Virus record (IMG/VR): IMGVR_UViG_3300030333_004008
Coordinates: 1-48,650 of that record
Strand: one strand, 5' to 3'
DNA from: a virus
Length of the DNA stretch: 48,650 bases
This document shows, in pieces, positions 1 to 48,650 of the stretch. The translations under genes and the position numbers were made by a program. Positions within the stretch are counted from its first letter, which is position 1; every line of letters begins with the position of its first letter. A model generated the notes under the pieces. It ran no database searches. It was not told the origin of the DNA and saw only the letters and a list, made by a program, of their open reading frames with translations.

Positions 1-31
1 CACTACAGCCCTATAAGTTATAAATTAATAA

Positions 32-250
32 TTACTGGTCACCGCCAGACTTATTATTATTAACAGCTGCAACAATATCACCTTCAGCAATAGCGTGAGC
101 ATTAGTTACAGATACACCGTTAACAGCAACAGATGCATTAGAAGTAATATCATCTGGAAACTCATTTCTTAGTTGTTCAACAGTATCAGCGTTAGTTTGT
201 CTCTCTACAAAGCCGCCACCTTGTAGAAATTTTATTGTTTTGGTTGCCAT
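32..250 (-). CDS. Small ubiquitin-fold (ThiS/MoaD-like) beta-grasp protein, 72 aa
   Basis: The length and pattern fit a beta-grasp fold of the ThiS/MoaD kind: an N-terminal strand (TIKFLQGG), a helix (TVEQLRNEF), then a VAVNGVSV hairpin, GDIVAAV and a near-terminal Gly-Gly (KSGGDQ). In ThiS and MoaD the chain ends exactly at GG; here two residues follow, so sulfur-carrier chemistry is unproven and the fold may only be structural. The start has a good AGGAGG ribosome binding site 6 nt upstream. It is the last leftward gene visible, and no gene is seen in positions 1-31. Fold assignment is by pattern only; function unknown. Confidence 0.75.
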   Translation of the reverse strand: MATKTIKFLQGGGFVERQTNADTVEQLRNEFPDDITSNASVAVNGVSVTNAHAIAEGDIVAAVNNNKSGGDQ

Positions 251-258
251 ATAGCCTC

Positions 259-447
259 CTATTGGTTTGATTGTTCGTATGATTCTATAAATTTAGCCTC
301 TTCTGCTAACTGATCGAAAAAGTCATCTATATGATTTAAATTCTGTTTAATTTGTCTTTGAACAGTTTCTTTTATAGTTCCATCAGGCAGGTATTCGACT
401 GTTTTTTTTAGTACTCTTAGATTAGCTTCTATCATTCCTATATCCAT
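259..447 (-). CDS. Small helical protein of unknown function, 62 aa
   Basis: I do not recognise this gene. The protein starts MDIGMIEANL and is almost entirely predicted helix with many Gln, Glu and Lys residues (KETVQRQIKQNLNHIDDFF), suggesting a helical bundle or coiled coil. An upstream in-frame GTG at 477 would add 10 residues, but the ATG at 447 is preferred: it overlaps the stop of the preceding micro-gene by one base (TAATG), the coupling used throughout this genome, with a GGTGG just upstream. It sits 8 nt from the beta-grasp gene and is probably co-transcribed with it. Confidence 0.7.
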   Translation of the reverse strand: MDIGMIEANLRVLKKTVEYLPDGTIKETVQRQIKQNLNHIDDFFDQLAEEAKFIESYEQSNQ

Positions 448-536
448 TATAACCACCATTTCACTATATAATACCACATTACCATGGCAAGTATGAACAT
501 TCCAGAATAAATAAATAAATTAGTCCAATTTATCAC
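447..536 (-). CDS. Micro-protein with one membrane segment, 29 aa, GTG start
   Basis: This very short gene is supported by position rather than homology. A GGAG ribosome binding site lies 6 nt before a GTG start, the frame overlaps the upstream gene by 17 nt, and its TAA shares a base with the next ATG (TAATG). The peptide starts (M)INWTNLFIYSGMF and continues through a hydrophobic stretch (about residues 6-25) to a Trp-rich basic end (IVKWWL), as in a single-pass inner-membrane peptide. It could be a holin-like or host-directed micro-protein. No family is recognised. Confidence 0.55.
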   Translation of the reverse strand: MINWTNLFIYSGMFILAMVMWYYIVKWWL

Positions 537-675
537 ATTTATCTCCATTTGTTATTAATATTAGCTCATCAATAAGCTTATTTAGCTCTATTTTTAGCTT
601 AGATTGCTTATTTTTATTGATTATTATGTCTTTTAAGACATCTTCTTCAGTTCTTACTGGATAAAAAGTTAACAT
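520..675 (-). CDS. Small charged protein of unknown function, 51 aa
   Basis: Starts MLTFYPVRTEEDVLKD and continues as a Lys/Leu/Ile-rich amphipathic helix (KLKIELNKLIDELILI). The AGGAGG ribosome binding site is 9 nt upstream and the start overlaps the end of the 166-aa gene by 7 nt, so the two are translationally coupled. The 3' end overlaps the micro-gene at 447-536. It resembles no family I can name; the helical region may mediate oligomerisation. Confidence 0.65.
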   Translation of the reverse strand: MLTFYPVRTEEDVLKDIIINKNKQSKLKIELNKLIDELILITNGDKCDKLD

Positions 676-1169
676 ATCTCAAATCCTCCTGATTCTAGAC
701 AAAATTTAGCAAAATTTTCTACATTCTCTCTTGAAAATGGATAACTTGCTAAAAATCTTCTTTCTTTATCATCAGATTTCTCTAATTCTTCATTTCTTTT
801 CTTAATATGTTCTTCCCATCTATCAACAGTGCCATCTTCAAGCAATATTTCTAGTTTTGTTCCTATTTTAGCAGCTGTTTCTTGATCTATTAGCTTACCA
901 TCATTATAAGAACCACCCATTTTTTGCTCATCAGTCATAAATTCGTCACATTGCATGCAAACAAAGTCCCATAAAGGTCTCCACCACCATACATTATTAC
1001 GAAAATATATTCCTGGATTGTCATTATGATACCTATCCATGTCATCAAAGAATTTTTTACGCTTTTCTTCATCATCTGATTTCCAGATTTCAGTTTTAGG
1101 GTCATAATTTTTATACTCAGATATATTTTTGTTTATTTTAGGGTTAACACCACTTAAATCAAATCCCAT
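669..1169 (-). CDS. Conserved phage hypothetical protein (FRNNVWWWRPLWDFVC type), 166 aa
   Basis: The opening MGFDLSGVNPK, the Trp-rich block FRNNVWWWRPLWDFVCMQC near residues 56-74, and the ending YPFSRENVENFAKFCLESGG are a pattern I associate with a widespread hypothetical protein of phages and environmental viral genomes. A Cys pair (CMQC, 71-74) could bind metal, though the matching second pair is not obvious. The start overlaps the previous gene's stop by one base (TAATG). Its role is unknown; its place in the leftward block suggests early or accessory expression rather than virion structure. Confidence 0.85.
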   Translation of the reverse strand: MGFDLSGVNPKINKNISEYKNYDPKTEIWKSDDEEKRKKFFDDMDRYHNDNPGIYFRNNVWWWRPLWDFVCMQCDEFMTDEQKMGGSYNDGKLIDQETAAKIGTKLEILLEDGTVDRWEEHIKKRNEELEKSDDKERRFLASYPFSRENVENFAKFCLESGGFEIC

Positions 1170-1417
1170 TATATACCTTCTTTCTTTTTTAGCTCAAGTA
1201 TCTTAAGCATTTTACTATCAACAGTAGTTTTTCTACTATTACTATTAGATTTACGAGAAACACCATAATTCATAGCTTTTCTACGCTCTGCAACAAGAAA
1301 ATTAGCAACTGTTTGTAAATTATTATTTCTTTCACCTTCTAATAAGGCTCTTATTATGTTGCCAACTGTCTTTGACTGCAATATTGTAACATCATATACT
1401 AAATGTTTATATTTCAT
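1169..1417 (-). CDS. Small basic protein of unknown function, 82 aa
   Basis: Starts MKYKHLVYDVTILQ. The N-terminal half is a predicted helical segment (KTVGNIIRALLEGERNNNLQ) followed by a second helix (VANFLVAERRKAMN), then a basic Ser/Asn-rich linker and a Lys-rich end. The overall charge is positive, so nucleic-acid binding is possible but unproven. GAGGAG lies 9 nt before the ATG, and the start overlaps the stop of the 52-aa gene in an ATGA arrangement. No recognised family. Confidence 0.75.
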   Translation of the reverse strand: MKYKHLVYDVTILQSKTVGNIIRALLEGERNNNLQTVANFLVAERRKAMNYGVSRKSNSNSRKTTVDSKMLKILELKKKEGI

Positions 1418-1572
1418 TGAGATTTCTCCTCATATATTATTGCTACTTTAAATTGTAATATCATTTTTTGTATAGCTCTTATTACTTTTTCTGCATGCTC
1501 CAATTCTTGCTCAATATCCTTTAAAGTATTGCTAAACTTAGTTTTTTCTATCCAAATAGTTTCTCTTGCCAT
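1414..1572 (-). CDS. Small coiled-coil-like protein, 52 aa
   Basis: Starts MARETIWIEKTKF and continues as one long amphipathic helix (KDIEQELEHAEKVIRAIQKM) ending KSQ. A strong GGAGG stands 6 nt before the ATG, and the stop overlaps the next start (ATGA). It is the first gene downstream of the structured 1589-1753 element, and a perfect 8-bp hairpin lies only about 15 nt before its ribosome binding site, so translation may be controlled by that RNA. Function unknown. Confidence 0.7.
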   Translation of the reverse strand: MARETIWIEKTKFSNTLKDIEQELEHAEKVIRAIQKMILQFKVAIIYEEKSQ

Positions 1573-1588
1573 GATTCCTCCTAATTAT

Positions 1589-1753
1589 TTAAGGTATTTT
1601 CTTAATTTACCTTAATATTTTAAGTAAGCACCCACCAACAGCATCATGCAGTACAATTTGCCTCAGGTTACCCTATCGATGATGGGCGCTAAAGATCTAT
1701 AGCTGTTTTGGGCACTTGTCATTAAGACCCCTATAGATCATGTCTCCTACCAA
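1589..1753 (-). ncRNA. Structured leader or small RNA between two micro-genes
   Basis: No convincing protein fills this stretch. On the minus strand it holds three successive structures: (i) a perfect 9-bp inverted repeat GATCTATAG/CTATAGATC (1731-1739 with 1694-1702); (ii) a two-part stem, AGCGCCC/GGGTGCT (1690-1684 with 1633-1627) stacked on ATGAT/ATCAT (1683-1679 with 1647-1643), enclosing a small AGG-GTAA-CCT hairpin with a GNRA loop (1674-1665); (iii) a perfect 8-bp stem TTAAGGTA/TACCTTAA (1615-1608 with 1596-1589) just before the ribosome binding site of the 52-aa gene. It could be a cis-acting leader or an independent RNA. No known riboswitch class was matched. Confidence 0.5.
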
Positions 1754-1909
1754 TTAATGTAACCAGTATTTAGCTTTAGGCCACCTACCATTTACTATAA
1801 CATTATGCAAAAACCTTATAGCATAACATTTAACTGTAATACTTAACAGCATATTAATTATATAGACAAAATCATACATTATATAATAAGACCAAGTTCC
1901 AGGTTCCAT
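1754..1909 (-). CDS. Small membrane protein, 51 aa
   Basis: Starts MEPGTWSYYIMYDF. A hydrophobic segment (about residues 7-31, including YDFVYIINMLLSIT) is followed by a basic C-terminal tail rich in Arg, Lys and Trp, predicting one membrane span with the tail in the cytoplasm. GGAGG lies 6 nt upstream of the ATG. It is the first gene after the intrinsic terminator that ends the large RNA, so it depends on readthrough or on a separate promoter. No family is recognised; a holin-like or host-membrane role is possible. Confidence 0.6.
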   Translation of the reverse strand: MEPGTWSYYIMYDFVYIINMLLSITVKCYAIRFLHNVIVNGRWPKAKYWLH

Positions 1910-1922
1910 AATACCTCCAAGT

Positions 1923-1956
1923 TATTAAAAAAATAAAGCCAGCTTTTACACTGGCT
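1923..1956 (-). terminator. Intrinsic terminator ending the large structured RNA
   Basis: Read leftward: perfect stem AGCCAG/CTGGCT (1956-1951 with 1942-1937), an 8-nt loop, then a U-rich tail (TTATTTTTTTAA). This is the textbook minus-strand intrinsic terminator. It supports a discrete transcript ending here, because the protein-free region lies immediately upstream of it. An eight-codon reading frame (start 1983, peptide MYYIRDR) with a perfect AAGGAG ends 4 nt before the stem. Confidence 0.85.
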
Positions 1957-2766
1957 GTATTATCTGTCCCTAATATAATACATAAATTCTCCTTTGTTAG
2001 TTAGCTAATTATACTAAACATAAGAAGTATTAAAGACAAATCTTATAGAGTTGAGATTACACTCTTTACGCTGATACTTTCGTCCTATGTTCCCGAAGGT
2101 TTTGGACTTATCCACTTGATTTGACTCAAGTACATCAGCAAGCTCAGTAGTTATAGACTACCACTCTTAACGTTACAGCTGTTTCAGCAACTAATCACAT
2201 CAATTAAGTCACAATGACATCCCAGGCTGCAGACCCAAGACTGACGCTTTCGTCACAAAACTTTCAAGTTGTTGACCAACCATCCAGCACCTTATTCACC
2301 TAAGTGTAAGGTATTAGAGCCCTATGCTCTGTAACGCCACAAGAACTTTGTCGTTTTTATATTCATTTTTATATATTATTTAACGATTAAGTTAGTTTTA
2401 GGTATCCCAAGTCCAGTGCTCGTGGATATGCTCGCTATCTTACGACAGTGAATACATAACTAGACTCTTCCAATGTCTTTGGGAGACATCAAATCTTGAC
2501 ACGACATATCTCATATCACTACGAGATTACCATGTTTTCATGACACCCAGACTCACCTCCCACAGGCTCATCTTAAGTATCTTACAGGTTTATTTATTGT
2601 ATGTCACCATACTCACAGCTTTACCATCAGCCTGACTACCATTCTCTCAGAGATTACCCCATTGAGATTAGCAGCAATACCTGCTTGCTTCCGTTGGACC
2701 ATTGCTGGCGCTATTAACTTTAACATATGTTACCATATGCTATCCTATAGATCCGAAGCGACCTAT
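1925..2766 (-). ncRNA. Large, highly structured noncoding RNA (~840 nt; GOLLD/ROOL-like candidate)
   Basis: About 800 nt without a credible gene, more GC-rich than its neighbours, bounded by a TATAAT box upstream and an intrinsic terminator downstream. Perfect hairpins on the minus strand: CATATG-GTAA-CATATG (2739-2724); CAGCAAT/ATTGCTG (2707-2672); GTATG-GTGA-CATAC (2612-2599); CATG-AAAA-CATG (2542-2531); ATCTC/GAGAT (2527-2508); ATGTCT/AGACAT (2489-2473); AACTT+CGTT/AACG+AAGTT (2393-2344); AGAGC/GCTCT (2330-2316); ACCTTA/TAAGGT with inner CAC/GTG (2312-2289); TGACG-AAAG-CGTCA (2255-2242); GCTG-AAA-CAGC (2188-2178); GTAGT/ACTAC (2161-2147); AGAGT/ACTCT (2065-2047). A three-way junction is closed by GCTGAT/ATCAGC (2139-2070), with branches ACTTGA/TCAAGT and GTCC/GGAC, the latter capped by a CC-UUCG-GG hairpin. 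GOLLD and ROOL are known phage-associated giant RNAs often encoded near tRNA genes, and a tRNA lies 540 nt upstream. Membership is inference; it could be an unrelated family. Confidence 0.65.
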
Positions 2767-2771
2767 TATTC

Positions 2772-2777
2772 ATTATA
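2772..2777 (-). promoter_or_regulatory. Candidate -10 box for the large RNA
   Basis: A perfect TATAAT on the minus strand preceded directly by TG, 8-14 nt downstream of the stop of the 68-aa gene. A start near 2765 would place the 5' end just before the first hairpins. The -35 region at 17 nt spacing (ATAATA) is poor, so this may be a phage-specific or extended -10 promoter, or chance in AT-rich DNA. Confidence 0.35.
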
Positions 2778-2785
2778 CATAAAAT

Positions 2786-2992
2786 CTATGAACTTATTAT
2801 CTTAAAGCCCTTAGGCAATACAATTCTTTCAATCCGTCTTCGTTCCACATAATTATCTTTATCCATCATCATTCTACACTGAGTATCTAGTATATCTTTC
2901 ATCGCAACTAAGAAAGCTTGCGTTTGATTCTCAATACTATCTAATTCAACTACCTCTTCAGGTAATACATCTACAACACTAGGCTTTGCCAT
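2786..2992 (-). CDS. Small acidic protein of unknown function, 68 aa
   Basis: Starts MAKPSVVDVLPEEVVELD and ends RRRIERIVLPKGFKIISS. The middle (ENQTQAFLVAMKDILDTQCR) is predicted helix; the N-terminus is acidic and the C-terminus basic. AAGGAG lies 6 nt before the ATG. It follows the CxxC micro-gene by about 40 nt and precedes the large RNA. The base composition is less AT-biased than in the structural genes. No family is recognised. Confidence 0.7.
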   Translation of the reverse strand: MAKPSVVDVLPEEVVELDSIENQTQAFLVAMKDILDTQCRMMMDKDNYVERRRIERIVLPKGFKIISS

Positions 2993-3031
2993 AATTTCTC
3001 CTTATTGGTTTGAGAGTTCAAAGAGCCAGGA

Positions 3032-3163
3032 TTATTTCCCAGCTCTGTTACGCAACTTCTTCTGCGCCTTGATATAAGCATTCTTATACCTAGTAGCAGT
3101 GTCAAGCAACGTAGTAATATACTGCTCACGCACAGTACATTTCTTACAAGTAGCATTCTTCAT
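3032..3163 (-). CDS. Small basic CxxC protein, 43 aa
   Basis: Starts MKNATCKKCTVREQY and ends in a Lys/Arg-rich helix (KAQKKLRNRAGK). The single CKKC pair (residues 6-9) could bind zinc as half of a dimeric site. The AGGAGG ribosome binding site is excellent (5 nt spacing), which decides this frame over a longer overlapping frame at 2971-3156 that lacks one. It lies between the tRNA and the 68-aa gene. Function unknown; a nucleic-acid-binding role is only suggested by the charge. Confidence 0.7.
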   Translation of the reverse strand: MKNATCKKCTVREQYITTLLDTATRYKNAYIKAQKKLRNRAGK

Positions 3164-3305
3164 GAACACCTCCTTTCTATTATATTTAACAGTTCTTATT
3201 AGAAAGGTTGACTTGTAACATTTAATGAGATAGACCAGCGCTAAGCAACTCAGTTCATGACTCTGATATAGCCCATCTCATAGGTTCGCAGTGGAACAGT
3301 TTAAT
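3164..3305 (-). other. Intergenic spacer with inverted repeat between tRNA and CxxC gene
   Basis: 142 nt without a gene. It contains a perfect 7-bp inverted repeat ATGAGAT/ATCTCAT (3281-3275 with 3231-3225 on the minus strand) enclosing 43 nt with weaker internal pairing. It may be the 3' trailer of the tRNA transcript or another small structured RNA. No convincing promoter was seen; a TATAAT at 3184-3179 would start transcription inside the ribosome binding site. Confidence 0.35.
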
Positions 3306-3381
3306 TGGTTGCGGGTATTGGAATTGAACCAATCAAGACCTGCTTATGAGACAGTCGACATCACCAGACGTCACACCCGCA
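3306..3381 (-). tRNA. tRNA with anticodon CAU (tRNA-Met or tRNA-Ile2), CCA encoded
   Basis: 76 nt fold cleanly: a 7-bp acceptor TGCGGGT/ACCCGCA, D-arm GACG/TGTC with an 8-nt GG-containing loop, anticodon loop CTCATAA (CAU at positions 34-36), a 5-nt variable loop, T-arm ATTGG/CCAAT with loop TTCAATT, and an encoded ACCA end. Two deviations: position 8 is G rather than U, and the outermost anticodon-stem pair is A-G. The U1-A72 pair and the lack of three G-C pairs in the anticodon stem argue against an initiator. Elongator Met and lysidine-type Ile2 cannot be separated by eye. An encoded CCA is usual for phage tRNAs. Confidence 0.9.
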
Positions 3382-3512
3382 TTAATTCTTATGTGTGCTA
3401 TATGTTGGTATATATATACTATACACATAGGCGCATGATTTACTGCAGACACACCGTCTACACAGGCTATCAATAACTACAAGTAATTATTAATATAATA
3501 ACAAAGAAAGTT
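3382..3512 (-). other. tRNA 5' leader with two hairpins
   Basis: No gene. On the minus strand, upstream of the tRNA, there is a 6-bp hairpin GTAGAC-GGTGT-GTCTGC (3461-3445, one G-U pair) and then a 7-bp stem TATGTGT/ACACATA (3429-3423 with 3396-3390) whose loop is an alternating TA tract. These may be processing signals for tRNA maturation or part of a further small RNA. No second tRNA could be folded. Confidence 0.35.
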
Positions 3513-3548
3513 AGAGAGGCCGATCTCCGAATGTGTTCAAGCCTCTCT
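3513..3548 (-). terminator. Hairpin after the first leftward gene, possible weak terminator
   Basis: Perfect 8-bp inverted repeat AGAGAGGC/GCCTCTCT around a 20-nt loop, 10 nt past the stop of the 89-aa gene. The following minus-strand sequence is only moderately T-rich (AACTTTCTTTGTTATT), so it may terminate partially, protect the mRNA 3' end, or separate mRNA from tRNA by processing. Confidence 0.45.
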
Positions 3549-3557
3549 ACAAAAGAT

Positions 3558-3827
3558 TTACTTTTTATCAGCGAGTTTCTCTATCAACTTGTTAGTAGTT
3601 GCTTGACTCTTAGCAAACATCTCGAGCATACCCTCAATGTTCTTTTGAGTCTGAAACTTTCGTAACATATCAAAGCCTATTAATGCTTCTTCAGTGTTAC
3701 CAGCTGCTAAGTTAGCTACAGATACACTCTCTACAGCAGTCTTAGTTTCTTCTGATACACTGATATCATCAGCTCTAGTAAGCCCATTAATTATCTTACC
3801 ACTCGCATACTTATTTAGTTTAGACAT
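3558..3827 (-). CDS. First leftward gene, small alpha-helical protein, 89 aa
   Basis: Starts MSKLNKYASGKIINGLTR and is predicted mostly helical (EEALIGFDMLRKFQ, GMLEMFAKSQATTNKLIEKL). A longer frame starting at 3857 exists, but AAGGAG sits 5 nt before the ATG at 3827, inside the extension, so the shorter form is preferred. It is the promoter-proximal gene of the leftward operon, a position where phages often place host-takeover or regulatory proteins. No family is recognised. Confidence 0.7.
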   Translation of the reverse strand: MSKLNKYASGKIINGLTRADDISVSEETKTAVESVSVANLAAGNTEEALIGFDMLRKFQTQKNIEGMLEMFAKSQATTNKLIEKLADKK

Positions 3828-3894
3828 ACGTCTCCTTCCGTTGTTAAAAGTATTCAAAAAATCCTAATCCAAAAATAACGTAATCACGATTGTG

Positions 3895-3914
3895 AAAAAC
3901 CCCTGTTAAGGGGG
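3895..3914 (-). terminator. Compact leftward terminator or attenuator upstream of the first leftward gene
   Basis: Minus strand: stem CCCCT/AGGGG with loop TAAC, followed directly by TTTTT. It lies about 70 nt before the first leftward start codon. Either it blocks transcription entering from the right, or it is an attenuator in the leader of the leftward operon. The hairpin is flanked by an imperfect direct repeat, ATTGTG(A/G)AAAA, at 3889-3899 and 3919-3929 on the plus strand. Confidence 0.6.
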
Positions 3915-3976
3915 TACCATTGTGGAAAAGACCGCATACCAAAATGCTACAATTTTTAAAACCTTCCTTTTTTCTA

Positions 3977-4006
3977 TTGTTTTTATAATATTACATGTTT
4001 TATATT
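3977..4006 (+). promoter_or_regulatory. Candidate rightward promoter of the structural operon
   Basis: TTGTTT (3977-3982) and TATATT (4001-4006), 18 nt apart, resemble a sigma70 promoter. A minus-strand TATAAT (4009-4004) overlaps the -10, so this spot could fire in both directions. It lies in the 390-nt gap between divergent genes (3858-4245), where promoters are expected. No CDS is supported in that gap. Confidence 0.4.
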
Positions 4007-4017
4007 ATAGCCATCAG

Positions 4018-4037
4018 TAATTGAAGAAATTCAATTA
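4018..4037 (+). promoter_or_regulatory. GAAA-capped hairpin in the leader of the rightward operon
   Basis: A perfect 8-bp stem TAATTGAA/TTCAATTA closes on a GAAA tetraloop about 12 nt after the candidate -10. At the 5' end of a transcript it could stabilise the mRNA; as DNA, it could be a cruciform promoter element of the kind used by virion RNA polymerases such as that of phage N4. The rest of the leader to 4245 has only weak pairing. Confidence 0.45.
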
Positions 4038-4245
4038 TCACCCTTGAAGGCCTAACAAGCAAGTAGAGGGTCAGACGTTGGGTTGCCTCCTCATATAGAG
4101 ATCTGGTTTGTCCCCGATAACTGGTAGAAATTGCTTTATTATAAGTTTGAGTATGGGAGAATATAACTGGCTCAAAACGAAATATGAAGTTAAATAAATT
4201 TTTCAAAAAAAATTTCATTTGTGTCAGGGGTTAGGAGCATCTAGT

Positions 4246-4434
4246 ATGGCAAAAAAAGAATATGTGCTAAAAATAATATATGATGGTAAAAGCGATGAAT
4301 GTGTTCACTTATCAGAACAATTTAATGAAGTAGATTATTGTATTGAAGTAGATGGAGTAGATATACCCATTAGTAAAGAAATGGGTGATTATATGATAGA
4401 ACATTTAGATCATGAAATATTAGGAATAGCCTAA
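4246..4434 (+). CDS. First rightward gene, small acidic protein, 62 aa
   Basis: Starts MAKKEYVLKIIYDGKSDECV and ends with a helical MIEHLDHEILGIA. The mix of strands (VLKIIYDG, YCIEVDGVDIPI) suggests a small alpha/beta fold. AGGAG lies 8 nt before the ATG at 4246; a TTG 27 nt upstream could extend it but has no better signal. It heads the rightward operon just before the terminase genes, a position often held by a packaging accessory or regulatory protein. No family is recognised. Confidence 0.75.
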   Translation: MAKKEYVLKIIYDGKSDECVHLSEQFNEVDYCIEVDGVDIPISKEMGDYMIEHLDHEILGIA

Positions 4435-4435
4435 T

Positions 4436-4454
4436 CTAACCCTTGGCGGGTTAG
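4436..4454 (+). promoter_or_regulatory. Hairpin before the small terminase gene
   Basis: Perfect 7-bp stem CTAACCC/GGGTTAG with loop TTGGC, beginning just after the preceding stop codon and ending 8 nt before the terminase small subunit ATG. There is no clear Shine-Dalgarno outside the hairpin, and the GGG of its 3' arm may be the ribosome contact, so folding could limit translation of the small terminase. Confidence 0.45.
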
Positions 4455-4462
4455 GGTTATAT

Positions 4463-5191
4463 ATGAGAACATACAAAGTAAATAAAATAGAACACACAGT
4501 ATTTGAAGATACTGATGAAATACCTAGTAGTATAAACTATATCTATAACTGGAGAAAAGGTTCTATAGGTGACTGGGTAAAAGCAGATGATGGTTGTGTT
4601 ATTCAGATATTAAGAGAAGGCACAATGATGAAACCTGCTGGTAAAATTCGTCAGCAAAGATATATAGGTACATGTACTGGTACATTTATAGTATCAGACA
4701 AAACCAAAATGGACACCTCTAAAAGAGTTAATATATATAGTATAGGTGGACATATAGAGAGAAATCAAAGAATTGAAGATAGAGAAGATCTATCTAGTAG
4801 AGAACATCAGTTTGTCCAGTATTTAGCATCTGGTATGGATGCCCGCAAGGCGTATCTAAAGGCGTTCCCTACGAATGACCCGCACTATGCTGGAATGCGG
4901 GCTGGACAACTAGTAAAAACGACAAGGATAAAAACAGCTATGAAAGAAGAATTAAAACCTATTTTAGAAGAGTTAGGTATAAATGAAAATAGCATATTAA
5001 AAAATATTAATACTATTGCTATGTCTTCTGAAAAAGATGAAACTAAACTGAAAGCTTTATTTAAACTTGCAGATATTATGGACTTAGAAGATAAAAACAA
5101 AACACAAGTTACACAACTTACTGGAGCTGTATTCCAAGGTTTTAGTAAAGATAAAATAGCAGAGGCGGAAAGGCCGAAGGAGATCAAATGA
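4463..5191 (+). CDS. terS: Terminase small subunit (DNA packaging), 242 aa
   Basis: From about residue 110, SSREHQFVQYLASGMDARKAY begins a helix-turn-helix module typical of phage small terminases, followed by a long helical oligomerisation region (KEELKPILEELG, KALFKLADIMDLEDK). The N-terminal ~108 residues are an extra domain with mixed strands that I do not recognise. The protein recognises the packaging site and stimulates the large subunit. It stands at the head of the packaging module, and its stop overlaps the next start (ATGA). A GC-rich patch with inverted arms GCCCGCA/TGCGGGC (4841-4902) lies within the HTH coding region. Assignment rests on module, motif pattern and position. Confidence 0.75.
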   Translation: MRTYKVNKIEHTVFEDTDEIPSSINYIYNWRKGSIGDWVKADDGCVIQILREGTMMKPAGKIRQQRYIGTCTGTFIVSDKTKMDTSKRVNIYSIGGHIERNQRIEDREDLSSREHQFVQYLASGMDARKAYLKAFPTNDPHYAGMRAGQLVKTTRIKTAMKEELKPILEELGINENSILKNINTIAMSSEKDETKLKALFKLADIMDLEDKNKTQVTQLTGAVFQGFSKDKIAEAERPKEIK

Positions 5192-5760
5192 GTATAATGG
5201 ATAAAATAATGAAAGCAATGACTGATGATAAAGGTCTATTTCAAGGTGGTGAAGAAGGAAGAGTATTTGGTAGAGCCAAAGATTTTATGGATAATAGAGA
5301 AAGACAAAGACAACTTATGGAATATGATAAGTTAGATCAATTAGGTAAAGATAAAGCTTTTATAGATTATATGCATTCTTCAGCAAAAGGTGACAAAAGT
5401 CTTTTTAATGTTGGTGATTTTACTTCTACAGGTAGATTTTCTAGCATGGGAAAGTTTGGAGGAACCAAATCAGACGGGTCAGATGCTTTTAATATAGAAG
5501 GCAATATGTTTGAATACTTTGAGAATAATCCAGACCAAGCATCAGCATTTTATAGTAAACTTGGAGACCAACCAGGTGGTATGGGAATACAAAACGAATT
5601 TTTAAAAGCTTTTGGGTCAAGAGAAGGTGGGGGAGATTTTTTAAATAAAAATATTTTTCCACATGATCCTTTTTTTAGTAGCGGCCCTATGGATCCTTCA
5701 CGTACTCCAGAGGCGTTGCGAAATCCAAGAATAGAGAGTCCAACGGATGCGGGGTATTAA
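5188..5760 (+). CDS. Hypothetical hydrophilic protein, 190 aa
   Basis: Starts MSIMDKIMKAMTDDKGLFQG, is rich in Gly, Asp, Phe and Lys, and has a disordered-looking Pro-rich end (SRTPEALRNPRIESPTDAGY). No transmembrane segment or catalytic motif is visible. It overlaps terS by 4 nt and shares one base with the next gene (TAATG), so it is coupled to the packaging module. Its position suggests a virion or packaging accessory protein. No family is recognised. Confidence 0.7.
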   Translation: MSIMDKIMKAMTDDKGLFQGGEEGRVFGRAKDFMDNRERQRQLMEYDKLDQLGKDKAFIDYMHSSAKGDKSLFNVGDFTSTGRFSSMGKFGGTKSDGSDAFNIEGNMFEYFENNPDQASAFYSKLGDQPGGMGIQNEFLKAFGSREGGGDFLNKNIFPHDPFFSSGPMDPSRTPEALRNPRIESPTDAGY

Positions 5761-6353
5761 TGGATACTAAAAGAAAAAATACTAATCCAAGAGTTCCTGG
5801 CCCAAGACCAGGTATGCCTGATAGAAAAACAAGCCCAATATCTTGGTTAATAGAAAGTATAGTAAAACTTGGTGGAACTGCAGCTGCTTCTAAAGTAGTA
5901 GATACTGTATATAATTTCTATGAAAATAGAGACTTTAATCCTATTAAAGCGGGAAAAGATTATCAAACAAAAGGTACTACTATGTACCCTAAAAGTGATG
6001 CTCCTATGTCAGGAATAACTGGGCAAACAACTTATGATATGGCAGAAAGAGGTGTTGAAAATGAAGTTATTAATAAACCGCCTATGACTGGTGATAGAAA
6101 AATGACAAAATATAAAATGCCTCCCAAACCTGCAATGGCTAATGTAAATACTAAAACAACTACTGCGCCTATTGCTAATTACGAAACAAATGATCCTACT
6201 AAAGTAGATGTAATTGATAATGATAGAGTTCCTTATACTACTGAAGAGGCAAATAAAGAATTGTTTAAAGAATTATCTTTTGAAGATATAAATAAAATTG
6301 AAGATTTTGAAACAAGAACTAAAAGAAAATCAGTTTCAGAAATAGGATATTAA
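5760..6353 (+). CDS. Hypothetical basic, partly disordered protein, 197 aa
   Basis: Starts MDTKRKNTNPRVPGPRPGMP, a basic Pro-rich tail, then a likely helix (SWLIESIVKLGGTAAASKVV, residues 28-47) and a long low-complexity Thr/Lys/Asn region, ending in acidic helices (FKELSFEDINKIEDFE). The design resembles a disordered linker with short binding segments. It shares its first base with the previous stop codon. About 50 nt with a small GCAC/GTGC hairpin separate it from the next gene. Function unknown. Confidence 0.7.
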   Translation: MDTKRKNTNPRVPGPRPGMPDRKTSPISWLIESIVKLGGTAAASKVVDTVYNFYENRDFNPIKAGKDYQTKGTTMYPKSDAPMSGITGQTTYDMAERGVENEVINKPPMTGDRKMTKYKMPPKPAMANVNTKTTTAPIANYETNDPTKVDVIDNDRVPYTTEEANKELFKELSFEDINKIEDFETRTKRKSVSEIGY

Positions 6354-6403
6354 TAAATAACAACCCATTCACGCACAGCCAGTGCTTAGGGTAGGAGGGT
6401 AAT

Positions 6404-6763
6404 ATGGCATTTGGATTTAATAAAGGTTTACAAACCTTAACTGTGCAAGAAGCACAAAACGCATCATTAGGACAATTAGGGTCCGTCTATTTAGATACAG
6501 CATCAACAACTTTTACACCAAGTAAACCTAGAGTAATTATGGCAATTATGATGTTAACTGATTGTAAGTTTGATACACTTACTCCAGAAAACAATGATTA
6601 TGCAGGTATTGCTTCAGGTGAAATGTTAGGAACGGGCTACGAAGCTGGAGGAAACGCTATAACTAGTAGTGATATATTTCCTAGAGGTTTAATATTATAC
6701 GGAAGATGGAGCTCTATAAGCTTACAATCTAACACTATGAAATGTATATGCTATATGGGCTAA
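6404..6763 (+). CDS. Small virion-associated protein, 119 aa
   Basis: Starts MAFGFNKGLQTLTVQEAQNA. It has a compact beta-rich pattern (RVIMAIMMLTDCKFDTLTPE, FPRGLILYGRWSSISL) of a type I associate with small structural proteins of marine phages, often next to LamG or fibre genes. GGAGG lies 7 nt upstream of the ATG. It ends one base before the LamG-like gene. A decoration or head-fibre role is plausible; no specific family is named with confidence. Confidence 0.7.
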   Translation: MAFGFNKGLQTLTVQEAQNASLGQLGSVYLDTASTTFTPSKPRVIMAIMMLTDCKFDTLTPENNDYAGIASGEMLGTGYEAGGNAITSSDIFPRGLILYGRWSSISLQSNTMKCICYMG

Positions 6764-6764
6764 T

Positions 6765-8603
6765 ATGTTAAGATTAGGTCAATCAATTATAAAACCAGCA
6801 TTTAATGAAGGCTTATCTAATTATGAAAACGCATTAGTTAGTTCTGTTGTTTTTTCTGATTCTGATAACGATCAAACATCTATGAGTGGTCTAGTAAACT
6901 CTGGTGATGAACGTTGGGATTATATGGCATACGCATATAATTATAATATATCTTTTTGGTTTATGCCAACTGCAGATGCAAGTTCAACAAGTGGTACTCA
7001 TTCAGCTATAATATTTGAAGTGCAAGATAGTGACGGTAGTACTCCTAATGGAGTAAAAATATCTTACGTAGATGGTAGTAGTGACAGTGAAAAACTTGTT
7101 GTCTCTCATGGAGATGGAAGTTCTTATATAGATACAACTGTAGATTATGACTTAGATCACGATACATGGTATCATATTTGTATAGGATATGATTATTCTC
7201 AAAAAGATTTAGAAGTGTATATAAATGGAACGTTAGAATATACTAATACTAATTTTGCTAGAACTGATAACGGTGGTGGAGATAATATACTTTTATGTGA
7301 TGGAGACTTTACAGGAAACATAACTCAATTTATTGTTTGGTCAGGAAATAATACGCCTGATGATAGTTGGGGTATTGAAAGGTATTCTAAGAAATTATAT
7401 AACAATGGTTATGGAGTTAATCCACAAATGTTATTTAGAAAATATCCTACACAAATACACGCTTATTGGCCTTTAAATGAAAATCATTGTAGTACAGGTA
7501 CAGACGGAATTGTTGATATGAGTACTTATGGTAATCATCTTACAGCAACTAATATGGTTCAATCTGATTTTGAATCAACAGAACTTCCAAATGGATTGCA
7601 AAATACTGAAGGCAACGTTAGTCAGTTTCAATTAAATTTTGATGGAAATTCACCTACTACATACACAGCAAGTAGTGGTAGTGGTTTAACTTTAACAAAT
7701 TTTGATGATCAACATGCTTATGCAAATTTAAGTTACGGAGCTTTTTATAGGCCAGAAGGTGCTAGAGATTTTAGTATATCTATATGGTTTAAGTCAGATT
7801 ATAGTGGAAGCTTATTACAAACGTTACTTGATTTCAGCGGCAACCAACTGGTTAATGGAGAATCAATAGGTTCTGATGCTAATATGAATTTTAGAATAGG
7901 TCTTTTAGGATTGAAACCTTACTTTGCATTTAAAAGTCACGAATCATCAGAATTGCATTCTACTTTAGCTGGTGGAGGTGCTACTTGGGCTGATGAAGGT
8001 GGCACTGCTCCTTCTGGTTCTTTTTCATCTAATACATGGAGCATGTTTACTATTACAGCCGAATTAAATGGTTCAGGTGATGATGATATTTTAAAGATAT
8101 ATAGAAACACTACTCTTGATGGAACTTTAACACACAATATACCGTTTTCTGCTAGTTCATCAACTGATTATGATATGATGACTATAGGTAGAATCCGAAG
8201 TAATTATGCAGATCAAGAAGCTGGATCAGTAGATAGGCTTAATGGTGAAGCTGGTAATTTTAAAGGAGCAATATCTCAAATAGGCGTTTGGGACAATAAA
8301 GCTCTAAGCGCTTCTGAAATAACTGAATTATATAAATCAGGAGAACAAGCTAATTGGCTAGGTCCAAATCAATCTTGTAGAAGTGATTTAAATTATTATT
8401 GGGTTTTTGGCGATGGTCCAGAATTTGTTGGGCAAACACAAGATGCTGATGGTACTAGACTTAATTCTGAAAGTACAGTTTATGGTGGTGGAGAATATGT
8501 TATTAAATGTGTTCCAGGAACAAAAGGTGCTAGACATTTAAATCATCCTGATGATAATATATATTTAAATCCTGAAAATTATCCTACTTGGAGTGAGCAA
8601 TAA
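6765..8603 (+). CDS. Virion protein with two LamG/concanavalin-like domains, 612 aa
   Basis: Two copies of a laminin-G-like jelly-roll are visible. The first (about residues 40-210) has FWFMPTADAS, WYHICIGYDYSQKDLEVYI and NITQFIVWSGN; the second (about 325-535) has FSISIWFKSDYSG, WSMFTITAELNG, LKIYRNTTLDG and ISQIGVWDNKALSASEITEL. This LamG_3 fold binds glycans or proteins and is common on phage capsids and fibres, where it helps particles adhere to surfaces or hosts. The C-terminal ~80 residues are unassigned. No signal peptide. It lies between the small virion gene and the large terminase, sharing one base with the latter (TAATG). Confidence 0.8.
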   Translation: MLRLGQSIIKPAFNEGLSNYENALVSSVVFSDSDNDQTSMSGLVNSGDERWDYMAYAYNYNISFWFMPTADASSTSGTHSAIIFEVQDSDGSTPNGVKISYVDGSSDSEKLVVSHGDGSSYIDTTVDYDLDHDTWYHICIGYDYSQKDLEVYINGTLEYTNTNFARTDNGGGDNILLCDGDFTGNITQFIVWSGNNTPDDSWGIERYSKKLYNNGYGVNPQMLFRKYPTQIHAYWPLNENHCSTGTDGIVDMSTYGNHLTATNMVQSDFESTELPNGLQNTEGNVSQFQLNFDGNSPTTYTASSGSGLTLTNFDDQHAYANLSYGAFYRPEGARDFSISIWFKSDYSGSLLQTLLDFSGNQLVNGESIGSDANMNFRIGLLGLKPYFAFKSHESSELHSTLAGGGATWADEGGTAPSGSFSSNTWSMFTITAELNGSGDDDILKIYRNTTLDGTLTHNIPFSASSSTDYDMMTIGRIRSNYADQEAGSVDRLNGEAGNFKGAISQIGVWDNKALSASEITELYKSGEQANWLGPNQSCRSDLNYYWVFGDGPEFVGQTQDADGTRLNSESTVYGGGEYVIKCVPGTKGARHLNHPDDNIYLNPENYPTWSEQ

Positions 8604-10156
8604 TGGCTAATATAAATTCTAGAAATGTAAGTCAGGCAGAAGAAGAGTTACAATTAGCTCATAAAGATTTAATTGCATTTGGTAAATTGTTTTTACATGA
8701 AGATTTTATGAGAAGTGAATCTCCATTTTTTCATTATGAAGTAGCTGATTCATTAAACGATTTATCTTGCAGGCAACTTGCTGTTATATTACCTAGGGGA
8801 CATGGTAAAACTGTATTGACTAAATGTAACATATTACATGATTTTTGCTTTGCTACTGAACCTTTGTTTTATGGTTGGGTTGCTGCAAGTAGTAAAATAT
8901 CAGTTCCTAACTTAGATTATATTAAATATCACCTAGAATATAATGAAAGAATTAAATATTATTTTGGTGATTTAAAAGGGAGGAAGTGGACAGAAGATGA
9001 CATTGAGCTTAAAAACAATTGTAAACTTATTTCTAAGTCCAATCTATCTGGTATTCGTGGTGGGGCTAAGCTTCATAAGCGTTATGATCTTATTGTTCTC
9101 GATGATTTTGAAGATGAGAATAATACGATTACGCCAGAAAGCAGGGCTAAAATATCCAACCTCGTTACTGCTGTCGTCTTTCCTGCACTCGAGCCAAAAA
9201 CAGGAAGATTAAGAATTAATGGAACACCAGTGCATTATGATGCATTTATACAAAAGATTTTAATAGGTCATGAACAGGCCAAGAAAGAGAACGAAGATTT
9301 TAGTTGGAGGGTTATAACTTATAAAGCATTACAAGAAGACGGAACACCTTTATGGCCTTCATGGTTTGGTCATAAAGAAATGGAAAGAAAAAAGAAGTTC
9401 TACGCAGATAGTGGAACTCCACAAAAATTTTATCAAGAATACATGATGGAGGTGCAAAGTGAAGAAGATGCGATATTTACAAGAGATCATATTAAATTTT
9501 GGGATGGGAAGTTTACAAAAGATGAAGAAACTGGCCTTACTTTTGTTATACCCGATGGAGAAGATCCAAAGCCTTGTTCAATCTATGTGGGTGTTGATCC
9601 CGCTACTGATAGTGCTAGGAGGGATTCTGATTTCAGCGTTATACTGGCTGTTGCAGTAACGCCAGATAATAATATATATATTTTAGATTATATTAGAAAT
9701 CGTTCTTTACCTGTTCTTGGAATACCAGGTATGGACAAAAAAGGTATAGTAGATTATATATTTGATTATGCAAATTTTTATAAACCTACTTTATTTACTA
9801 TCGAGGATACGACTATGAGTAAGCCAGTGTTTCAAGCTATTCGTGCTGAAATGAGAAGAAGAAACCAATTTAATGTTCCTTTTAAAGAAGAGAAACCAGG
9901 TACTCGTATGTCTAAAAGAGATAGAATACAAGAAATACTTGCTCAAAGATTTTCAGTAGGGCAAATACATATTAAAAAAAATCATTATGATTTACATAGA
10001 GAAATATCTACATTTGGACCACGTATGGCGCATGATGATACTATAGATGCATTAGCTTATGCTTGTAAATATGCTTATCCTCCTCAAGGTATTTCTAATA
10101 GTAAAGATGGTTGGTACAAACAAAAACCAAAAGCAAGGAGTTGGGTTACAGCATGA
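8603..10156 (+). CDS. terL: Terminase large subunit (packaging ATPase/nuclease), 517 aa
   Basis: The motor that pumps DNA into the prohead and cuts concatemers. Visible motifs: Walker A PRGHGKT (64-70), Walker B LIVLDD (163-168), coupling motif INGTP (205-209), and the RNase H-like nuclease triad Asp332 (YVGVDPATD), Glu401 (FTIED) and Asp478/479 (MAHDDTIDALAY). The length is usual for the family. The segment at about 9000-9205, spanning Walker B, uses CTT/CTC, CGT and GTC codons far more than the flanks, suggesting recombination within the gene. The stop overlaps the peptidase start (ATGA). Confidence 0.97.
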   Translation: MANINSRNVSQAEEELQLAHKDLIAFGKLFLHEDFMRSESPFFHYEVADSLNDLSCRQLAVILPRGHGKTVLTKCNILHDFCFATEPLFYGWVAASSKISVPNLDYIKYHLEYNERIKYYFGDLKGRKWTEDDIELKNNCKLISKSNLSGIRGGAKLHKRYDLIVLDDFEDENNTITPESRAKISNLVTAVVFPALEPKTGRLRINGTPVHYDAFIQKILIGHEQAKKENEDFSWRVITYKALQEDGTPLWPSWFGHKEMERKKKFYADSGTPQKFYQEYMMEVQSEEDAIFTRDHIKFWDGKFTKDEETGLTFVIPDGEDPKPCSIYVGVDPATDSARRDSDFSVILAVAVTPDNNIYILDYIRNRSLPVLGIPGMDKKGIVDYIFDYANFYKPTLFTIEDTTMSKPVFQAIRAEMRRRNQFNVPFKEEKPGTRMSKRDRIQEILAQRFSVGQIHIKKNHYDLHREISTFGPRMAHDDTIDALAYACKYAYPPQGISNSKDGWYKQKPKARSWVTA

Positions 10157-10860
10157 GTTATGTAGAAAAATTGTATGATGATCAAGGTAATGTAATTGGA
10201 ACAAAGCTTCCTTCAAAAGAAAAGCCTAAAGAAAGACCTAAATGGGATAGTGATAAATTTTATGAAAATGCTAGACAAATAGCTCTCAATGCTGAAAAAA
10301 TATTAAGAGTTCAATATCCAGGTAAAGATGTTAAAGTAAGATTAGATGAACAACATGGAATGCATAGAGATTTAGATAAACAATGGGATTTATATACATC
10401 AGGAAAGAGCAAATCTTCTATTGGTATGCATAACTTTGGTGCTGCTGCTGATTTTAATATTTACATAGATGGTAAGATTATGGATGGAAAAACTTATGCT
10501 ACTCAAAAACCTTACAGAGCAATAGGAACAGCGGCAAAAGATTATGGTTATTTTTGGGGATGGGACTGGGATTCAAGACATATTGGAGCAACTAGATTTG
10601 TTCATGAGTTTTTTAAACAATACCCTGAAGTTGCTCATCAACCAAATGTAAAAGCTTGGTATTTTAAAAATGATCCAGAAACTAAAGCTAGTTATAGAAA
10701 TTTAATGACTTATTTAGATAGTGTGTATGCTCAAGATTATTATTGGGAACCTAACAAAAATAGAAAATATACAGGACCTGAAATGACTATAGATCCTTTA
10801 TTAGAGCCAATGGACACTACTAATATAGAAAAAATATATGGATATATAAAAGATAAATAG
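10153..10860 (+). CDS. M15-family peptidase, 235 aa (first of two)
   Basis: A zinc-dependent D-Ala-D-Ala/L-Ala-D-Glu type peptidase. The signature SxHxxGxAxD is read in SSIGMHNFGAAADF (His93, Asp100), and a later SRHIGATRFVHEFF (His143 or His151) would supply the third zinc ligand. A ~60-residue N-terminal region and a C-terminal ~70 residues lie outside the core, so it is longer than typical endolysins. ATG at 10153 is chosen because of its ATGA overlap with terL; an upstream ATG at 10111 would lie deep inside terL. It may act as a virion-associated or lysis muralytic enzyme. No signal peptide. Confidence 0.85.
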   Translation: MSYVEKLYDDQGNVIGTKLPSKEKPKERPKWDSDKFYENARQIALNAEKILRVQYPGKDVKVRLDEQHGMHRDLDKQWDLYTSGKSKSSIGMHNFGAAADFNIYIDGKIMDGKTYATQKPYRAIGTAAKDYGYFWGWDWDSRHIGATRFVHEFFKQYPEVAHQPNVKAWYFKNDPETKASYRNLMTYLDSVYAQDYYWEPNKNRKYTGPEMTIDPLLEPMDTTNIEKIYGYIKDK

Positions 10861-10869
10861 GAGAACATT

Positions 10870-11262
10870 ATGCCGTATTTTGGAAGAAGAAGTAAAAAGA
10901 ATTTAGCAACTTGTGATGAAAGGTTGCAAAAAGTATTTAATGAAGTAATTAAACATGTTGACTGTGCTGTTATAGAAGGTCACAGAGATGAGGTAAGACA
11001 AAATGAACTTTATGAAGAAGGTAAAACAAAGGTTTACTGGCCCAATGGCCGTCATAACTCTAATCCAAGTAGGGCTGCTGATGTGGTGCCTTATCCTATT
11101 GACTGGGACGACAGAGAGCGTTTCCATCTTTTTGCTGGTTTTGTTATTGGCATTGCTAAGTCTATGGGGGTAAATCTTAGATGGGGTGGAGATTGGGATC
11201 AAGACTGGTATGTACATGATAATAGGTTTGATGATTTTCCACATTTTGAAATTAAGGAGTAA
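10870..11262 (+). CDS. M15-family endolysin-like peptidase, 130 aa (second of two)
   Basis: A compact single-domain peptidase of the L-alanyl-D-glutamate endopeptidase type. Zinc ligands are His62 and Asp71 in RHNSNPSRAADVVP and His125 in FDDFPHFEI, with Asp121/Asp122 nearby as candidate catalytic acid. PYPIDWDDRERF and LRWGGDWDQD are signature blocks of this endolysin group. At 130 residues it matches the usual endolysin length, so it is the better endolysin candidate of the pair. No export signal, so it needs a holin. GGAG precedes the start. Codons in 11020-11200 differ from the neighbours (CGT, CTT, GGC, CCC). Confidence 0.93.
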   Translation: MPYFGRRSKKNLATCDERLQKVFNEVIKHVDCAVIEGHRDEVRQNELYEEGKTKVYWPNGRHNSNPSRAADVVPYPIDWDDRERFHLFAGFVIGIAKSMGVNLRWGGDWDQDWYVHDNRFDDFPHFEIKE

Positions 11263-11264
11263 TG

Positions 11265-13562
11265 ATGGCTAAAAAAGTTGATGAAATAAGACAGTTATAT
11301 AATCTTGCTAATAGTTGGACTAGAAAGCAATGGGAAAATATAAATCAAAAAGGTTATGAGTTTGCTCATGATGAGCAGTTAACTCAAGAAGAAAAGGACA
11401 CTTTGGAAGAGCAAGGTATGCCTACTTTTACAATTAATAGAATATTACCTGTTGTTGAAATGTTAAACTTTTACGCTACAGCAAATAATCCTAGATGGCA
11501 AGCAATAGGTGTAGAAGGAAGTGATGTTGATATTGCTGCTGTAATGTCAGACTTGTCTGATTATGTTTGGGCGGGATCTAATGGATCAACTTTATATAAT
11601 AATGCTATTAATGATTGTGTTACTAAAGGTATAGGATATTTAATGGTTTCAGTTGATAAAGATGCTGACAATGGTATGGGTGAAGTTGTTGTTCAAAACC
11701 CTGAGCCATTTGATATATATGTAGATCCTAAATCTAGAGATATGTTATTTAGAGATGCAGCTTTTGTTATGGTTAGAAAAGTTTTACCAAGACATCATTT
11801 AATAAATGTGTTTCCAGAATATAAAGCTAAAGTTAGAAAATCAAACAGTGATGAATCTAGCCAAAGATCATTTAGTATCAGAGCTAATGGAGATGAAGAT
11901 CAAAAGTTGTTTATGTATAATGATGATACGGAGCAAAATTCTCAAGGAGTAACACCTGGTGGAGAAACGGATGAGTTGTGTGAATTTTTTGAAACTTATG
12001 AAAAAGTAAAAATATCATATGTAAATTTATTTTATAGAATACCTCCTAGTCCTGAAGTTTTAAAACAACTTAAAGAACAATGCGATGTAATGGTTGCTGA
12101 AATGGCTCAAGAATTAGAAGTTCAGTTTTTAGAGCAAAAACAAAAAATGGATATTGCATTACAATCAGGAGAAATGTTAGAAGAGCGTTATAATTTAGAA
12201 ATAAAAAAAGCTCAAGAAATGATGCAACAACAAATACAAGCTTATCAACAAGAGTGTATGAGTAAACTCCAAGCAGAAGCTTCTAAAATTGAAAATCAAA
12301 TTATAACTGAAAAAGAATATAAGTTAATATTAAAAAATCCAACAATAGCAAATAACATTGTAGATCAAATTCAATTTTATAATACAAGAGTTAAACAAAC
12401 TGTTGTAGTAGGAGATCAATTGTTGTATAGTAAAATATTACCTGATACAGTTACAGAATATCCATTAATACCTTTTCATTATAAATGGACAGGAACTCCT
12501 TATCCAATGAGTGCAGTTGCTCCTTTAATAGGTAAACAACAAGAAATAAATAAAGCACATCAAATTATGGTGCATAATGCATCTTTGGGTAGTAGTTTAA
12601 GATGGATGTATGAAGAAGGTTCTATTGATGCTGAAACTTGGGAAAGATATTCTTCAAGTCCAGGAGCTTTACTTCCAATAAGGCCAGGAGTAACTCCGCC
12701 TACACCAGTTCAACCTGCTCCATTATCTAACGCATTTTTTACTATTGTTCAAGAAAGTAAAGGTGATATGGAATATTTAGCAGGTATATATAGTTCTATG
12801 ATGGGTGATACTAGAGGCGCAAGTGAAACTTATAGAGGTATGCTTGCTTTAGATGAATATGGAACAAGAAGAATAAAACAGTGGATGAATACTTGTATTG
12901 AGCCAGCTTTAAGACAAGTTGGTCAAGTTTTAATGAATTATTCTCAAGCAACATACACAGCTAATAAAAGATTTAGAATAATACAGCCTAGTGCAATTCA
13001 AGAAGGTAAAGATCAAGAAATTAATATCCCTATCTATAATGATTTAGGTGAAGCTATAGGTAAATCTATGGATATAACTTCAGTTAAATTTGATGTAAGA
13101 GTTGTTTCTGGTTCTACTTTACCTGTAAATAGATGGGCTTATTTAGAAGAACTAAAACAATTAATGCAAATGGGAGTTGTGGATGATATAGCTGTTCTTG
13201 CTGAAACAGATATTAAAAATAAAGAAAAGATTGTTCAACGTAAGTCTTTATATTCTCAGATGCAATCTCAAATCCAGTCAATGGAATCTGCTTTACAAGA
13301 TAAAGAAGGTACTATTGAAACTCTTGAAAGACAACTTGTTCAAGCAGGTATCAAAGGAAAAGTTAAAGATGCTGAAATTGAAATCAACAGACAGAAAGAA
13401 CAAGTTAAAGCTAACTTAAATAAAGAGATGGTAGATACAGCAGGAAAACAAAAGCTTTTACGTAATACTATGGCGGCTGAAGCTAACTTAAATAAAGCTA
13501 GAGCTAATGATATTTTACAAAATTACAAAAAAGATTTGGATAATAGGTCCAAAAATGAATAA
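11265..13562 (+). CDS. Portal protein, P22-like long form, 765 aa
   Basis: Forms the dodecameric DNA channel at the capsid vertex. Evidence is its size, its place between terminase/endolysin and scaffold, and a portal-like body (LYNLANSWTRKQWENINQ at the N-terminus; SSMMGDTRGASETYRGMLAL and WMNTCIEPALRQVGQV in the middle). Two coiled-coil regions stand out: residues about 264-350 (Gln/Glu/Met-rich, inserted in the clip/stem part) and about 660-760 at the C-terminus, the latter like the barrel of P22-type portals. Two adjacent ATGs occur; 11265 has better spacing to AAGGAG than 11262. Confidence 0.88.
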   Translation: MAKKVDEIRQLYNLANSWTRKQWENINQKGYEFAHDEQLTQEEKDTLEEQGMPTFTINRILPVVEMLNFYATANNPRWQAIGVEGSDVDIAAVMSDLSDYVWAGSNGSTLYNNAINDCVTKGIGYLMVSVDKDADNGMGEVVVQNPEPFDIYVDPKSRDMLFRDAAFVMVRKVLPRHHLINVFPEYKAKVRKSNSDESSQRSFSIRANGDEDQKLFMYNDDTEQNSQGVTPGGETDELCEFFETYEKVKISYVNLFYRIPPSPEVLKQLKEQCDVMVAEMAQELEVQFLEQKQKMDIALQSGEMLEERYNLEIKKAQEMMQQQIQAYQQECMSKLQAEASKIENQIITEKEYKLILKNPTIANNIVDQIQFYNTRVKQTVVVGDQLLYSKILPDTVTEYPLIPFHYKWTGTPYPMSAVAPLIGKQQEINKAHQIMVHNASLGSSLRWMYEEGSIDAETWERYSSSPGALLPIRPGVTPPTPVQPAPLSNAFFTIVQESKGDMEYLAGIYSSMMGDTRGASETYRGMLALDEYGTRRIKQWMNTCIEPALRQVGQVLMNYSQATYTANKRFRIIQPSAIQEGKDQEINIPIYNDLGEAIGKSMDITSVKFDVRVVSGSTLPVNRWAYLEELKQLMQMGVVDDIAVLAETDIKNKEKIVQRKSLYSQMQSQIQSMESALQDKEGTIETLERQLVQAGIKGKVKDAEIEINRQKEQVKANLNKEMVDTAGKQKLLRNTMAAEANLNKARANDILQNYKKDLDNRSKNE

Positions 13563-13589
13563 ACTATAAACTAGAATAAAGGAGAAATC

Positions 13590-14492
13590 ATGGAAGAATC
13601 TCAAGGTAACCCTGAAATTGGTATGCAAGGCGACTCATTAGAGTCAGCATCAGCATCTAATGACTCAGGCTCCGAGGATTTCTTTAGTGGTCTTGAAAAC
13701 CAAGTAAATGGTGGTATAGTAGACACTGAGGTAACCCCGAATCAACCAGTGGCCCCTGAACAGGTAACCCACGCTAATAAAGAGGAAGGCTCCAATAATG
13801 TGGCAGAACAGTCTAATAGCGGCACAGACTGGCAAAAGCGATATACGGATAGTAGTCGAGAGGCCGTTAAGTGGAGAGACAAGTATAAATCTGTTGAACA
13901 ATTTGTACCTGTTCTTGACGCTATGAAAAATGATAGTGGACTTGTAGAACATGTCAAAGACTATCTTCAAAATGGTGGAGCACCAGCAAAATCAGTTCAA
14001 GAAGAATTAAAACTTGATGAAGATTTTGTTTTTGATCAGCACGAAGCAATGACTGATCCAGATTCTGATAGTGCGAAAGTTATGAACGCACATGTTGACC
14101 GTATGGTTGAACAAAGAGTTGGAGCTATGGTTAATCAAGAAAAGCAAAGAGCTGATGAAATAAATAGAGCTAATGAGATAAAAAAACAAGAAGCAGAGTT
14201 TAAAGAGAAGTATAATATGTCAGAAGAAGATTATGCTGATTTTAAGGATAGAGCTCAAAATCACAGAATGTCTTTAGAAGATATACATTATATTTTAAAT
14301 AAAGATAAAAATGCTGCTAATGTTGCTCAAAGCACTAAAACAGAAATGCTTAGCCAAATGAAGAATGTTAGAAATATGCCTACATCTGCTAGTGGAGCTA
14401 ATAGTCAAGGTCGAAAAGAAGTATCAGAAGACAGAAGTGTGTTTGATTCTATTCTTGGCAATGACAATAGCGTAGATAACTTGTTTGGGTAG
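13590..14492 (+). CDS. Capsid scaffolding protein, 300 aa
   Basis: Directly between portal and major capsid gene, the canonical scaffold position. The protein is acidic, poor in hydrophobic residues, with a disordered N-terminus (Ser/Asn/Glu-rich) and helical centre and C-terminal parts (VQEELKLDEDFVFDQHEA, EIKKQEAEFKEKYNMSEED), as scaffolds are. It guides capsid assembly and then leaves the prohead. AAAGGAG precedes the start. The 5' third has more GC and GTC/CCG-type codons than the rest. No protease signature is visible. Confidence 0.85.
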   Translation: MEESQGNPEIGMQGDSLESASASNDSGSEDFFSGLENQVNGGIVDTEVTPNQPVAPEQVTHANKEEGSNNVAEQSNSGTDWQKRYTDSSREAVKWRDKYKSVEQFVPVLDAMKNDSGLVEHVKDYLQNGGAPAKSVQEELKLDEDFVFDQHEAMTDPDSDSAKVMNAHVDRMVEQRVGAMVNQEKQRADEINRANEIKKQEAEFKEKYNMSEEDYADFKDRAQNHRMSLEDIHYILNKDKNAANVAQSTKTEMLSQMKNVRNMPTSASGANSQGRKEVSEDRSVFDSILGNDNSVDNLFG

Positions 14493-14511
14493 ATAATTAA
14501 ATCTCCCAAAC
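14483..14511 (+). promoter_or_regulatory. Strong hairpin between scaffold and major capsid genes
   Basis: Stem GTTTGGG(T)AGA/TCTCCCAAAC: 10 pairs with one bulged T and an 8-nt AT loop, beginning in the last codons of the scaffold gene. There is no long U-run after it, so it is a poor terminator but well placed to stabilise or process the message and so raise capsid over scaffold expression. Confidence 0.5.
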
Positions 14512-14538
14512 TTAATTTAAAATAGTTAGGAGATAAAA

Positions 14539-16035
14539 ATGGCAGATATGAATACTGTGATTGGAAACGCTATGCTTTCTGATCAAGACCATGATGCCAG
14601 GACTGGGATAGAAACGACCGCAGGTAATACTGGCGCGTTGCGTAGAAAGTATAACTTCGGTAGTTACGTTTCAGAACTAGCATTAGCTCAAGATCCATTT
14701 TTTAGATTTTTGAGTATGGTTGCCAAAAAACCAACAGATGATCCTGCTTTCAAGTTTACTGAAAAAAGATCGTCTTACACTAAACGATACGCTTATATGA
14801 TTGGATATGATGCTACAGGTGGAAACACTTTTGCTAATCCAGATGCTGGAGATCATACTGCAACAGCAGATTCAAGCGTTTATTCGTTTAAATTTTATAC
14901 TGATTACAACTCTGAAGGTAATCTTCAGAACATTAAAGGTCAAGCTGTAAAGTATTTTGCTGGCGTGACAGGAACTCAGCCTAAATTCTTTGTTCCAGGT
15001 CAAATCATCAAAATTGCTGCTGCTTCTTCAGATTCTAATACTCCAACAGAGTATGAGCTTTGGAAAGTAAATTCAGTTGATTTAGGTACAGCAAACTACG
15101 CAATAGTTAAAGCTACTTGTGTAAAAGGTGCTGCTGCTGCTAGACGTTATCCAGATCCAACTGACTCAGTTGCAAATGGTGGTCCTGGTTTAGGTACAAC
15201 AAGTACTGAAATAGCACAATCTCAAGAAGTTTGCGAACCTTTCAAATGTTATGTAGTTGGTTCAGCTCACGCTGCAGGTTCTGGTTATCCAGAAACTTGG
15301 GCAGATCAACCTTATAGTACTTCACATGGACAAACTCAGATATTCAAAACTTCAGCAGTTATGAATAATACTGATAGAGCTACTGTGTTAAAGTACGAAG
15401 GTAATGAATGGGCTCGTATATGGAAAGAAAAACTAATTGAGCATAAATGGGATATTGAAAACTCATTATTGTTTGGTTCAATGAATACAACAGCTAATAC
15501 TACTGAAGGTGCTGTTGATTTCATTCAAACTTATGGTAACTCATTTAGTTTATCTACAGCTACTAAAACACAAGATGATTTCTTAGATGATTTATCAGCA
15601 ATGTTAGATCCTAGATATAATAATGCAGGCTCAACTGTATTCTTCTGTAATACAGCAGTATACAATTGGTTGCATAAACTATCTGGATACTTTGCTAATA
15701 ACATTGAAATCTCACCTAATTATAGAGCAGACTTCTCTATATCAGGTAAGAAAAAAGTGTTTGGTGTAGATATAACAACAATATCAACTGTATATGGTGA
15801 TATGAATGTAGCACGTAACGTTCACTTAGATGGTACTAATGTTAAAATGATTGGTATCAACATGAAATATTGTGCATACAGACCATTAGTTGGTAACGGT
15901 ATCAATCGTGATACATCAGTCTACGTAGGGGTTCAGACTTTAGAGAACTCTGGTGTCGATCGTAGAGTGGATCAAATCTTAACAGAAGCGGGAATGGAAT
16001 GGTGTTGTCCAGAAACTCACGCTATCTGGGTATAG
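14539..16035 (+). CDS. Major capsid protein, 498 aa
   Basis: The shell protein is identified by position after portal and scaffold, by size, and by composition (beta-rich, few Cys, balanced charge). The opening MADMNTVIGNAMLSDQDHDA and the segment SYVSELALAQDPFFRFLSMV resemble HK97-fold capsid proteins of the group that includes the N4 gp56-like family; I cannot confirm the subgroup by eye. TTAGGAGA lies 6 nt upstream, and a stable hairpin precedes it. The gene has more C-ending and G-ending codons than the rest of the window, consistent with high expression. Confidence 0.88.
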   Translation: MADMNTVIGNAMLSDQDHDARTGIETTAGNTGALRRKYNFGSYVSELALAQDPFFRFLSMVAKKPTDDPAFKFTEKRSSYTKRYAYMIGYDATGGNTFANPDAGDHTATADSSVYSFKFYTDYNSEGNLQNIKGQAVKYFAGVTGTQPKFFVPGQIIKIAAASSDSNTPTEYELWKVNSVDLGTANYAIVKATCVKGAAAARRYPDPTDSVANGGPGLGTTSTEIAQSQEVCEPFKCYVVGSAHAAGSGYPETWADQPYSTSHGQTQIFKTSAVMNNTDRATVLKYEGNEWARIWKEKLIEHKWDIENSLLFGSMNTTANTTEGAVDFIQTYGNSFSLSTATKTQDDFLDDLSAMLDPRYNNAGSTVFFCNTAVYNWLHKLSGYFANNIEISPNYRADFSISGKKKVFGVDITTISTVYGDMNVARNVHLDGTNVKMIGINMKYCAYRPLVGNGINRDTSVYVGVQTLENSGVDRRVDQILTEAGMEWCCPETHAIWV

Positions 16036-16045
16036 GAGGTTTAAG

Positions 16046-16480
16046 ATGAGTATACCTTTATATGGACAAAATAAAGATGGTGACAACTTACAGTATGCTG
16101 CTGATGGTAAAGTAAAAACAGGAGCAATAGCTGCTGCTACACTTTTATCAGCTGCTGACAGTGGTACTATCTATACTATAGACCAAGACGCTGCGTTTAC
16201 GGTAACATTACCTGCAGACGAAGCTGGGTTATGGTTTAGATTTGTACTTACTGATGCTGGTTCAAATGATGTTAAAATTGATAGTGGTGCTTCTAATGGC
16301 ATTAAAGGTTTTAGCATGGATCCATCAACGAGCATAAACGCGGTAGACAATAACTTAGTAAAATTTGCTAGTGGCACTTCTGTCATTGGTGATTATGTTG
16401 AATTATGGAATGATGGCACTACTTGGTGGTGTGAATCTTTCAGTTCAGCAGCTAATGGTATTGTTGGCGCTGACTCGTAA
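16046..16480 (+). CDS. Capsid-accessory (decoration/head-fibre-like) protein A, 144 aa
   Basis: Starts MSIPLYGQNKDGDNLQYAAD. The core shows an alternating beta pattern with a recurring set of blocks: TVTLPADEAG, FRFVLTDAG, GDYVELWNDGTTWWCESF. The same blocks recur in the next gene and in the gene at 20818, so the three form a family inside this genome. Position just after the capsid gene suggests a capsid decoration or head-fibre protein. GGAGG lies 7 nt upstream. Family name not known to me. Confidence 0.75.
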   Translation: MSIPLYGQNKDGDNLQYAADGKVKTGAIAAATLLSAADSGTIYTIDQDAAFTVTLPADEAGLWFRFVLTDAGSNDVKIDSGASNGIKGFSMDPSTSINAVDNNLVKFASGTSVIGDYVELWNDGTTWWCESFSSAANGIVGADS

Positions 16481-16491
16481 GGGGGTGAACA

Positions 16492-16785
16492 ATGGCACAA
16501 ACTAAAAATGGTGCAAGAGCAGGTTGGGCGCAAAATATGGTGGAAACACTTGAAGGCGCTGTAACTCTTAAAGCATCCGATAGTGGAAAGATATTTCTTT
16601 GCATTGCAGCCACAGTAACTTTACCTGATGCAGCTGACGCTGGTGCAGGTTGGCATGCTAAGTTTGTATATAAATCTGGAGCAGCTTCGACTGTAAACTC
16701 TTCAGGTAATATAGACGCAGCAGGTGATTTCTGTGATGTAGTTTGTGATGGAAGTAACTTCTACAATGCTAAATACATAGCATAG
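16492..16785 (+). CDS. Capsid-accessory (decoration/head-fibre-like) protein B, 97 aa
   Basis: Starts MAQTKNGARAGWAQNMVETL. It is a short version of its upstream neighbour, with blocks KIFLCIAATVTLPDAADAGA, HAKFVYKSGA and GDFCDVVCDGSNFYNAKYIA. It lacks the middle ~40 residues present in the other two copies, so it may be the minimal domain. A GGGGGTG ribosome site is 6 nt upstream. Likely a virion surface protein. Confidence 0.75.
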   Translation: MAQTKNGARAGWAQNMVETLEGAVTLKASDSGKIFLCIAATVTLPDAADAGAGWHAKFVYKSGAASTVNSSGNIDAAGDFCDVVCDGSNFYNAKYIA

Positions 16786-16803
16786 TAATAACAAATAGAT
16801 CTG

Positions 16804-16831
16804 CCCTCTGATAGTGTGTTCTCTCAGGGGG
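16804..16831 (+). promoter_or_regulatory. Hairpin after the capsid cluster
   Basis: CCCTCTGA pairs with TCAGGGGG (8 bp, one G-U) around a 12-nt loop, in the 71-nt gap before the 605-aa gene. No U-tract follows, so it is more likely an mRNA 3'-end stabiliser or partial terminator closing the highly expressed capsid messages. Confidence 0.4.
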
Positions 16832-16856
16832 TGGGTCGCTTAACTAAAAGGAAAAA

Positions 16857-18674
16857 ATGAGTTTTAAAACAGACGTAGAAGCAATAACAGGTTTAACACT
16901 TGATTCAGATGGAAATACTAGATGTACTGGATTTTTAAAAGAAGGTGTATTAGATGTAACTAATAGACATATATCTTTAAAACCACAAGATGCTAGTCAG
17001 TATCAAAGAGCCTCTTCTGAACAAACTGCACAAGGATTAGATTTAAATTCTGCTACTATATTGTCTGTTGTTAGAGAATCAGGTACAGATAATGATTGGA
17101 GAGCTTGTAGACCTATAACTGTAGATGTTCAATCAAGAGTAACTGATATAAACAGTATACATTACGCATCTAAATATAATCCTGCATTTTTAATTCATGA
17201 TGATGGAAAACTTTACGTTTATCCAGAACCTAGCAGTAATCCTGATGCTTATAAAGTTTATTATGTAAACAATGATCCTGTTGATGGTGCAGGAAACAGT
17301 TTAACATATGATGATATTTCAATAGGTTATTTTCCGCTTGATAAAGTATATTTAGTAACAATATATGCAGGTATAAAAGAATTAGATTATTTAGCAGGAA
17401 GTAAGCATGTTATGCCTACTATTCCTACAGATATAGCTGAACCTGTATTACCTAACACATTAGCTGATGCTAATATTGGTGTTGATTTTGTAGAACCTAT
17501 TTGGGAAGAGTTATCATTATCTTCTATACCTGATATGAATTTACCTGAAGCGCCTGTTGCGCCTTCAATAGATACTATAAGCGTTGGAAGTTTTGGAAGC
17601 GCTCCTGCTTATAATAAGCCAACTTTAAACTTAGATGCAGCGCCTACTATAAATGATTTAACCATAACGGCAATACCACCAGTAGCGCCTACATTATCAA
17701 GTACTAGTATATCTTTTTCAGAGTCTGCTCCAACATATATTCCGCCTGTTTTAAATACACCTGATTATGCAGATGTTAATACATGGATAAATACAGAAGA
17801 AGATCCTGAAATGGCAGCATCTAGATTGCAAGATATTCAAGTAAAAATTTCACAATTTCAAGCTGAAGTTCAAAATAGCGTTCAATCTTTTACTGAACAA
17901 TCAACAGAGTACACTACAAAATTTCAAGAAGCAACGCAAAATGCTCAGCTATCAAGTAAAGATGAAGATCAATCAATACAATTATATGTTCAACAATTAC
18001 AAGAATATCAAGTATCTGTAAATAAAGAAGTACAACAGTTTACAAATAATATGAATAAAGATATAAAATTATGGGAATCTAAAAGATTAAGCGATGTTCA
18101 AGAATTTACTTCTAAAGTTCAAGATGAGTTAAATGAATTTAATTCACAAAATGCAGCGTATCAAACTGATTTTCAAAAAGCTGTACAAGATGCTCAATTA
18201 GGTGAAAGTGAAGAAGCAAGAAAATTACAACAATATGGGCAAGATATTCAAAACTATTCTGCTCAAGTAAATAAAGAAATACAAAGATGGCAAACAGAAG
18301 AATTTACAAAAGTATTTAATGAATGGAGCACAAGGTATCAAGGTAATTTAGCTAAGTATACACAAGACATACAAAAAGAAGTAGCTAGAATAAATTCAAA
18401 TATACAAAAATTCCAAGTTGAAACAGGCTATGATACTAGCGTATATACTTTAGATATACAAAAAGCTATTCAAACTTATCAACAAGATGTTGCTAATTAT
18501 AGTGCTAAAATTCAAAAATACGGAGCTCAAGTACAAAAGGTTAAAATGGATATAGATTTATATCAACAAAAATCTTTAAAACTTCAAAAACAATATGATA
18601 ATGCTTTTTTAATGATGGCTCCTAAGCAAATGCAACAACAACAACAGCCAGCACGTAGAAGAAGGAGAAGATAA
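16857..18674 (+). CDS. Virion protein with long coiled coil and poly-Gln/hexa-Arg end, 605 aa
   Basis: Three parts are visible. Residues 1-220 form a folded head domain (GFLKEGVLDVTNRHISLKP; YIGYFPLD-like repeats of strands; HDDGKLYVYPEPSSNP) resembling connector or adaptor domains of phage heads. Residues 225-305 are a Pro/Ala/Ser linker. Residues 318-580 are a long Gln-rich coiled coil (QDIQVKISQFQAEVQNSVQ and similar heptads) with near-repeats. The chain ends with five Gln and six Arg (600-605). A basic tail on a fibre-like protein may contact DNA or the capsid. It shares one base with the next gene. Role inferred as head-tail connection or internal structure. Confidence 0.75.
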   Translation: MSFKTDVEAITGLTLDSDGNTRCTGFLKEGVLDVTNRHISLKPQDASQYQRASSEQTAQGLDLNSATILSVVRESGTDNDWRACRPITVDVQSRVTDINSIHYASKYNPAFLIHDDGKLYVYPEPSSNPDAYKVYYVNNDPVDGAGNSLTYDDISIGYFPLDKVYLVTIYAGIKELDYLAGSKHVMPTIPTDIAEPVLPNTLADANIGVDFVEPIWEELSLSSIPDMNLPEAPVAPSIDTISVGSFGSAPAYNKPTLNLDAAPTINDLTITAIPPVAPTLSSTSISFSESAPTYIPPVLNTPDYADVNTWINTEEDPEMAASRLQDIQVKISQFQAEVQNSVQSFTEQSTEYTTKFQEATQNAQLSSKDEDQSIQLYVQQLQEYQVSVNKEVQQFTNNMNKDIKLWESKRLSDVQEFTSKVQDELNEFNSQNAAYQTDFQKAVQDAQLGESEEARKLQQYGQDIQNYSAQVNKEIQRWQTEEFTKVFNEWSTRYQGNLAKYTQDIQKEVARINSNIQKFQVETGYDTSVYTLDIQKAIQTYQQDVANYSAKIQKYGAQVQKVKMDIDLYQQKSLKLQKQYDNAFLMMAPKQMQQQQQPARRRRRR

Positions 18675-19120
18675 TGGCGACAACAAGAATGACAGTAAAA
18701 ACAGGATTACAAGTATATCACGTAAACGCATCTTCTGGTGATATGCCAGAAAGTAAAGTTGGAACAAGTGATACTGCAGCACAAGGTTTAGGTGGTTCGG
18801 GAGATTTTCAAATAGAATCAGATTCTACTATGACTCATAGTACTGCACACAAAGTACAAGGTACAACAGGTGCTGCAATAGGATCAGGAGCTATAACAGC
18901 TTATATACATATTAAAAATACAGGTTTTTCAGATTCAGATAAAACTACCTCTACAGCACAAGGATTAAAAATAGGGTTAGGATCAGATACTCAACATTTT
19001 ACATTAGAGCCAGGTGAGTCTATATGTTTACATGGATTAGGGTCTGGTTGTGATAACTTAAGTGAAATATATTTAGATTCTGAAAGTGGTAACGTTTACG
19101 CTGAAGTAACATATCACTAA
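18674..19120 (+). CDS. Small structural protein of unknown type, 148 aa
   Basis: Starts MATTRMTVKTGLQVYHVNAS. It is rich in Gly, Ser and Thr, with beta strands (AITAYIHIKNTGF, FTLEPGESICLHGLGSG, NVYAEVTYH), giving a small beta-sandwich-like pattern. The segment HFTLEPGESICL recalls accessory structural proteins that wrap around tail or capsid, but I do not recognise a family. Coupled by TAATG to the coiled-coil gene and followed after 8 nt by the connector gene. Confidence 0.7.
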   Translation: MATTRMTVKTGLQVYHVNASSGDMPESKVGTSDTAAQGLGGSGDFQIESDSTMTHSTAHKVQGTTGAAIGSGAITAYIHIKNTGFSDSDKTTSTAQGLKIGLGSDTQHFTLEPGESICLHGLGSGCDNLSEIYLDSESGNVYAEVTYH

Positions 19121-19128
19121 GGAGAGTT

Positions 19129-19410
19129 ATGAAAGTAATTGAATTAATGGAAAAAGCGGGGATTAATCAAACTGGTAGAGCTATTATGTACATTAAAGAA
19201 GCATTAGCTGAAATAGCAGTTATATCCCCTACCCATACTACTACTACTAGGATTGATATAGTTAAAGATCAAAGATTTTATGAAGTTCCTAATGATGCAT
19301 TACGTATGCTTGATTTAAGATGTAAAGATCATGATAACGATGATGGGTTGTACCAATCAATTCCTAGATCAATATATGAACCACAAACACAGGATGCAGA
19401 TGGCAAATAA
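19129..19410 (+). CDS. Head-tail connector, N-terminal part, 93 aa
   Basis: Starts MKVIELMEKAGINQTGRAIM, then an IKEALAEIA helix and TRIDIVKDQRFYEVPNDALR, a layout typical of the N-terminal half of podovirus head-completion/tail adaptor proteins (helix, strand ending YEVP, helix). It ends DADGK just where the next frame begins, with an 11-nt overlap. A +1 shift at GGC-AAA-TAA would join it to the downstream gene into a ~300-residue protein. AAGGAG lies 6 nt upstream. Confidence 0.7.
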   Translation: MKVIELMEKAGINQTGRAIMYIKEALAEIAVISPTHTTTTRIDIVKDQRFYEVPNDALRMLDLRCKDHDNDDGLYQSIPRSIYEPQTQDADGK

Positions 19411-20020
19411 AAAATACGCATATTATAATAAGGGCAATAAAATTGCTTTAATAGAAAAGGAAGTAGAAGATATACAAAATTCGAGCTTTGGTAAATATTT
19501 AAGTCCTAAAGCTGCTGTAACTGATGGTTTAGAAATAGAGTATAGTTACAGTCCTGTATATAAAATAGGTAACTTAGCTGATATTCAAACTGGAATAACA
19601 GGTTATGAAACATCTTCTGGTAATTTAAAATTTGTAGGTTCAGGTTTATCTACTGATGCAGCTATTGATTATATAGTTATAACAACAGGTAATTTTGCTG
19701 GTCTTCATAAAGTTTCTACATTAAATGCAAGTTATTGGATTACTACTACTAAATATAATGGTTCAGCAGTAACAGATACATTAACAGCTTATACTGATGT
19801 AACTTATATGAGTGATGAAGATTTTGAATTGGATTTAACTGAATATCAAGCACAAGCAATAGTTTATTATTTAAAAGCAAAAATGGCTGAAGATGCTAGA
19901 GATATGGATGGAAGAGAATACTTTTTAAGATTATTTAAAAAACAAATAGAAAAAGCTTCTAGTTCTAGAAAAGCTGGAGTTCATTTTATACAAAGTTTTT
20001 GGGGGATGAGAAATGGGTAA
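19400..20020 (+). CDS. Head-tail connector, C-terminal part, 206 aa
   Basis: Begins MANKKYAYYNKGNKIALIEK, which looks like the middle of an adaptor protein (a YYN-GNKI strand pair) rather than a natural N-terminus. It continues with beta strands and a unique insert with repeated Thr/Gly (about 60-140), and ends with helices YQAQAIVYYLKAKMAEDARD and EYFLRLFKKQIEKASSS typical of connector C-termini. An ATG at 19400 with a weak AGG 6 nt upstream allows independent translation; frameshift from the upstream gene is the alternative. It overlaps the next gene by 8 nt. Confidence 0.75.
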   Translation: MANKKYAYYNKGNKIALIEKEVEDIQNSSFGKYLSPKAAVTDGLEIEYSYSPVYKIGNLADIQTGITGYETSSGNLKFVGSGLSTDAAIDYIVITTGNFAGLHKVSTLNASYWITTTKYNGSAVTDTLTAYTDVTYMSDEDFELDLTEYQAQAIVYYLKAKMAEDARDMDGREYFLRLFKKQIEKASSSRKAGVHFIQSFWGMRNG

Positions 20021-20411
20021 ATTAGGAACTTATAGTTGTGATGAAGCTTTAAATATAGAGCACACAGGAGGAGATCATGTTGCTATTAAAAACGATGGAG
20101 ATGGTCAAATGTTTTCTCGTGATGTTACTAATTATAAAAAAATAAGAATAAAATTTGGGAATAGTATCCCAGGATTATTAACAGGTGGCCTGCAATATTA
20201 TGGTTTAACTTTTACAAGAAATGCTGCTGAAACTTTTACTTTACCTAATTCTTCATCTTTGCATTTTGAATTAAATAAGGCTCTTATTGAAATAGATATA
20301 CCTACTTCAGTTAATGGTGTTGAAGTTAATAAATCAAATGGAGATACAATTTACATGAATTTTAGAAGCTCAACTCATGGTGGAGTATATTACGCTATAG
20401 AATTAATATAA
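20013..20411 (+). CDS. Beta-rich virion protein, tandem paralogue 1, 132 aa
   Basis: Starts MGKLGTYSCDEALNIEHTGG. Blocks shared with the following gene: Y(T/S)xxEALNI near the start, D-V-T-x-Y-x-KI, SSS-LHFE, (I/E)I(D/I)IPTSxNGxE and an aromatic ending. The pattern is mostly beta strand, as in small tail or surface proteins. It starts inside the connector gene (8-nt overlap). Probably a virion component; no family recognised. Confidence 0.7.
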   Translation: MGKLGTYSCDEALNIEHTGGDHVAIKNDGDGQMFSRDVTNYKKIRIKFGNSIPGLLTGGLQYYGLTFTRNAAETFTLPNSSSLHFELNKALIEIDIPTSVNGVEVNKSNGDTIYMNFRSSTHGGVYYAIELI

Positions 20412-20419
20412 GGAGAGTT

Positions 20420-20815
20420 ATGTCGAATATAAATAAATATACATCTAAAGAAGCTTTGAATATAAGCATTACATCAGATTGGAATGTTACAGAAATAGAT
20501 GATAATAGTACTCCATGGGTGTCTGGGGAAGATCCTGATGAAACACAACATATAGATGTAACAGGTTATCATAAAATATTATTTACTTATACTTCTGTTG
20601 CTAATCCAATTGAATATATGGCATATACTTTTTCAACTTCTCCAAGTGATATAGTTTTGTCAAGCAGCACTTCACATATGGAAATACAAGCAGGAACTTT
20701 TGAAATAATTATTCCAACTTCTATAAATGGTAGAGAAATTAAATCAAGTGATACAGTTTACTGGAATATTGTAGCTTCTCACGCAAATAACATAATAAGA
20801 TATGTAAAGGAGTAA
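20420..20815 (+). CDS. Beta-rich virion protein, tandem paralogue 2, 131 aa
   Basis: Starts MSNINKYTSKEALNISITSD and follows its paralogue by 8 nt, with the shared blocks (KYTSKEALNI, IDVTGYHKILFTY, SSTSHMEIQAGTFEIIIPTS, NGREI). Identity is clear but moderate, so the duplication is old. The two may form a heteromer or bind different partners. GGAGAG precedes the start. Confidence 0.7.
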   Translation: MSNINKYTSKEALNISITSDWNVTEIDDNSTPWVSGEDPDETQHIDVTGYHKILFTYTSVANPIEYMAYTFSTSPSDIVLSSSTSHMEIQAGTFEIIIPTSINGREIKSSDTVYWNIVASHANNIIRYVKE

Positions 20816-20817
20816 GA

Positions 20818-21282
20818 ATGGGTTTAAAAGTATTAAGTGTTGCGCCAGCAGAAAGATCATCAGTTTACAATATTACAAGTGATACAACTTTAACAAAAAT
20901 AAAACATGATGGAGCTATTATAGTAGTAAATCATCTTACTGGTGTTAGTGCTATTGATTTACCTGCTGCTGCTGATGCTGAAGGAATGAAGGTTACAATA
21001 ATAGTAGGGGTAACTGTAACTTCAGATTTTCATATAGACGGACAAGGAACTTCTGCAATAAGAATGCATGCTGTTGCTGATGATGGAGCAGAAGCAACTA
21101 ATACGGTTTGGGGAGTAAATAGGTATATAGTATATGATGAAAGTGAAGGTAGTGGTTTAGGTGGAGCAGCAAATGGTATAATAGGTGATATTTGTGAATT
21201 AGTTTGCACAGGTGGATTTTGGGTTGCTAAATGCTTTTCAAGAACTGGAACATGGATATCAGATTCGGATGGTACGATTTAA
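20818..21282 (+). CDS. Capsid-accessory (decoration/head-fibre-like) protein C, 154 aa
   Basis: Starts MGLKVLSVAPAERSSVYNIT. Third member of the family at 16046 and 16492, with blocks VSAIDLPAAADAEG, KVTIIVGVTVTSDFHIDGQG, NGIIGDICELVCTGGFWVAK. It carries an extra insert near residues 85-110 and sits 4 kb away from the other two. Its stop shares a base with the next ATG. Likely a surface protein of head or tail. Confidence 0.7.
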   Translation: MGLKVLSVAPAERSSVYNITSDTTLTKIKHDGAIIVVNHLTGVSAIDLPAAADAEGMKVTIIVGVTVTSDFHIDGQGTSAIRMHAVADDGAEATNTVWGVNRYIVYDESEGSGLGGAANGIIGDICELVCTGGFWVAKCFSRTGTWISDSDGTI

Positions 21283-21443
21283 TGGACGTAGATAGCTTAA
21301 AATCAGCAGTTATTGGTTCAGGAGGGTTAAGTGTCCAGTATATGGATTTCTTGCCTGAAATGATACGTTTAAGCGTTGGGCTAATAACTATAGTATATTT
21401 TGTATATAAAATAATGTTAATTAAAAAACAACTAAAGGAGTAA
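21282..21443 (+). CDS. Small membrane protein, 53 aa
   Basis: Starts MDVDSLKSAVIGSGGLSVQY; one hydrophobic segment (RLSVGLITIVYFVYKIML, about residues 29-46) and a basic tail KKQLKE. The start is set by the TAATG overlap with the previous stop; a longer frame from 21231 would overlap the preceding gene heavily. A single-span protein in the pre-lysis cluster could be a holin or holin-like component, but it cannot be assigned. Confidence 0.65.
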   Translation: MDVDSLKSAVIGSGGLSVQYMDFLPEMIRLSVGLITIVYFVYKIMLIKKQLKE

Positions 21444-21446
21444 TGT

Positions 21447-22226
21447 ATGAAAAAAGTGGATACTGGGGTTGTTAAGAGAATAATAGTGACGCCAGATAAA
21501 CACTTTCCCTTACATGACCAAAAGGCAATAAACTGCCTTAAGAAGACGATTGAAATAGTAAAACCTGACGCGTATGTGGATTTAGGTGATGTTGGAGAAT
21601 GGCACGCTTTTAGTGCGTGGAGATTTAAAAGAAGAAAAGCCCCACCACTAGAATTTTTGATAGATGATTTTGACCAGGATGTAAAAGATGTAAATGCAGG
21701 AATGGATCAAATTGATGAAAGCTTAGATAAAGCAGGATGTAAAGAAAAATATATTACTGAAGGTAATCATGATAATTGGCTTAACTTTGCAGTAGAAAAA
21801 TATCCTTACATACCTCAATATAAGTTTCCTAATGCTGTTAACCTTAAGGATAGAGGTTATAAATATTATCCTATGGGCAAAAAGTTAAAAATAGGTAAAC
21901 TTTATTTTTATCATGGACATCAATATGGGGGACAATACCATACTGCTAATCATCTTAGAAAACTTGGATGTAACGTAATGTATGGACATTGGCATGATCT
22001 TCAACAAATGTCTGCTACTCACATGGATGGACCTAAGTCCGCTTGGAGTATTGGGTGTTTAAAAGATATGAAAGAAGAAGCAAATTCTTGGCTTGGTGGA
22101 AGACCAATAAATTGGGCTCATGCTTTTGCGATAGTAGATTTTTACAGAGGTGGATTATTTACTGTTCATATTATACAAATGATTAATGGTAAAACCTCTT
22201 TATGGGGAGAGTTAATAGAAGGGTAA
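21447..22226 (+). CDS. Calcineurin-like metallophosphoesterase, 259 aa
   Basis: All motifs of the dimetal phosphoesterase fold are present: PDKH (Asp17, His19), LGD (Asp48), GNHD (106-109), HGH (156-158) and GHWHD (180-184). Enzymes of this family hydrolyse phosphomono- or diesters using Mn or Fe. The substrate is unknown; in phages such enzymes can process nucleotides, RNA ends or DNA. It sits in the structural operon between two small membrane proteins, 3 nt after the first, which is an unusual place for a soluble enzyme and raises the possibility of a virion or late-infection role. Confidence 0.92.
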   Translation: MKKVDTGVVKRIIVTPDKHFPLHDQKAINCLKKTIEIVKPDAYVDLGDVGEWHAFSAWRFKRRKAPPLEFLIDDFDQDVKDVNAGMDQIDESLDKAGCKEKYITEGNHDNWLNFAVEKYPYIPQYKFPNAVNLKDRGYKYYPMGKKLKIGKLYFYHGHQYGGQYHTANHLRKLGCNVMYGHWHDLQQMSATHMDGPKSAWSIGCLKDMKEEANSWLGGRPINWAHAFAIVDFYRGGLFTVHIIQMINGKTSLWGELIEG

Positions 22227-22229
22227 TGA

Positions 22230-22538
22230 ATGGATATACTTACAATATTGGAACAATTTGGAATACCAGTGGCGGTAGCAATGGCGTTCGGATTCTTTAT
22301 TTGGAAACAAAACAGGTTCATTCAATCTACTCTTATGACAGAACTAGACCAAGACTTCAAGAGGTTGGAAGGTATTATTATTAAATTAATAGACCAACAA
22401 AAATTAGTACAAATGGAACAAAAAAAATTAAACGGAATATTTAAAGCACAAGTAGAAATTATCGCAAGGCTTTCTGGCAACGGATTAAAAGATAAATTTT
22501 TAAGAATGATGGAAAAAGGTGGTATGAACGATGAATGA
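22230..22538 (+). CDS. Membrane-anchored helical protein, holin candidate, 102 aa
   Basis: The N-terminus ILEQFGIPVAVAMAFGFFIW (residues 6-25) is a membrane span followed by a charged heptad region (TELDQDFKRLEGIIIKLIDQ, LVQMEQKKLNGI), then a basic C-terminus. A short N-terminal anchor plus cytoplasmic coiled coil resembles the BhlA/YvrJ-like holin-associated type. Three bases separate it from the phosphoesterase. Holin function is inference. Confidence 0.65.
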   Translation: MDILTILEQFGIPVAVAMAFGFFIWKQNRFIQSTLMTELDQDFKRLEGIIIKLIDQQKLVQMEQKKLNGIFKAQVEIIARLSGNGLKDKFLRMMEKGGMNDE

Positions 22539-22671
22539 AACTAAAAAAGTAAAAATAGAAACTCCTATAGGATCTATTGAATCAGATAGTGGAAATCATT
22601 TTGTTGATATTGCTAGCGTAATGTTAATTATTATGTGTGTAGTTATGTTTAAGAAAGTTATGAAATTATGA
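22531..22671 (+). CDS. Small membrane protein, 46 aa
   Basis: Starts MNETKKVKIETPIGSIESDS, with one hydrophobic segment (FVDIASVMLIIMCVVMF, about residues 24-40) and a basic end KKVMKL. It overlaps the previous gene by 8 nt and the next by 4 (ATGA). Tail-anchored topology is likely. It could be part of a lysis cassette with its two membrane neighbours. No family recognised. Confidence 0.6.
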   Translation: MNETKKVKIETPIGSIESDSGNHFVDIASVMLIIMCVVMFKKVMKL

Positions 22672-22847
22672 TATTAACTAAAATGGTTATAAATACTGTT
22701 GCAGGTAAATTAGCAAAACATTTTAAATTAGATAAAATAATGACGTACGTATTTGAAGATAATGAGTTAGATAAAAAAACAAAAAACTTAGAAGATAGAA
22801 TTATAATCTTAGAAAGTTTAATAACAAAGGAGAAAAAAAATGGCTAG
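22668..22847 (+). CDS. Small helical protein, 59 aa
   Basis: Starts MILTKMVINTVAGKLAKHFK and ends in a Lys-rich helix (KKTKNLEDRIIILESLITKE). It overlaps the previous stop (ATGA) and the next gene by 8 nt; its last codons contain the AAAGGAG ribosome site of that next gene. A short coiled coil is likely. Function unknown. Confidence 0.55.
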   Translation: MILTKMVINTVAGKLAKHFKLDKIMTYVFEDNELDKKTKNLEDRIIILESLITKEKKNG

Positions 22848-23331
22848 AATTGCAGCTTATGGCGGAACTACTGGCTCTACATTAACTGTTCAAGTTACAG
22901 AAACATGCACTATTAATAGTAGAGATTACGGAGGTTATTCTACTGCAGAAATAAGTGGTATTAAAAATGTCACAAAAAGAATAGAAACAATTACAACAAC
23001 TGAAACTAATATAATTACATTTGATACAGCTATTGGGCCAGGTCAATATATACCTGCTAATGTTGCTTATATGAGGTTTACTAATCTTGATGATACGAAT
23101 TTTGTAACATTAACATTTAAAAACTCAGATAATGATGAAGTTGCAATTAAAGTTGATGCAGGTAAAACATTTATGATGGCAGGTGATAACTCAGGTGGAA
23201 TGGCAGCTATGTTTAATGCTGTTGCGGGGGACGCTGCTTCTGATACAGCTTTAGCAAATTTAAGTAGTGTTCAAGCAGACGCAAATACTGGTAATGTTGA
23301 TATTGAAATTTATGTAGCTTGTACAGCATAG
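22840..23331 (+). CDS. Beta-rich virion protein, 163 aa
   Basis: Starts MARIAAYGGTTGSTLTVQVT. Strand-rich with Thr/Asn/Asp (RIETITTTETNIITFDTAIG, VAYMRFTNLDDTNFVTLTFK) and a conserved-looking AGKTFMMAGDNSGG near residue 105. It resembles small structural proteins found near tail genes of marine phages, but the family is not named. A strong AAAGGAG lies upstream. Probably a tail or decoration protein. Confidence 0.7.
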   Translation: MARIAAYGGTTGSTLTVQVTETCTINSRDYGGYSTAEISGIKNVTKRIETITTTETNIITFDTAIGPGQYIPANVAYMRFTNLDDTNFVTLTFKNSDNDEVAIKVDAGKTFMMAGDNSGGMAAMFNAVAGDAASDTALANLSSVQADANTGNVDIEIYVACTA

Positions 23332-23339
23332 GAGATAAT

Positions 23340-23405
23340 ATGGCTTACGGTAAACCCAAAAAGAAACCAACTAAAACTAAACCAACTAAAAAGAGGAGAT
23401 ATTAA
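23340..23405 (+). CDS. Highly basic micro-protein, 21 aa
   Basis: Starts MAYGKPKKKPTKTK and contains ten Lys and two Arg among 21 residues, ending KRRY. Support: GGAG 6 nt before the ATG, a snug fit between two genes, and a one-base overlap with the next start (TAATG). A peptide so basic would bind nucleic acid; it may help condense DNA or enter the capsid. Similar short basic peptides occur in marine phages as I recall, but no family is named. Confidence 0.55.
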   Translation: MAYGKPKKKPTKTKPTKKRRY

Positions 23406-23590
23406 TGTCTGGATTTGGTAAAATAGTCGCTGGATATATATTCAATGACGAAATGAAAACAAAGTTAATTAAAAAGATGAATGACAACGTTGACATTCCT
23501 ATTATTTCTGAAAAAACAGAAGAAAAGATTCTTACTGCTATTTGGGAATCTATGGAAGAGGTTGTTAAAGAAGCTTTAATAGAGGACTAG
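23405..23590 (+). CDS. Small helical protein, 61 aa
   Basis: Starts MSGFGKIVAGYIFNDEMKTK and ends in an acidic helix (KILTAIWESMEEVVKEALIE). GAGGAG lies upstream and the start overlaps the basic micro-gene. It is the last gene before a strong terminator, so it closes the head/packaging operon. Function unknown. Confidence 0.65.
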   Translation: MSGFGKIVAGYIFNDEMKTKLIKKMNDNVDIPIISEKTEEKILTAIWESMEEVVKEALIED

Positions 23591-23598
23591 TATAAACT

Positions 23599-23647
23599 GG
23601 AGCACTAATTCTGGTGCGGATATTATGGTGCGGATGTGCTCCTTTTT
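23599..23647 (+). terminator. Intrinsic terminator closing the head operon
   Basis: GGAGCAC pairs perfectly with GTGCTCC (23599-23605 with 23636-23642), followed by TTTTT. The 30-nt loop holds two exact copies of TGGTGCGGAT (23612-23621 and 23626-23635), so alternative registers may form. The next gene therefore needs its own promoter or readthrough. Confidence 0.8.
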
Positions 23648-23660
23648 ATACAATTAAATT

Positions 23661-26540
23661 ATGCCTAAGAAAACTTTTACAATTAATGGATTTACTGGTG
23701 GTTTAAATACTAAAAAAGATTTTAATGATTTAGATCATAAAAGTAATAAAGCAGAATGTCATTTTTCTGATGGATTATCATTAGATGAAGGGTCTATATC
23801 TGCTAATAGAATTTTTGCTCAAACTACTACTGATATTACTTTTCCTGAAGGATGTGACGATAGTGCTAATAAATTTATAGTAGTTCCTCAATCAAATGGT
23901 ACTGTTAAAGGTTATACAGAAAAAGGTGTATATGCTCATGGTGAAGATGTGAACTGGAGTAATAATGCTAATTATAAAGTTTTTCCTCCAAGTGAAGGAA
24001 TAGTAAATCCTCATGATTATACTGGTAACAATCACAATTATGGAATAAATTTAACTGTTTACCCAGAAAGAGAAGATGATCGTTTAATCCTTATTGGAAG
24101 TGAAGCTCAACAATATCCTCGATCAATTACATCTACTAATAGACTTGGTAAAATTTGTGATGAAACAATATTAGGTGATGGTAGTACTTCTGGCGCTCGT
24201 GCTCCTGATGATTTTGTTCAAATAAATCATGGAGGAGATCAATCTACACCAGATAAAATAGGTGAAGGGCGTGATTATTGGGATGATTCATGGTCTGGTG
24301 GGGAAGATTTTCATTTTTTTGTAGATGATTCAGTTGCTCCTAACAGGACTGATGTTATGTTTACAGGTGTTAATGATTATAATACTACCAATATTGATCT
24401 TACAGAAAGTACTAATTCTTATCATATAAATAATACTGCTAGTGGAAAATTAAATTCAATGGCATTTTATAGAAACGGTGTAAATACAAGTAGTAATTAT
24501 GAAAGTACAGGAATTGTTTTTAGAGCAGGAAGGGTAGATTCAACAGCAAACGGCACTCAAGATGATGGTTTATACGGACATTCAGCACCTACTTTAGATA
24601 ATTATTATATACATTTAGAATACAGACTTGTACAAGATGATGCAGGTTTTTTAGGTTTTAGAGTTTTATTAGATACTGATAATAATGATATGGCTATGCA
24701 TTGGGACACAAATCCAATATCTGGTTATGCAAAAGCTTGGGATTTTACTGTTGCTGAATTAGAAAATGGTGTAGAACAAAACGCTTATTTTGGCACTGTA
24801 ACAAAAAGTTGGACAGAAAGTATACATACAGGATCTTTATTTTCCCCAGGTGATGTGAAATTAATTTGGGTTGTTCCTATGTTTTCTGGAGAAGTAAATG
24901 CAGGAACTACTAGAGTTTGTGAAATAAGAGAATTATCTTTTATTAAAAAACCAAAAACTAGCAATATGTGGGGTAATAGAAAATACGCTTTTTATCAAAG
25001 CCAAATATCAAATGGTGTAGAATCTTTATTAACAAAATATGATTGTAAAATTTTTGGAAACAATCCAGGTGCAAGTGTTAATGTTGGTTATTATCAAACT
25101 GTTTACAATAGTTTAAATTTTAGTTTTTATGTACCTCAAGCTCAAGCTGTAAATGCTGGTAAAATATATTATAGAGAGTGTACTGATTATGGAGAACCTT
25201 ATGGAGAACATTTTTTATTAGCCGAATGGGATAAAACAGACGGTTTTAAATATAAATTTTCAGGCAATGAATGGATACATCATACTAGCGGCAATAATGT
25301 CACCGTTCCTGTTAATGTTCACACTCCACCAAAAGAAACAACTTTTGAATTAGAAACAGGATACCCTGATGGAACTGAAGATATTAATGCTGAATGGGTA
25401 GCTTCTGCAGTTATTGGTAGTCAAGTTTATATAGGAAACGTAAAAGGTGTTGTCGATGGACAATGGAGAACTTCAAAAATATTAAAAACAACAAATGGTA
25501 GACATGCAGGTTTTTCTGATAAAGATTTTATTGATTTAGATTTACAAGGTGACGAAATAACTGTAATGGAATCTAGTGGTGATAGATTGTTTGTGTTTTG
25601 TAAAAAAGATCTATATATAATAAACGTTGCTCAAGATATAGAATATATAGAAGCAACTTTACCAGGAATGGGAATAGAAAGATACGGTCAAGTTACTAAA
25701 GTAAATGAAGGATTAGCTTTTATTAATGCTTCAGGAATTTATTATTTTGATGGCCGAGGAACAAAAGATATTACTTCAGAAAAAATTGGGAAGCTATATT
25801 ATAAGTATAATCCAGCGTCTATTAGTAATACTATTATTACTCCTCAAGTAAATTCAGGCACTTTTTCTATTAATGAATTAAATATAGATGCTGATGATTG
25901 TGCAATTTATTTTGAGCCAAATGAAAATAATTTAATAGCTTATATAAACACAGATACTGCTGGTCCAAAAATATTAGTATATAATTTAGAAAGGCAATGT
26001 TGGATTTATACTCAATCTAATTCTACAGAAAGCACTAGTAAACCTTTTAATATAAGTATTTCAAATTCAGCTTTAATTAAATCTGCTAGTGGATCTGGTG
26101 ATCCAGGAATGTCAACTTATTACGTTCCTAAACTAGGAACTCAAGCTAGTTATATTGATTATATTGATACAACTTATGGAGCAACTTTCAATTCTCATCA
26201 TTTTGGTGGAAAATTATTTACAGGCACTATAGATTGTGGAGATATTAATAGAAGAAAAAAGTTTTACTATTTATATCTTAATGGAAGAAATTGGAGCTCA
26301 TCACAAAAATGTTATGTATTCTTTTCTGTAGATAGAGGCACAACTTGGTATCAAGCCACAAGAGAAGATAGTAGTAGTGAAAACTTTATAAAGTCTGGTG
26401 AAAATAAATTTAACATTAAAAGTAGCGGTAAATCTATTCTGGTTGCTTTTGGAAATCCTAGTCCTAATGCAGCAACTTGGAGCAACAAAGCATTTATTAC
26501 TGACATATCTATTGTTTTTAGAGAAAGGACTGTAAAGTGA
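23661..26540 (+). CDS. Tail nozzle/stabilisation-type protein, 959 aa
   Basis: Starts MPKKTFTINGFTGGLNTKKD. The GFxGGLNT opening and the later beta-propeller-like blocks (AEWVASAVIGSQVYIGNVKG, SSGDRLFVFCKKDLYIINVA, YGQVTKVNEGLAFINASGIY) match the style of podovirus nozzle proteins (T7 gp12 / P22 gp10 type), which extend the tail tube after the connector. The central ~400 residues contain an insert with strands and a concanavalin-like feel (WDYSxSAWxD-type patterns). Notable: no Shine-Dalgarno before the ATG, which lies only 14 nt past the terminator U-tract. The stop overlaps the fibre gene (ATGA). Confidence 0.7.
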   Translation: MPKKTFTINGFTGGLNTKKDFNDLDHKSNKAECHFSDGLSLDEGSISANRIFAQTTTDITFPEGCDDSANKFIVVPQSNGTVKGYTEKGVYAHGEDVNWSNNANYKVFPPSEGIVNPHDYTGNNHNYGINLTVYPEREDDRLILIGSEAQQYPRSITSTNRLGKICDETILGDGSTSGARAPDDFVQINHGGDQSTPDKIGEGRDYWDDSWSGGEDFHFFVDDSVAPNRTDVMFTGVNDYNTTNIDLTESTNSYHINNTASGKLNSMAFYRNGVNTSSNYESTGIVFRAGRVDSTANGTQDDGLYGHSAPTLDNYYIHLEYRLVQDDAGFLGFRVLLDTDNNDMAMHWDTNPISGYAKAWDFTVAELENGVEQNAYFGTVTKSWTESIHTGSLFSPGDVKLIWVVPMFSGEVNAGTTRVCEIRELSFIKKPKTSNMWGNRKYAFYQSQISNGVESLLTKYDCKIFGNNPGASVNVGYYQTVYNSLNFSFYVPQAQAVNAGKIYYRECTDYGEPYGEHFLLAEWDKTDGFKYKFSGNEWIHHTSGNNVTVPVNVHTPPKETTFELETGYPDGTEDINAEWVASAVIGSQVYIGNVKGVVDGQWRTSKILKTTNGRHAGFSDKDFIDLDLQGDEITVMESSGDRLFVFCKKDLYIINVAQDIEYIEATLPGMGIERYGQVTKVNEGLAFINASGIYYFDGRGTKDITSEKIGKLYYKYNPASISNTIITPQVNSGTFSINELNIDADDCAIYFEPNENNLIAYINTDTAGPKILVYNLERQCWIYTQSNSTESTSKPFNISISNSALIKSASGSGDPGMSTYYVPKLGTQASYIDYIDTTYGATFNSHHFGGKLFTGTIDCGDINRRKKFYYLYLNGRNWSSSQKCYVFFSVDRGTTWYQATREDSSSENFIKSGENKFNIKSSGKSILVAFGNPSPNAATWSNKAFITDISIVFRERTVK

Positions 26541-29440
26541 AAGATAAACAGTCAAGAAGAGATAGGCATGTGTATAAAGGAAAAGATAAATTTTCTAAAT
26601 CTAGAAGACGTAAAAACTCTGACTCTATTAAAAGAGTAGGAGAAAATTATTATAAAACTATAAATATAGACGGGAAAACTTATAACGCTAAACTTACAAA
26701 AGGCTTTGATGAATCTGGAGCAAACAAATTAGAGCTTTCATCAGATCAAGGATTAAGTGTTAATTCAGAAGGTGGAAATCAAATAAATTTACAGATGGAT
26801 TTTGCTAGTGAACAAAATATGGGTGGAACACAATTAGCAACTCAAGCAGAAACTACTGAAGGAACTTTAAGAAATAGAGCAGTTACACCATATGGTTTGT
26901 CTGCATATAATGGTGCTACATATTCTATATCTTGTGTAGATGGAGATAATTCTGATGAAGAAAAGATTAGATTAACTGCAGGTGGAAGTACTAGCGGAAC
27001 AGATGATGTTGTATTAGAAGCGGGCACAGGATTAAGTATTGCAAGAGATGGTGACAAAATAACATTTACAAATACGGTTACAGACACTGACACAGTATTA
27101 ACTGCAGAGCAAGTGCAAGACATAGTAGGAGCTATGTTTACCAGTAATACAGAAACCCGTATAAGTGCTACTTACGAAGATGGAGATGGAACAATTGATT
27201 TAGTAGTTGACGATTTTCAACCTAAACCGTCAGAAGGAGCATTTGCTAATGGAGACAAAACAAAATTAGATGGAATAGCAAGTGGAGCTACAGCTAATAC
27301 AGGAGATGTTACATTATCGGGAGACCAAACAATTACGGGCAGAAAAATATTTAATAAAGCATTTCCTCAAGTTAAATATACAGATGATAGTGCTACAGAC
27401 ACAGTAGAAATAGGTTTAAGTGGTAATACATTTTATCATAAAACATCAGATACAGATATTAATTTTGGTTGGAGAGATAATAGTAATAATGATTTATTAT
27501 CTATTGATACATCTGACCAAACAGTTACAATAGGTGAAGGACCACAAACTACTTATAAATTAAAAATAGGCGATAATGGTAGAATGAATATGCCTCTTAA
27601 AGGATTAGAGTTTGAAAATGCACATGGATATTTTGCTGAAACAGGCAATATGTTTTTACCTTTATTTATTAATGTTACACAAACAGATTTAATAAGATTT
27701 CAAACACCATTAACATTTGAGTATTGGGATTATTCATCAAGTGCTTGGGTAGATGATATAAGTAATGTTAATAATTTAAAAAACATGCTTGATGGTAGAA
27801 GGTCAACTACTTATTCAGTTTCTAATACTAAAAGGAAATTTAGATTTGTAATAGAAAGACAAAGTACTTGGGCAGATGACCATTTATTTTACATAGAAAA
27901 TACTTGGAGTTCTATTCTTTCAGGAGTAACTTGGAATACAGCTGCTGCAGGAGGAAATCCATTAACACCTACAATGCAAGTAGAAAGATTAGATGGCAGT
28001 TTTGATGCAAGTGATGATACTAATAATGATTGGACTACTAATTCAGGCATTACTACCGATTGGCATACAACAGGTATTGTAACAGGATTTGGGTTAATGA
28101 TGTATTATTCAACAAGTATGCACAATGCAGAAAAACACATTAGAATTACAGTAACAATACCTGAATATGCAGATACAAGTAAAACATTTGCTATAAAAAA
28201 TATAGGAGCACTGTCTTCTTACTCAAGTCAAAATACTAACCAGCAACCATTTTTACAAGACTTTGACAGAAACGCAACAGGATATGGACATCTTAATATA
28301 CCATCAGGACATGATTATAAAATAAATGCTAGTTCAGTATTAAATGCTACTACATTAGGTAGTGGAGTAGTTAATTCATCACTTACAAGTGTAGGGACAT
28401 TGGGCAGTTTATCTGTAACAGGTAATGCAACCGTAGGAGGTGTGGTTATAGGTGGCCACACTTTAAGTGATGTTGACATTGGAAGTGAGTTTAATGATGT
28501 TGATGACCATTTAATGTCATCAGGAGCAATTAAAGAAAAGATTGAAAGTTATGGATATACTACTGATACTCAATTAACCACAGAACAGGTACAAGATATA
28601 GTTGGAGCTATGGTTAGTGGTAATACAGAGACTAATATAGCAGTAAGTTATGATGATACGGCAGGTAAGTTAGATTTCGCATCTACTGATACGAATACTA
28701 CTTATAGTGAAGCAACAAGTTCAAGCGCAGGCTTAATGTCCACAGCACATCACGATAAATTAGATGGTATAGAAAATAATGCTACTGCTGACCAGACTAA
28801 ATCAGATATAAATGGTTTAGCAATAACAACAGTAGGAACAATAGATGATGGAACATGGGAAGGCACTTCTATTGAATCTGATTATATAGGGCAATTACCT
28901 GCATCTAAAATAGCATCAGGAACATTTGCAGATGCAAGAATATCAGAAAGTAGTGTTACACAACATACACCAAGTATTCATTGGACACGTTCAACAGGTG
29001 GCTATTTTACTGCAAATAATACGAGTATGTATACACAAAGTTGGGAAGGTGATGAAACTTGGGGTAATACAGTATCAATTACTACAACTATGGGTGGAGA
29101 ATCAAGTGTAGGTTATTCTGATGTATATGGTGGAATATGGATTGCACCTGTTGCAAGTAAAGTAACAAAATCAAGTATAGTAGTTAGAAATTTATCTTAT
29201 GCAGATGATCTAACAATTAAACTATGGAAAATTAATCCAGCAGATTTAAGAATATATGCAATTAATTCTGTAGATATTACAGTGCCTAATACAAGTTCTA
29301 TTGTTGTATCAAATACAGACTTAACATCAGGTAATTCAATTGAAGAAAATTATGTATTACTAGCAACTATAAACAAACAAGCAACAAGTGGTACAAGTAG
29401 GCATTATTTTACTTGGACAATATCAGGAACATACGATTAA
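26537..29440 (+). CDS. Tail fibre protein, 967 aa
   Basis: A long, repetitive, Thr/Ser/Asp-rich protein with fibre hallmarks: trimerising segments of the type FANGDKTKLDGIASGATANT (about 235-255) and SSAGLMSTAHHDKLDGIENN (about 730-750), and two copies of LTxEQVQDIVGAM followed by NTETxI (near residues 187 and 678). The first ~50 residues are very basic (KDKQSRRDRHVYKGKDKFSK) and may anchor to the tail. The C-terminal ~130 residues form a likely receptor-binding tip. Overlaps the nozzle gene by 4 nt. Receptor unknown. Confidence 0.85.
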   Translation: MKDKQSRRDRHVYKGKDKFSKSRRRKNSDSIKRVGENYYKTINIDGKTYNAKLTKGFDESGANKLELSSDQGLSVNSEGGNQINLQMDFASEQNMGGTQLATQAETTEGTLRNRAVTPYGLSAYNGATYSISCVDGDNSDEEKIRLTAGGSTSGTDDVVLEAGTGLSIARDGDKITFTNTVTDTDTVLTAEQVQDIVGAMFTSNTETRISATYEDGDGTIDLVVDDFQPKPSEGAFANGDKTKLDGIASGATANTGDVTLSGDQTITGRKIFNKAFPQVKYTDDSATDTVEIGLSGNTFYHKTSDTDINFGWRDNSNNDLLSIDTSDQTVTIGEGPQTTYKLKIGDNGRMNMPLKGLEFENAHGYFAETGNMFLPLFINVTQTDLIRFQTPLTFEYWDYSSSAWVDDISNVNNLKNMLDGRRSTTYSVSNTKRKFRFVIERQSTWADDHLFYIENTWSSILSGVTWNTAAAGGNPLTPTMQVERLDGSFDASDDTNNDWTTNSGITTDWHTTGIVTGFGLMMYYSTSMHNAEKHIRITVTIPEYADTSKTFAIKNIGALSSYSSQNTNQQPFLQDFDRNATGYGHLNIPSGHDYKINASSVLNATTLGSGVVNSSLTSVGTLGSLSVTGNATVGGVVIGGHTLSDVDIGSEFNDVDDHLMSSGAIKEKIESYGYTTDTQLTTEQVQDIVGAMVSGNTETNIAVSYDDTAGKLDFASTDTNTTYSEATSSSAGLMSTAHHDKLDGIENNATADQTKSDINGLAITTVGTIDDGTWEGTSIESDYIGQLPASKIASGTFADARISESSVTQHTPSIHWTRSTGGYFTANNTSMYTQSWEGDETWGNTVSITTTMGGESSVGYSDVYGGIWIAPVASKVTKSSIVVRNLSYADDLTIKLWKINPADLRIYAINSVDITVPNTSSIVVSNTDLTSGNSIEENYVLLATINKQATSGTSRHYFTWTISGTYD

Positions 29441-29464
29441 AATTAATGAAAAGGTAGGAATATA

Positions 29465-31051
29465 ATGGGTGTAAGTAAAGATACAATATTAGCAGGACAT
29501 CAAAATAGAATGAATTTACTATCAAATAGGATAGATAGAGATAACAAATCAAGAGAAGAAGCTATGCTTATAGCTATTCAAAGTTTAAGCTCTGTTAAAC
29601 AGATCAGTGAAGAATCTTTATTTAATAAAAAGGTAGTAGAATTTGGCGAAGATATTTTAGGTTTTCAAAAAGACGCTAATGGTAATTGGTATAGTTCTAA
29701 AACAAACCAAGAAATTGGAGATCATTTAGGATATTCAGTACATCCTAAGAATGCAAATACAATTACTCCAATTATATTAACTGACCCAAAAATGAGAGCA
29801 ATGACTAAATATTACATGGGTTCTGGAAATGATCTTAAAGTTTTAGAAGATATTATTGGAACTATATATAAATTAGATACCGATCCTATAACTGAAAAAA
29901 CAATGTTTGTAGGTCCTAAAAAAGCTTATTCTAATAACTTTAAGCAATTTTTAAAGCTTTCTGATGAAGATAAATTAAAAGTTGTTCAACCTTGGGCTGA
30001 GAAATTTAAAGAAGAATTTTATGATCCATATGTAAAAGCTCATGCTGCTAATCAAACTTATGGAAGTTGGGGTCCTCATTGGATTGAAAAAGCTGGAAAA
30101 TATAATATAGGTCTTCCTAGTGGAAGTCAAACTCCTTTTTATCCTAGAAAATCGAGTGTTATACATAAAGGTAAAAGAGTAGCTACTGATGCAATTAGTC
30201 CTTATCCAGGTGAGTTTGGGGATTCATTTACTTTACAATTTCAAACTAGAGGAGGTAGAGCTTTTCATGTAAATGAATATGAACTTGCTTTAGTTAATAT
30301 GTTTGGCAATGAAGCAGAAGATTGGTTATTAGAAAATGCAAAAAATTCTCAACATTATAAAGCTACAGGTGATTATCCTATTAACGATCAAACAGGTTTA
30401 TATGAATTATATTCTGGGGGATTTGGTAATTTAGCCAGCATAACTAGTAGTATAAGTAGTGTAGCAAATATGGGTGCTGCAGCTGGACCTTTAGGTAATG
30501 CTTTGGCTCAAGGTATGGGCACAGGTTTTATGGGAAGTTTAGGAGCAATGGCTGGACCTTTATCTATAGGACTTATGGCTGCTGATTGGATTGGTGGAGC
30601 TTTTGGTGCAGCTGATCAAGCTAAACAGCAAAGAAAAGAATTAAGCAGAACTATGGACCAGTTAGGTAGTACTTTAGCAACTACTTATGAAAGAGGTCAA
30701 GAAAAACTATCTGATTTAAAAGATTTAACAGGAAATAAAATTCAAAGTTTTACAACTCAATTAGGAGATTCTATAGAAGAACTTGGCTCTAATGTTAAAA
30801 CGGGATGGAAAAAAGCAAGAGGTTTAATTTCTGGAAGTCTTGAGCAATTTAAAGAAAACACACTTGAAGATTTAACTACTAATTATACTTCTCAAATAAG
30901 AGATTTAATTAAAACGTCTGATATGCAGTTTGATGATATTGCGCAAGGAAGACAAGACGATATGATGGATACTAAATTTCAAATAGGTGAATTAAAAAGG
31001 CAGTTTGATGATTTAGAAGATGATACTAAATGGTATAACAATTTAATATAA
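29465..31051 (+). CDS. Virion protein with glycine-rich hydrophobic segment, ejection candidate, 528 aa
   Basis: Starts MGVSKDTILAGHQNRMNLLS. The middle is a soluble domain; a Gly/Ala/Met-rich hydrophobic region follows (about residues 317-385, e.g. GAAAGPLGNALAQGMGTGFM and LSIGLMAADWIGGAFGAA), then a long amphipathic coiled coil to the C-terminus (QFDDLEDDTKWYNNLI). Membrane-seeking glycine-rich segments next to coiled coils are typical of podovirus internal virion proteins that enter the host envelope with the DNA. It leads a run of four very large genes. Inference; no catalytic motif visible. Confidence 0.65.
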   Translation: MGVSKDTILAGHQNRMNLLSNRIDRDNKSREEAMLIAIQSLSSVKQISEESLFNKKVVEFGEDILGFQKDANGNWYSSKTNQEIGDHLGYSVHPKNANTITPIILTDPKMRAMTKYYMGSGNDLKVLEDIIGTIYKLDTDPITEKTMFVGPKKAYSNNFKQFLKLSDEDKLKVVQPWAEKFKEEFYDPYVKAHAANQTYGSWGPHWIEKAGKYNIGLPSGSQTPFYPRKSSVIHKGKRVATDAISPYPGEFGDSFTLQFQTRGGRAFHVNEYELALVNMFGNEAEDWLLENAKNSQHYKATGDYPINDQTGLYELYSGGFGNLASITSSISSVANMGAAAGPLGNALAQGMGTGFMGSLGAMAGPLSIGLMAADWIGGAFGAADQAKQQRKELSRTMDQLGSTLATTYERGQEKLSDLKDLTGNKIQSFTTQLGDSIEELGSNVKTGWKKARGLISGSLEQFKENTLEDLTTNYTSQIRDLIKTSDMQFDDIAQGRQDDMMDTKFQIGELKRQFDDLEDDTKWYNNLI

Positions 31052-31060
31052 AGGATAATT

Positions 31061-33727
31061 ATGAGCACAAAAGGATCAACATTGCTCACAGCATTAAATA
31101 TGATGCTAGAACAAGAGCAAAGAAAAAAGGACCAAGATACTGATTTAGCACTTGGAATAATATCTAATCAAATGCAAATCAATTTTCAAAAAGAAGAAAA
31201 TGAATTAAATAGATTAACTAACATATTAAACAAAAAGTTAGAACTTAATAATCAAACTTTAAATGATGTTAATGATTCATTAGATGTAGAGATAGAAAAT
31301 TTAGAAACGTTAACTGGACAAGTTTTTACTCTTGATCCTGTAAATTCTTCAGGTAACGTAGGTAATATTACTAATGATATAGTAAATGGTTCTATGGCTC
31401 AATTAAAAATGTTAGTAGATGATACTAATGCAGAAATAACTAATAATCGTCAACAATTAACTGAAGTTAAAAAACAAAAGAAAATTGCTACAACTATACA
31501 AGATTACTTTAAAGGTGTAGGCTCAAGTTATGATGCAGGTTTAGATCCAGATAAATGGGACAAAGAAGATTTTAGTTTAGAAGAATTAAACGAGATATTA
31601 AAAGACAGATATAATGTTACAATAAATGATGCAAACGCTTTTATGAAGGGTGCATATGACGTAAATATGGCTAAATTAGATCAAAATATTCTTGACGCTA
31701 ACAAACTATTGTTTGAAGCAAAAACTGTTGAAAATCAAGCTATTTTATCAGAAATAGAAACTGAGAATGTACAGAAATATAATGAGTTTACACAGATAGA
31801 AAAAGATAAACTAGTTATAGAATCAAGTTATGGTGGGTTAGTATACCCTAATGTAAGAGACGCACAAACATCTATTGCAAATGCGCAACTTGCATTTACA
31901 AATTACAACTCATTGGTAGCTTCAGAAATACCTAAAGATGATTTTAAAGCAACAGAAAGAGAAGAAAATATAGCAGATGCTAAAACTTTGTACGAAATTG
32001 AATTATATAATATAGGTGCAGATATAAATAATATCTATTTACCTGTTGATAAAGATGGTGTTTTAGTGCCAACAATGGAAGATGGTACGCCAACTATAAA
32101 AAGTGATGAATACAATAGAAATATAGAAGTTGGTAAAAAAGTTTTAAATGCTAATGTTTCCTTAAACGAAGGTTGGATGGCAAGACTAGCAAATCCAGGA
32201 GCCCACATTAATATCATACCTTACCACAACATGATAGAAGAGTTGCATTATAGTTTAATGAGAAATGATAATGAATTAGAAGATGGTCAGATTGATTTCC
32301 CAACACATACACAAAGAGAAATAGCTATTTTAAACTGGAGTGGTGGAATGACTGCTGATGATGTTCACACTATATATGAGCAAGGTGAAGCAGCGATAGA
32401 TAGATTGCAAGAGTTAAATACTGCAGGATTAAATACTCAATTTGGTGATGATATATCTTCTGAAGTGTATAGTTTTGATTCTAGTTTATTTAAAGGTGCT
32501 GTTGAACCTAGTGGTAGTGATGGAGAGCCTAAGCTTGATGAAAATTTACAGCATGGCATGAACATAGGTTCAGATATAGATATAAAAAATGTTTTTGCTA
32601 AAGATCCGAATTATGATTTTTTGGGTAGCTTTAATAAAAATTTAAATCTAATGCAAACTAATGTAGATTTAGGAAACGTAGGTAACAAAGGTCAAAACAC
32701 ATATAATTATAATACTGTTATAGATGATACAAATTGGTGGGCTACAGAATTTTTTGGTACATCTCGACCAATTAAAGGTAATAGTATAGGTGGTACCTTT
32801 TCAGAATTTACTCATATGTTATGGGGAATAAGTAATGAAAAATTTAGCGTAGAAACAGATCATAGTAATATTAAACTTGTAAATGAACCAAATTCTTATC
32901 TTACTTCAAAAGGATGGGCTGTTTTTAATGTAGATGAATCAGCAATTAGAAATAATAAACCTAAGATTATTAGTGATTTATATTTAAGTGATACAAGCTA
33001 CACAGTTGATTTTAGACAACAAGATAGAAGTAGCGGTATTTTTGGCGCTCCAGAAGAATATAGACCTACTGTATATGGTAGAAATAATAATATTGGTCCA
33101 GGCAAAATGACTTCTGTTGATTATGTTCCTACCAAAGAAGAAACTCTTGTATTAAGAGATAATGCTAATGAACTTATAGATAAAATCTTACAAGAATTTT
33201 TAGAAAATAAAACTACTAGAGAAGATAGATCGGGGAATATATACGAAGTTACTAATTCTCCTACTTTACAAAATAATCCTATTTTTTATGGAGTTAATCC
33301 TACAGGACCTGATTTTGTTCCAGGTGAAAAAGATATGGTATTTAAGGTTGGAGAAGCTAACAATATAGTAGTAAATTTACAATCGATGTTTGACAAATAT
33401 TTTGATGATATACCTGTAAAAAGACTAGCACAAGATGCTATATGGAGAGATTTACTACAACATGAAGGGTACACTAGAGAAGATTTACCTAGTGAATTAA
33501 AGTACTTGTTTGATAAACCTAAAGGATATTATCATTGGGAACCAGACAAAAGAATGATGTATGAAGAATGGGCTACATATACTCCTTCTATGAAAGAAAG
33601 TTATGGTGGTGATTTTCATCAATTCTATGAAGATTTTAAAAAGTCTGGGAAAAAACCTATGGGTCCTGTGAAGGATTATGATACTAGCGAAATTATTAAT
33701 ATTTATGAAGCATTAGATAAAGTTTAA
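31061..33727 (+). CDS. Large internal virion protein candidate, 888 aa
   Basis: Starts MSTKGSTLLTALNMMLEQEQ. The first ~400 residues are dominated by helical heptads (NQMQINFQKEENELNRLTNI; NRQQLTEVKKQKKIATTIQD), and the rest is a mix of strands and charged helices with no recognisable enzyme motif. Nine to ten bases separate it from both neighbours. Position between the glycine-rich virion protein and the giant polymerase-like protein argues for a component of the ejected core. No family named. Confidence 0.65.
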   Translation: MSTKGSTLLTALNMMLEQEQRKKDQDTDLALGIISNQMQINFQKEENELNRLTNILNKKLELNNQTLNDVNDSLDVEIENLETLTGQVFTLDPVNSSGNVGNITNDIVNGSMAQLKMLVDDTNAEITNNRQQLTEVKKQKKIATTIQDYFKGVGSSYDAGLDPDKWDKEDFSLEELNEILKDRYNVTINDANAFMKGAYDVNMAKLDQNILDANKLLFEAKTVENQAILSEIETENVQKYNEFTQIEKDKLVIESSYGGLVYPNVRDAQTSIANAQLAFTNYNSLVASEIPKDDFKATEREENIADAKTLYEIELYNIGADINNIYLPVDKDGVLVPTMEDGTPTIKSDEYNRNIEVGKKVLNANVSLNEGWMARLANPGAHINIIPYHNMIEELHYSLMRNDNELEDGQIDFPTHTQREIAILNWSGGMTADDVHTIYEQGEAAIDRLQELNTAGLNTQFGDDISSEVYSFDSSLFKGAVEPSGSDGEPKLDENLQHGMNIGSDIDIKNVFAKDPNYDFLGSFNKNLNLMQTNVDLGNVGNKGQNTYNYNTVIDDTNWWATEFFGTSRPIKGNSIGGTFSEFTHMLWGISNEKFSVETDHSNIKLVNEPNSYLTSKGWAVFNVDESAIRNNKPKIISDLYLSDTSYTVDFRQQDRSSGIFGAPEEYRPTVYGRNNNIGPGKMTSVDYVPTKEETLVLRDNANELIDKILQEFLENKTTREDRSGNIYEVTNSPTLQNNPIFYGVNPTGPDFVPGEKDMVFKVGEANNIVVNLQSMFDKYFDDIPVKRLAQDAIWRDLLQHEGYTREDLPSELKYLFDKPKGYYHWEPDKRMMYEEWATYTPSMKESYGGDFHQFYEDFKKSGKKPMGPVKDYDTSEIINIYEALDKV

Positions 33728-33735
33728 GGAGAGCA

Positions 33736-36700
33736 ATGGGTAAGTATAAAAGTTACGAAGATTGGCGAAATAGAACAGCTATTAAGCCTACAGTTCAAAC
33801 AGAACCAGCAAAACCTCTAGGATTACAATTACCTGGTGATCCTTTAAGTCCAACAGCTAGAAAAATGGGTGTTCAAACTGCAACACCTAAAGAGCCTACA
33901 TATACTTGGGTAGATGATTTCTTTTTATTTGATTTTGTTGGTAATGCTTTATGGGGTTTTGGTGAAACTTTTGTAGTACCTACTGTAGCTGACGTTGCAT
34001 CAGAAGTGTCTGGAGGTCCTGATCTATCTGCTCAATTTGGTTCACAAGATTGGAAAGATGAATCTTTAGCTGGTAAATTAGGATACGCTTTAGGTACAGG
34101 TGGTGGTGTTCTTACAGGTATTGGTGCTGTAGGTAAAGGTATAGGTCTTACAAGTAAACTTGCAGGCGCAGGTATGAAAAAAGCTGTTCAAGAAGCAGGT
34201 AAAAGGGCAGTAAAAGATTTAAGTGATGATGTAGCAAAGGGTATTATTACAAGCGCTAGTGATGATGCTGTAAAAACGGTTATAAAATCAACACGTACAC
34301 AAATTGACGAAGCAGGTAAAGAGGCAGCAGGAAGTTATAATTGGTTTAATTACTTTAAAAGGAAAGAAGCTAAGATGAATCCTTTTAATAGTTCTCCTGA
34401 ATTAACTTCAAGAGTTACTGATAATGTGCGAAAAGAAATAACTGAAATGCTTACAAAAGAATTAGGTGAAGAAGGTGTTAAAAAAGCTGGTAAAGAATCA
34501 TTTGATGAATCTGTAGAAAGAATGACATCGTCTGTTATAAATGCAGCATCACAAACAAGACATGTACATTTTGGGCAATCTATAACTCATAAGTTAATAG
34601 AACGTGGATGGAATAAAAAGATGGCTATTTTAGCAGGTGACATGGCTTATGAGTCTGTATTGTTAGCAACATGGGATGTAATAGCTGGTGAAACTGGTGA
34701 CTTTGCTGCTCAACAATATGGCTTAAATGAAAATGAATGGGGTTATGAAGAATGGTATAAAAGAGCTATGCATGGAGCGCAAACTGGTGCAATACTTGCT
34801 CCTATAAGATATATTCCTGGTGGTAAAGCAGTTCAATTTGGTAAAGCAGGAATGATAGCTGACTTTAGAGCTATGGGTAGTATGCTAAGAGCAAGGTTTG
34901 GAAAGAGTGCAAAAAACCAAAATGATAGTGCTTTATTAGCATTTGTAAATAGTTTTTCTAAAGGTGCTGATGATATTGGGGCAGCTTTTCCAGGCGCTGG
35001 GTTAACAAAAGCTGGTCTTGATGATATGATTAGCAAAGTAGGTAAAGGTACTTCATTAACTGCAAATGAGAGAGAAATTTTAGAAGCCGCTTACAATGGA
35101 GTAAAAAAATCTTTAGGTGGTAAGGATGGCCTTATAAGAAAACTTCAAAAAGAAATAGTACGAGATGGATTTGAATCTTTTACAAGAGCATCTGTAGGTT
35201 CTTTAGCTATGAATGCAAGAGCTTATTCAGCAGCGTATGATTCAGGAATATTATTTACCGAAGAATATCCTATGGATAAGCTAGTATTTGATCATTGGGT
35301 TGGTATGTTATATATGAAACGTGGTAAGAAATTTGACCCCAAATCAGCAAGATTACCTAAGTATTATGATCAAACAGGCTTAAATGGTAATGGTAGTGAA
35401 ATACAAAGGTTTTTACAATCCTATGAAAGATTAGGGTTTGAACCTGTTAAAAATGATATATACAATGCATTTACTGTAGGAGATGTTGAATCAGCTATAA
35501 AACTAGTTACAGATCAAGCTGCTAAAGATTCTAGTATTCAAATAAGTGAGTTTATAGAAAGTTCTAGAGCAGAATATGTTGATACAAATATAAATCAACA
35601 AAGATTACAAGAGTCTATAGACAATAAAGTTAAATTTGATCAAAGACCTCTACCTTTTCAAACTCATGTTCAAAAGAAAATTGGTGATTTAATTAAACTT
35701 CAAGCTCAACAAAAAAAGAATAACGAAACAGAAGCTGCTGCTAAAACTGCTAAAGAAGTAAATGATTTGCAAAACTTATTAAATATAGCAACTAAAATAT
35801 CATCATTATCTGCAGCAGGTATGGTTGGAAAACAAATGAAATATATGACTCAAGCAGAGGCTTTAGAATATATTAAAACATTTGACAATTTTAAACTTAA
35901 CGATGGAACAGTTATTGATTCTAGTAATTTAGATCTTATAGATACTAAAGTAGAGTTAGCTAAATTAAAAATAACTGAAAATATTCAACAAATGGGACAT
36001 CAATATATAAAAGATTCTTTAGGCTCAATAGGTTTAGATTCTATTGTAACTGAATCAAATGGTAAATTGCATGTTCATGAAACAGTTAGAGAGGCTTTAA
36101 AAACTATAAGTTTAGATTATGCTGGTAAACCTATAGCTGATGCTGCTCATTCTTTGCTAGAAACAATTGATTCTGCTAAAGCAGCAGGAAGTTTAGATGT
36201 TAGTAGCAAAGGTGTAGCTTGGAATCAAGAAAAAATAGAATTAGGCAAGCTAGAAAAGATGTTAGAAATTTATAATACCAGCACAGAATCTATGCATGAA
36301 CTTATGTTTAATGGTATGAATGGTAAAAAAATGGACAATTGGAGAGAAAATGTTCCAGGATTTACTAAACCAGACGCAGGATTTAAAGATAAATACATAA
36401 TGGGACAAACTGCTATCTGGCAATCTGTTCAAGCTGCAAATAGAATTAAAAGAAGCAGATTAGTTTATGAAGTTTTAGGTAAACAGGGCGGTGGTAGTCC
36501 AGAATTACAAGCAATGTATGCTAGTATACAAAAAAAATTAGGAGGCAATTCTAGATTTAGAGTTGTAGAAGAAGTTAAGCAAGGTGAAATAGGTGTAGAA
36601 GCATCTATGGAAGCCAACGAAATAGCTAATTTAGAAAGAATTAATAGAGTCTTAGAGTTGTTTGATAATACTGGTAAAACTGGCGCAAGAGATATAACTA

Positions 36701-39700
36701 AGGGTGAATTTGAAACTTTAAGTAAAGATTTAAATAAGGCTTTTGGAAATATATTTGAAAGCAGTAGTGAGTATAATGCTTTTATGAATGTTTTTGTATA
36801 TAGAGAATATGCAAATGAATTAACAGGTAATCCAAACTTAACTTCAGGTTTAAGAAGAGTTTTAGTTAATATGATGGATAGAGAATCTTTACTTAAAATT
36901 AAATCAGGAGGGTCTGTAGTAATTAGATCTGCCGAATCTTTAAGGCAGAGTGTTGTAAGGTTAAACTTACCTCCAGCAGAAAGAGATGCTCTGTTAAACA
37001 AAATAACTGAGTATGAAAATAAAGTAGAAGTTCCTTTAAAAGGTCAATTAAAAAATACAAAAGGTATTATAAAGTTTGGTGACAAACCAATTGATTTAGA
37101 TATGCCTGGTAGAGAACGTCAAAAATTATTGCAAGAAATAGAAAGCGCATTAGCAGAAGTAAATAAGTTTCATGTTTCAGAAAGCGCTAACTTACTTATT
37201 GATAACAATAAAATTCAAGAAAGAGTTTCTAATATGATGGCTCAAGCTGAGTCTATTTTAGATACAAAACCTGAGCTTGCTAAAGAATTAGTAAGTAAGG
37301 TTATGGAGATTAGCACTGTTAATGAAAACGTTTTATCTTTGATTCAAAAATATATGGCTACTAATGATGCTATAGGTTTAAGAACATTAATGGATGTAAG
37401 CGAAAAAATGCAGCAATTTGAGCAAAAATTAACAATAGGGGACCCTAATAAGGCTACATCAAAAACATTAGATAAATTAAGGCAAGAATTTGAATCTATA
37501 GTTATTAAAGCGCTAGATAAAAGGAATGAATTAGGTAGGTTTGAAACTTATGAAGATGTTCAAAATTATATTGCAGATAGAATAAATAATGTTTTAAATA
37601 GTGATCGTGTAGGAAGACCTCATCAAACTCACACATCTATTAGTCCTAGCCAATATGAATCTAAATGGGGTGTATCTGCAGAAACTATGACAGATATAAT
37701 GACAAATCCTAAATTATTATTTGAGAGATTAGATCAAATGCAAGGCCAAGTTAAAACTAACATTATGAATAATCTAGGTATGAAAAGTATTACTTATAGA
37801 GAAATGTTAGTAGATGGTATTAACTCAGTTATAAGGGGTACTTTTACTGAAAAAGATTATATTCGTATTGTAATGAAACCTTTTATAGATAATATGAAAC
37901 CTTTAGTTGAAGCTCATATTACTAGACAAAAGAAAAGTGGGAAAGAACCAGGAACATATGAAGATTTCATATTAGATACTATGTTTTTAATGCAAAGCGC
38001 TTTAGGTTCTAAAAAAGTTCATTTAGCAAAATATGAAAATGGAATGGTACATATTGAAGAAGCAAGTATTTCTAATTGGAATGTAGGTATAAATAAACTA
38101 CAGCAATCACTAGGATTGTTTGATGTAGGTGATATATTATTATTTAGTCCAGAAATATCTTATAAAGGCACTAGAAGCTCTTCTTTACCTCCAGAACAAA
38201 TACAAAAGGTTTATAATCAATTAGCAGCAGGATTACCTATAGCTCCTAATATTAGAGAAGTAATGTCTACAAACGATATACTTTTCTTTGATAAGTTTAA
38301 AAGTTATGTAGGTGGTAAAGGTAAAAAAGGACAATTAGAATTAATTCCTGTCCAGTTAGATGAAAAAACTGTAGTAATTATTCCTCAATATTCTATGCAA
38401 AAAGTAACAAAAGCGTGGTCATTGGCTGATGGTCCTTTAAGAAGTCAATTAATTAATGAACTTGCAACAACTGCTATGCCTGTTGCTGATGCTGCTAGAA
38501 TAGTAGAGAATTATTTTAAAAGAGAATTAGGTGCTACAATGGACAGTAAAGGAAACTTTACAATTGAACCTAATGCTGAAAACGTTCAAAGACTTGTTTC
38601 TATAACAAGATTGTTAAACGCTTTTAGTGGACAAAGATTAGCAGATGTTATGGCTGGAAATACTACAGTAACAGAAGTATTATCAGATTTAAAATATATA
38701 AAATTAGATTCTCCTAGAGGAGGGTTTGCTTTAACTCAAAGAAACTTAGAGACTGCTAAATTTTTTCTTGAAACATTTATAGATCCTAACTCTAACATGA
38801 GAGAAGTTGTTGATATATATAATAAACAATTCTTTGGTAAAGATGGTAAGACACTTACTAAACATAGAACTTTAAACTTGTTTGATGAAAGTGGTGCAGG
38901 CGCAAGCTTCTTTGGAACTAAAGAGTTAGCTAAAGAACAATTAAGGCAACAAATTCAATTTAATAATCCTAAATTAAAAGAATCTGAAATTCAAGAAAGA
39001 GTTGATCTAATTATGGAATCTTACGAAACAGTCCATGCATCAGCTCAAAATGGTGAAAAATATTTATCTTTACCTGAAATGGCAGCAATGTTAATGAGTA
39101 AAGGTGCAAGAACAGATTGGTTTATTTGGGGAGATAAGCTAGATATAAATGGAAAAATTGTTTATCAAAAAGATAGTAAAGGTAATTTTATAAAAGATAA
39201 AAATGATAGGTTTGTTCCTGTTCAAACTGTAGTAGGATTTAATGTTGCTATTAAACCTATAGAAATGTATAAACATTTTGATCCTGTTAAAGGTGAGCTT
39301 ATTACGCATGTAGGTAAAACAGCTTATAAATATCATCCAGAAATGGATAAACTTATGAAAATAGGTGGGGATTATTTTACTGATTCTATTGGTTTTGAAA
39401 GCACACATAAAATTCATGAGGTATCAAATGGTGTGGAAACTAGAAAGCCTGGTGTGCATTTAGAAAGAATACCAGGAGAAACAGATTTTCAAAAATCAAT
39501 GTTTGAAAGAGGGTTGCCACAAGAATCAGTTAATGAGGTTGTTGAAATAGGTAGAGAAGGGATAATGATTAAATCTATAGCTGGTATTCATGATGCTACT
39601 TTAAGTTATGGATTTGGTAATTTAATGTCTAATAAAGCTATAAGATCATTAGCTGAAATGACTGGTCAAAATAATGTTGTTAGTGAAATGATACAAACAT

Positions 39701-42700
39701 TTAGTTCTTTATCAGAAAATCCATTTGCATATCAAAAAGTAGTAACTAGACTTAAAAACTTTGAACATGAAAGTGGTGGAACTATAAATAAACTTATAGG
39801 TGCAGAAGCTGTGTTAAATGCTAACGGTTTACCTTTGTTTGAATTTATGCAACCTTCTGTAGAAAAGATGGTTTCAAGTGATTATATGGGTGGTAGAAAC
39901 TTTGCATCTAGTTCTGTAAGTTCAGGTAAATACAATGTTATGTCAGCAGGTTCTGGATATAGCTTGCCTGATAGAAGAGGGGGAGTTCAACATTCATTTG
40001 GTGGATCTGGAATGTCGCATTCAGAACATAGTACAGATATATCAAGCATGTATAAAATTTCTGGCGGAAAAGTTGAAAGATTAAATCCTAGAGAAGGTAT
40101 TAGTCTTGTATTTAAAATAAATGAAAATATGATTAATAAGTTCTTTAAAGGAAATCAAAGTATAATTGGTATTGAAACAGGTATGGATGTAGTAATTACT
40201 CATGATGGCCATATATTAGGACCACATCAACAATATATGAGAAAAACTGCAGGTTCTTTAAATAAAGTAGGCAAGCAAATAATTGAATTTGAACAATTTA
40301 TTTTAGATTCATACAATGTAATATTAGAGTCTGCTGTTAAGTCTGAAGGTGTTAGAACATTAGGTGATTTAGCTATGTATTTAAATGGAACATTAGATAA
40401 TTCTGCATGGAAATTAGGTGATTATAATAAGACTTATGAGTTAAACAGCCATTCAAATAAAGCTGATGTAAGAAATGAAAACGCAGCATCTACAGTAACT
40501 CAAAAAATGAGAAACTTTGTTTGGGGAACAGGTAAAACAGGTAATGATTTTCAGTCTGTCCATCTTGCTAAAGTAGACTTAAGAGTTCCTAAAGTAGGTA
40601 TGAATGATTGGGTTATTACTCGTGTTGAAAAACTTTTAGATAGAAGAAGAGGTCCAGTTAGTGAGATGAATTACTTAGACGTAATACAACCTCAAGATGC
40701 TGACTTTGATTTAGATAAATCATCTAGTTTCTTTGCACTTCCTGGTGAAGTTGTTAGAGAAGCTTATAACGTTGCTGGATACAATGATCCTGCAAGTATG
40801 GAAGTTTTTGATAAAGCATTTAGTGAAGTTAAATTAGATAATCCTTTACAAATGACTAACTATGCAGCGGTATTAAAACAGTTAGAATCTAAAAGAGCAC
40901 CATTAATGAGACAAATATCTACTCTTAGTACGTTATTGCAATACATATCTACTAAACAGGAGTTATTTAAACCTGGAACAGCTTACTCTCAATCTATTAT
41001 AGATGGTAAAGTAGCAGGAGCTAACAAAAACTTTAAGTTATTTGAGTTTAATTATGAAGGCGAAAAGTATATTGTTGAATTAAAAAATGATGCAGCATTT
41101 GTAGACGCTATGACGCATACTAAAAATCTTATTAAATCTACTATTGATATATATAAAGAAAGAGGAAATATAGAACAAGTAGATATGGTAAAAGAGGCTT
41201 GGTTAAATCCTGATCATGGATTTTTAAATATACGTAGGTCAAAAGTAAAAGATAAAGCTGAAATTATTACTTATGAAGAATTACCTAGTGCTGTAAATAG
41301 AGATGGTTTAAGTCCAAAAGCTTCTATTGAAGGGTTTATACAAAAGATATTAAGACCAATGGATCGTATACATAACTTAATACATATGACAGAATCTTTT
41401 GCTGATGGAACATCTAGAAAAATGTCTGCATTTGAAATGCTTTATAAGTATGAACAAAACTTATCTTTAATGAAATTTGCATCATTTAAGAGAGATAATA
41501 AAGGTAATTTAATTTTTGATAAAAATAATAAAGTATATCAACAGAATGAGTATGGTTCAATTGTAGATAACTTATTAGGATTCTTAGGTGAAGGGTATAA
41601 AAAAGGACAAACTAGATCTGGTTTGTCAGCTAACCCTGTTATTCAAGCTATGGTAGGCTTAAGAAATTCTAGAGAAAATTTCCATAAATCTATTCCTTCT
41701 GAATCATCTATTGCTGAAGTAGTTTTAGGTCTTCAAACAAGAGATAGTAAAATTAGTGATGCAGTTAAAAAATACTTAAAAGATCAAAAAACATTTGCTG
41801 GTCTTGAAAGCATTATATTTAACATAGATAAAATAGAAGATGTAGTTAATTCAATGCAAAGAAAAGGCTTGTTAAATACAGCAAGCGGTAAATACTGGCA
41901 AGCTGAATTAAAAAGAAATCAAATGATTAGAGATAATATAGTTAAAGAGTTAAATGATCCTGCTAATATTTATGATCTACACAAAACAAGCGTTCTTCGT
42001 AAAGATAGAAAAGGTGTAGCTCAAAATCATATTGCTATTTATAGAAGAAAAGGTGATGAAACATTTTTAGTAGGCGAGTTTAAACAGGGTGAAAGATATA
42101 AAGCGAGAAAAGGTGATGTTATATATGATAACCCTGGTCGAATTATATTAGGTGATAAAACTGTTAATATGGTTAGACGTGCAATGCATGATGCTTTTGC
42201 TAGAGATTCTAGAAACTTTAATGAAACAGAATTGTTAATGGTTAGAAATCTTATGTTTAATCCTAAGAACGGATTCTTTAAAACATTATCTAACGAAAGA
42301 CGTAACTACACTGACCCTAGTAAACCTTTAGATTCTAGAAGGTTATCTCTTATGGGCGAAGTAGATATGGTTGTAATGGCAGATTTTCTGCAAAGGGTAA
42401 AAAATATTTCTCCAGCAAAAGCAGAACAAATTATGCAACAATTTTTATTTGATTTATTAGTTCCTAAAGTATCAGATAATACTTGGGAAATTATAGGTAA
42501 AGATAGTAAAGGTAATAATTTGTTAAGTCCTTCTTTCCAGAAAAATACTACAAATGAAAGAATGGTATTTAAGTTTTTAAATAAAGCAATGCGTGGTGAA
42601 GCAGAAAATGTTATGAGTATAGAACAAGCTACACAAATCTTTCAAAGATTAAATGATAGGTTTAAAACAGCATTTGTTAAGCAACATGATGGTACTTTGC

Positions 42701-43122
42701 AAGGAGATGTATTTAATTTTGAAACTAGTAAAAGAAAATATGGTGAGTTTGGATTTATATCACCATTAAAAGATTTGCCTAATTTTGTATTTGATGTTAA
42801 TTTAGAAAGACAAGGGCAAGATTTAATGCTTCAATTTGTAAATGGATCATACTTTATGGACCCTGTTCAATTATATAGAATGACATATAATTTAAGTAAT
42901 CAAAATAAAATGGGTCCAGGTGGAACAATGCCTTCACATGGTGAAATAAGTTCTGTTATGAAAGGTATGTGGGAAGGTAGTTCAGTGCTACAATTAGGTA
43001 AAGATGGAGCATGGTATCAGCCTAAGAAAACATTTAGAGATAATAGTTTTCATAATGGTACAAAAACAAAAGAAAAAAGCGCATTAGAAGAATTGCAAGA
43101 AATTTGGACAAAATGTTTTTAA
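33736..43122 (+). CDS. Giant virion protein with RNA-polymerase-like DFDLD motif, 3128 aa
   Basis: Residues 2323-2328 read DFDLDK, preceded by LRVPKVGMNDWVITRVEKLL (about 2281-2300) and a hydrophobic strand NYLDVIQPQDA. This mirrors the beta-prime active-site barrel of cellular RNA polymerases (R-x-P, then NADFDGD), and the DFDxDK form matches the single-chain virion RNA polymerases of crAss-like phages, where the three Asp bind catalytic magnesium. The rest is mostly helical. Residues about 105-145 are Gly-rich and hydrophobic (KLGYALGTGGGVLTGIGAVG), as in ejected proteins that cross membranes. AAGGAG precedes the ATG. Known: crAss-like phage particles carry such an enzyme. Inferred: this protein is packaged and transcribes early genes. 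The second barrel was not located, so the assignment needs structural confirmation. Confidence 0.7.
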   Translation: MGKYKSYEDWRNRTAIKPTVQTEPAKPLGLQLPGDPLSPTARKMGVQTATPKEPTYTWVDDFFLFDFVGNALWGFGETFVVPTVADVASEVSGGPDLSAQFGSQDWKDESLAGKLGYALGTGGGVLTGIGAVGKGIGLTSKLAGAGMKKAVQEAGKRAVKDLSDDVAKGIITSASDDAVKTVIKSTRTQIDEAGKEAAGSYNWFNYFKRKEAKMNPFNSSPELTSRVTDNVRKEITEMLTKELGEEGVKKAGKESFDESVERMTSSVINAASQTRHVHFGQSITHKLIERGWNKKMAILAGDMAYESVLLATWDVIAGETGDFAAQQYGLNENEWGYEEWYKRAMHGAQTGAILAPIRYIPGGKAVQFGKAGMIADFRAMGSMLRARFGKSAKNQNDSALLAFVNSFSKGADDIGAAFPGAGLTKAGLDDMISKVGKGTSLTANEREILEAAYNGVKKSLGGKDGLIRKLQKEIVRDGFESFTRASVGSLAMNARAYSAAYDSGILFTEEYPMDKLVFDHWVGMLYMKRGKKFDPKSARLPKYYDQTGLNGNGSEIQRFLQSYERLGFEPVKNDIYNAFTVGDVESAIKLVTDQAAKDSSIQISEFIESSRAEYVDTNINQQRLQESIDNKVKFDQRPLPFQTHVQKKIGDLIKLQAQQKKNNETEAAAKTAKEVNDLQNLLNIATKISSLSAAGMVGKQMKYMTQAEALEYIKTFDNFKLNDGTVIDSSNLDLIDTKVELAKLKITENIQQMGHQYIKDSLGSIGLDSIVTESNGKLHVHETVREALKTISLDYAGKPIADAAHSLLETIDSAKAAGSLDVSSKGVAWNQEKIELGKLEKMLEIYNTSTESMHELMFNGMNGKKMDNWRENVPGFTKPDAGFKDKYIMGQTAIWQSVQAANRIKRSRLVYEVLGKQGGGSPELQAMYASIQKKLGGNSRFRVVEEVKQGEIGVEASMEANEIANLERINRVLELFDNTGKTGARDITKGEFETLSKDLNKAFGNIFESSSEYNAFMNVFVYREYANELTGNPNLTSGLRRVLVNMMDRESLLKIKSGGSVVIRSAESLRQSVVRLNLPPAERDALLNKITEYENKVEVPLKGQLKNTKGIIKFGDKPIDLDMPGRERQKLLQEIESALAEVNKFHVSESANLLIDNNKIQERVSNMMAQAESILDTKPELAKELVSKVMEISTVNENVLSLIQKYMATNDAIGLRTLMDVSEKMQQFEQKLTIGDPNKATSKTLDKLRQEFESIVIKALDKRNELGRFETYEDVQNYIADRINNVLNSDRVGRPHQTHTSISPSQYESKWGVSAETMTDIMTNPKLLFERLDQMQGQVKTNIMNNLGMKSITYREMLVDGINSVIRGTFTEKDYIRIVMKPFIDNMKPLVEAHITRQKKSGKEPGTYEDFILDTMFLMQSALGSKKVHLAKYENGMVHIEEASISNWNVGINKLQQSLGLFDVGDILLFSPEISYKGTRSSSLPPEQIQKVYNQLAAGLPIAPNIREVMSTNDILFFDKFKSYVGGKGKKGQLELIPVQLDEKTVVIIPQYSMQKVTKAWSLADGPLRSQLINELATTAMPVADAARIVENYFKRELGATMDSKGNFTIEPNAENVQRLVSITRLLNAFSGQRLADVMAGNTTVTEVLSDLKYIKLDSPRGGFALTQRNLETAKFFLETFIDPNSNMREVVDIYNKQFFGKDGKTLTKHRTLNLFDESGAGASFFGTKELAKEQLRQQIQFNNPKLKESEIQERVDLIMESYETVHASAQNGEKYLSLPEMAAMLMSKGARTDWFIWGDKLDINGKIVYQKDSKGNFIKDKNDRFVPVQTVVGFNVAIKPIEMYKHFDPVKGELITHVGKTAYKYHPEMDKLMKIGGDYFTDSIGFESTHKIHEVSNGVETRKPGVHLERIPGETDFQKSMFERGLPQESVNEVVEIGREGIMIKSIAGIHDATLSYGFGNLMSNKAIRSLAEMTGQNNVVSEMIQTFSSLSENPFAYQKVVTRLKNFEHESGGTINKLIGAEAVLNANGLPLFEFMQPSVEKMVSSDYMGGRNFASSSVSSGKYNVMSAGSGYSLPDRRGGVQHSFGGSGMSHSEHSTDISSMYKISGGKVERLNPREGISLVFKINENMINKFFKGNQSIIGIETGMDVVITHDGHILGPHQQYMRKTAGSLNKVGKQIIEFEQFILDSYNVILESAVKSEGVRTLGDLAMYLNGTLDNSAWKLGDYNKTYELNSHSNKADVRNENAASTVTQKMRNFVWGTGKTGNDFQSVHLAKVDLRVPKVGMNDWVITRVEKLLDRRRGPVSEMNYLDVIQPQDADFDLDKSSSFFALPGEVVREAYNVAGYNDPASMEVFDKAFSEVKLDNPLQMTNYAAVLKQLESKRAPLMRQISTLSTLLQYISTKQELFKPGTAYSQSIIDGKVAGANKNFKLFEFNYEGEKYIVELKNDAAFVDAMTHTKNLIKSTIDIYKERGNIEQVDMVKEAWLNPDHGFLNIRRSKVKDKAEIITYEELPSAVNRDGLSPKASIEGFIQKILRPMDRIHNLIHMTESFADGTSRKMSAFEMLYKYEQNLSLMKFASFKRDNKGNLIFDKNNKVYQQNEYGSIVDNLLGFLGEGYKKGQTRSGLSANPVIQAMVGLRNSRENFHKSIPSESSIAEVVLGLQTRDSKISDAVKKYLKDQKTFAGLESIIFNIDKIEDVVNSMQRKGLLNTASGKYWQAELKRNQMIRDNIVKELNDPANIYDLHKTSVLRKDRKGVAQNHIAIYRRKGDETFLVGEFKQGERYKARKGDVIYDNPGRIILGDKTVNMVRRAMHDAFARDSRNFNETELLMVRNLMFNPKNGFFKTLSNERRNYTDPSKPLDSRRLSLMGEVDMVVMADFLQRVKNISPAKAEQIMQQFLFDLLVPKVSDNTWEIIGKDSKGNNLLSPSFQKNTTNERMVFKFLNKAMRGEAENVMSIEQATQIFQRLNDRFKTAFVKQHDGTLQGDVFNFETSKRKYGEFGFISPLKDLPNFVFDVNLERQGQDLMLQFVNGSYFMDPVQLYRMTYNLSNQNKMGPGGTMPSHGEISSVMKGMWEGSSVLQLGKDGAWYQPKKTFRDNSFHNGTKTKEKSALEELQEIWTKCF

Positions 43123-43131
43123 GGAGAATTT

Positions 43132-46068
43132 ATGTCAGGAATATGTTTAACTAAAGATAGTGATCAAAGAAAAAACTTTAAAGATGCAATGAAAGTAGTT
43201 GCAGAGCTTAGTAAAGATCCTCTAATAAAGAAGTTTAACGGCATGTCTAATGAAAATTTTCAATTTTTATGGAATAGATATGTTGGTAAACCTTTTGATC
43301 CAACGACAATACATATAGATAAAGGTGATATAGGTGTATTTAAAGCAGGAGTTAATGAATGGAAATCTACTTTAGGTAAAAGACATGGTTGGTTTTCTCA
43401 AAATGTTAAACTTCCAGTTGCTATTGCTAGAAGTATAAAAGGTGGTAAAGAATTAGTTGACGCTATAGGTGAATCTATGTCCTACAATCAAAGACAAATA
43501 CAAGAAGGTGGTAGACATATTAAAGTTATGATAGATGGATTGTATTCTATGTTTACTGAATCTTTTACAAAAAGTGGATTTAAAGAGTTTCAAAATTTAG
43601 AATCTCAACTTATGAATGCTATTACTCCTAAAGAAAAAAATGAAGCATTAAGAAAGCTGAAATTATTTACAGAGACAACTGAAGGTGGTAAAATACTTAC
43701 TCGTTATAATAAATTATTAGATGGTACAGTATTACCTAAAACACCAACAGAAAATACAATAGTTAGTGAATGGAACATATTGCGTGTAGAGAGCATGAAA
43801 AACCTCTTAAATGGGGCCATTTCAGCAAGAAGATTGATTCAGTCAGTAACTAATGAGGGTAATAGAAAACATTTAATGAAAGCTTATGAAAAAGTTCAAG
43901 ATCAAATTGATGCTTTACTTATAACTAGTAAAATGAATGTTAGAGAATTTAACAAAAACTATAAAACTGATGGTGAAATCCTTGTTTTAAAAAATGAAAG
44001 TGATTTAAAAGTATTTAACCCTTATACTAAAACTTACGAAAAATATCAAAAATATAATGGTCAAACTGGTGAGTATGTAGTTGGAATGAAACAATATTCT
44101 CCTAAATATGTTATAGAGTTAACTGATATTATGCATCAAATAGCATCATTTGCAAAGTCAGACAATAAAAGTATTGATTGGAAAAATATGACACCAGCGC
44201 AAGTAGAGGCTATATTAGAAAAGGAATTAAGTCCTGAAAATGTTGTTAATAGATTAAAGATAGCTGGTGAAACTGATAAATACTATAGTTTAGATCCAGT
44301 TTATTATCTAAATAAATATGTAAATGATGTAGCGTCTTTTAATTTAAGGTCTAGAATTAATTTAAACTATCATTCATCTATGAAACCATTATTAGAAAGT
44401 ATTAGAATTAATAATCTTAAAGGTGGTGATAAAGATGTTGGTGAATATTCAAGGCATTTATTAGAAATTATGACTGAAATAAAAGATAGTGCTTTATATA
44501 GTAATGGAAGTCCTACATCTTTTATGGATAACATGGTAAGAACTATTAATGCATTTGAGTATGCTAGTAAGTTAGGTTTTAGTGTTAGGGGTGCTTTAAA
44601 AAATAGAACACAGGCTTTAAATAATTGGATATTTTTTGGTTCAAGAGGTTATAGAGTGACTAGAGATTTTAAAAATCAAACATCTAGAGAATATGATTCT
44701 TCTACTGATGGTAAAGAACAAACTAATGAAGCTATGATTAACAGACAAAAGAAAAGATTTGGTATGTTAATGGGCGTTAAAGAAGCTGCAGGTACTGTTT
44801 CTGCCGCAACTAAAGGTTCTATGGATGTTATACTTATACCTGAAGGATTTGATGTTAACAATAGAGGACAATTAATTAGGTCAACTAAAGGTGAAGGGTC
44901 AAGAAAAGTAGCTGACACATTTGCTAAAGGTGCTGATAAGTTTTCTACATTTATGAAATGGGCTGAAAATAGAAATAGAATTGAAACATTTGATATGGCT
45001 TTTGCTCACGCTTTTATGGGAGAAAAAACTAGACTTGATTATCATAAGAAACAATTAGAAAAGAAACTTGGTAAAGCACCTACAACTAAGCAGTTATATG
45101 ATCATATTGAAACATTGTCAGGCAATATGGCTTTTGAAATGGTTAAAAAACTACATTTTGATTATGACAATTGGGCTAAAGCTAGAATATTACAAGGACG
45201 TGCTGGTAAAGTTATAGGTCAGTATCAACATTTTAAATGGGCTTTCTTTGACTTACACTATAATATGGTAAAAGATTTAGTTAGAGATGTTAAAGGTTTT
45301 AGATTTACAGAAAGAGATCCACTTGATCCTAGTAAAATGATTGTCTCTCAAAGTTTTACAAGAATGTTTAGAGCTGCTGCATTATACTCTATATTACCTG
45401 GCTTGTTTGCTTTAGTAACAGATGCTGATGTAGGAGGCCTTGCTTCTGTGTATGGTATTACACCTTTTGAAGAAGACCAAAAACGTAGAGGTAGCAATAA
45501 GGCTACAGTATCTATAATAGAGAATCCTATTATGGAAGAAACTTCGAAGCTTTTACAATTCTTAGGCAATATGGATCATTCAGGCGATCCTGATAAAGAA
45601 AAGCAGTATTACGACTCTTATTATGGTAAAGGTCCTATAATTGCTAATTTGGGTCCATTTTTAAGCGATGTTATAACAGCTGGTGAAATAACAGATTTTT
45701 TAAATTTAACATCAGATGAGTATGAAGAACATAAAAAGTTAAACTATAACCCTGATGATCCTGATTGGTGGTATCAAGTAGGTAGAATATTTAACATTCA
45801 AGGTTCAAGAACTTTCTGGAAAACTATGCCAGCTCTTGCTAAAGGTCAATGGGAAAAAGCATTTAGAATAGAAACAGGTATGTTTAAACCTAAATGGATT
45901 ACTAAGTGGAGAGATAAACAAAAAAGAAAATTATTTAATATGACTTATAATTCTACTTCTGCTTTACCTAACATTGAGTTTGGTGGGGGTTCTAAAAGAA
46001 AAACGAAGGATCAAAAAGCATTAGAAAAAGAGAAGACTAGATTAGCTGCATTGGCTGCATTGAGTTAA
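43132..46068 (+). CDS. Large virion protein following the polymerase-like gene, 978 aa
   Basis: Starts MSGICLTKDSDQRKNFKDAM. Helical throughout. A block around residues 680-720 (NWAKARILQGRAGKVIGQYQ followed by FKWAFFDLHYNMVKDL) resembles domains found at the ends of phage polyvalent proteins, and a hydrophobic stretch follows (AAALYSILPGLFALVTDADV, about 747-765). The C-terminus is basic. It follows the giant gene by 9 nt with AAGGAG, and ends the rightward operon before a terminator. Likely co-packaged and ejected with the polymerase-like protein; no enzyme motif seen. Confidence 0.65.
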   Translation: MSGICLTKDSDQRKNFKDAMKVVAELSKDPLIKKFNGMSNENFQFLWNRYVGKPFDPTTIHIDKGDIGVFKAGVNEWKSTLGKRHGWFSQNVKLPVAIARSIKGGKELVDAIGESMSYNQRQIQEGGRHIKVMIDGLYSMFTESFTKSGFKEFQNLESQLMNAITPKEKNEALRKLKLFTETTEGGKILTRYNKLLDGTVLPKTPTENTIVSEWNILRVESMKNLLNGAISARRLIQSVTNEGNRKHLMKAYEKVQDQIDALLITSKMNVREFNKNYKTDGEILVLKNESDLKVFNPYTKTYEKYQKYNGQTGEYVVGMKQYSPKYVIELTDIMHQIASFAKSDNKSIDWKNMTPAQVEAILEKELSPENVVNRLKIAGETDKYYSLDPVYYLNKYVNDVASFNLRSRINLNYHSSMKPLLESIRINNLKGGDKDVGEYSRHLLEIMTEIKDSALYSNGSPTSFMDNMVRTINAFEYASKLGFSVRGALKNRTQALNNWIFFGSRGYRVTRDFKNQTSREYDSSTDGKEQTNEAMINRQKKRFGMLMGVKEAAGTVSAATKGSMDVILIPEGFDVNNRGQLIRSTKGEGSRKVADTFAKGADKFSTFMKWAENRNRIETFDMAFAHAFMGEKTRLDYHKKQLEKKLGKAPTTKQLYDHIETLSGNMAFEMVKKLHFDYDNWAKARILQGRAGKVIGQYQHFKWAFFDLHYNMVKDLVRDVKGFRFTERDPLDPSKMIVSQSFTRMFRAAALYSILPGLFALVTDADVGGLASVYGITPFEEDQKRRGSNKATVSIIENPIMEETSKLLQFLGNMDHSGDPDKEKQYYDSYYGKGPIIANLGPFLSDVITAGEITDFLNLTSDEYEEHKKLNYNPDDPDWWYQVGRIFNIQGSRTFWKTMPALAKGQWEKAFRIETGMFKPKWITKWRDKQKRKLFNMTYNSTSALPNIEFGGGSKRKTKDQKALEKEKTRLAALAALS

Positions 46069-46070
46069 TA

Positions 46071-46090
46071 TGGGGGCGGAAGGACCCCCA
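46071..46090. terminator. Hairpin between convergent operons
   Basis: TGGGGG/CCCCCA around an 8-nt loop, in the 27-nt gap between the last rightward gene and the last leftward gene. No U-run follows on either strand, so termination may be partial or may rely on the polymerase collision zone. It could serve both directions. Confidence 0.5.
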
Positions 46091-46095
46091 CATTA

Positions 46096-46263
46096 TTAAT
46101 ATCTTTCCTTATATTCACTATAAGAATAGATACCTCGCAATTTTCTGCACTTTTTTTCAATAGTATTTAATATACCAAATATAGTAGTTCTATCTGCGTG
46201 TTCTATTTGTCCTTGTATATATCCTATTAATTTTAAAAGATCAGTTGCCATTTTTACATCCAT
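46096..46263 (-). CDS. Small helical protein, 55 aa
   Basis: Starts MDVKMATDLLKLIGYIQGQI and ends in a basic Tyr-rich tail (YSYSEYKERY). Its ATG shares one base with the stop of the nuclease gene (TAATG), with GAGG upstream. It is the last leftward gene of this block, ending 6 nt from the convergent hairpin. It may work with the nuclease by coupling; no family recognised. Confidence 0.65.
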   Translation of the reverse strand: MDVKMATDLLKLIGYIQGQIEHADRTTIFGILNTIEKKCRKLRGIYSYSEYKERY

Positions 46264-46616
46264 TATATCTCCCTCAAATTTGGGTCTATTAATTCTATAA
46301 AATGCTCAAACTCTATAGCTACATAAATCTTAGACCTGTTACGTTTAAATACTAACACAGGTTGTCTATCCTGTGAATTACCTTCTGCTTGTTCTAAAGA
46401 ACCCCACAGATTTAATCTTTCTTGATTTTTACACTCAAAGCTATAAGGTATTACTCTTTTAGCTGCTGGTGATAATACAATATCTTCTCCACTCATACCC
46501 ATAACTTGGGATTCAATATCATTCGTCTCAAGAATCTCCGTATACACAGAGCGAAGGCGGTCCCTCACTAAGTTTTGTAGTTTTCTCCCTTTGTTTTTTG
46601 CGGAACGTGCTTTCAT
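46263..46616 (-). CDS. PD-(D/E)XK nuclease, Holliday-junction-resolvase-like, 117 aa
   Basis: The PD-(D/E)XK core is visible: GEDI (Asp45), ECK (Glu61, Lys63) and a following Gln/Glu helix (SLEQAEGN), then strands QPVLVFKRN and KIYVAIEFEHF. The N-terminal KGRKLQNLVRDRL helix and the length match small phage Holliday junction resolvase/VRR-NUC-type enzymes, which cut branched DNA before packaging or in recombination. Its first 89 nt overlap the previous gene in another frame; GAGAGG lies 6 nt upstream of the ATG. Good match of pattern; exact subfamily uncertain. Confidence 0.8.
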   Translation of the reverse strand: MKARSAKNKGRKLQNLVRDRLRSVYTEILETNDIESQVMGMSGEDIVLSPAAKRVIPYSFECKNQERLNLWGSLEQAEGNSQDRQPVLVFKRNRSKIYVAIEFEHFIELIDPNLREI

Positions 46617-46785
46617 AAGTGCCCTCTCTTATTTTTTTTAAAGCATTATTTTTTTGCATTTCTTCTTTATCAAAGCCTTTATATTGACCGTCACCAGTTA
46701 TTTCATAACTATCTGGATGTAGATCTTTATAAGTTTCTATCATACAATCAATTTGCTTCTTCAGTTTCAATAGATCTTCTATCAT
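46528..46785 (-). CDS. Small charged protein overlapping the nuclease gene, 85 aa
   Basis: Starts MIEDLLKLKKQIDCMIETYK, a helix, followed by a hydrophilic region with many Lys, Glu and Arg. Its last ~29 codons overlap the nuclease start in a different frame. GAAGG stands 6 nt upstream. The N-terminal helix looks real; the C-terminal tail may be constrained by the overlap. No family recognised. Confidence 0.6.
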   Translation of the reverse strand: MIEDLLKLKKQIDCMIETYKDLHPDSYEITGDGQYKGFDKEEMQKNNALKKIREGTYESTFRKKQREKTTKLSEGPPSLCVYGDS

Positions 46786-46909
46786 AATATCCTTCCATTA
46801 TTTTTAATGCACAATCCTTGCATACAAATTGACTACGTAGTGTACTCAACTCATACACAGGATTGCACAAGATTTTACATTTATTACAACTAACTAACAA
46901 TGCGGCCAT
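46748..46909 (-). CDS. Zinc-ribbon-like micro-protein, 53 aa
   Basis: Two Cys pairs spaced like a small zinc ribbon: CNKC (8-11, with Cys15 nearby) and CKDC (30-33), in a 53-residue chain starting MAALLVSCNKCKILC. It overlaps both neighbours (20 nt and 38 nt), a typical arrangement in this dense block. Ribosome site is weak, so it may be coupled. Could bind nucleic acid or protein; function unknown. Confidence 0.6.
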   Translation of the reverse strand: MAALLVSCNKCKILCNPVYELSTLRSQFVCKDCALKIMEGYYDRRSIETEEAN

Positions 46910-47096
46910 TAAATTTCTCTATTACATAATCTAGTAATGGATGTTCATCAACTTCTGGTTCTATAACAGTACCATATTCTGCCATAGCATTTGCTGATTC
47001 TTCTATCCAGATACATTTTTCGCAGCCTGGACATTTGTTAGCATTACAGATTTTCATCTGTTGTTGAGCTTCTTTCGTTTGACAAAACCAACTCAT
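46890..47096 (-). CDS. Small Cys-cluster protein, 68 aa
   Basis: Starts MSWFCQTKEAQQQMKICNAN. A compact CNANKCPGCEKC cluster (residues 17-28) suggests one zinc or iron-sulfur site; the remainder is acidic (SANAMAEYGTVIEPEVDE). It overlaps the upstream gene by 53 nt and the zinc-ribbon gene by 20 nt. Likely a metal-binding adaptor; no known family. Confidence 0.65.
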   Translation of the reverse strand: MSWFCQTKEAQQQMKICNANKCPGCEKCIWIEESANAMAEYGTVIEPEVDEHPLLDYVIEKFNGRIVS

Positions 47097-47301
47097 CTTT
47101 AGTGTCCTCTTTTTTTTGTTTTTCTACAATATTTTTACAATGATCATTAAACTTAGTTTCATCTGATTTAAATTTGATGTATTCTGATAATGTTAAATCT
47201 AAAGATTGAACGTATTGATATAATTGATCAACATGTCTTATAACATTAGTAACTGCATTTTTCATTTCCATCATGGTTGGTTTTTTATTAGGCGCACTCA
47301 T
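47044..47301 (-). CDS. Small helical protein, 85 aa
   Basis: Starts MSAPNKKPTMMEMKNAVTNV. A long helix with heptad pattern (RHVDQLYQYVQSLDLTLSEY) is followed by a Lys/Glu-rich disordered tail. It shares one base with the stop of the coiled-coil gene (TAATG). A short protein of this appearance is common in marine phage genomes in my recollection, but the role is unknown. Confidence 0.7.
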   Translation of the reverse strand: MSAPNKKPTMMEMKNAVTNVIRHVDQLYQYVQSLDLTLSEYIKFKSDETKFNDHCKNIVEKQKKEDTKDELVLSNERSSTTDENL

Positions 47302-47531
47302 TATTCCATACCCATCCTTTTAGCCATTCTATTAACCATTTTTATAAACTCATCATTAATTTCATTTTGACCTTTATTTAATTCTGAGCTTAAATTAGAA
47401 GCTTCAATTAATTTATCTGTTTGTTTTTGAAGATTGTCTACTCTATCATGAATGTTTTTAATACTTTCATTAACAGTATCTATTAAATCTAATACCATAT
47501 CCATAGAGTCTTTAGTTTCTTTTTTAGCCAT
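47301..47531 (-). CDS. Small coiled-coil protein, 76 aa
   Basis: Starts MAKKETKDSMDMVLDLIDTV and is a near-continuous heptad helix (ESIKNIHDRVDNLQKQTDKL) to a basic end (RMAKRMGME). AAGGAGG lies 6 nt upstream, the strongest ribosome site in this block. It follows a 108-nt gap with a long hairpin. It may oligomerise or act with the next gene product. No family named. Confidence 0.7.
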   Translation of the reverse strand: MAKKETKDSMDMVLDLIDTVNESIKNIHDRVDNLQKQTDKLIEASNLSSELNKGQNEINDEFIKMVNRMAKRMGME

Positions 47532-47550
47532 TATAGCCTCCTTAATTTAT

Positions 47551-47633
47551 AGGGTGCAATGTAACCTAGTATTGCCAACTAATTTGTTAATTTGCTTTTT
47601 ACTACATCTTAGTCCCGACAAACATTACACCCT
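47551..47633 (-). promoter_or_regulatory. Long-arm hairpin in the gap between two leftward genes
   Basis: AGGGTG-x-AATGT (47551-47562) pairs with ACATT-x-CACCCT (47622-47633): 11 bp with one C-A mismatch, enclosing 59 nt. It fills the only real gap (47532-47639) of the right-hand leftward block. It may terminate or process the upstream helicase/wHTH message, or contain a promoter for the genes to the left. No clear U-tract follows. Confidence 0.4.
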
Positions 47634-47639
47634 AATTAT

Positions 47640-47924
47640 TTACACTAATTTCCAAGTATGTACGTGTTTACCGTATCTACCTAGCTTCATAGTGTTAGTT
47701 TTAGTTAATTTACCAGCATTAGTTAAGTCTGTAATAGCTCTTCTAATACTTGTTATAGGCCAGTTAACCTCTTGATCATGTGCAAAATCTTCAATATCAA
47801 ATGGTGTAAGACCTTCATTTGGAAATGCTTGAAATATACCAAGAATTTGATCTTCTTGTTTCATTGCAGCATTCCTACTACTTTGCAGAGTTTCCCCTGT
47901 TTCATCATTAGTATTATAGTACAT
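47640..47924 (-). CDS. Winged-helix DNA-binding protein, 94 aa
   Basis: Residues about 22-90 form a winged helix: EDQILGIFQAFPNEGLTPFD, then NWPITSIRRAITDLTNAGKL as recognition helix region, and a wing TKTNTMKLGRYGKHVHTWKL. It may be a repressor, activator or replication accessory factor. TTAGGAG lies 5 nt upstream and it follows the helicase gene by 7 nt, so it is coexpressed with replication. Target unknown. Confidence 0.75.
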   Translation of the reverse strand: MYYNTNDETGETLQSSRNAAMKQEDQILGIFQAFPNEGLTPFDIEDFAHDQEVNWPITSIRRAITDLTNAGKLTKTNTMKLGRYGKHVHTWKLV

Positions 47925-47931
47925 AGTTCTC

Positions 47932-48650
47932 CTAACTTGCTTTTTCTATTCTTACATTGTTAACAGCCAGACGTGCTTGTAAATGCTCTTTTTCTCTATT
48001 CTTATCACATTTAATATCTAACAGTTCAACAAGACCTGTTTCTTTATTCTTAAATGGATTAATAGATATTACTTTATTAGCATTATAAGCGACTCTAAAT
48101 GAGCCTCTAGATGAAGATATGTCCATACCTTCTTTGAAAGCTGCTTTACTTACCTCACTAACAGCAAATACAATTACGTTTTGTCTTACTGCAAGTTCCA
48201 TAATAGCTTGAGATGCTTCCTCAACTTTCATATTGTTATCCTTTTGTTTGCTCTTAAATAGGCCCAAATGGTCAACAATTACTATTTCTGGCTTGATAGG
48301 TAGGCTAGTGATTCTTGTCTCTAATTCATGTGCATATGGCGCAGAATAATCTACTGTTAGCCATTCGAATCTTTTATCCATACCATTTTTCATTTGTTTA
48401 TAGTGCTCAGATAGTTGTTTTTCATCCCAACCCATCTCTATTTGTACAAATCTAGACCATATTTGTCTTGGTGACATCTCCATTTCTACAAAATAAGTTT
48501 GTTTCTTGAAGTAATTAGCCCAGTTTTGTAACAACATAGTCTTCATACTAGCAGGTGGAGCTTGTATTATGACAGTTTCGCCTGGATATACAGGAAAATC
48601 CTGCCCATATGGCTCACCTAAGTTAATAGGTTTAAGATCTTGAGCATAGA
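47932..48650 (-). CDS. DnaB-like replicative helicase (RecA-fold), N-terminus beyond the window
   Basis: Partial: the frame is open to position 48650, so the start lies outside. Walker A reads APPASMKT (about 48562-48539), with Met where a Gly is usual before Lys-Thr; a downstream VEMEMSPRQIWSRF resembles helicase motif H1a, PEIVIVDHLGLF (48285-48250 region) is Walker B, and VIVFAVSEVSKAAF then SSSRGSFRVAYNANKVISIN match the sensor and arginine-finger region of DnaB/gp4-type helicases. It unwinds DNA at the phage replication fork. No primase domain is visible in this part. Confidence 0.88.
   Translation of the reverse strand, partial: YAQDLKPINLGEPYGQDFPVYPGETVIIQAPPASMKTMLLQNWANYFKKQTYFVEMEMSPRQIWSRFVQIEMGWDEKQLSEHYKQMKNGMDKRFEWLTVDYSAPYAHELETRITSLPIKPEIVIVDHLGLFKSKQKDNNMKVEEASQAIMELAVRQNVIVFAVSEVSKAAFKEGMDISSSRGSFRVAYNANKVISINPFKNKETGLVELLDIKCDKNREKEHLQARLAVNNVRIEKAS

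Follow-up and report, generated by a model that had tools for sequence, protein, structure and literature searches.

The RNA cage formed by GOLLD, a family of giant phage RNAs, is among the largest RNA-only assemblies known. In its solved example, GOLLD env-38, cryo-EM revealed a 14-mer arranged as a closed RNA cage, and the same paper cites a ribosome pull-down (PMC12286853). Env-38 was found downstream of a Met-tRNA, and phage-linked expression has been reported for other GOLLD members (PMC12286853). A second relevant RNA, a ribosome-rescue RNA (tmRNA) reduced to its tRNA-like domain (TLD-only tmRNA), has been described in mycobacteriophage DS6A (PMC4131195, PMC11915505). Strong inhibition of tmRNA is reported for a molecule of similar type, and titration of SmpB may be the cause (PMC4131195).

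We analyzed a 48,650-base virus contig (IMG/VR record IMGVR_UViG_3300030333_004008, the whole of which is called the window here) that encodes a terminase, a portal protein, and an SU10-type major capsid protein. On its minus strand, opposite the virion genes, is a large RNA whose membership in GOLLD is near certain. The first-pass annotation had described about 800 nt without a credible coding sequence and with a GC content above that of the flanks, and both descriptions hold. About 730 to 830 nt contain no credible frame, and the longest ORF on the minus strand of 2771-1937 is 38 aa (shuffled mean, 63). GC is 0.39 to 0.40, compared with 0.31 in the left flank, 0.36 in the right flank, and 0.32 in the whole window. 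The locus folds with a z score of -6.8, which 0 of 20 shuffles reached. Its predicted fold energy is much lower on the minus strand (-243.8 kcal/mol) than on the plus strand (-172.9 kcal/mol), so the minus strand is the sense strand. We counted 11 nonoverlapping perfect hairpins of at least 5 bp (shuffled mean, 4.05; maximum, 9) rather than the fourteen or more first claimed. The other structures listed earlier, which were hairpins with GTAA and GTGA tetraloops, a UUCG hairpin, and a junction closed by GCTGAT/ATCAGC, are all present on the minus strand.

In an Rfam scan, GOLLD (RF02032) was the only family above its own cut-off in the window. The match (2467-2048, minus strand) covers all model positions (1-416) with 155.2 bits and an E value of 6.5e-43. 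This exceeds the 150-bit cut-off by 5 bits, and the model itself covers the 3' domain only. Besides GOLLD, no large-RNA Rfam family, ROOL included, was matched at gathering score in the window or at E values up to 10 over 1500-4300. The first-pass annotation had suggested a GOLLD or ROOL member, or a new family of like style, to be judged by the covariance models of both families, by covariation, and by whether a protein frame was conserved. With GOLLD above its cut-off, no ROOL match, strong pair covariation in both domains, and no protein frame found, that suggestion stands and resolves to GOLLD. The conserved body and the parts of its 3' domain are as follows.

About 2048..2771, minus strand: GOLLD conserved body, 5' and 3' domains (RF02032 on 2467-2048; 5' part aligned to five relatives)
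2048..2467, minus strand: GOLLD 3' domain, RF02032 positions 1-416 (155.2 bits; covariation)
2345..2400, minus strand: variable AU-rich linker within the 3' domain, left without pairs in the RF02032 alignment
2070..2139, minus strand: junction with GCUGAU/AUCAGC as its closing helix, hairpin 2131-2114, and a UUCG-tipped arm (helices 2, 3, and 4, all with compensatory changes)
2048..2064, minus strand: 3'-terminal hairpin with the conserved loop GUAAUCUCA (helix 5 of the covariation test)

In the five helices at the end of the 3' domain, 21 of the 24 pairs tested had double changes among 15 GOLLDs (that of the window included), and 93.4% of cells were paired. None of 500 shuffles reached the covariation score, and the signal was lost when the partners were slid. 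The choice of helices was based on a single sequence together with the Rfam consensus, which favors them somewhat, but the effect is far above both controls. In the solved GOLLD structure, the linker is disordered and lies inside the cage, a role that would apply here by homology (PMC12286853). A candidate stretch for the self-complementary kissing loop between GOLLD subunits (L21a) reads CUGCAG in the window (2232-2227, where the stem is poorly defined), GGCC in the related record L201, and GGCA in L203 and L157.

The remainder of the body is the 5' domain.

2468..2771, minus strand: GOLLD 5' domain, about 304 nt, the "cap" domain in the solved structure (covarying P1 and P2; CCAG.AATGG motif)
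2747..2766, minus strand: 5'-terminal P1 hairpin, AUAGGUC-GCUUCG-GAUCUAU (covariation)
2724..2739, minus strand: P2 hairpin with the GNRA loop GUAA (covariation)
2599..2612, minus strand: GNRA hairpin GUAUG-GUGA-CAUAC, kept in L201, L203, L157, and L200

The stretch 2771-2468 could be aligned to the corresponding region of L201, L203, L157, L200, and L202. RNAalifold returned almost no structure for 13 diverse 5' domains aligned by sequence, and therefore we tested P1 and P2 in hand-chosen stretches. In P1, 2 of the 3 pairs counted had double changes and 100% of cells were paired, and in P2 the values were 5 of 5 and 98.3%. Together this is 7 of 8 pairs and 99% of cells (12 sequences), and the P2 loops among relatives are GUAA, GCAA, GUGA, and GCGA. 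The first two hairpins and the motif GCGCCAGCAATGGTC also occur in Lactobacillales prophage GOLLDs. Therefore, as in GOLLD, the 5' domain of the window RNA stands apart, is less conserved, and has helices of its own. The window RNA also has the phage setting, the nearby tRNA-like gene, and the variable unpaired linker of this family. Taken jointly, GOLLD identity and a cage-type architecture are highly probable.

We also compared the ends and surroundings of the RNA with those of related phages. L204 is the nearest relative found. Its identity to the window is about 96% in the GOLLD body and 94.6% in the upstream part of the locus, and the L201 GOLLD is 78 to 83% identical to that of the window.

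3309..3382, minus strand: tRNA-like gene about 540 nt 5' of GOLLD, its anticodon-like loop containing CAU (Rfam tRNA-Sec, 34.8 bits, below cut-off)
2786..2992, minus strand: conserved 68-aa ORF directly 5' of GOLLD, kept in L204 and L201
2771..2796, minus strand: scar where the CDS-less tmRNA of the sisters L204 and L201 is deleted in the window (alignment; cmscan)
2772..2777, minus strand: TATAAT box directly 5' of the conserved start, a possible promoter with no good -35 element
About 1934..2041, minus strand: lineage-specific insert 3' of GOLLD, roughly 105 nt, absent from L204 and L201
1995-1989, minus strand: ribosome-binding site in the insert
1983-1960, minus strand: 7-codon ORF MYYIRDR in the insert
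1956-1937, minus strand: intrinsic terminator in the insert, a strong match in a terminator scan
1754..1909, minus strand: small hydrophobic ORF, 51 aa, 3' of GOLLD, which starts close after GOLLD in relatives

The first-pass annotation had bounded the RNA by a TATAAT box and a textbook terminator, with its 3' end at 1925. The box exists, but it is not conserved in L204 (which reads GAACAATG at this position). Likewise, the terminator is strong but sits in the insert that both sisters lack. Because both sisters lack the terminator insert and L204 lacks the TATAAT box, we place the conserved RNA at about 2769-2048, and the family end at about 2048 replaces 1925. The terminator was acquired recently, and the promoter is putative. 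In L204, an 82-nt tRNA-like RNA lies between the 68-aa ORF and GOLLD, whereas the window has none. In other relatives, the 5' end of GOLLD directly follows a tRNA or tRNA-like RNA, and therefore GOLLD is likely to be processed out of a longer transcript there, as judged from this arrangement. The tRNA that had been noted beside the RNA corresponds to the tRNA-like gene at 3382-3309, but its call is weak because ARAGORN found no tRNA there and the tRNA-Sec score is below cut-off. Its anticodon stem is imperfect, it is conserved in L204 (8478-8551), and a similar stretch occurs in Escherichia phage Av-05. This gene, in Av-05, was the only part of the locus matched by plain BLAST against isolate phages and plasmids, because GOLLD is too diverged for that search. 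A weak preQ1-II riboswitch match (25.7 bits, against a cut-off of 47) overlaps the ribosome-binding site of the mini-ORF and was judged to be due to chance.

The region 3' of GOLLD bears on whether the RNA is a cis-acting leader or attenuator, that is, a GOLLD within a long UTR that governs the small ORFs following it. In L204 and L201, a few tens of nucleotides separate the last GOLLD hairpin from the start of the next gene. In these and in L203 and L157 the ORF has a ribosome-binding site and no obvious terminator lies between, and in the window a 7-codon ORF resembling a leader peptide precedes a terminator. However, the ORFs that follow GOLLD differ from one relative to another and are unrelated (among them a small hydrophobic one and one for a DVDGT-motif protein), the mini-ORF and its terminator came with a recent insertion, and the solved GOLLD is a free-standing multimer. 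We consider a leader very unlikely. Slightly less likely still is a decaying GOLLD that lost its tRNA-like neighbor, gained the insert, and no longer functions. The deletion of the CDS-less tmRNA and the insertion of the terminator cassette relative to L204 would fit decay, but the roughly 96% identity of the body to L204, a score above that of L204 (155.2 versus 147.8 bits), and retention of the tested helices and conserved loops argue against it. Least likely of all is ROOL or a wholly new giant RNA family merely resembling GOLLD, which would share the length, phage setting, and tRNA neighborhood and would suit a score only 5 bits above cut-off with close relatives (L202, L203, and L204) just under it, because the match runs through the entire 416-position GOLLD model and includes the conserved junction motifs, no other large-RNA family appears at E values up to 10, and the alignment with high-scoring GOLLDs is collinear and covarying.

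Two other features of this region were seen. The ORF a few tens of nucleotides 3' of GOLLD in L203 and L157 starts with a DVDGT motif, which is typical of HAD-type phosphatases or kinases. There is also a second conserved structured element (window 1739-1625, minus strand; L201, about 1950-2062; L204, from 10094). It has a hairpin GATCTATAG..CTATAGATC with the stem GCGCCCA..TGGGTGC and AACAGC/GCTGTT complementarity. It has no Rfam match, and the few sequences have one compensatory change by eye.

As a further GOLLD, the window RNA adds a shared 5' domain, end polymorphisms, and a linkage between GOLLD and tmRNA. What is new is mainly the uncultured, probably marine, phage setting and the relatives that repeatedly have an adjoining tmRNA. 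The window terminase is less than 60% identical to that of every isolate phage (about 25% among the best matches listed) and 77 to 95% identical to those of many uncultured viral contigs. The company of these contigs suggests that this tailed phage is probably marine. Its structural half has an ORF of 3128 aa (33736-43122, plus strand). GOLLD was found in 4 of 50 related records scanned; the other 46 were without it, and many of those are fragments. It is also present in L204, and L157 has the same GOLLD motifs by alignment, so that at least five further phages of the group carry it. L202, L203, and L204 score just under the RF02032 cut-off. GOLLD is missing from several long related records and is therefore an accessory element, which many related phages do without (though many records are fragments). 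At the same site in GOLLD-less relatives, a search for another ornate RNA found only tRNAs above cut-off. We extended the search to GTDB genomes with a GOLLD end pattern. This gave 21 matches, and among 18 tested only L231 was above the GOLLD cut-off. L231 (1354-1817) is a GOLLD in the bacterial genome of Novimethylophilus kurashikiensis, with a tRNA gene inside it (1417-1490). Such internal tRNA genes have been reported for other GOLLDs.

The 82-nt element beside GOLLD in the sisters matches Rfam tmRNA (RF00023) with the coding part wholly skipped. Scores were 59.1 bits in L204, 53.2 in L201, and 45.6 in L202, the last of which is below the 47-bit cut-off. The element retains the tmRNA acceptor stem with its G3-U70 pair, which specifies alanine in tmRNA. 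RF00023 had no match in the window record (G000).

L204:9078-9159, plus strand: CDS-less (TLD-only) tmRNA beside GOLLD (RF00023)
L201:967-1047, plus strand: the same
L202:1956-2037, plus strand: the same
L044 (G075:1188-1270): TLD-only tmRNA near GOLLD
L061 (G082:11226-11308): TLD-only tmRNA near GOLLD

We also surveyed 100 viral records with the GOLLD end motif, of which 49 of the 50 tested were above the GOLLD cut-off. A full-length tmRNA was above cut-off in 43 of the 100. In 40 of these 43, it was no more than 3.3 kb away from the 3' end of GOLLD, and it was convergent (tail-to-tail) with GOLLD in 38, with many pairs only 115 to 180 nt apart (L002, L004, L005, L006, L025, L033, L040, L045, L052, L067, L081, and others). 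Fifty-three GOLLD records with enough downstream sequence had no full-length tmRNA near. We compared 45 loci, consisting of the 40 tmRNA-linked loci plus L201, L204, L202, L044, and L061. Shared flanking genes put 37 of them in one phage group, and L036/L091, L201/L204, L202, and L044/L061 were separate from it. The linked GOLLDs that could be placed form one clade of the GOLLD tree. Several linked loci (L002, L005, L033, L019, L058, and L093) have no tRNA in the fetched stretch, and therefore these are not simply tRNA islands. Conversely, 7 of 8 records found by a TLD pattern (L210-L217) were above the Rfam tmRNA cut-off and none of the 8 had GOLLD, which indicates that the link is not obligatory. 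Pistol ribozymes occur 2 to 3 kb from the TLD-only tmRNAs in three of them (L211:5916-6012, L213:6292-6379, and L214:10682-10769). We regard the linkage of GOLLD and tmRNA as real synteny, probably with at least two origins, and we found no report of it in the open-license literature.

By homology to env-38, the window RNA most likely forms a homo-oligomeric RNA cage. The 5' and 3' domains would fold independently, loop-loop and A-minor contacts would hold the copies together as a closed hollow shell, and the AU-rich linker would point into the cage. The 5' domain is shorter than that of env-38, so the cap and copy number may differ. Recurrent tRNA, tRNA-like, and tmRNA neighbors, together with the ribosome pull-down (PMC12286853), point to translation. 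We tentatively suggest that the phage might use the cage to control translation in its host, and that the cage might do so by holding or sequestering ribosome-associated factors or small RNAs, a cargo and a function that we infer from these associations. It is more doubtful whether GOLLD is the cage part of a phage module that acts with phage tmRNA on ribosome rescue (trans-translation) or small-RNA supply. Such a cage could, for example, store, protect, or sequester tmRNA/SmpB or tRNA-like RNAs during infection, with full-length tmRNA in one large phage clade and the TLD-only type in the window's clade. The window itself lacks the tmRNA linkage, and its phage would be a variant that lost the tmRNA partner. 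Even so, the linkage in relatives allows a role of GOLLD in translation or ribosome rescue to be tested, and if the link is functional, then the purpose of RNA cages becomes directly testable.

Among known systems, env-38 shares with the window RNA the complete 3' domain, including the junctions and the terminal hairpin, as well as an AU-rich linker, a phage genome, a separate and less conserved 5' domain, and a tRNA neighborhood. However, its 5' domain is 420 nt rather than about 304 nt, the terminator insert is specific to the window's lineage, and the oligomer solved for env-38 is a prediction for the window RNA. Lactobacillales prophage GOLLDs (Streptococcus and related; L034, L105, L096, and L116) have P1, a GNRA-capped P2, and GCGCCAGCAATGGTC in common with the window, and in several a tRNA abuts the 5' end. 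They belong to other phages and hosts and have little 5'-domain identity beyond these shared parts. ROOL is also a giant phage or prophage RNA near tRNAs and forms a cage (PMC12286853), but its fold is different, it is an octamer, and it had no Rfam match here. The DS6A TLD-only tmRNA resembles the 82-nt neighbor in the sister phages, being a tRNA-like domain without a coding part. The link to GOLLD, of which we found no description, is a feature of the sisters, and the window has no TLD-only tmRNA. This analysis extends GOLLD to further copies from an uncultured phage group and shows that Lactobacillales prophages share its 5' domain. It also provides a functional lead, which is the repeated linkage of GOLLD to tmRNA, including the TLD-only type that inhibits host tmRNA (PMC4131195).
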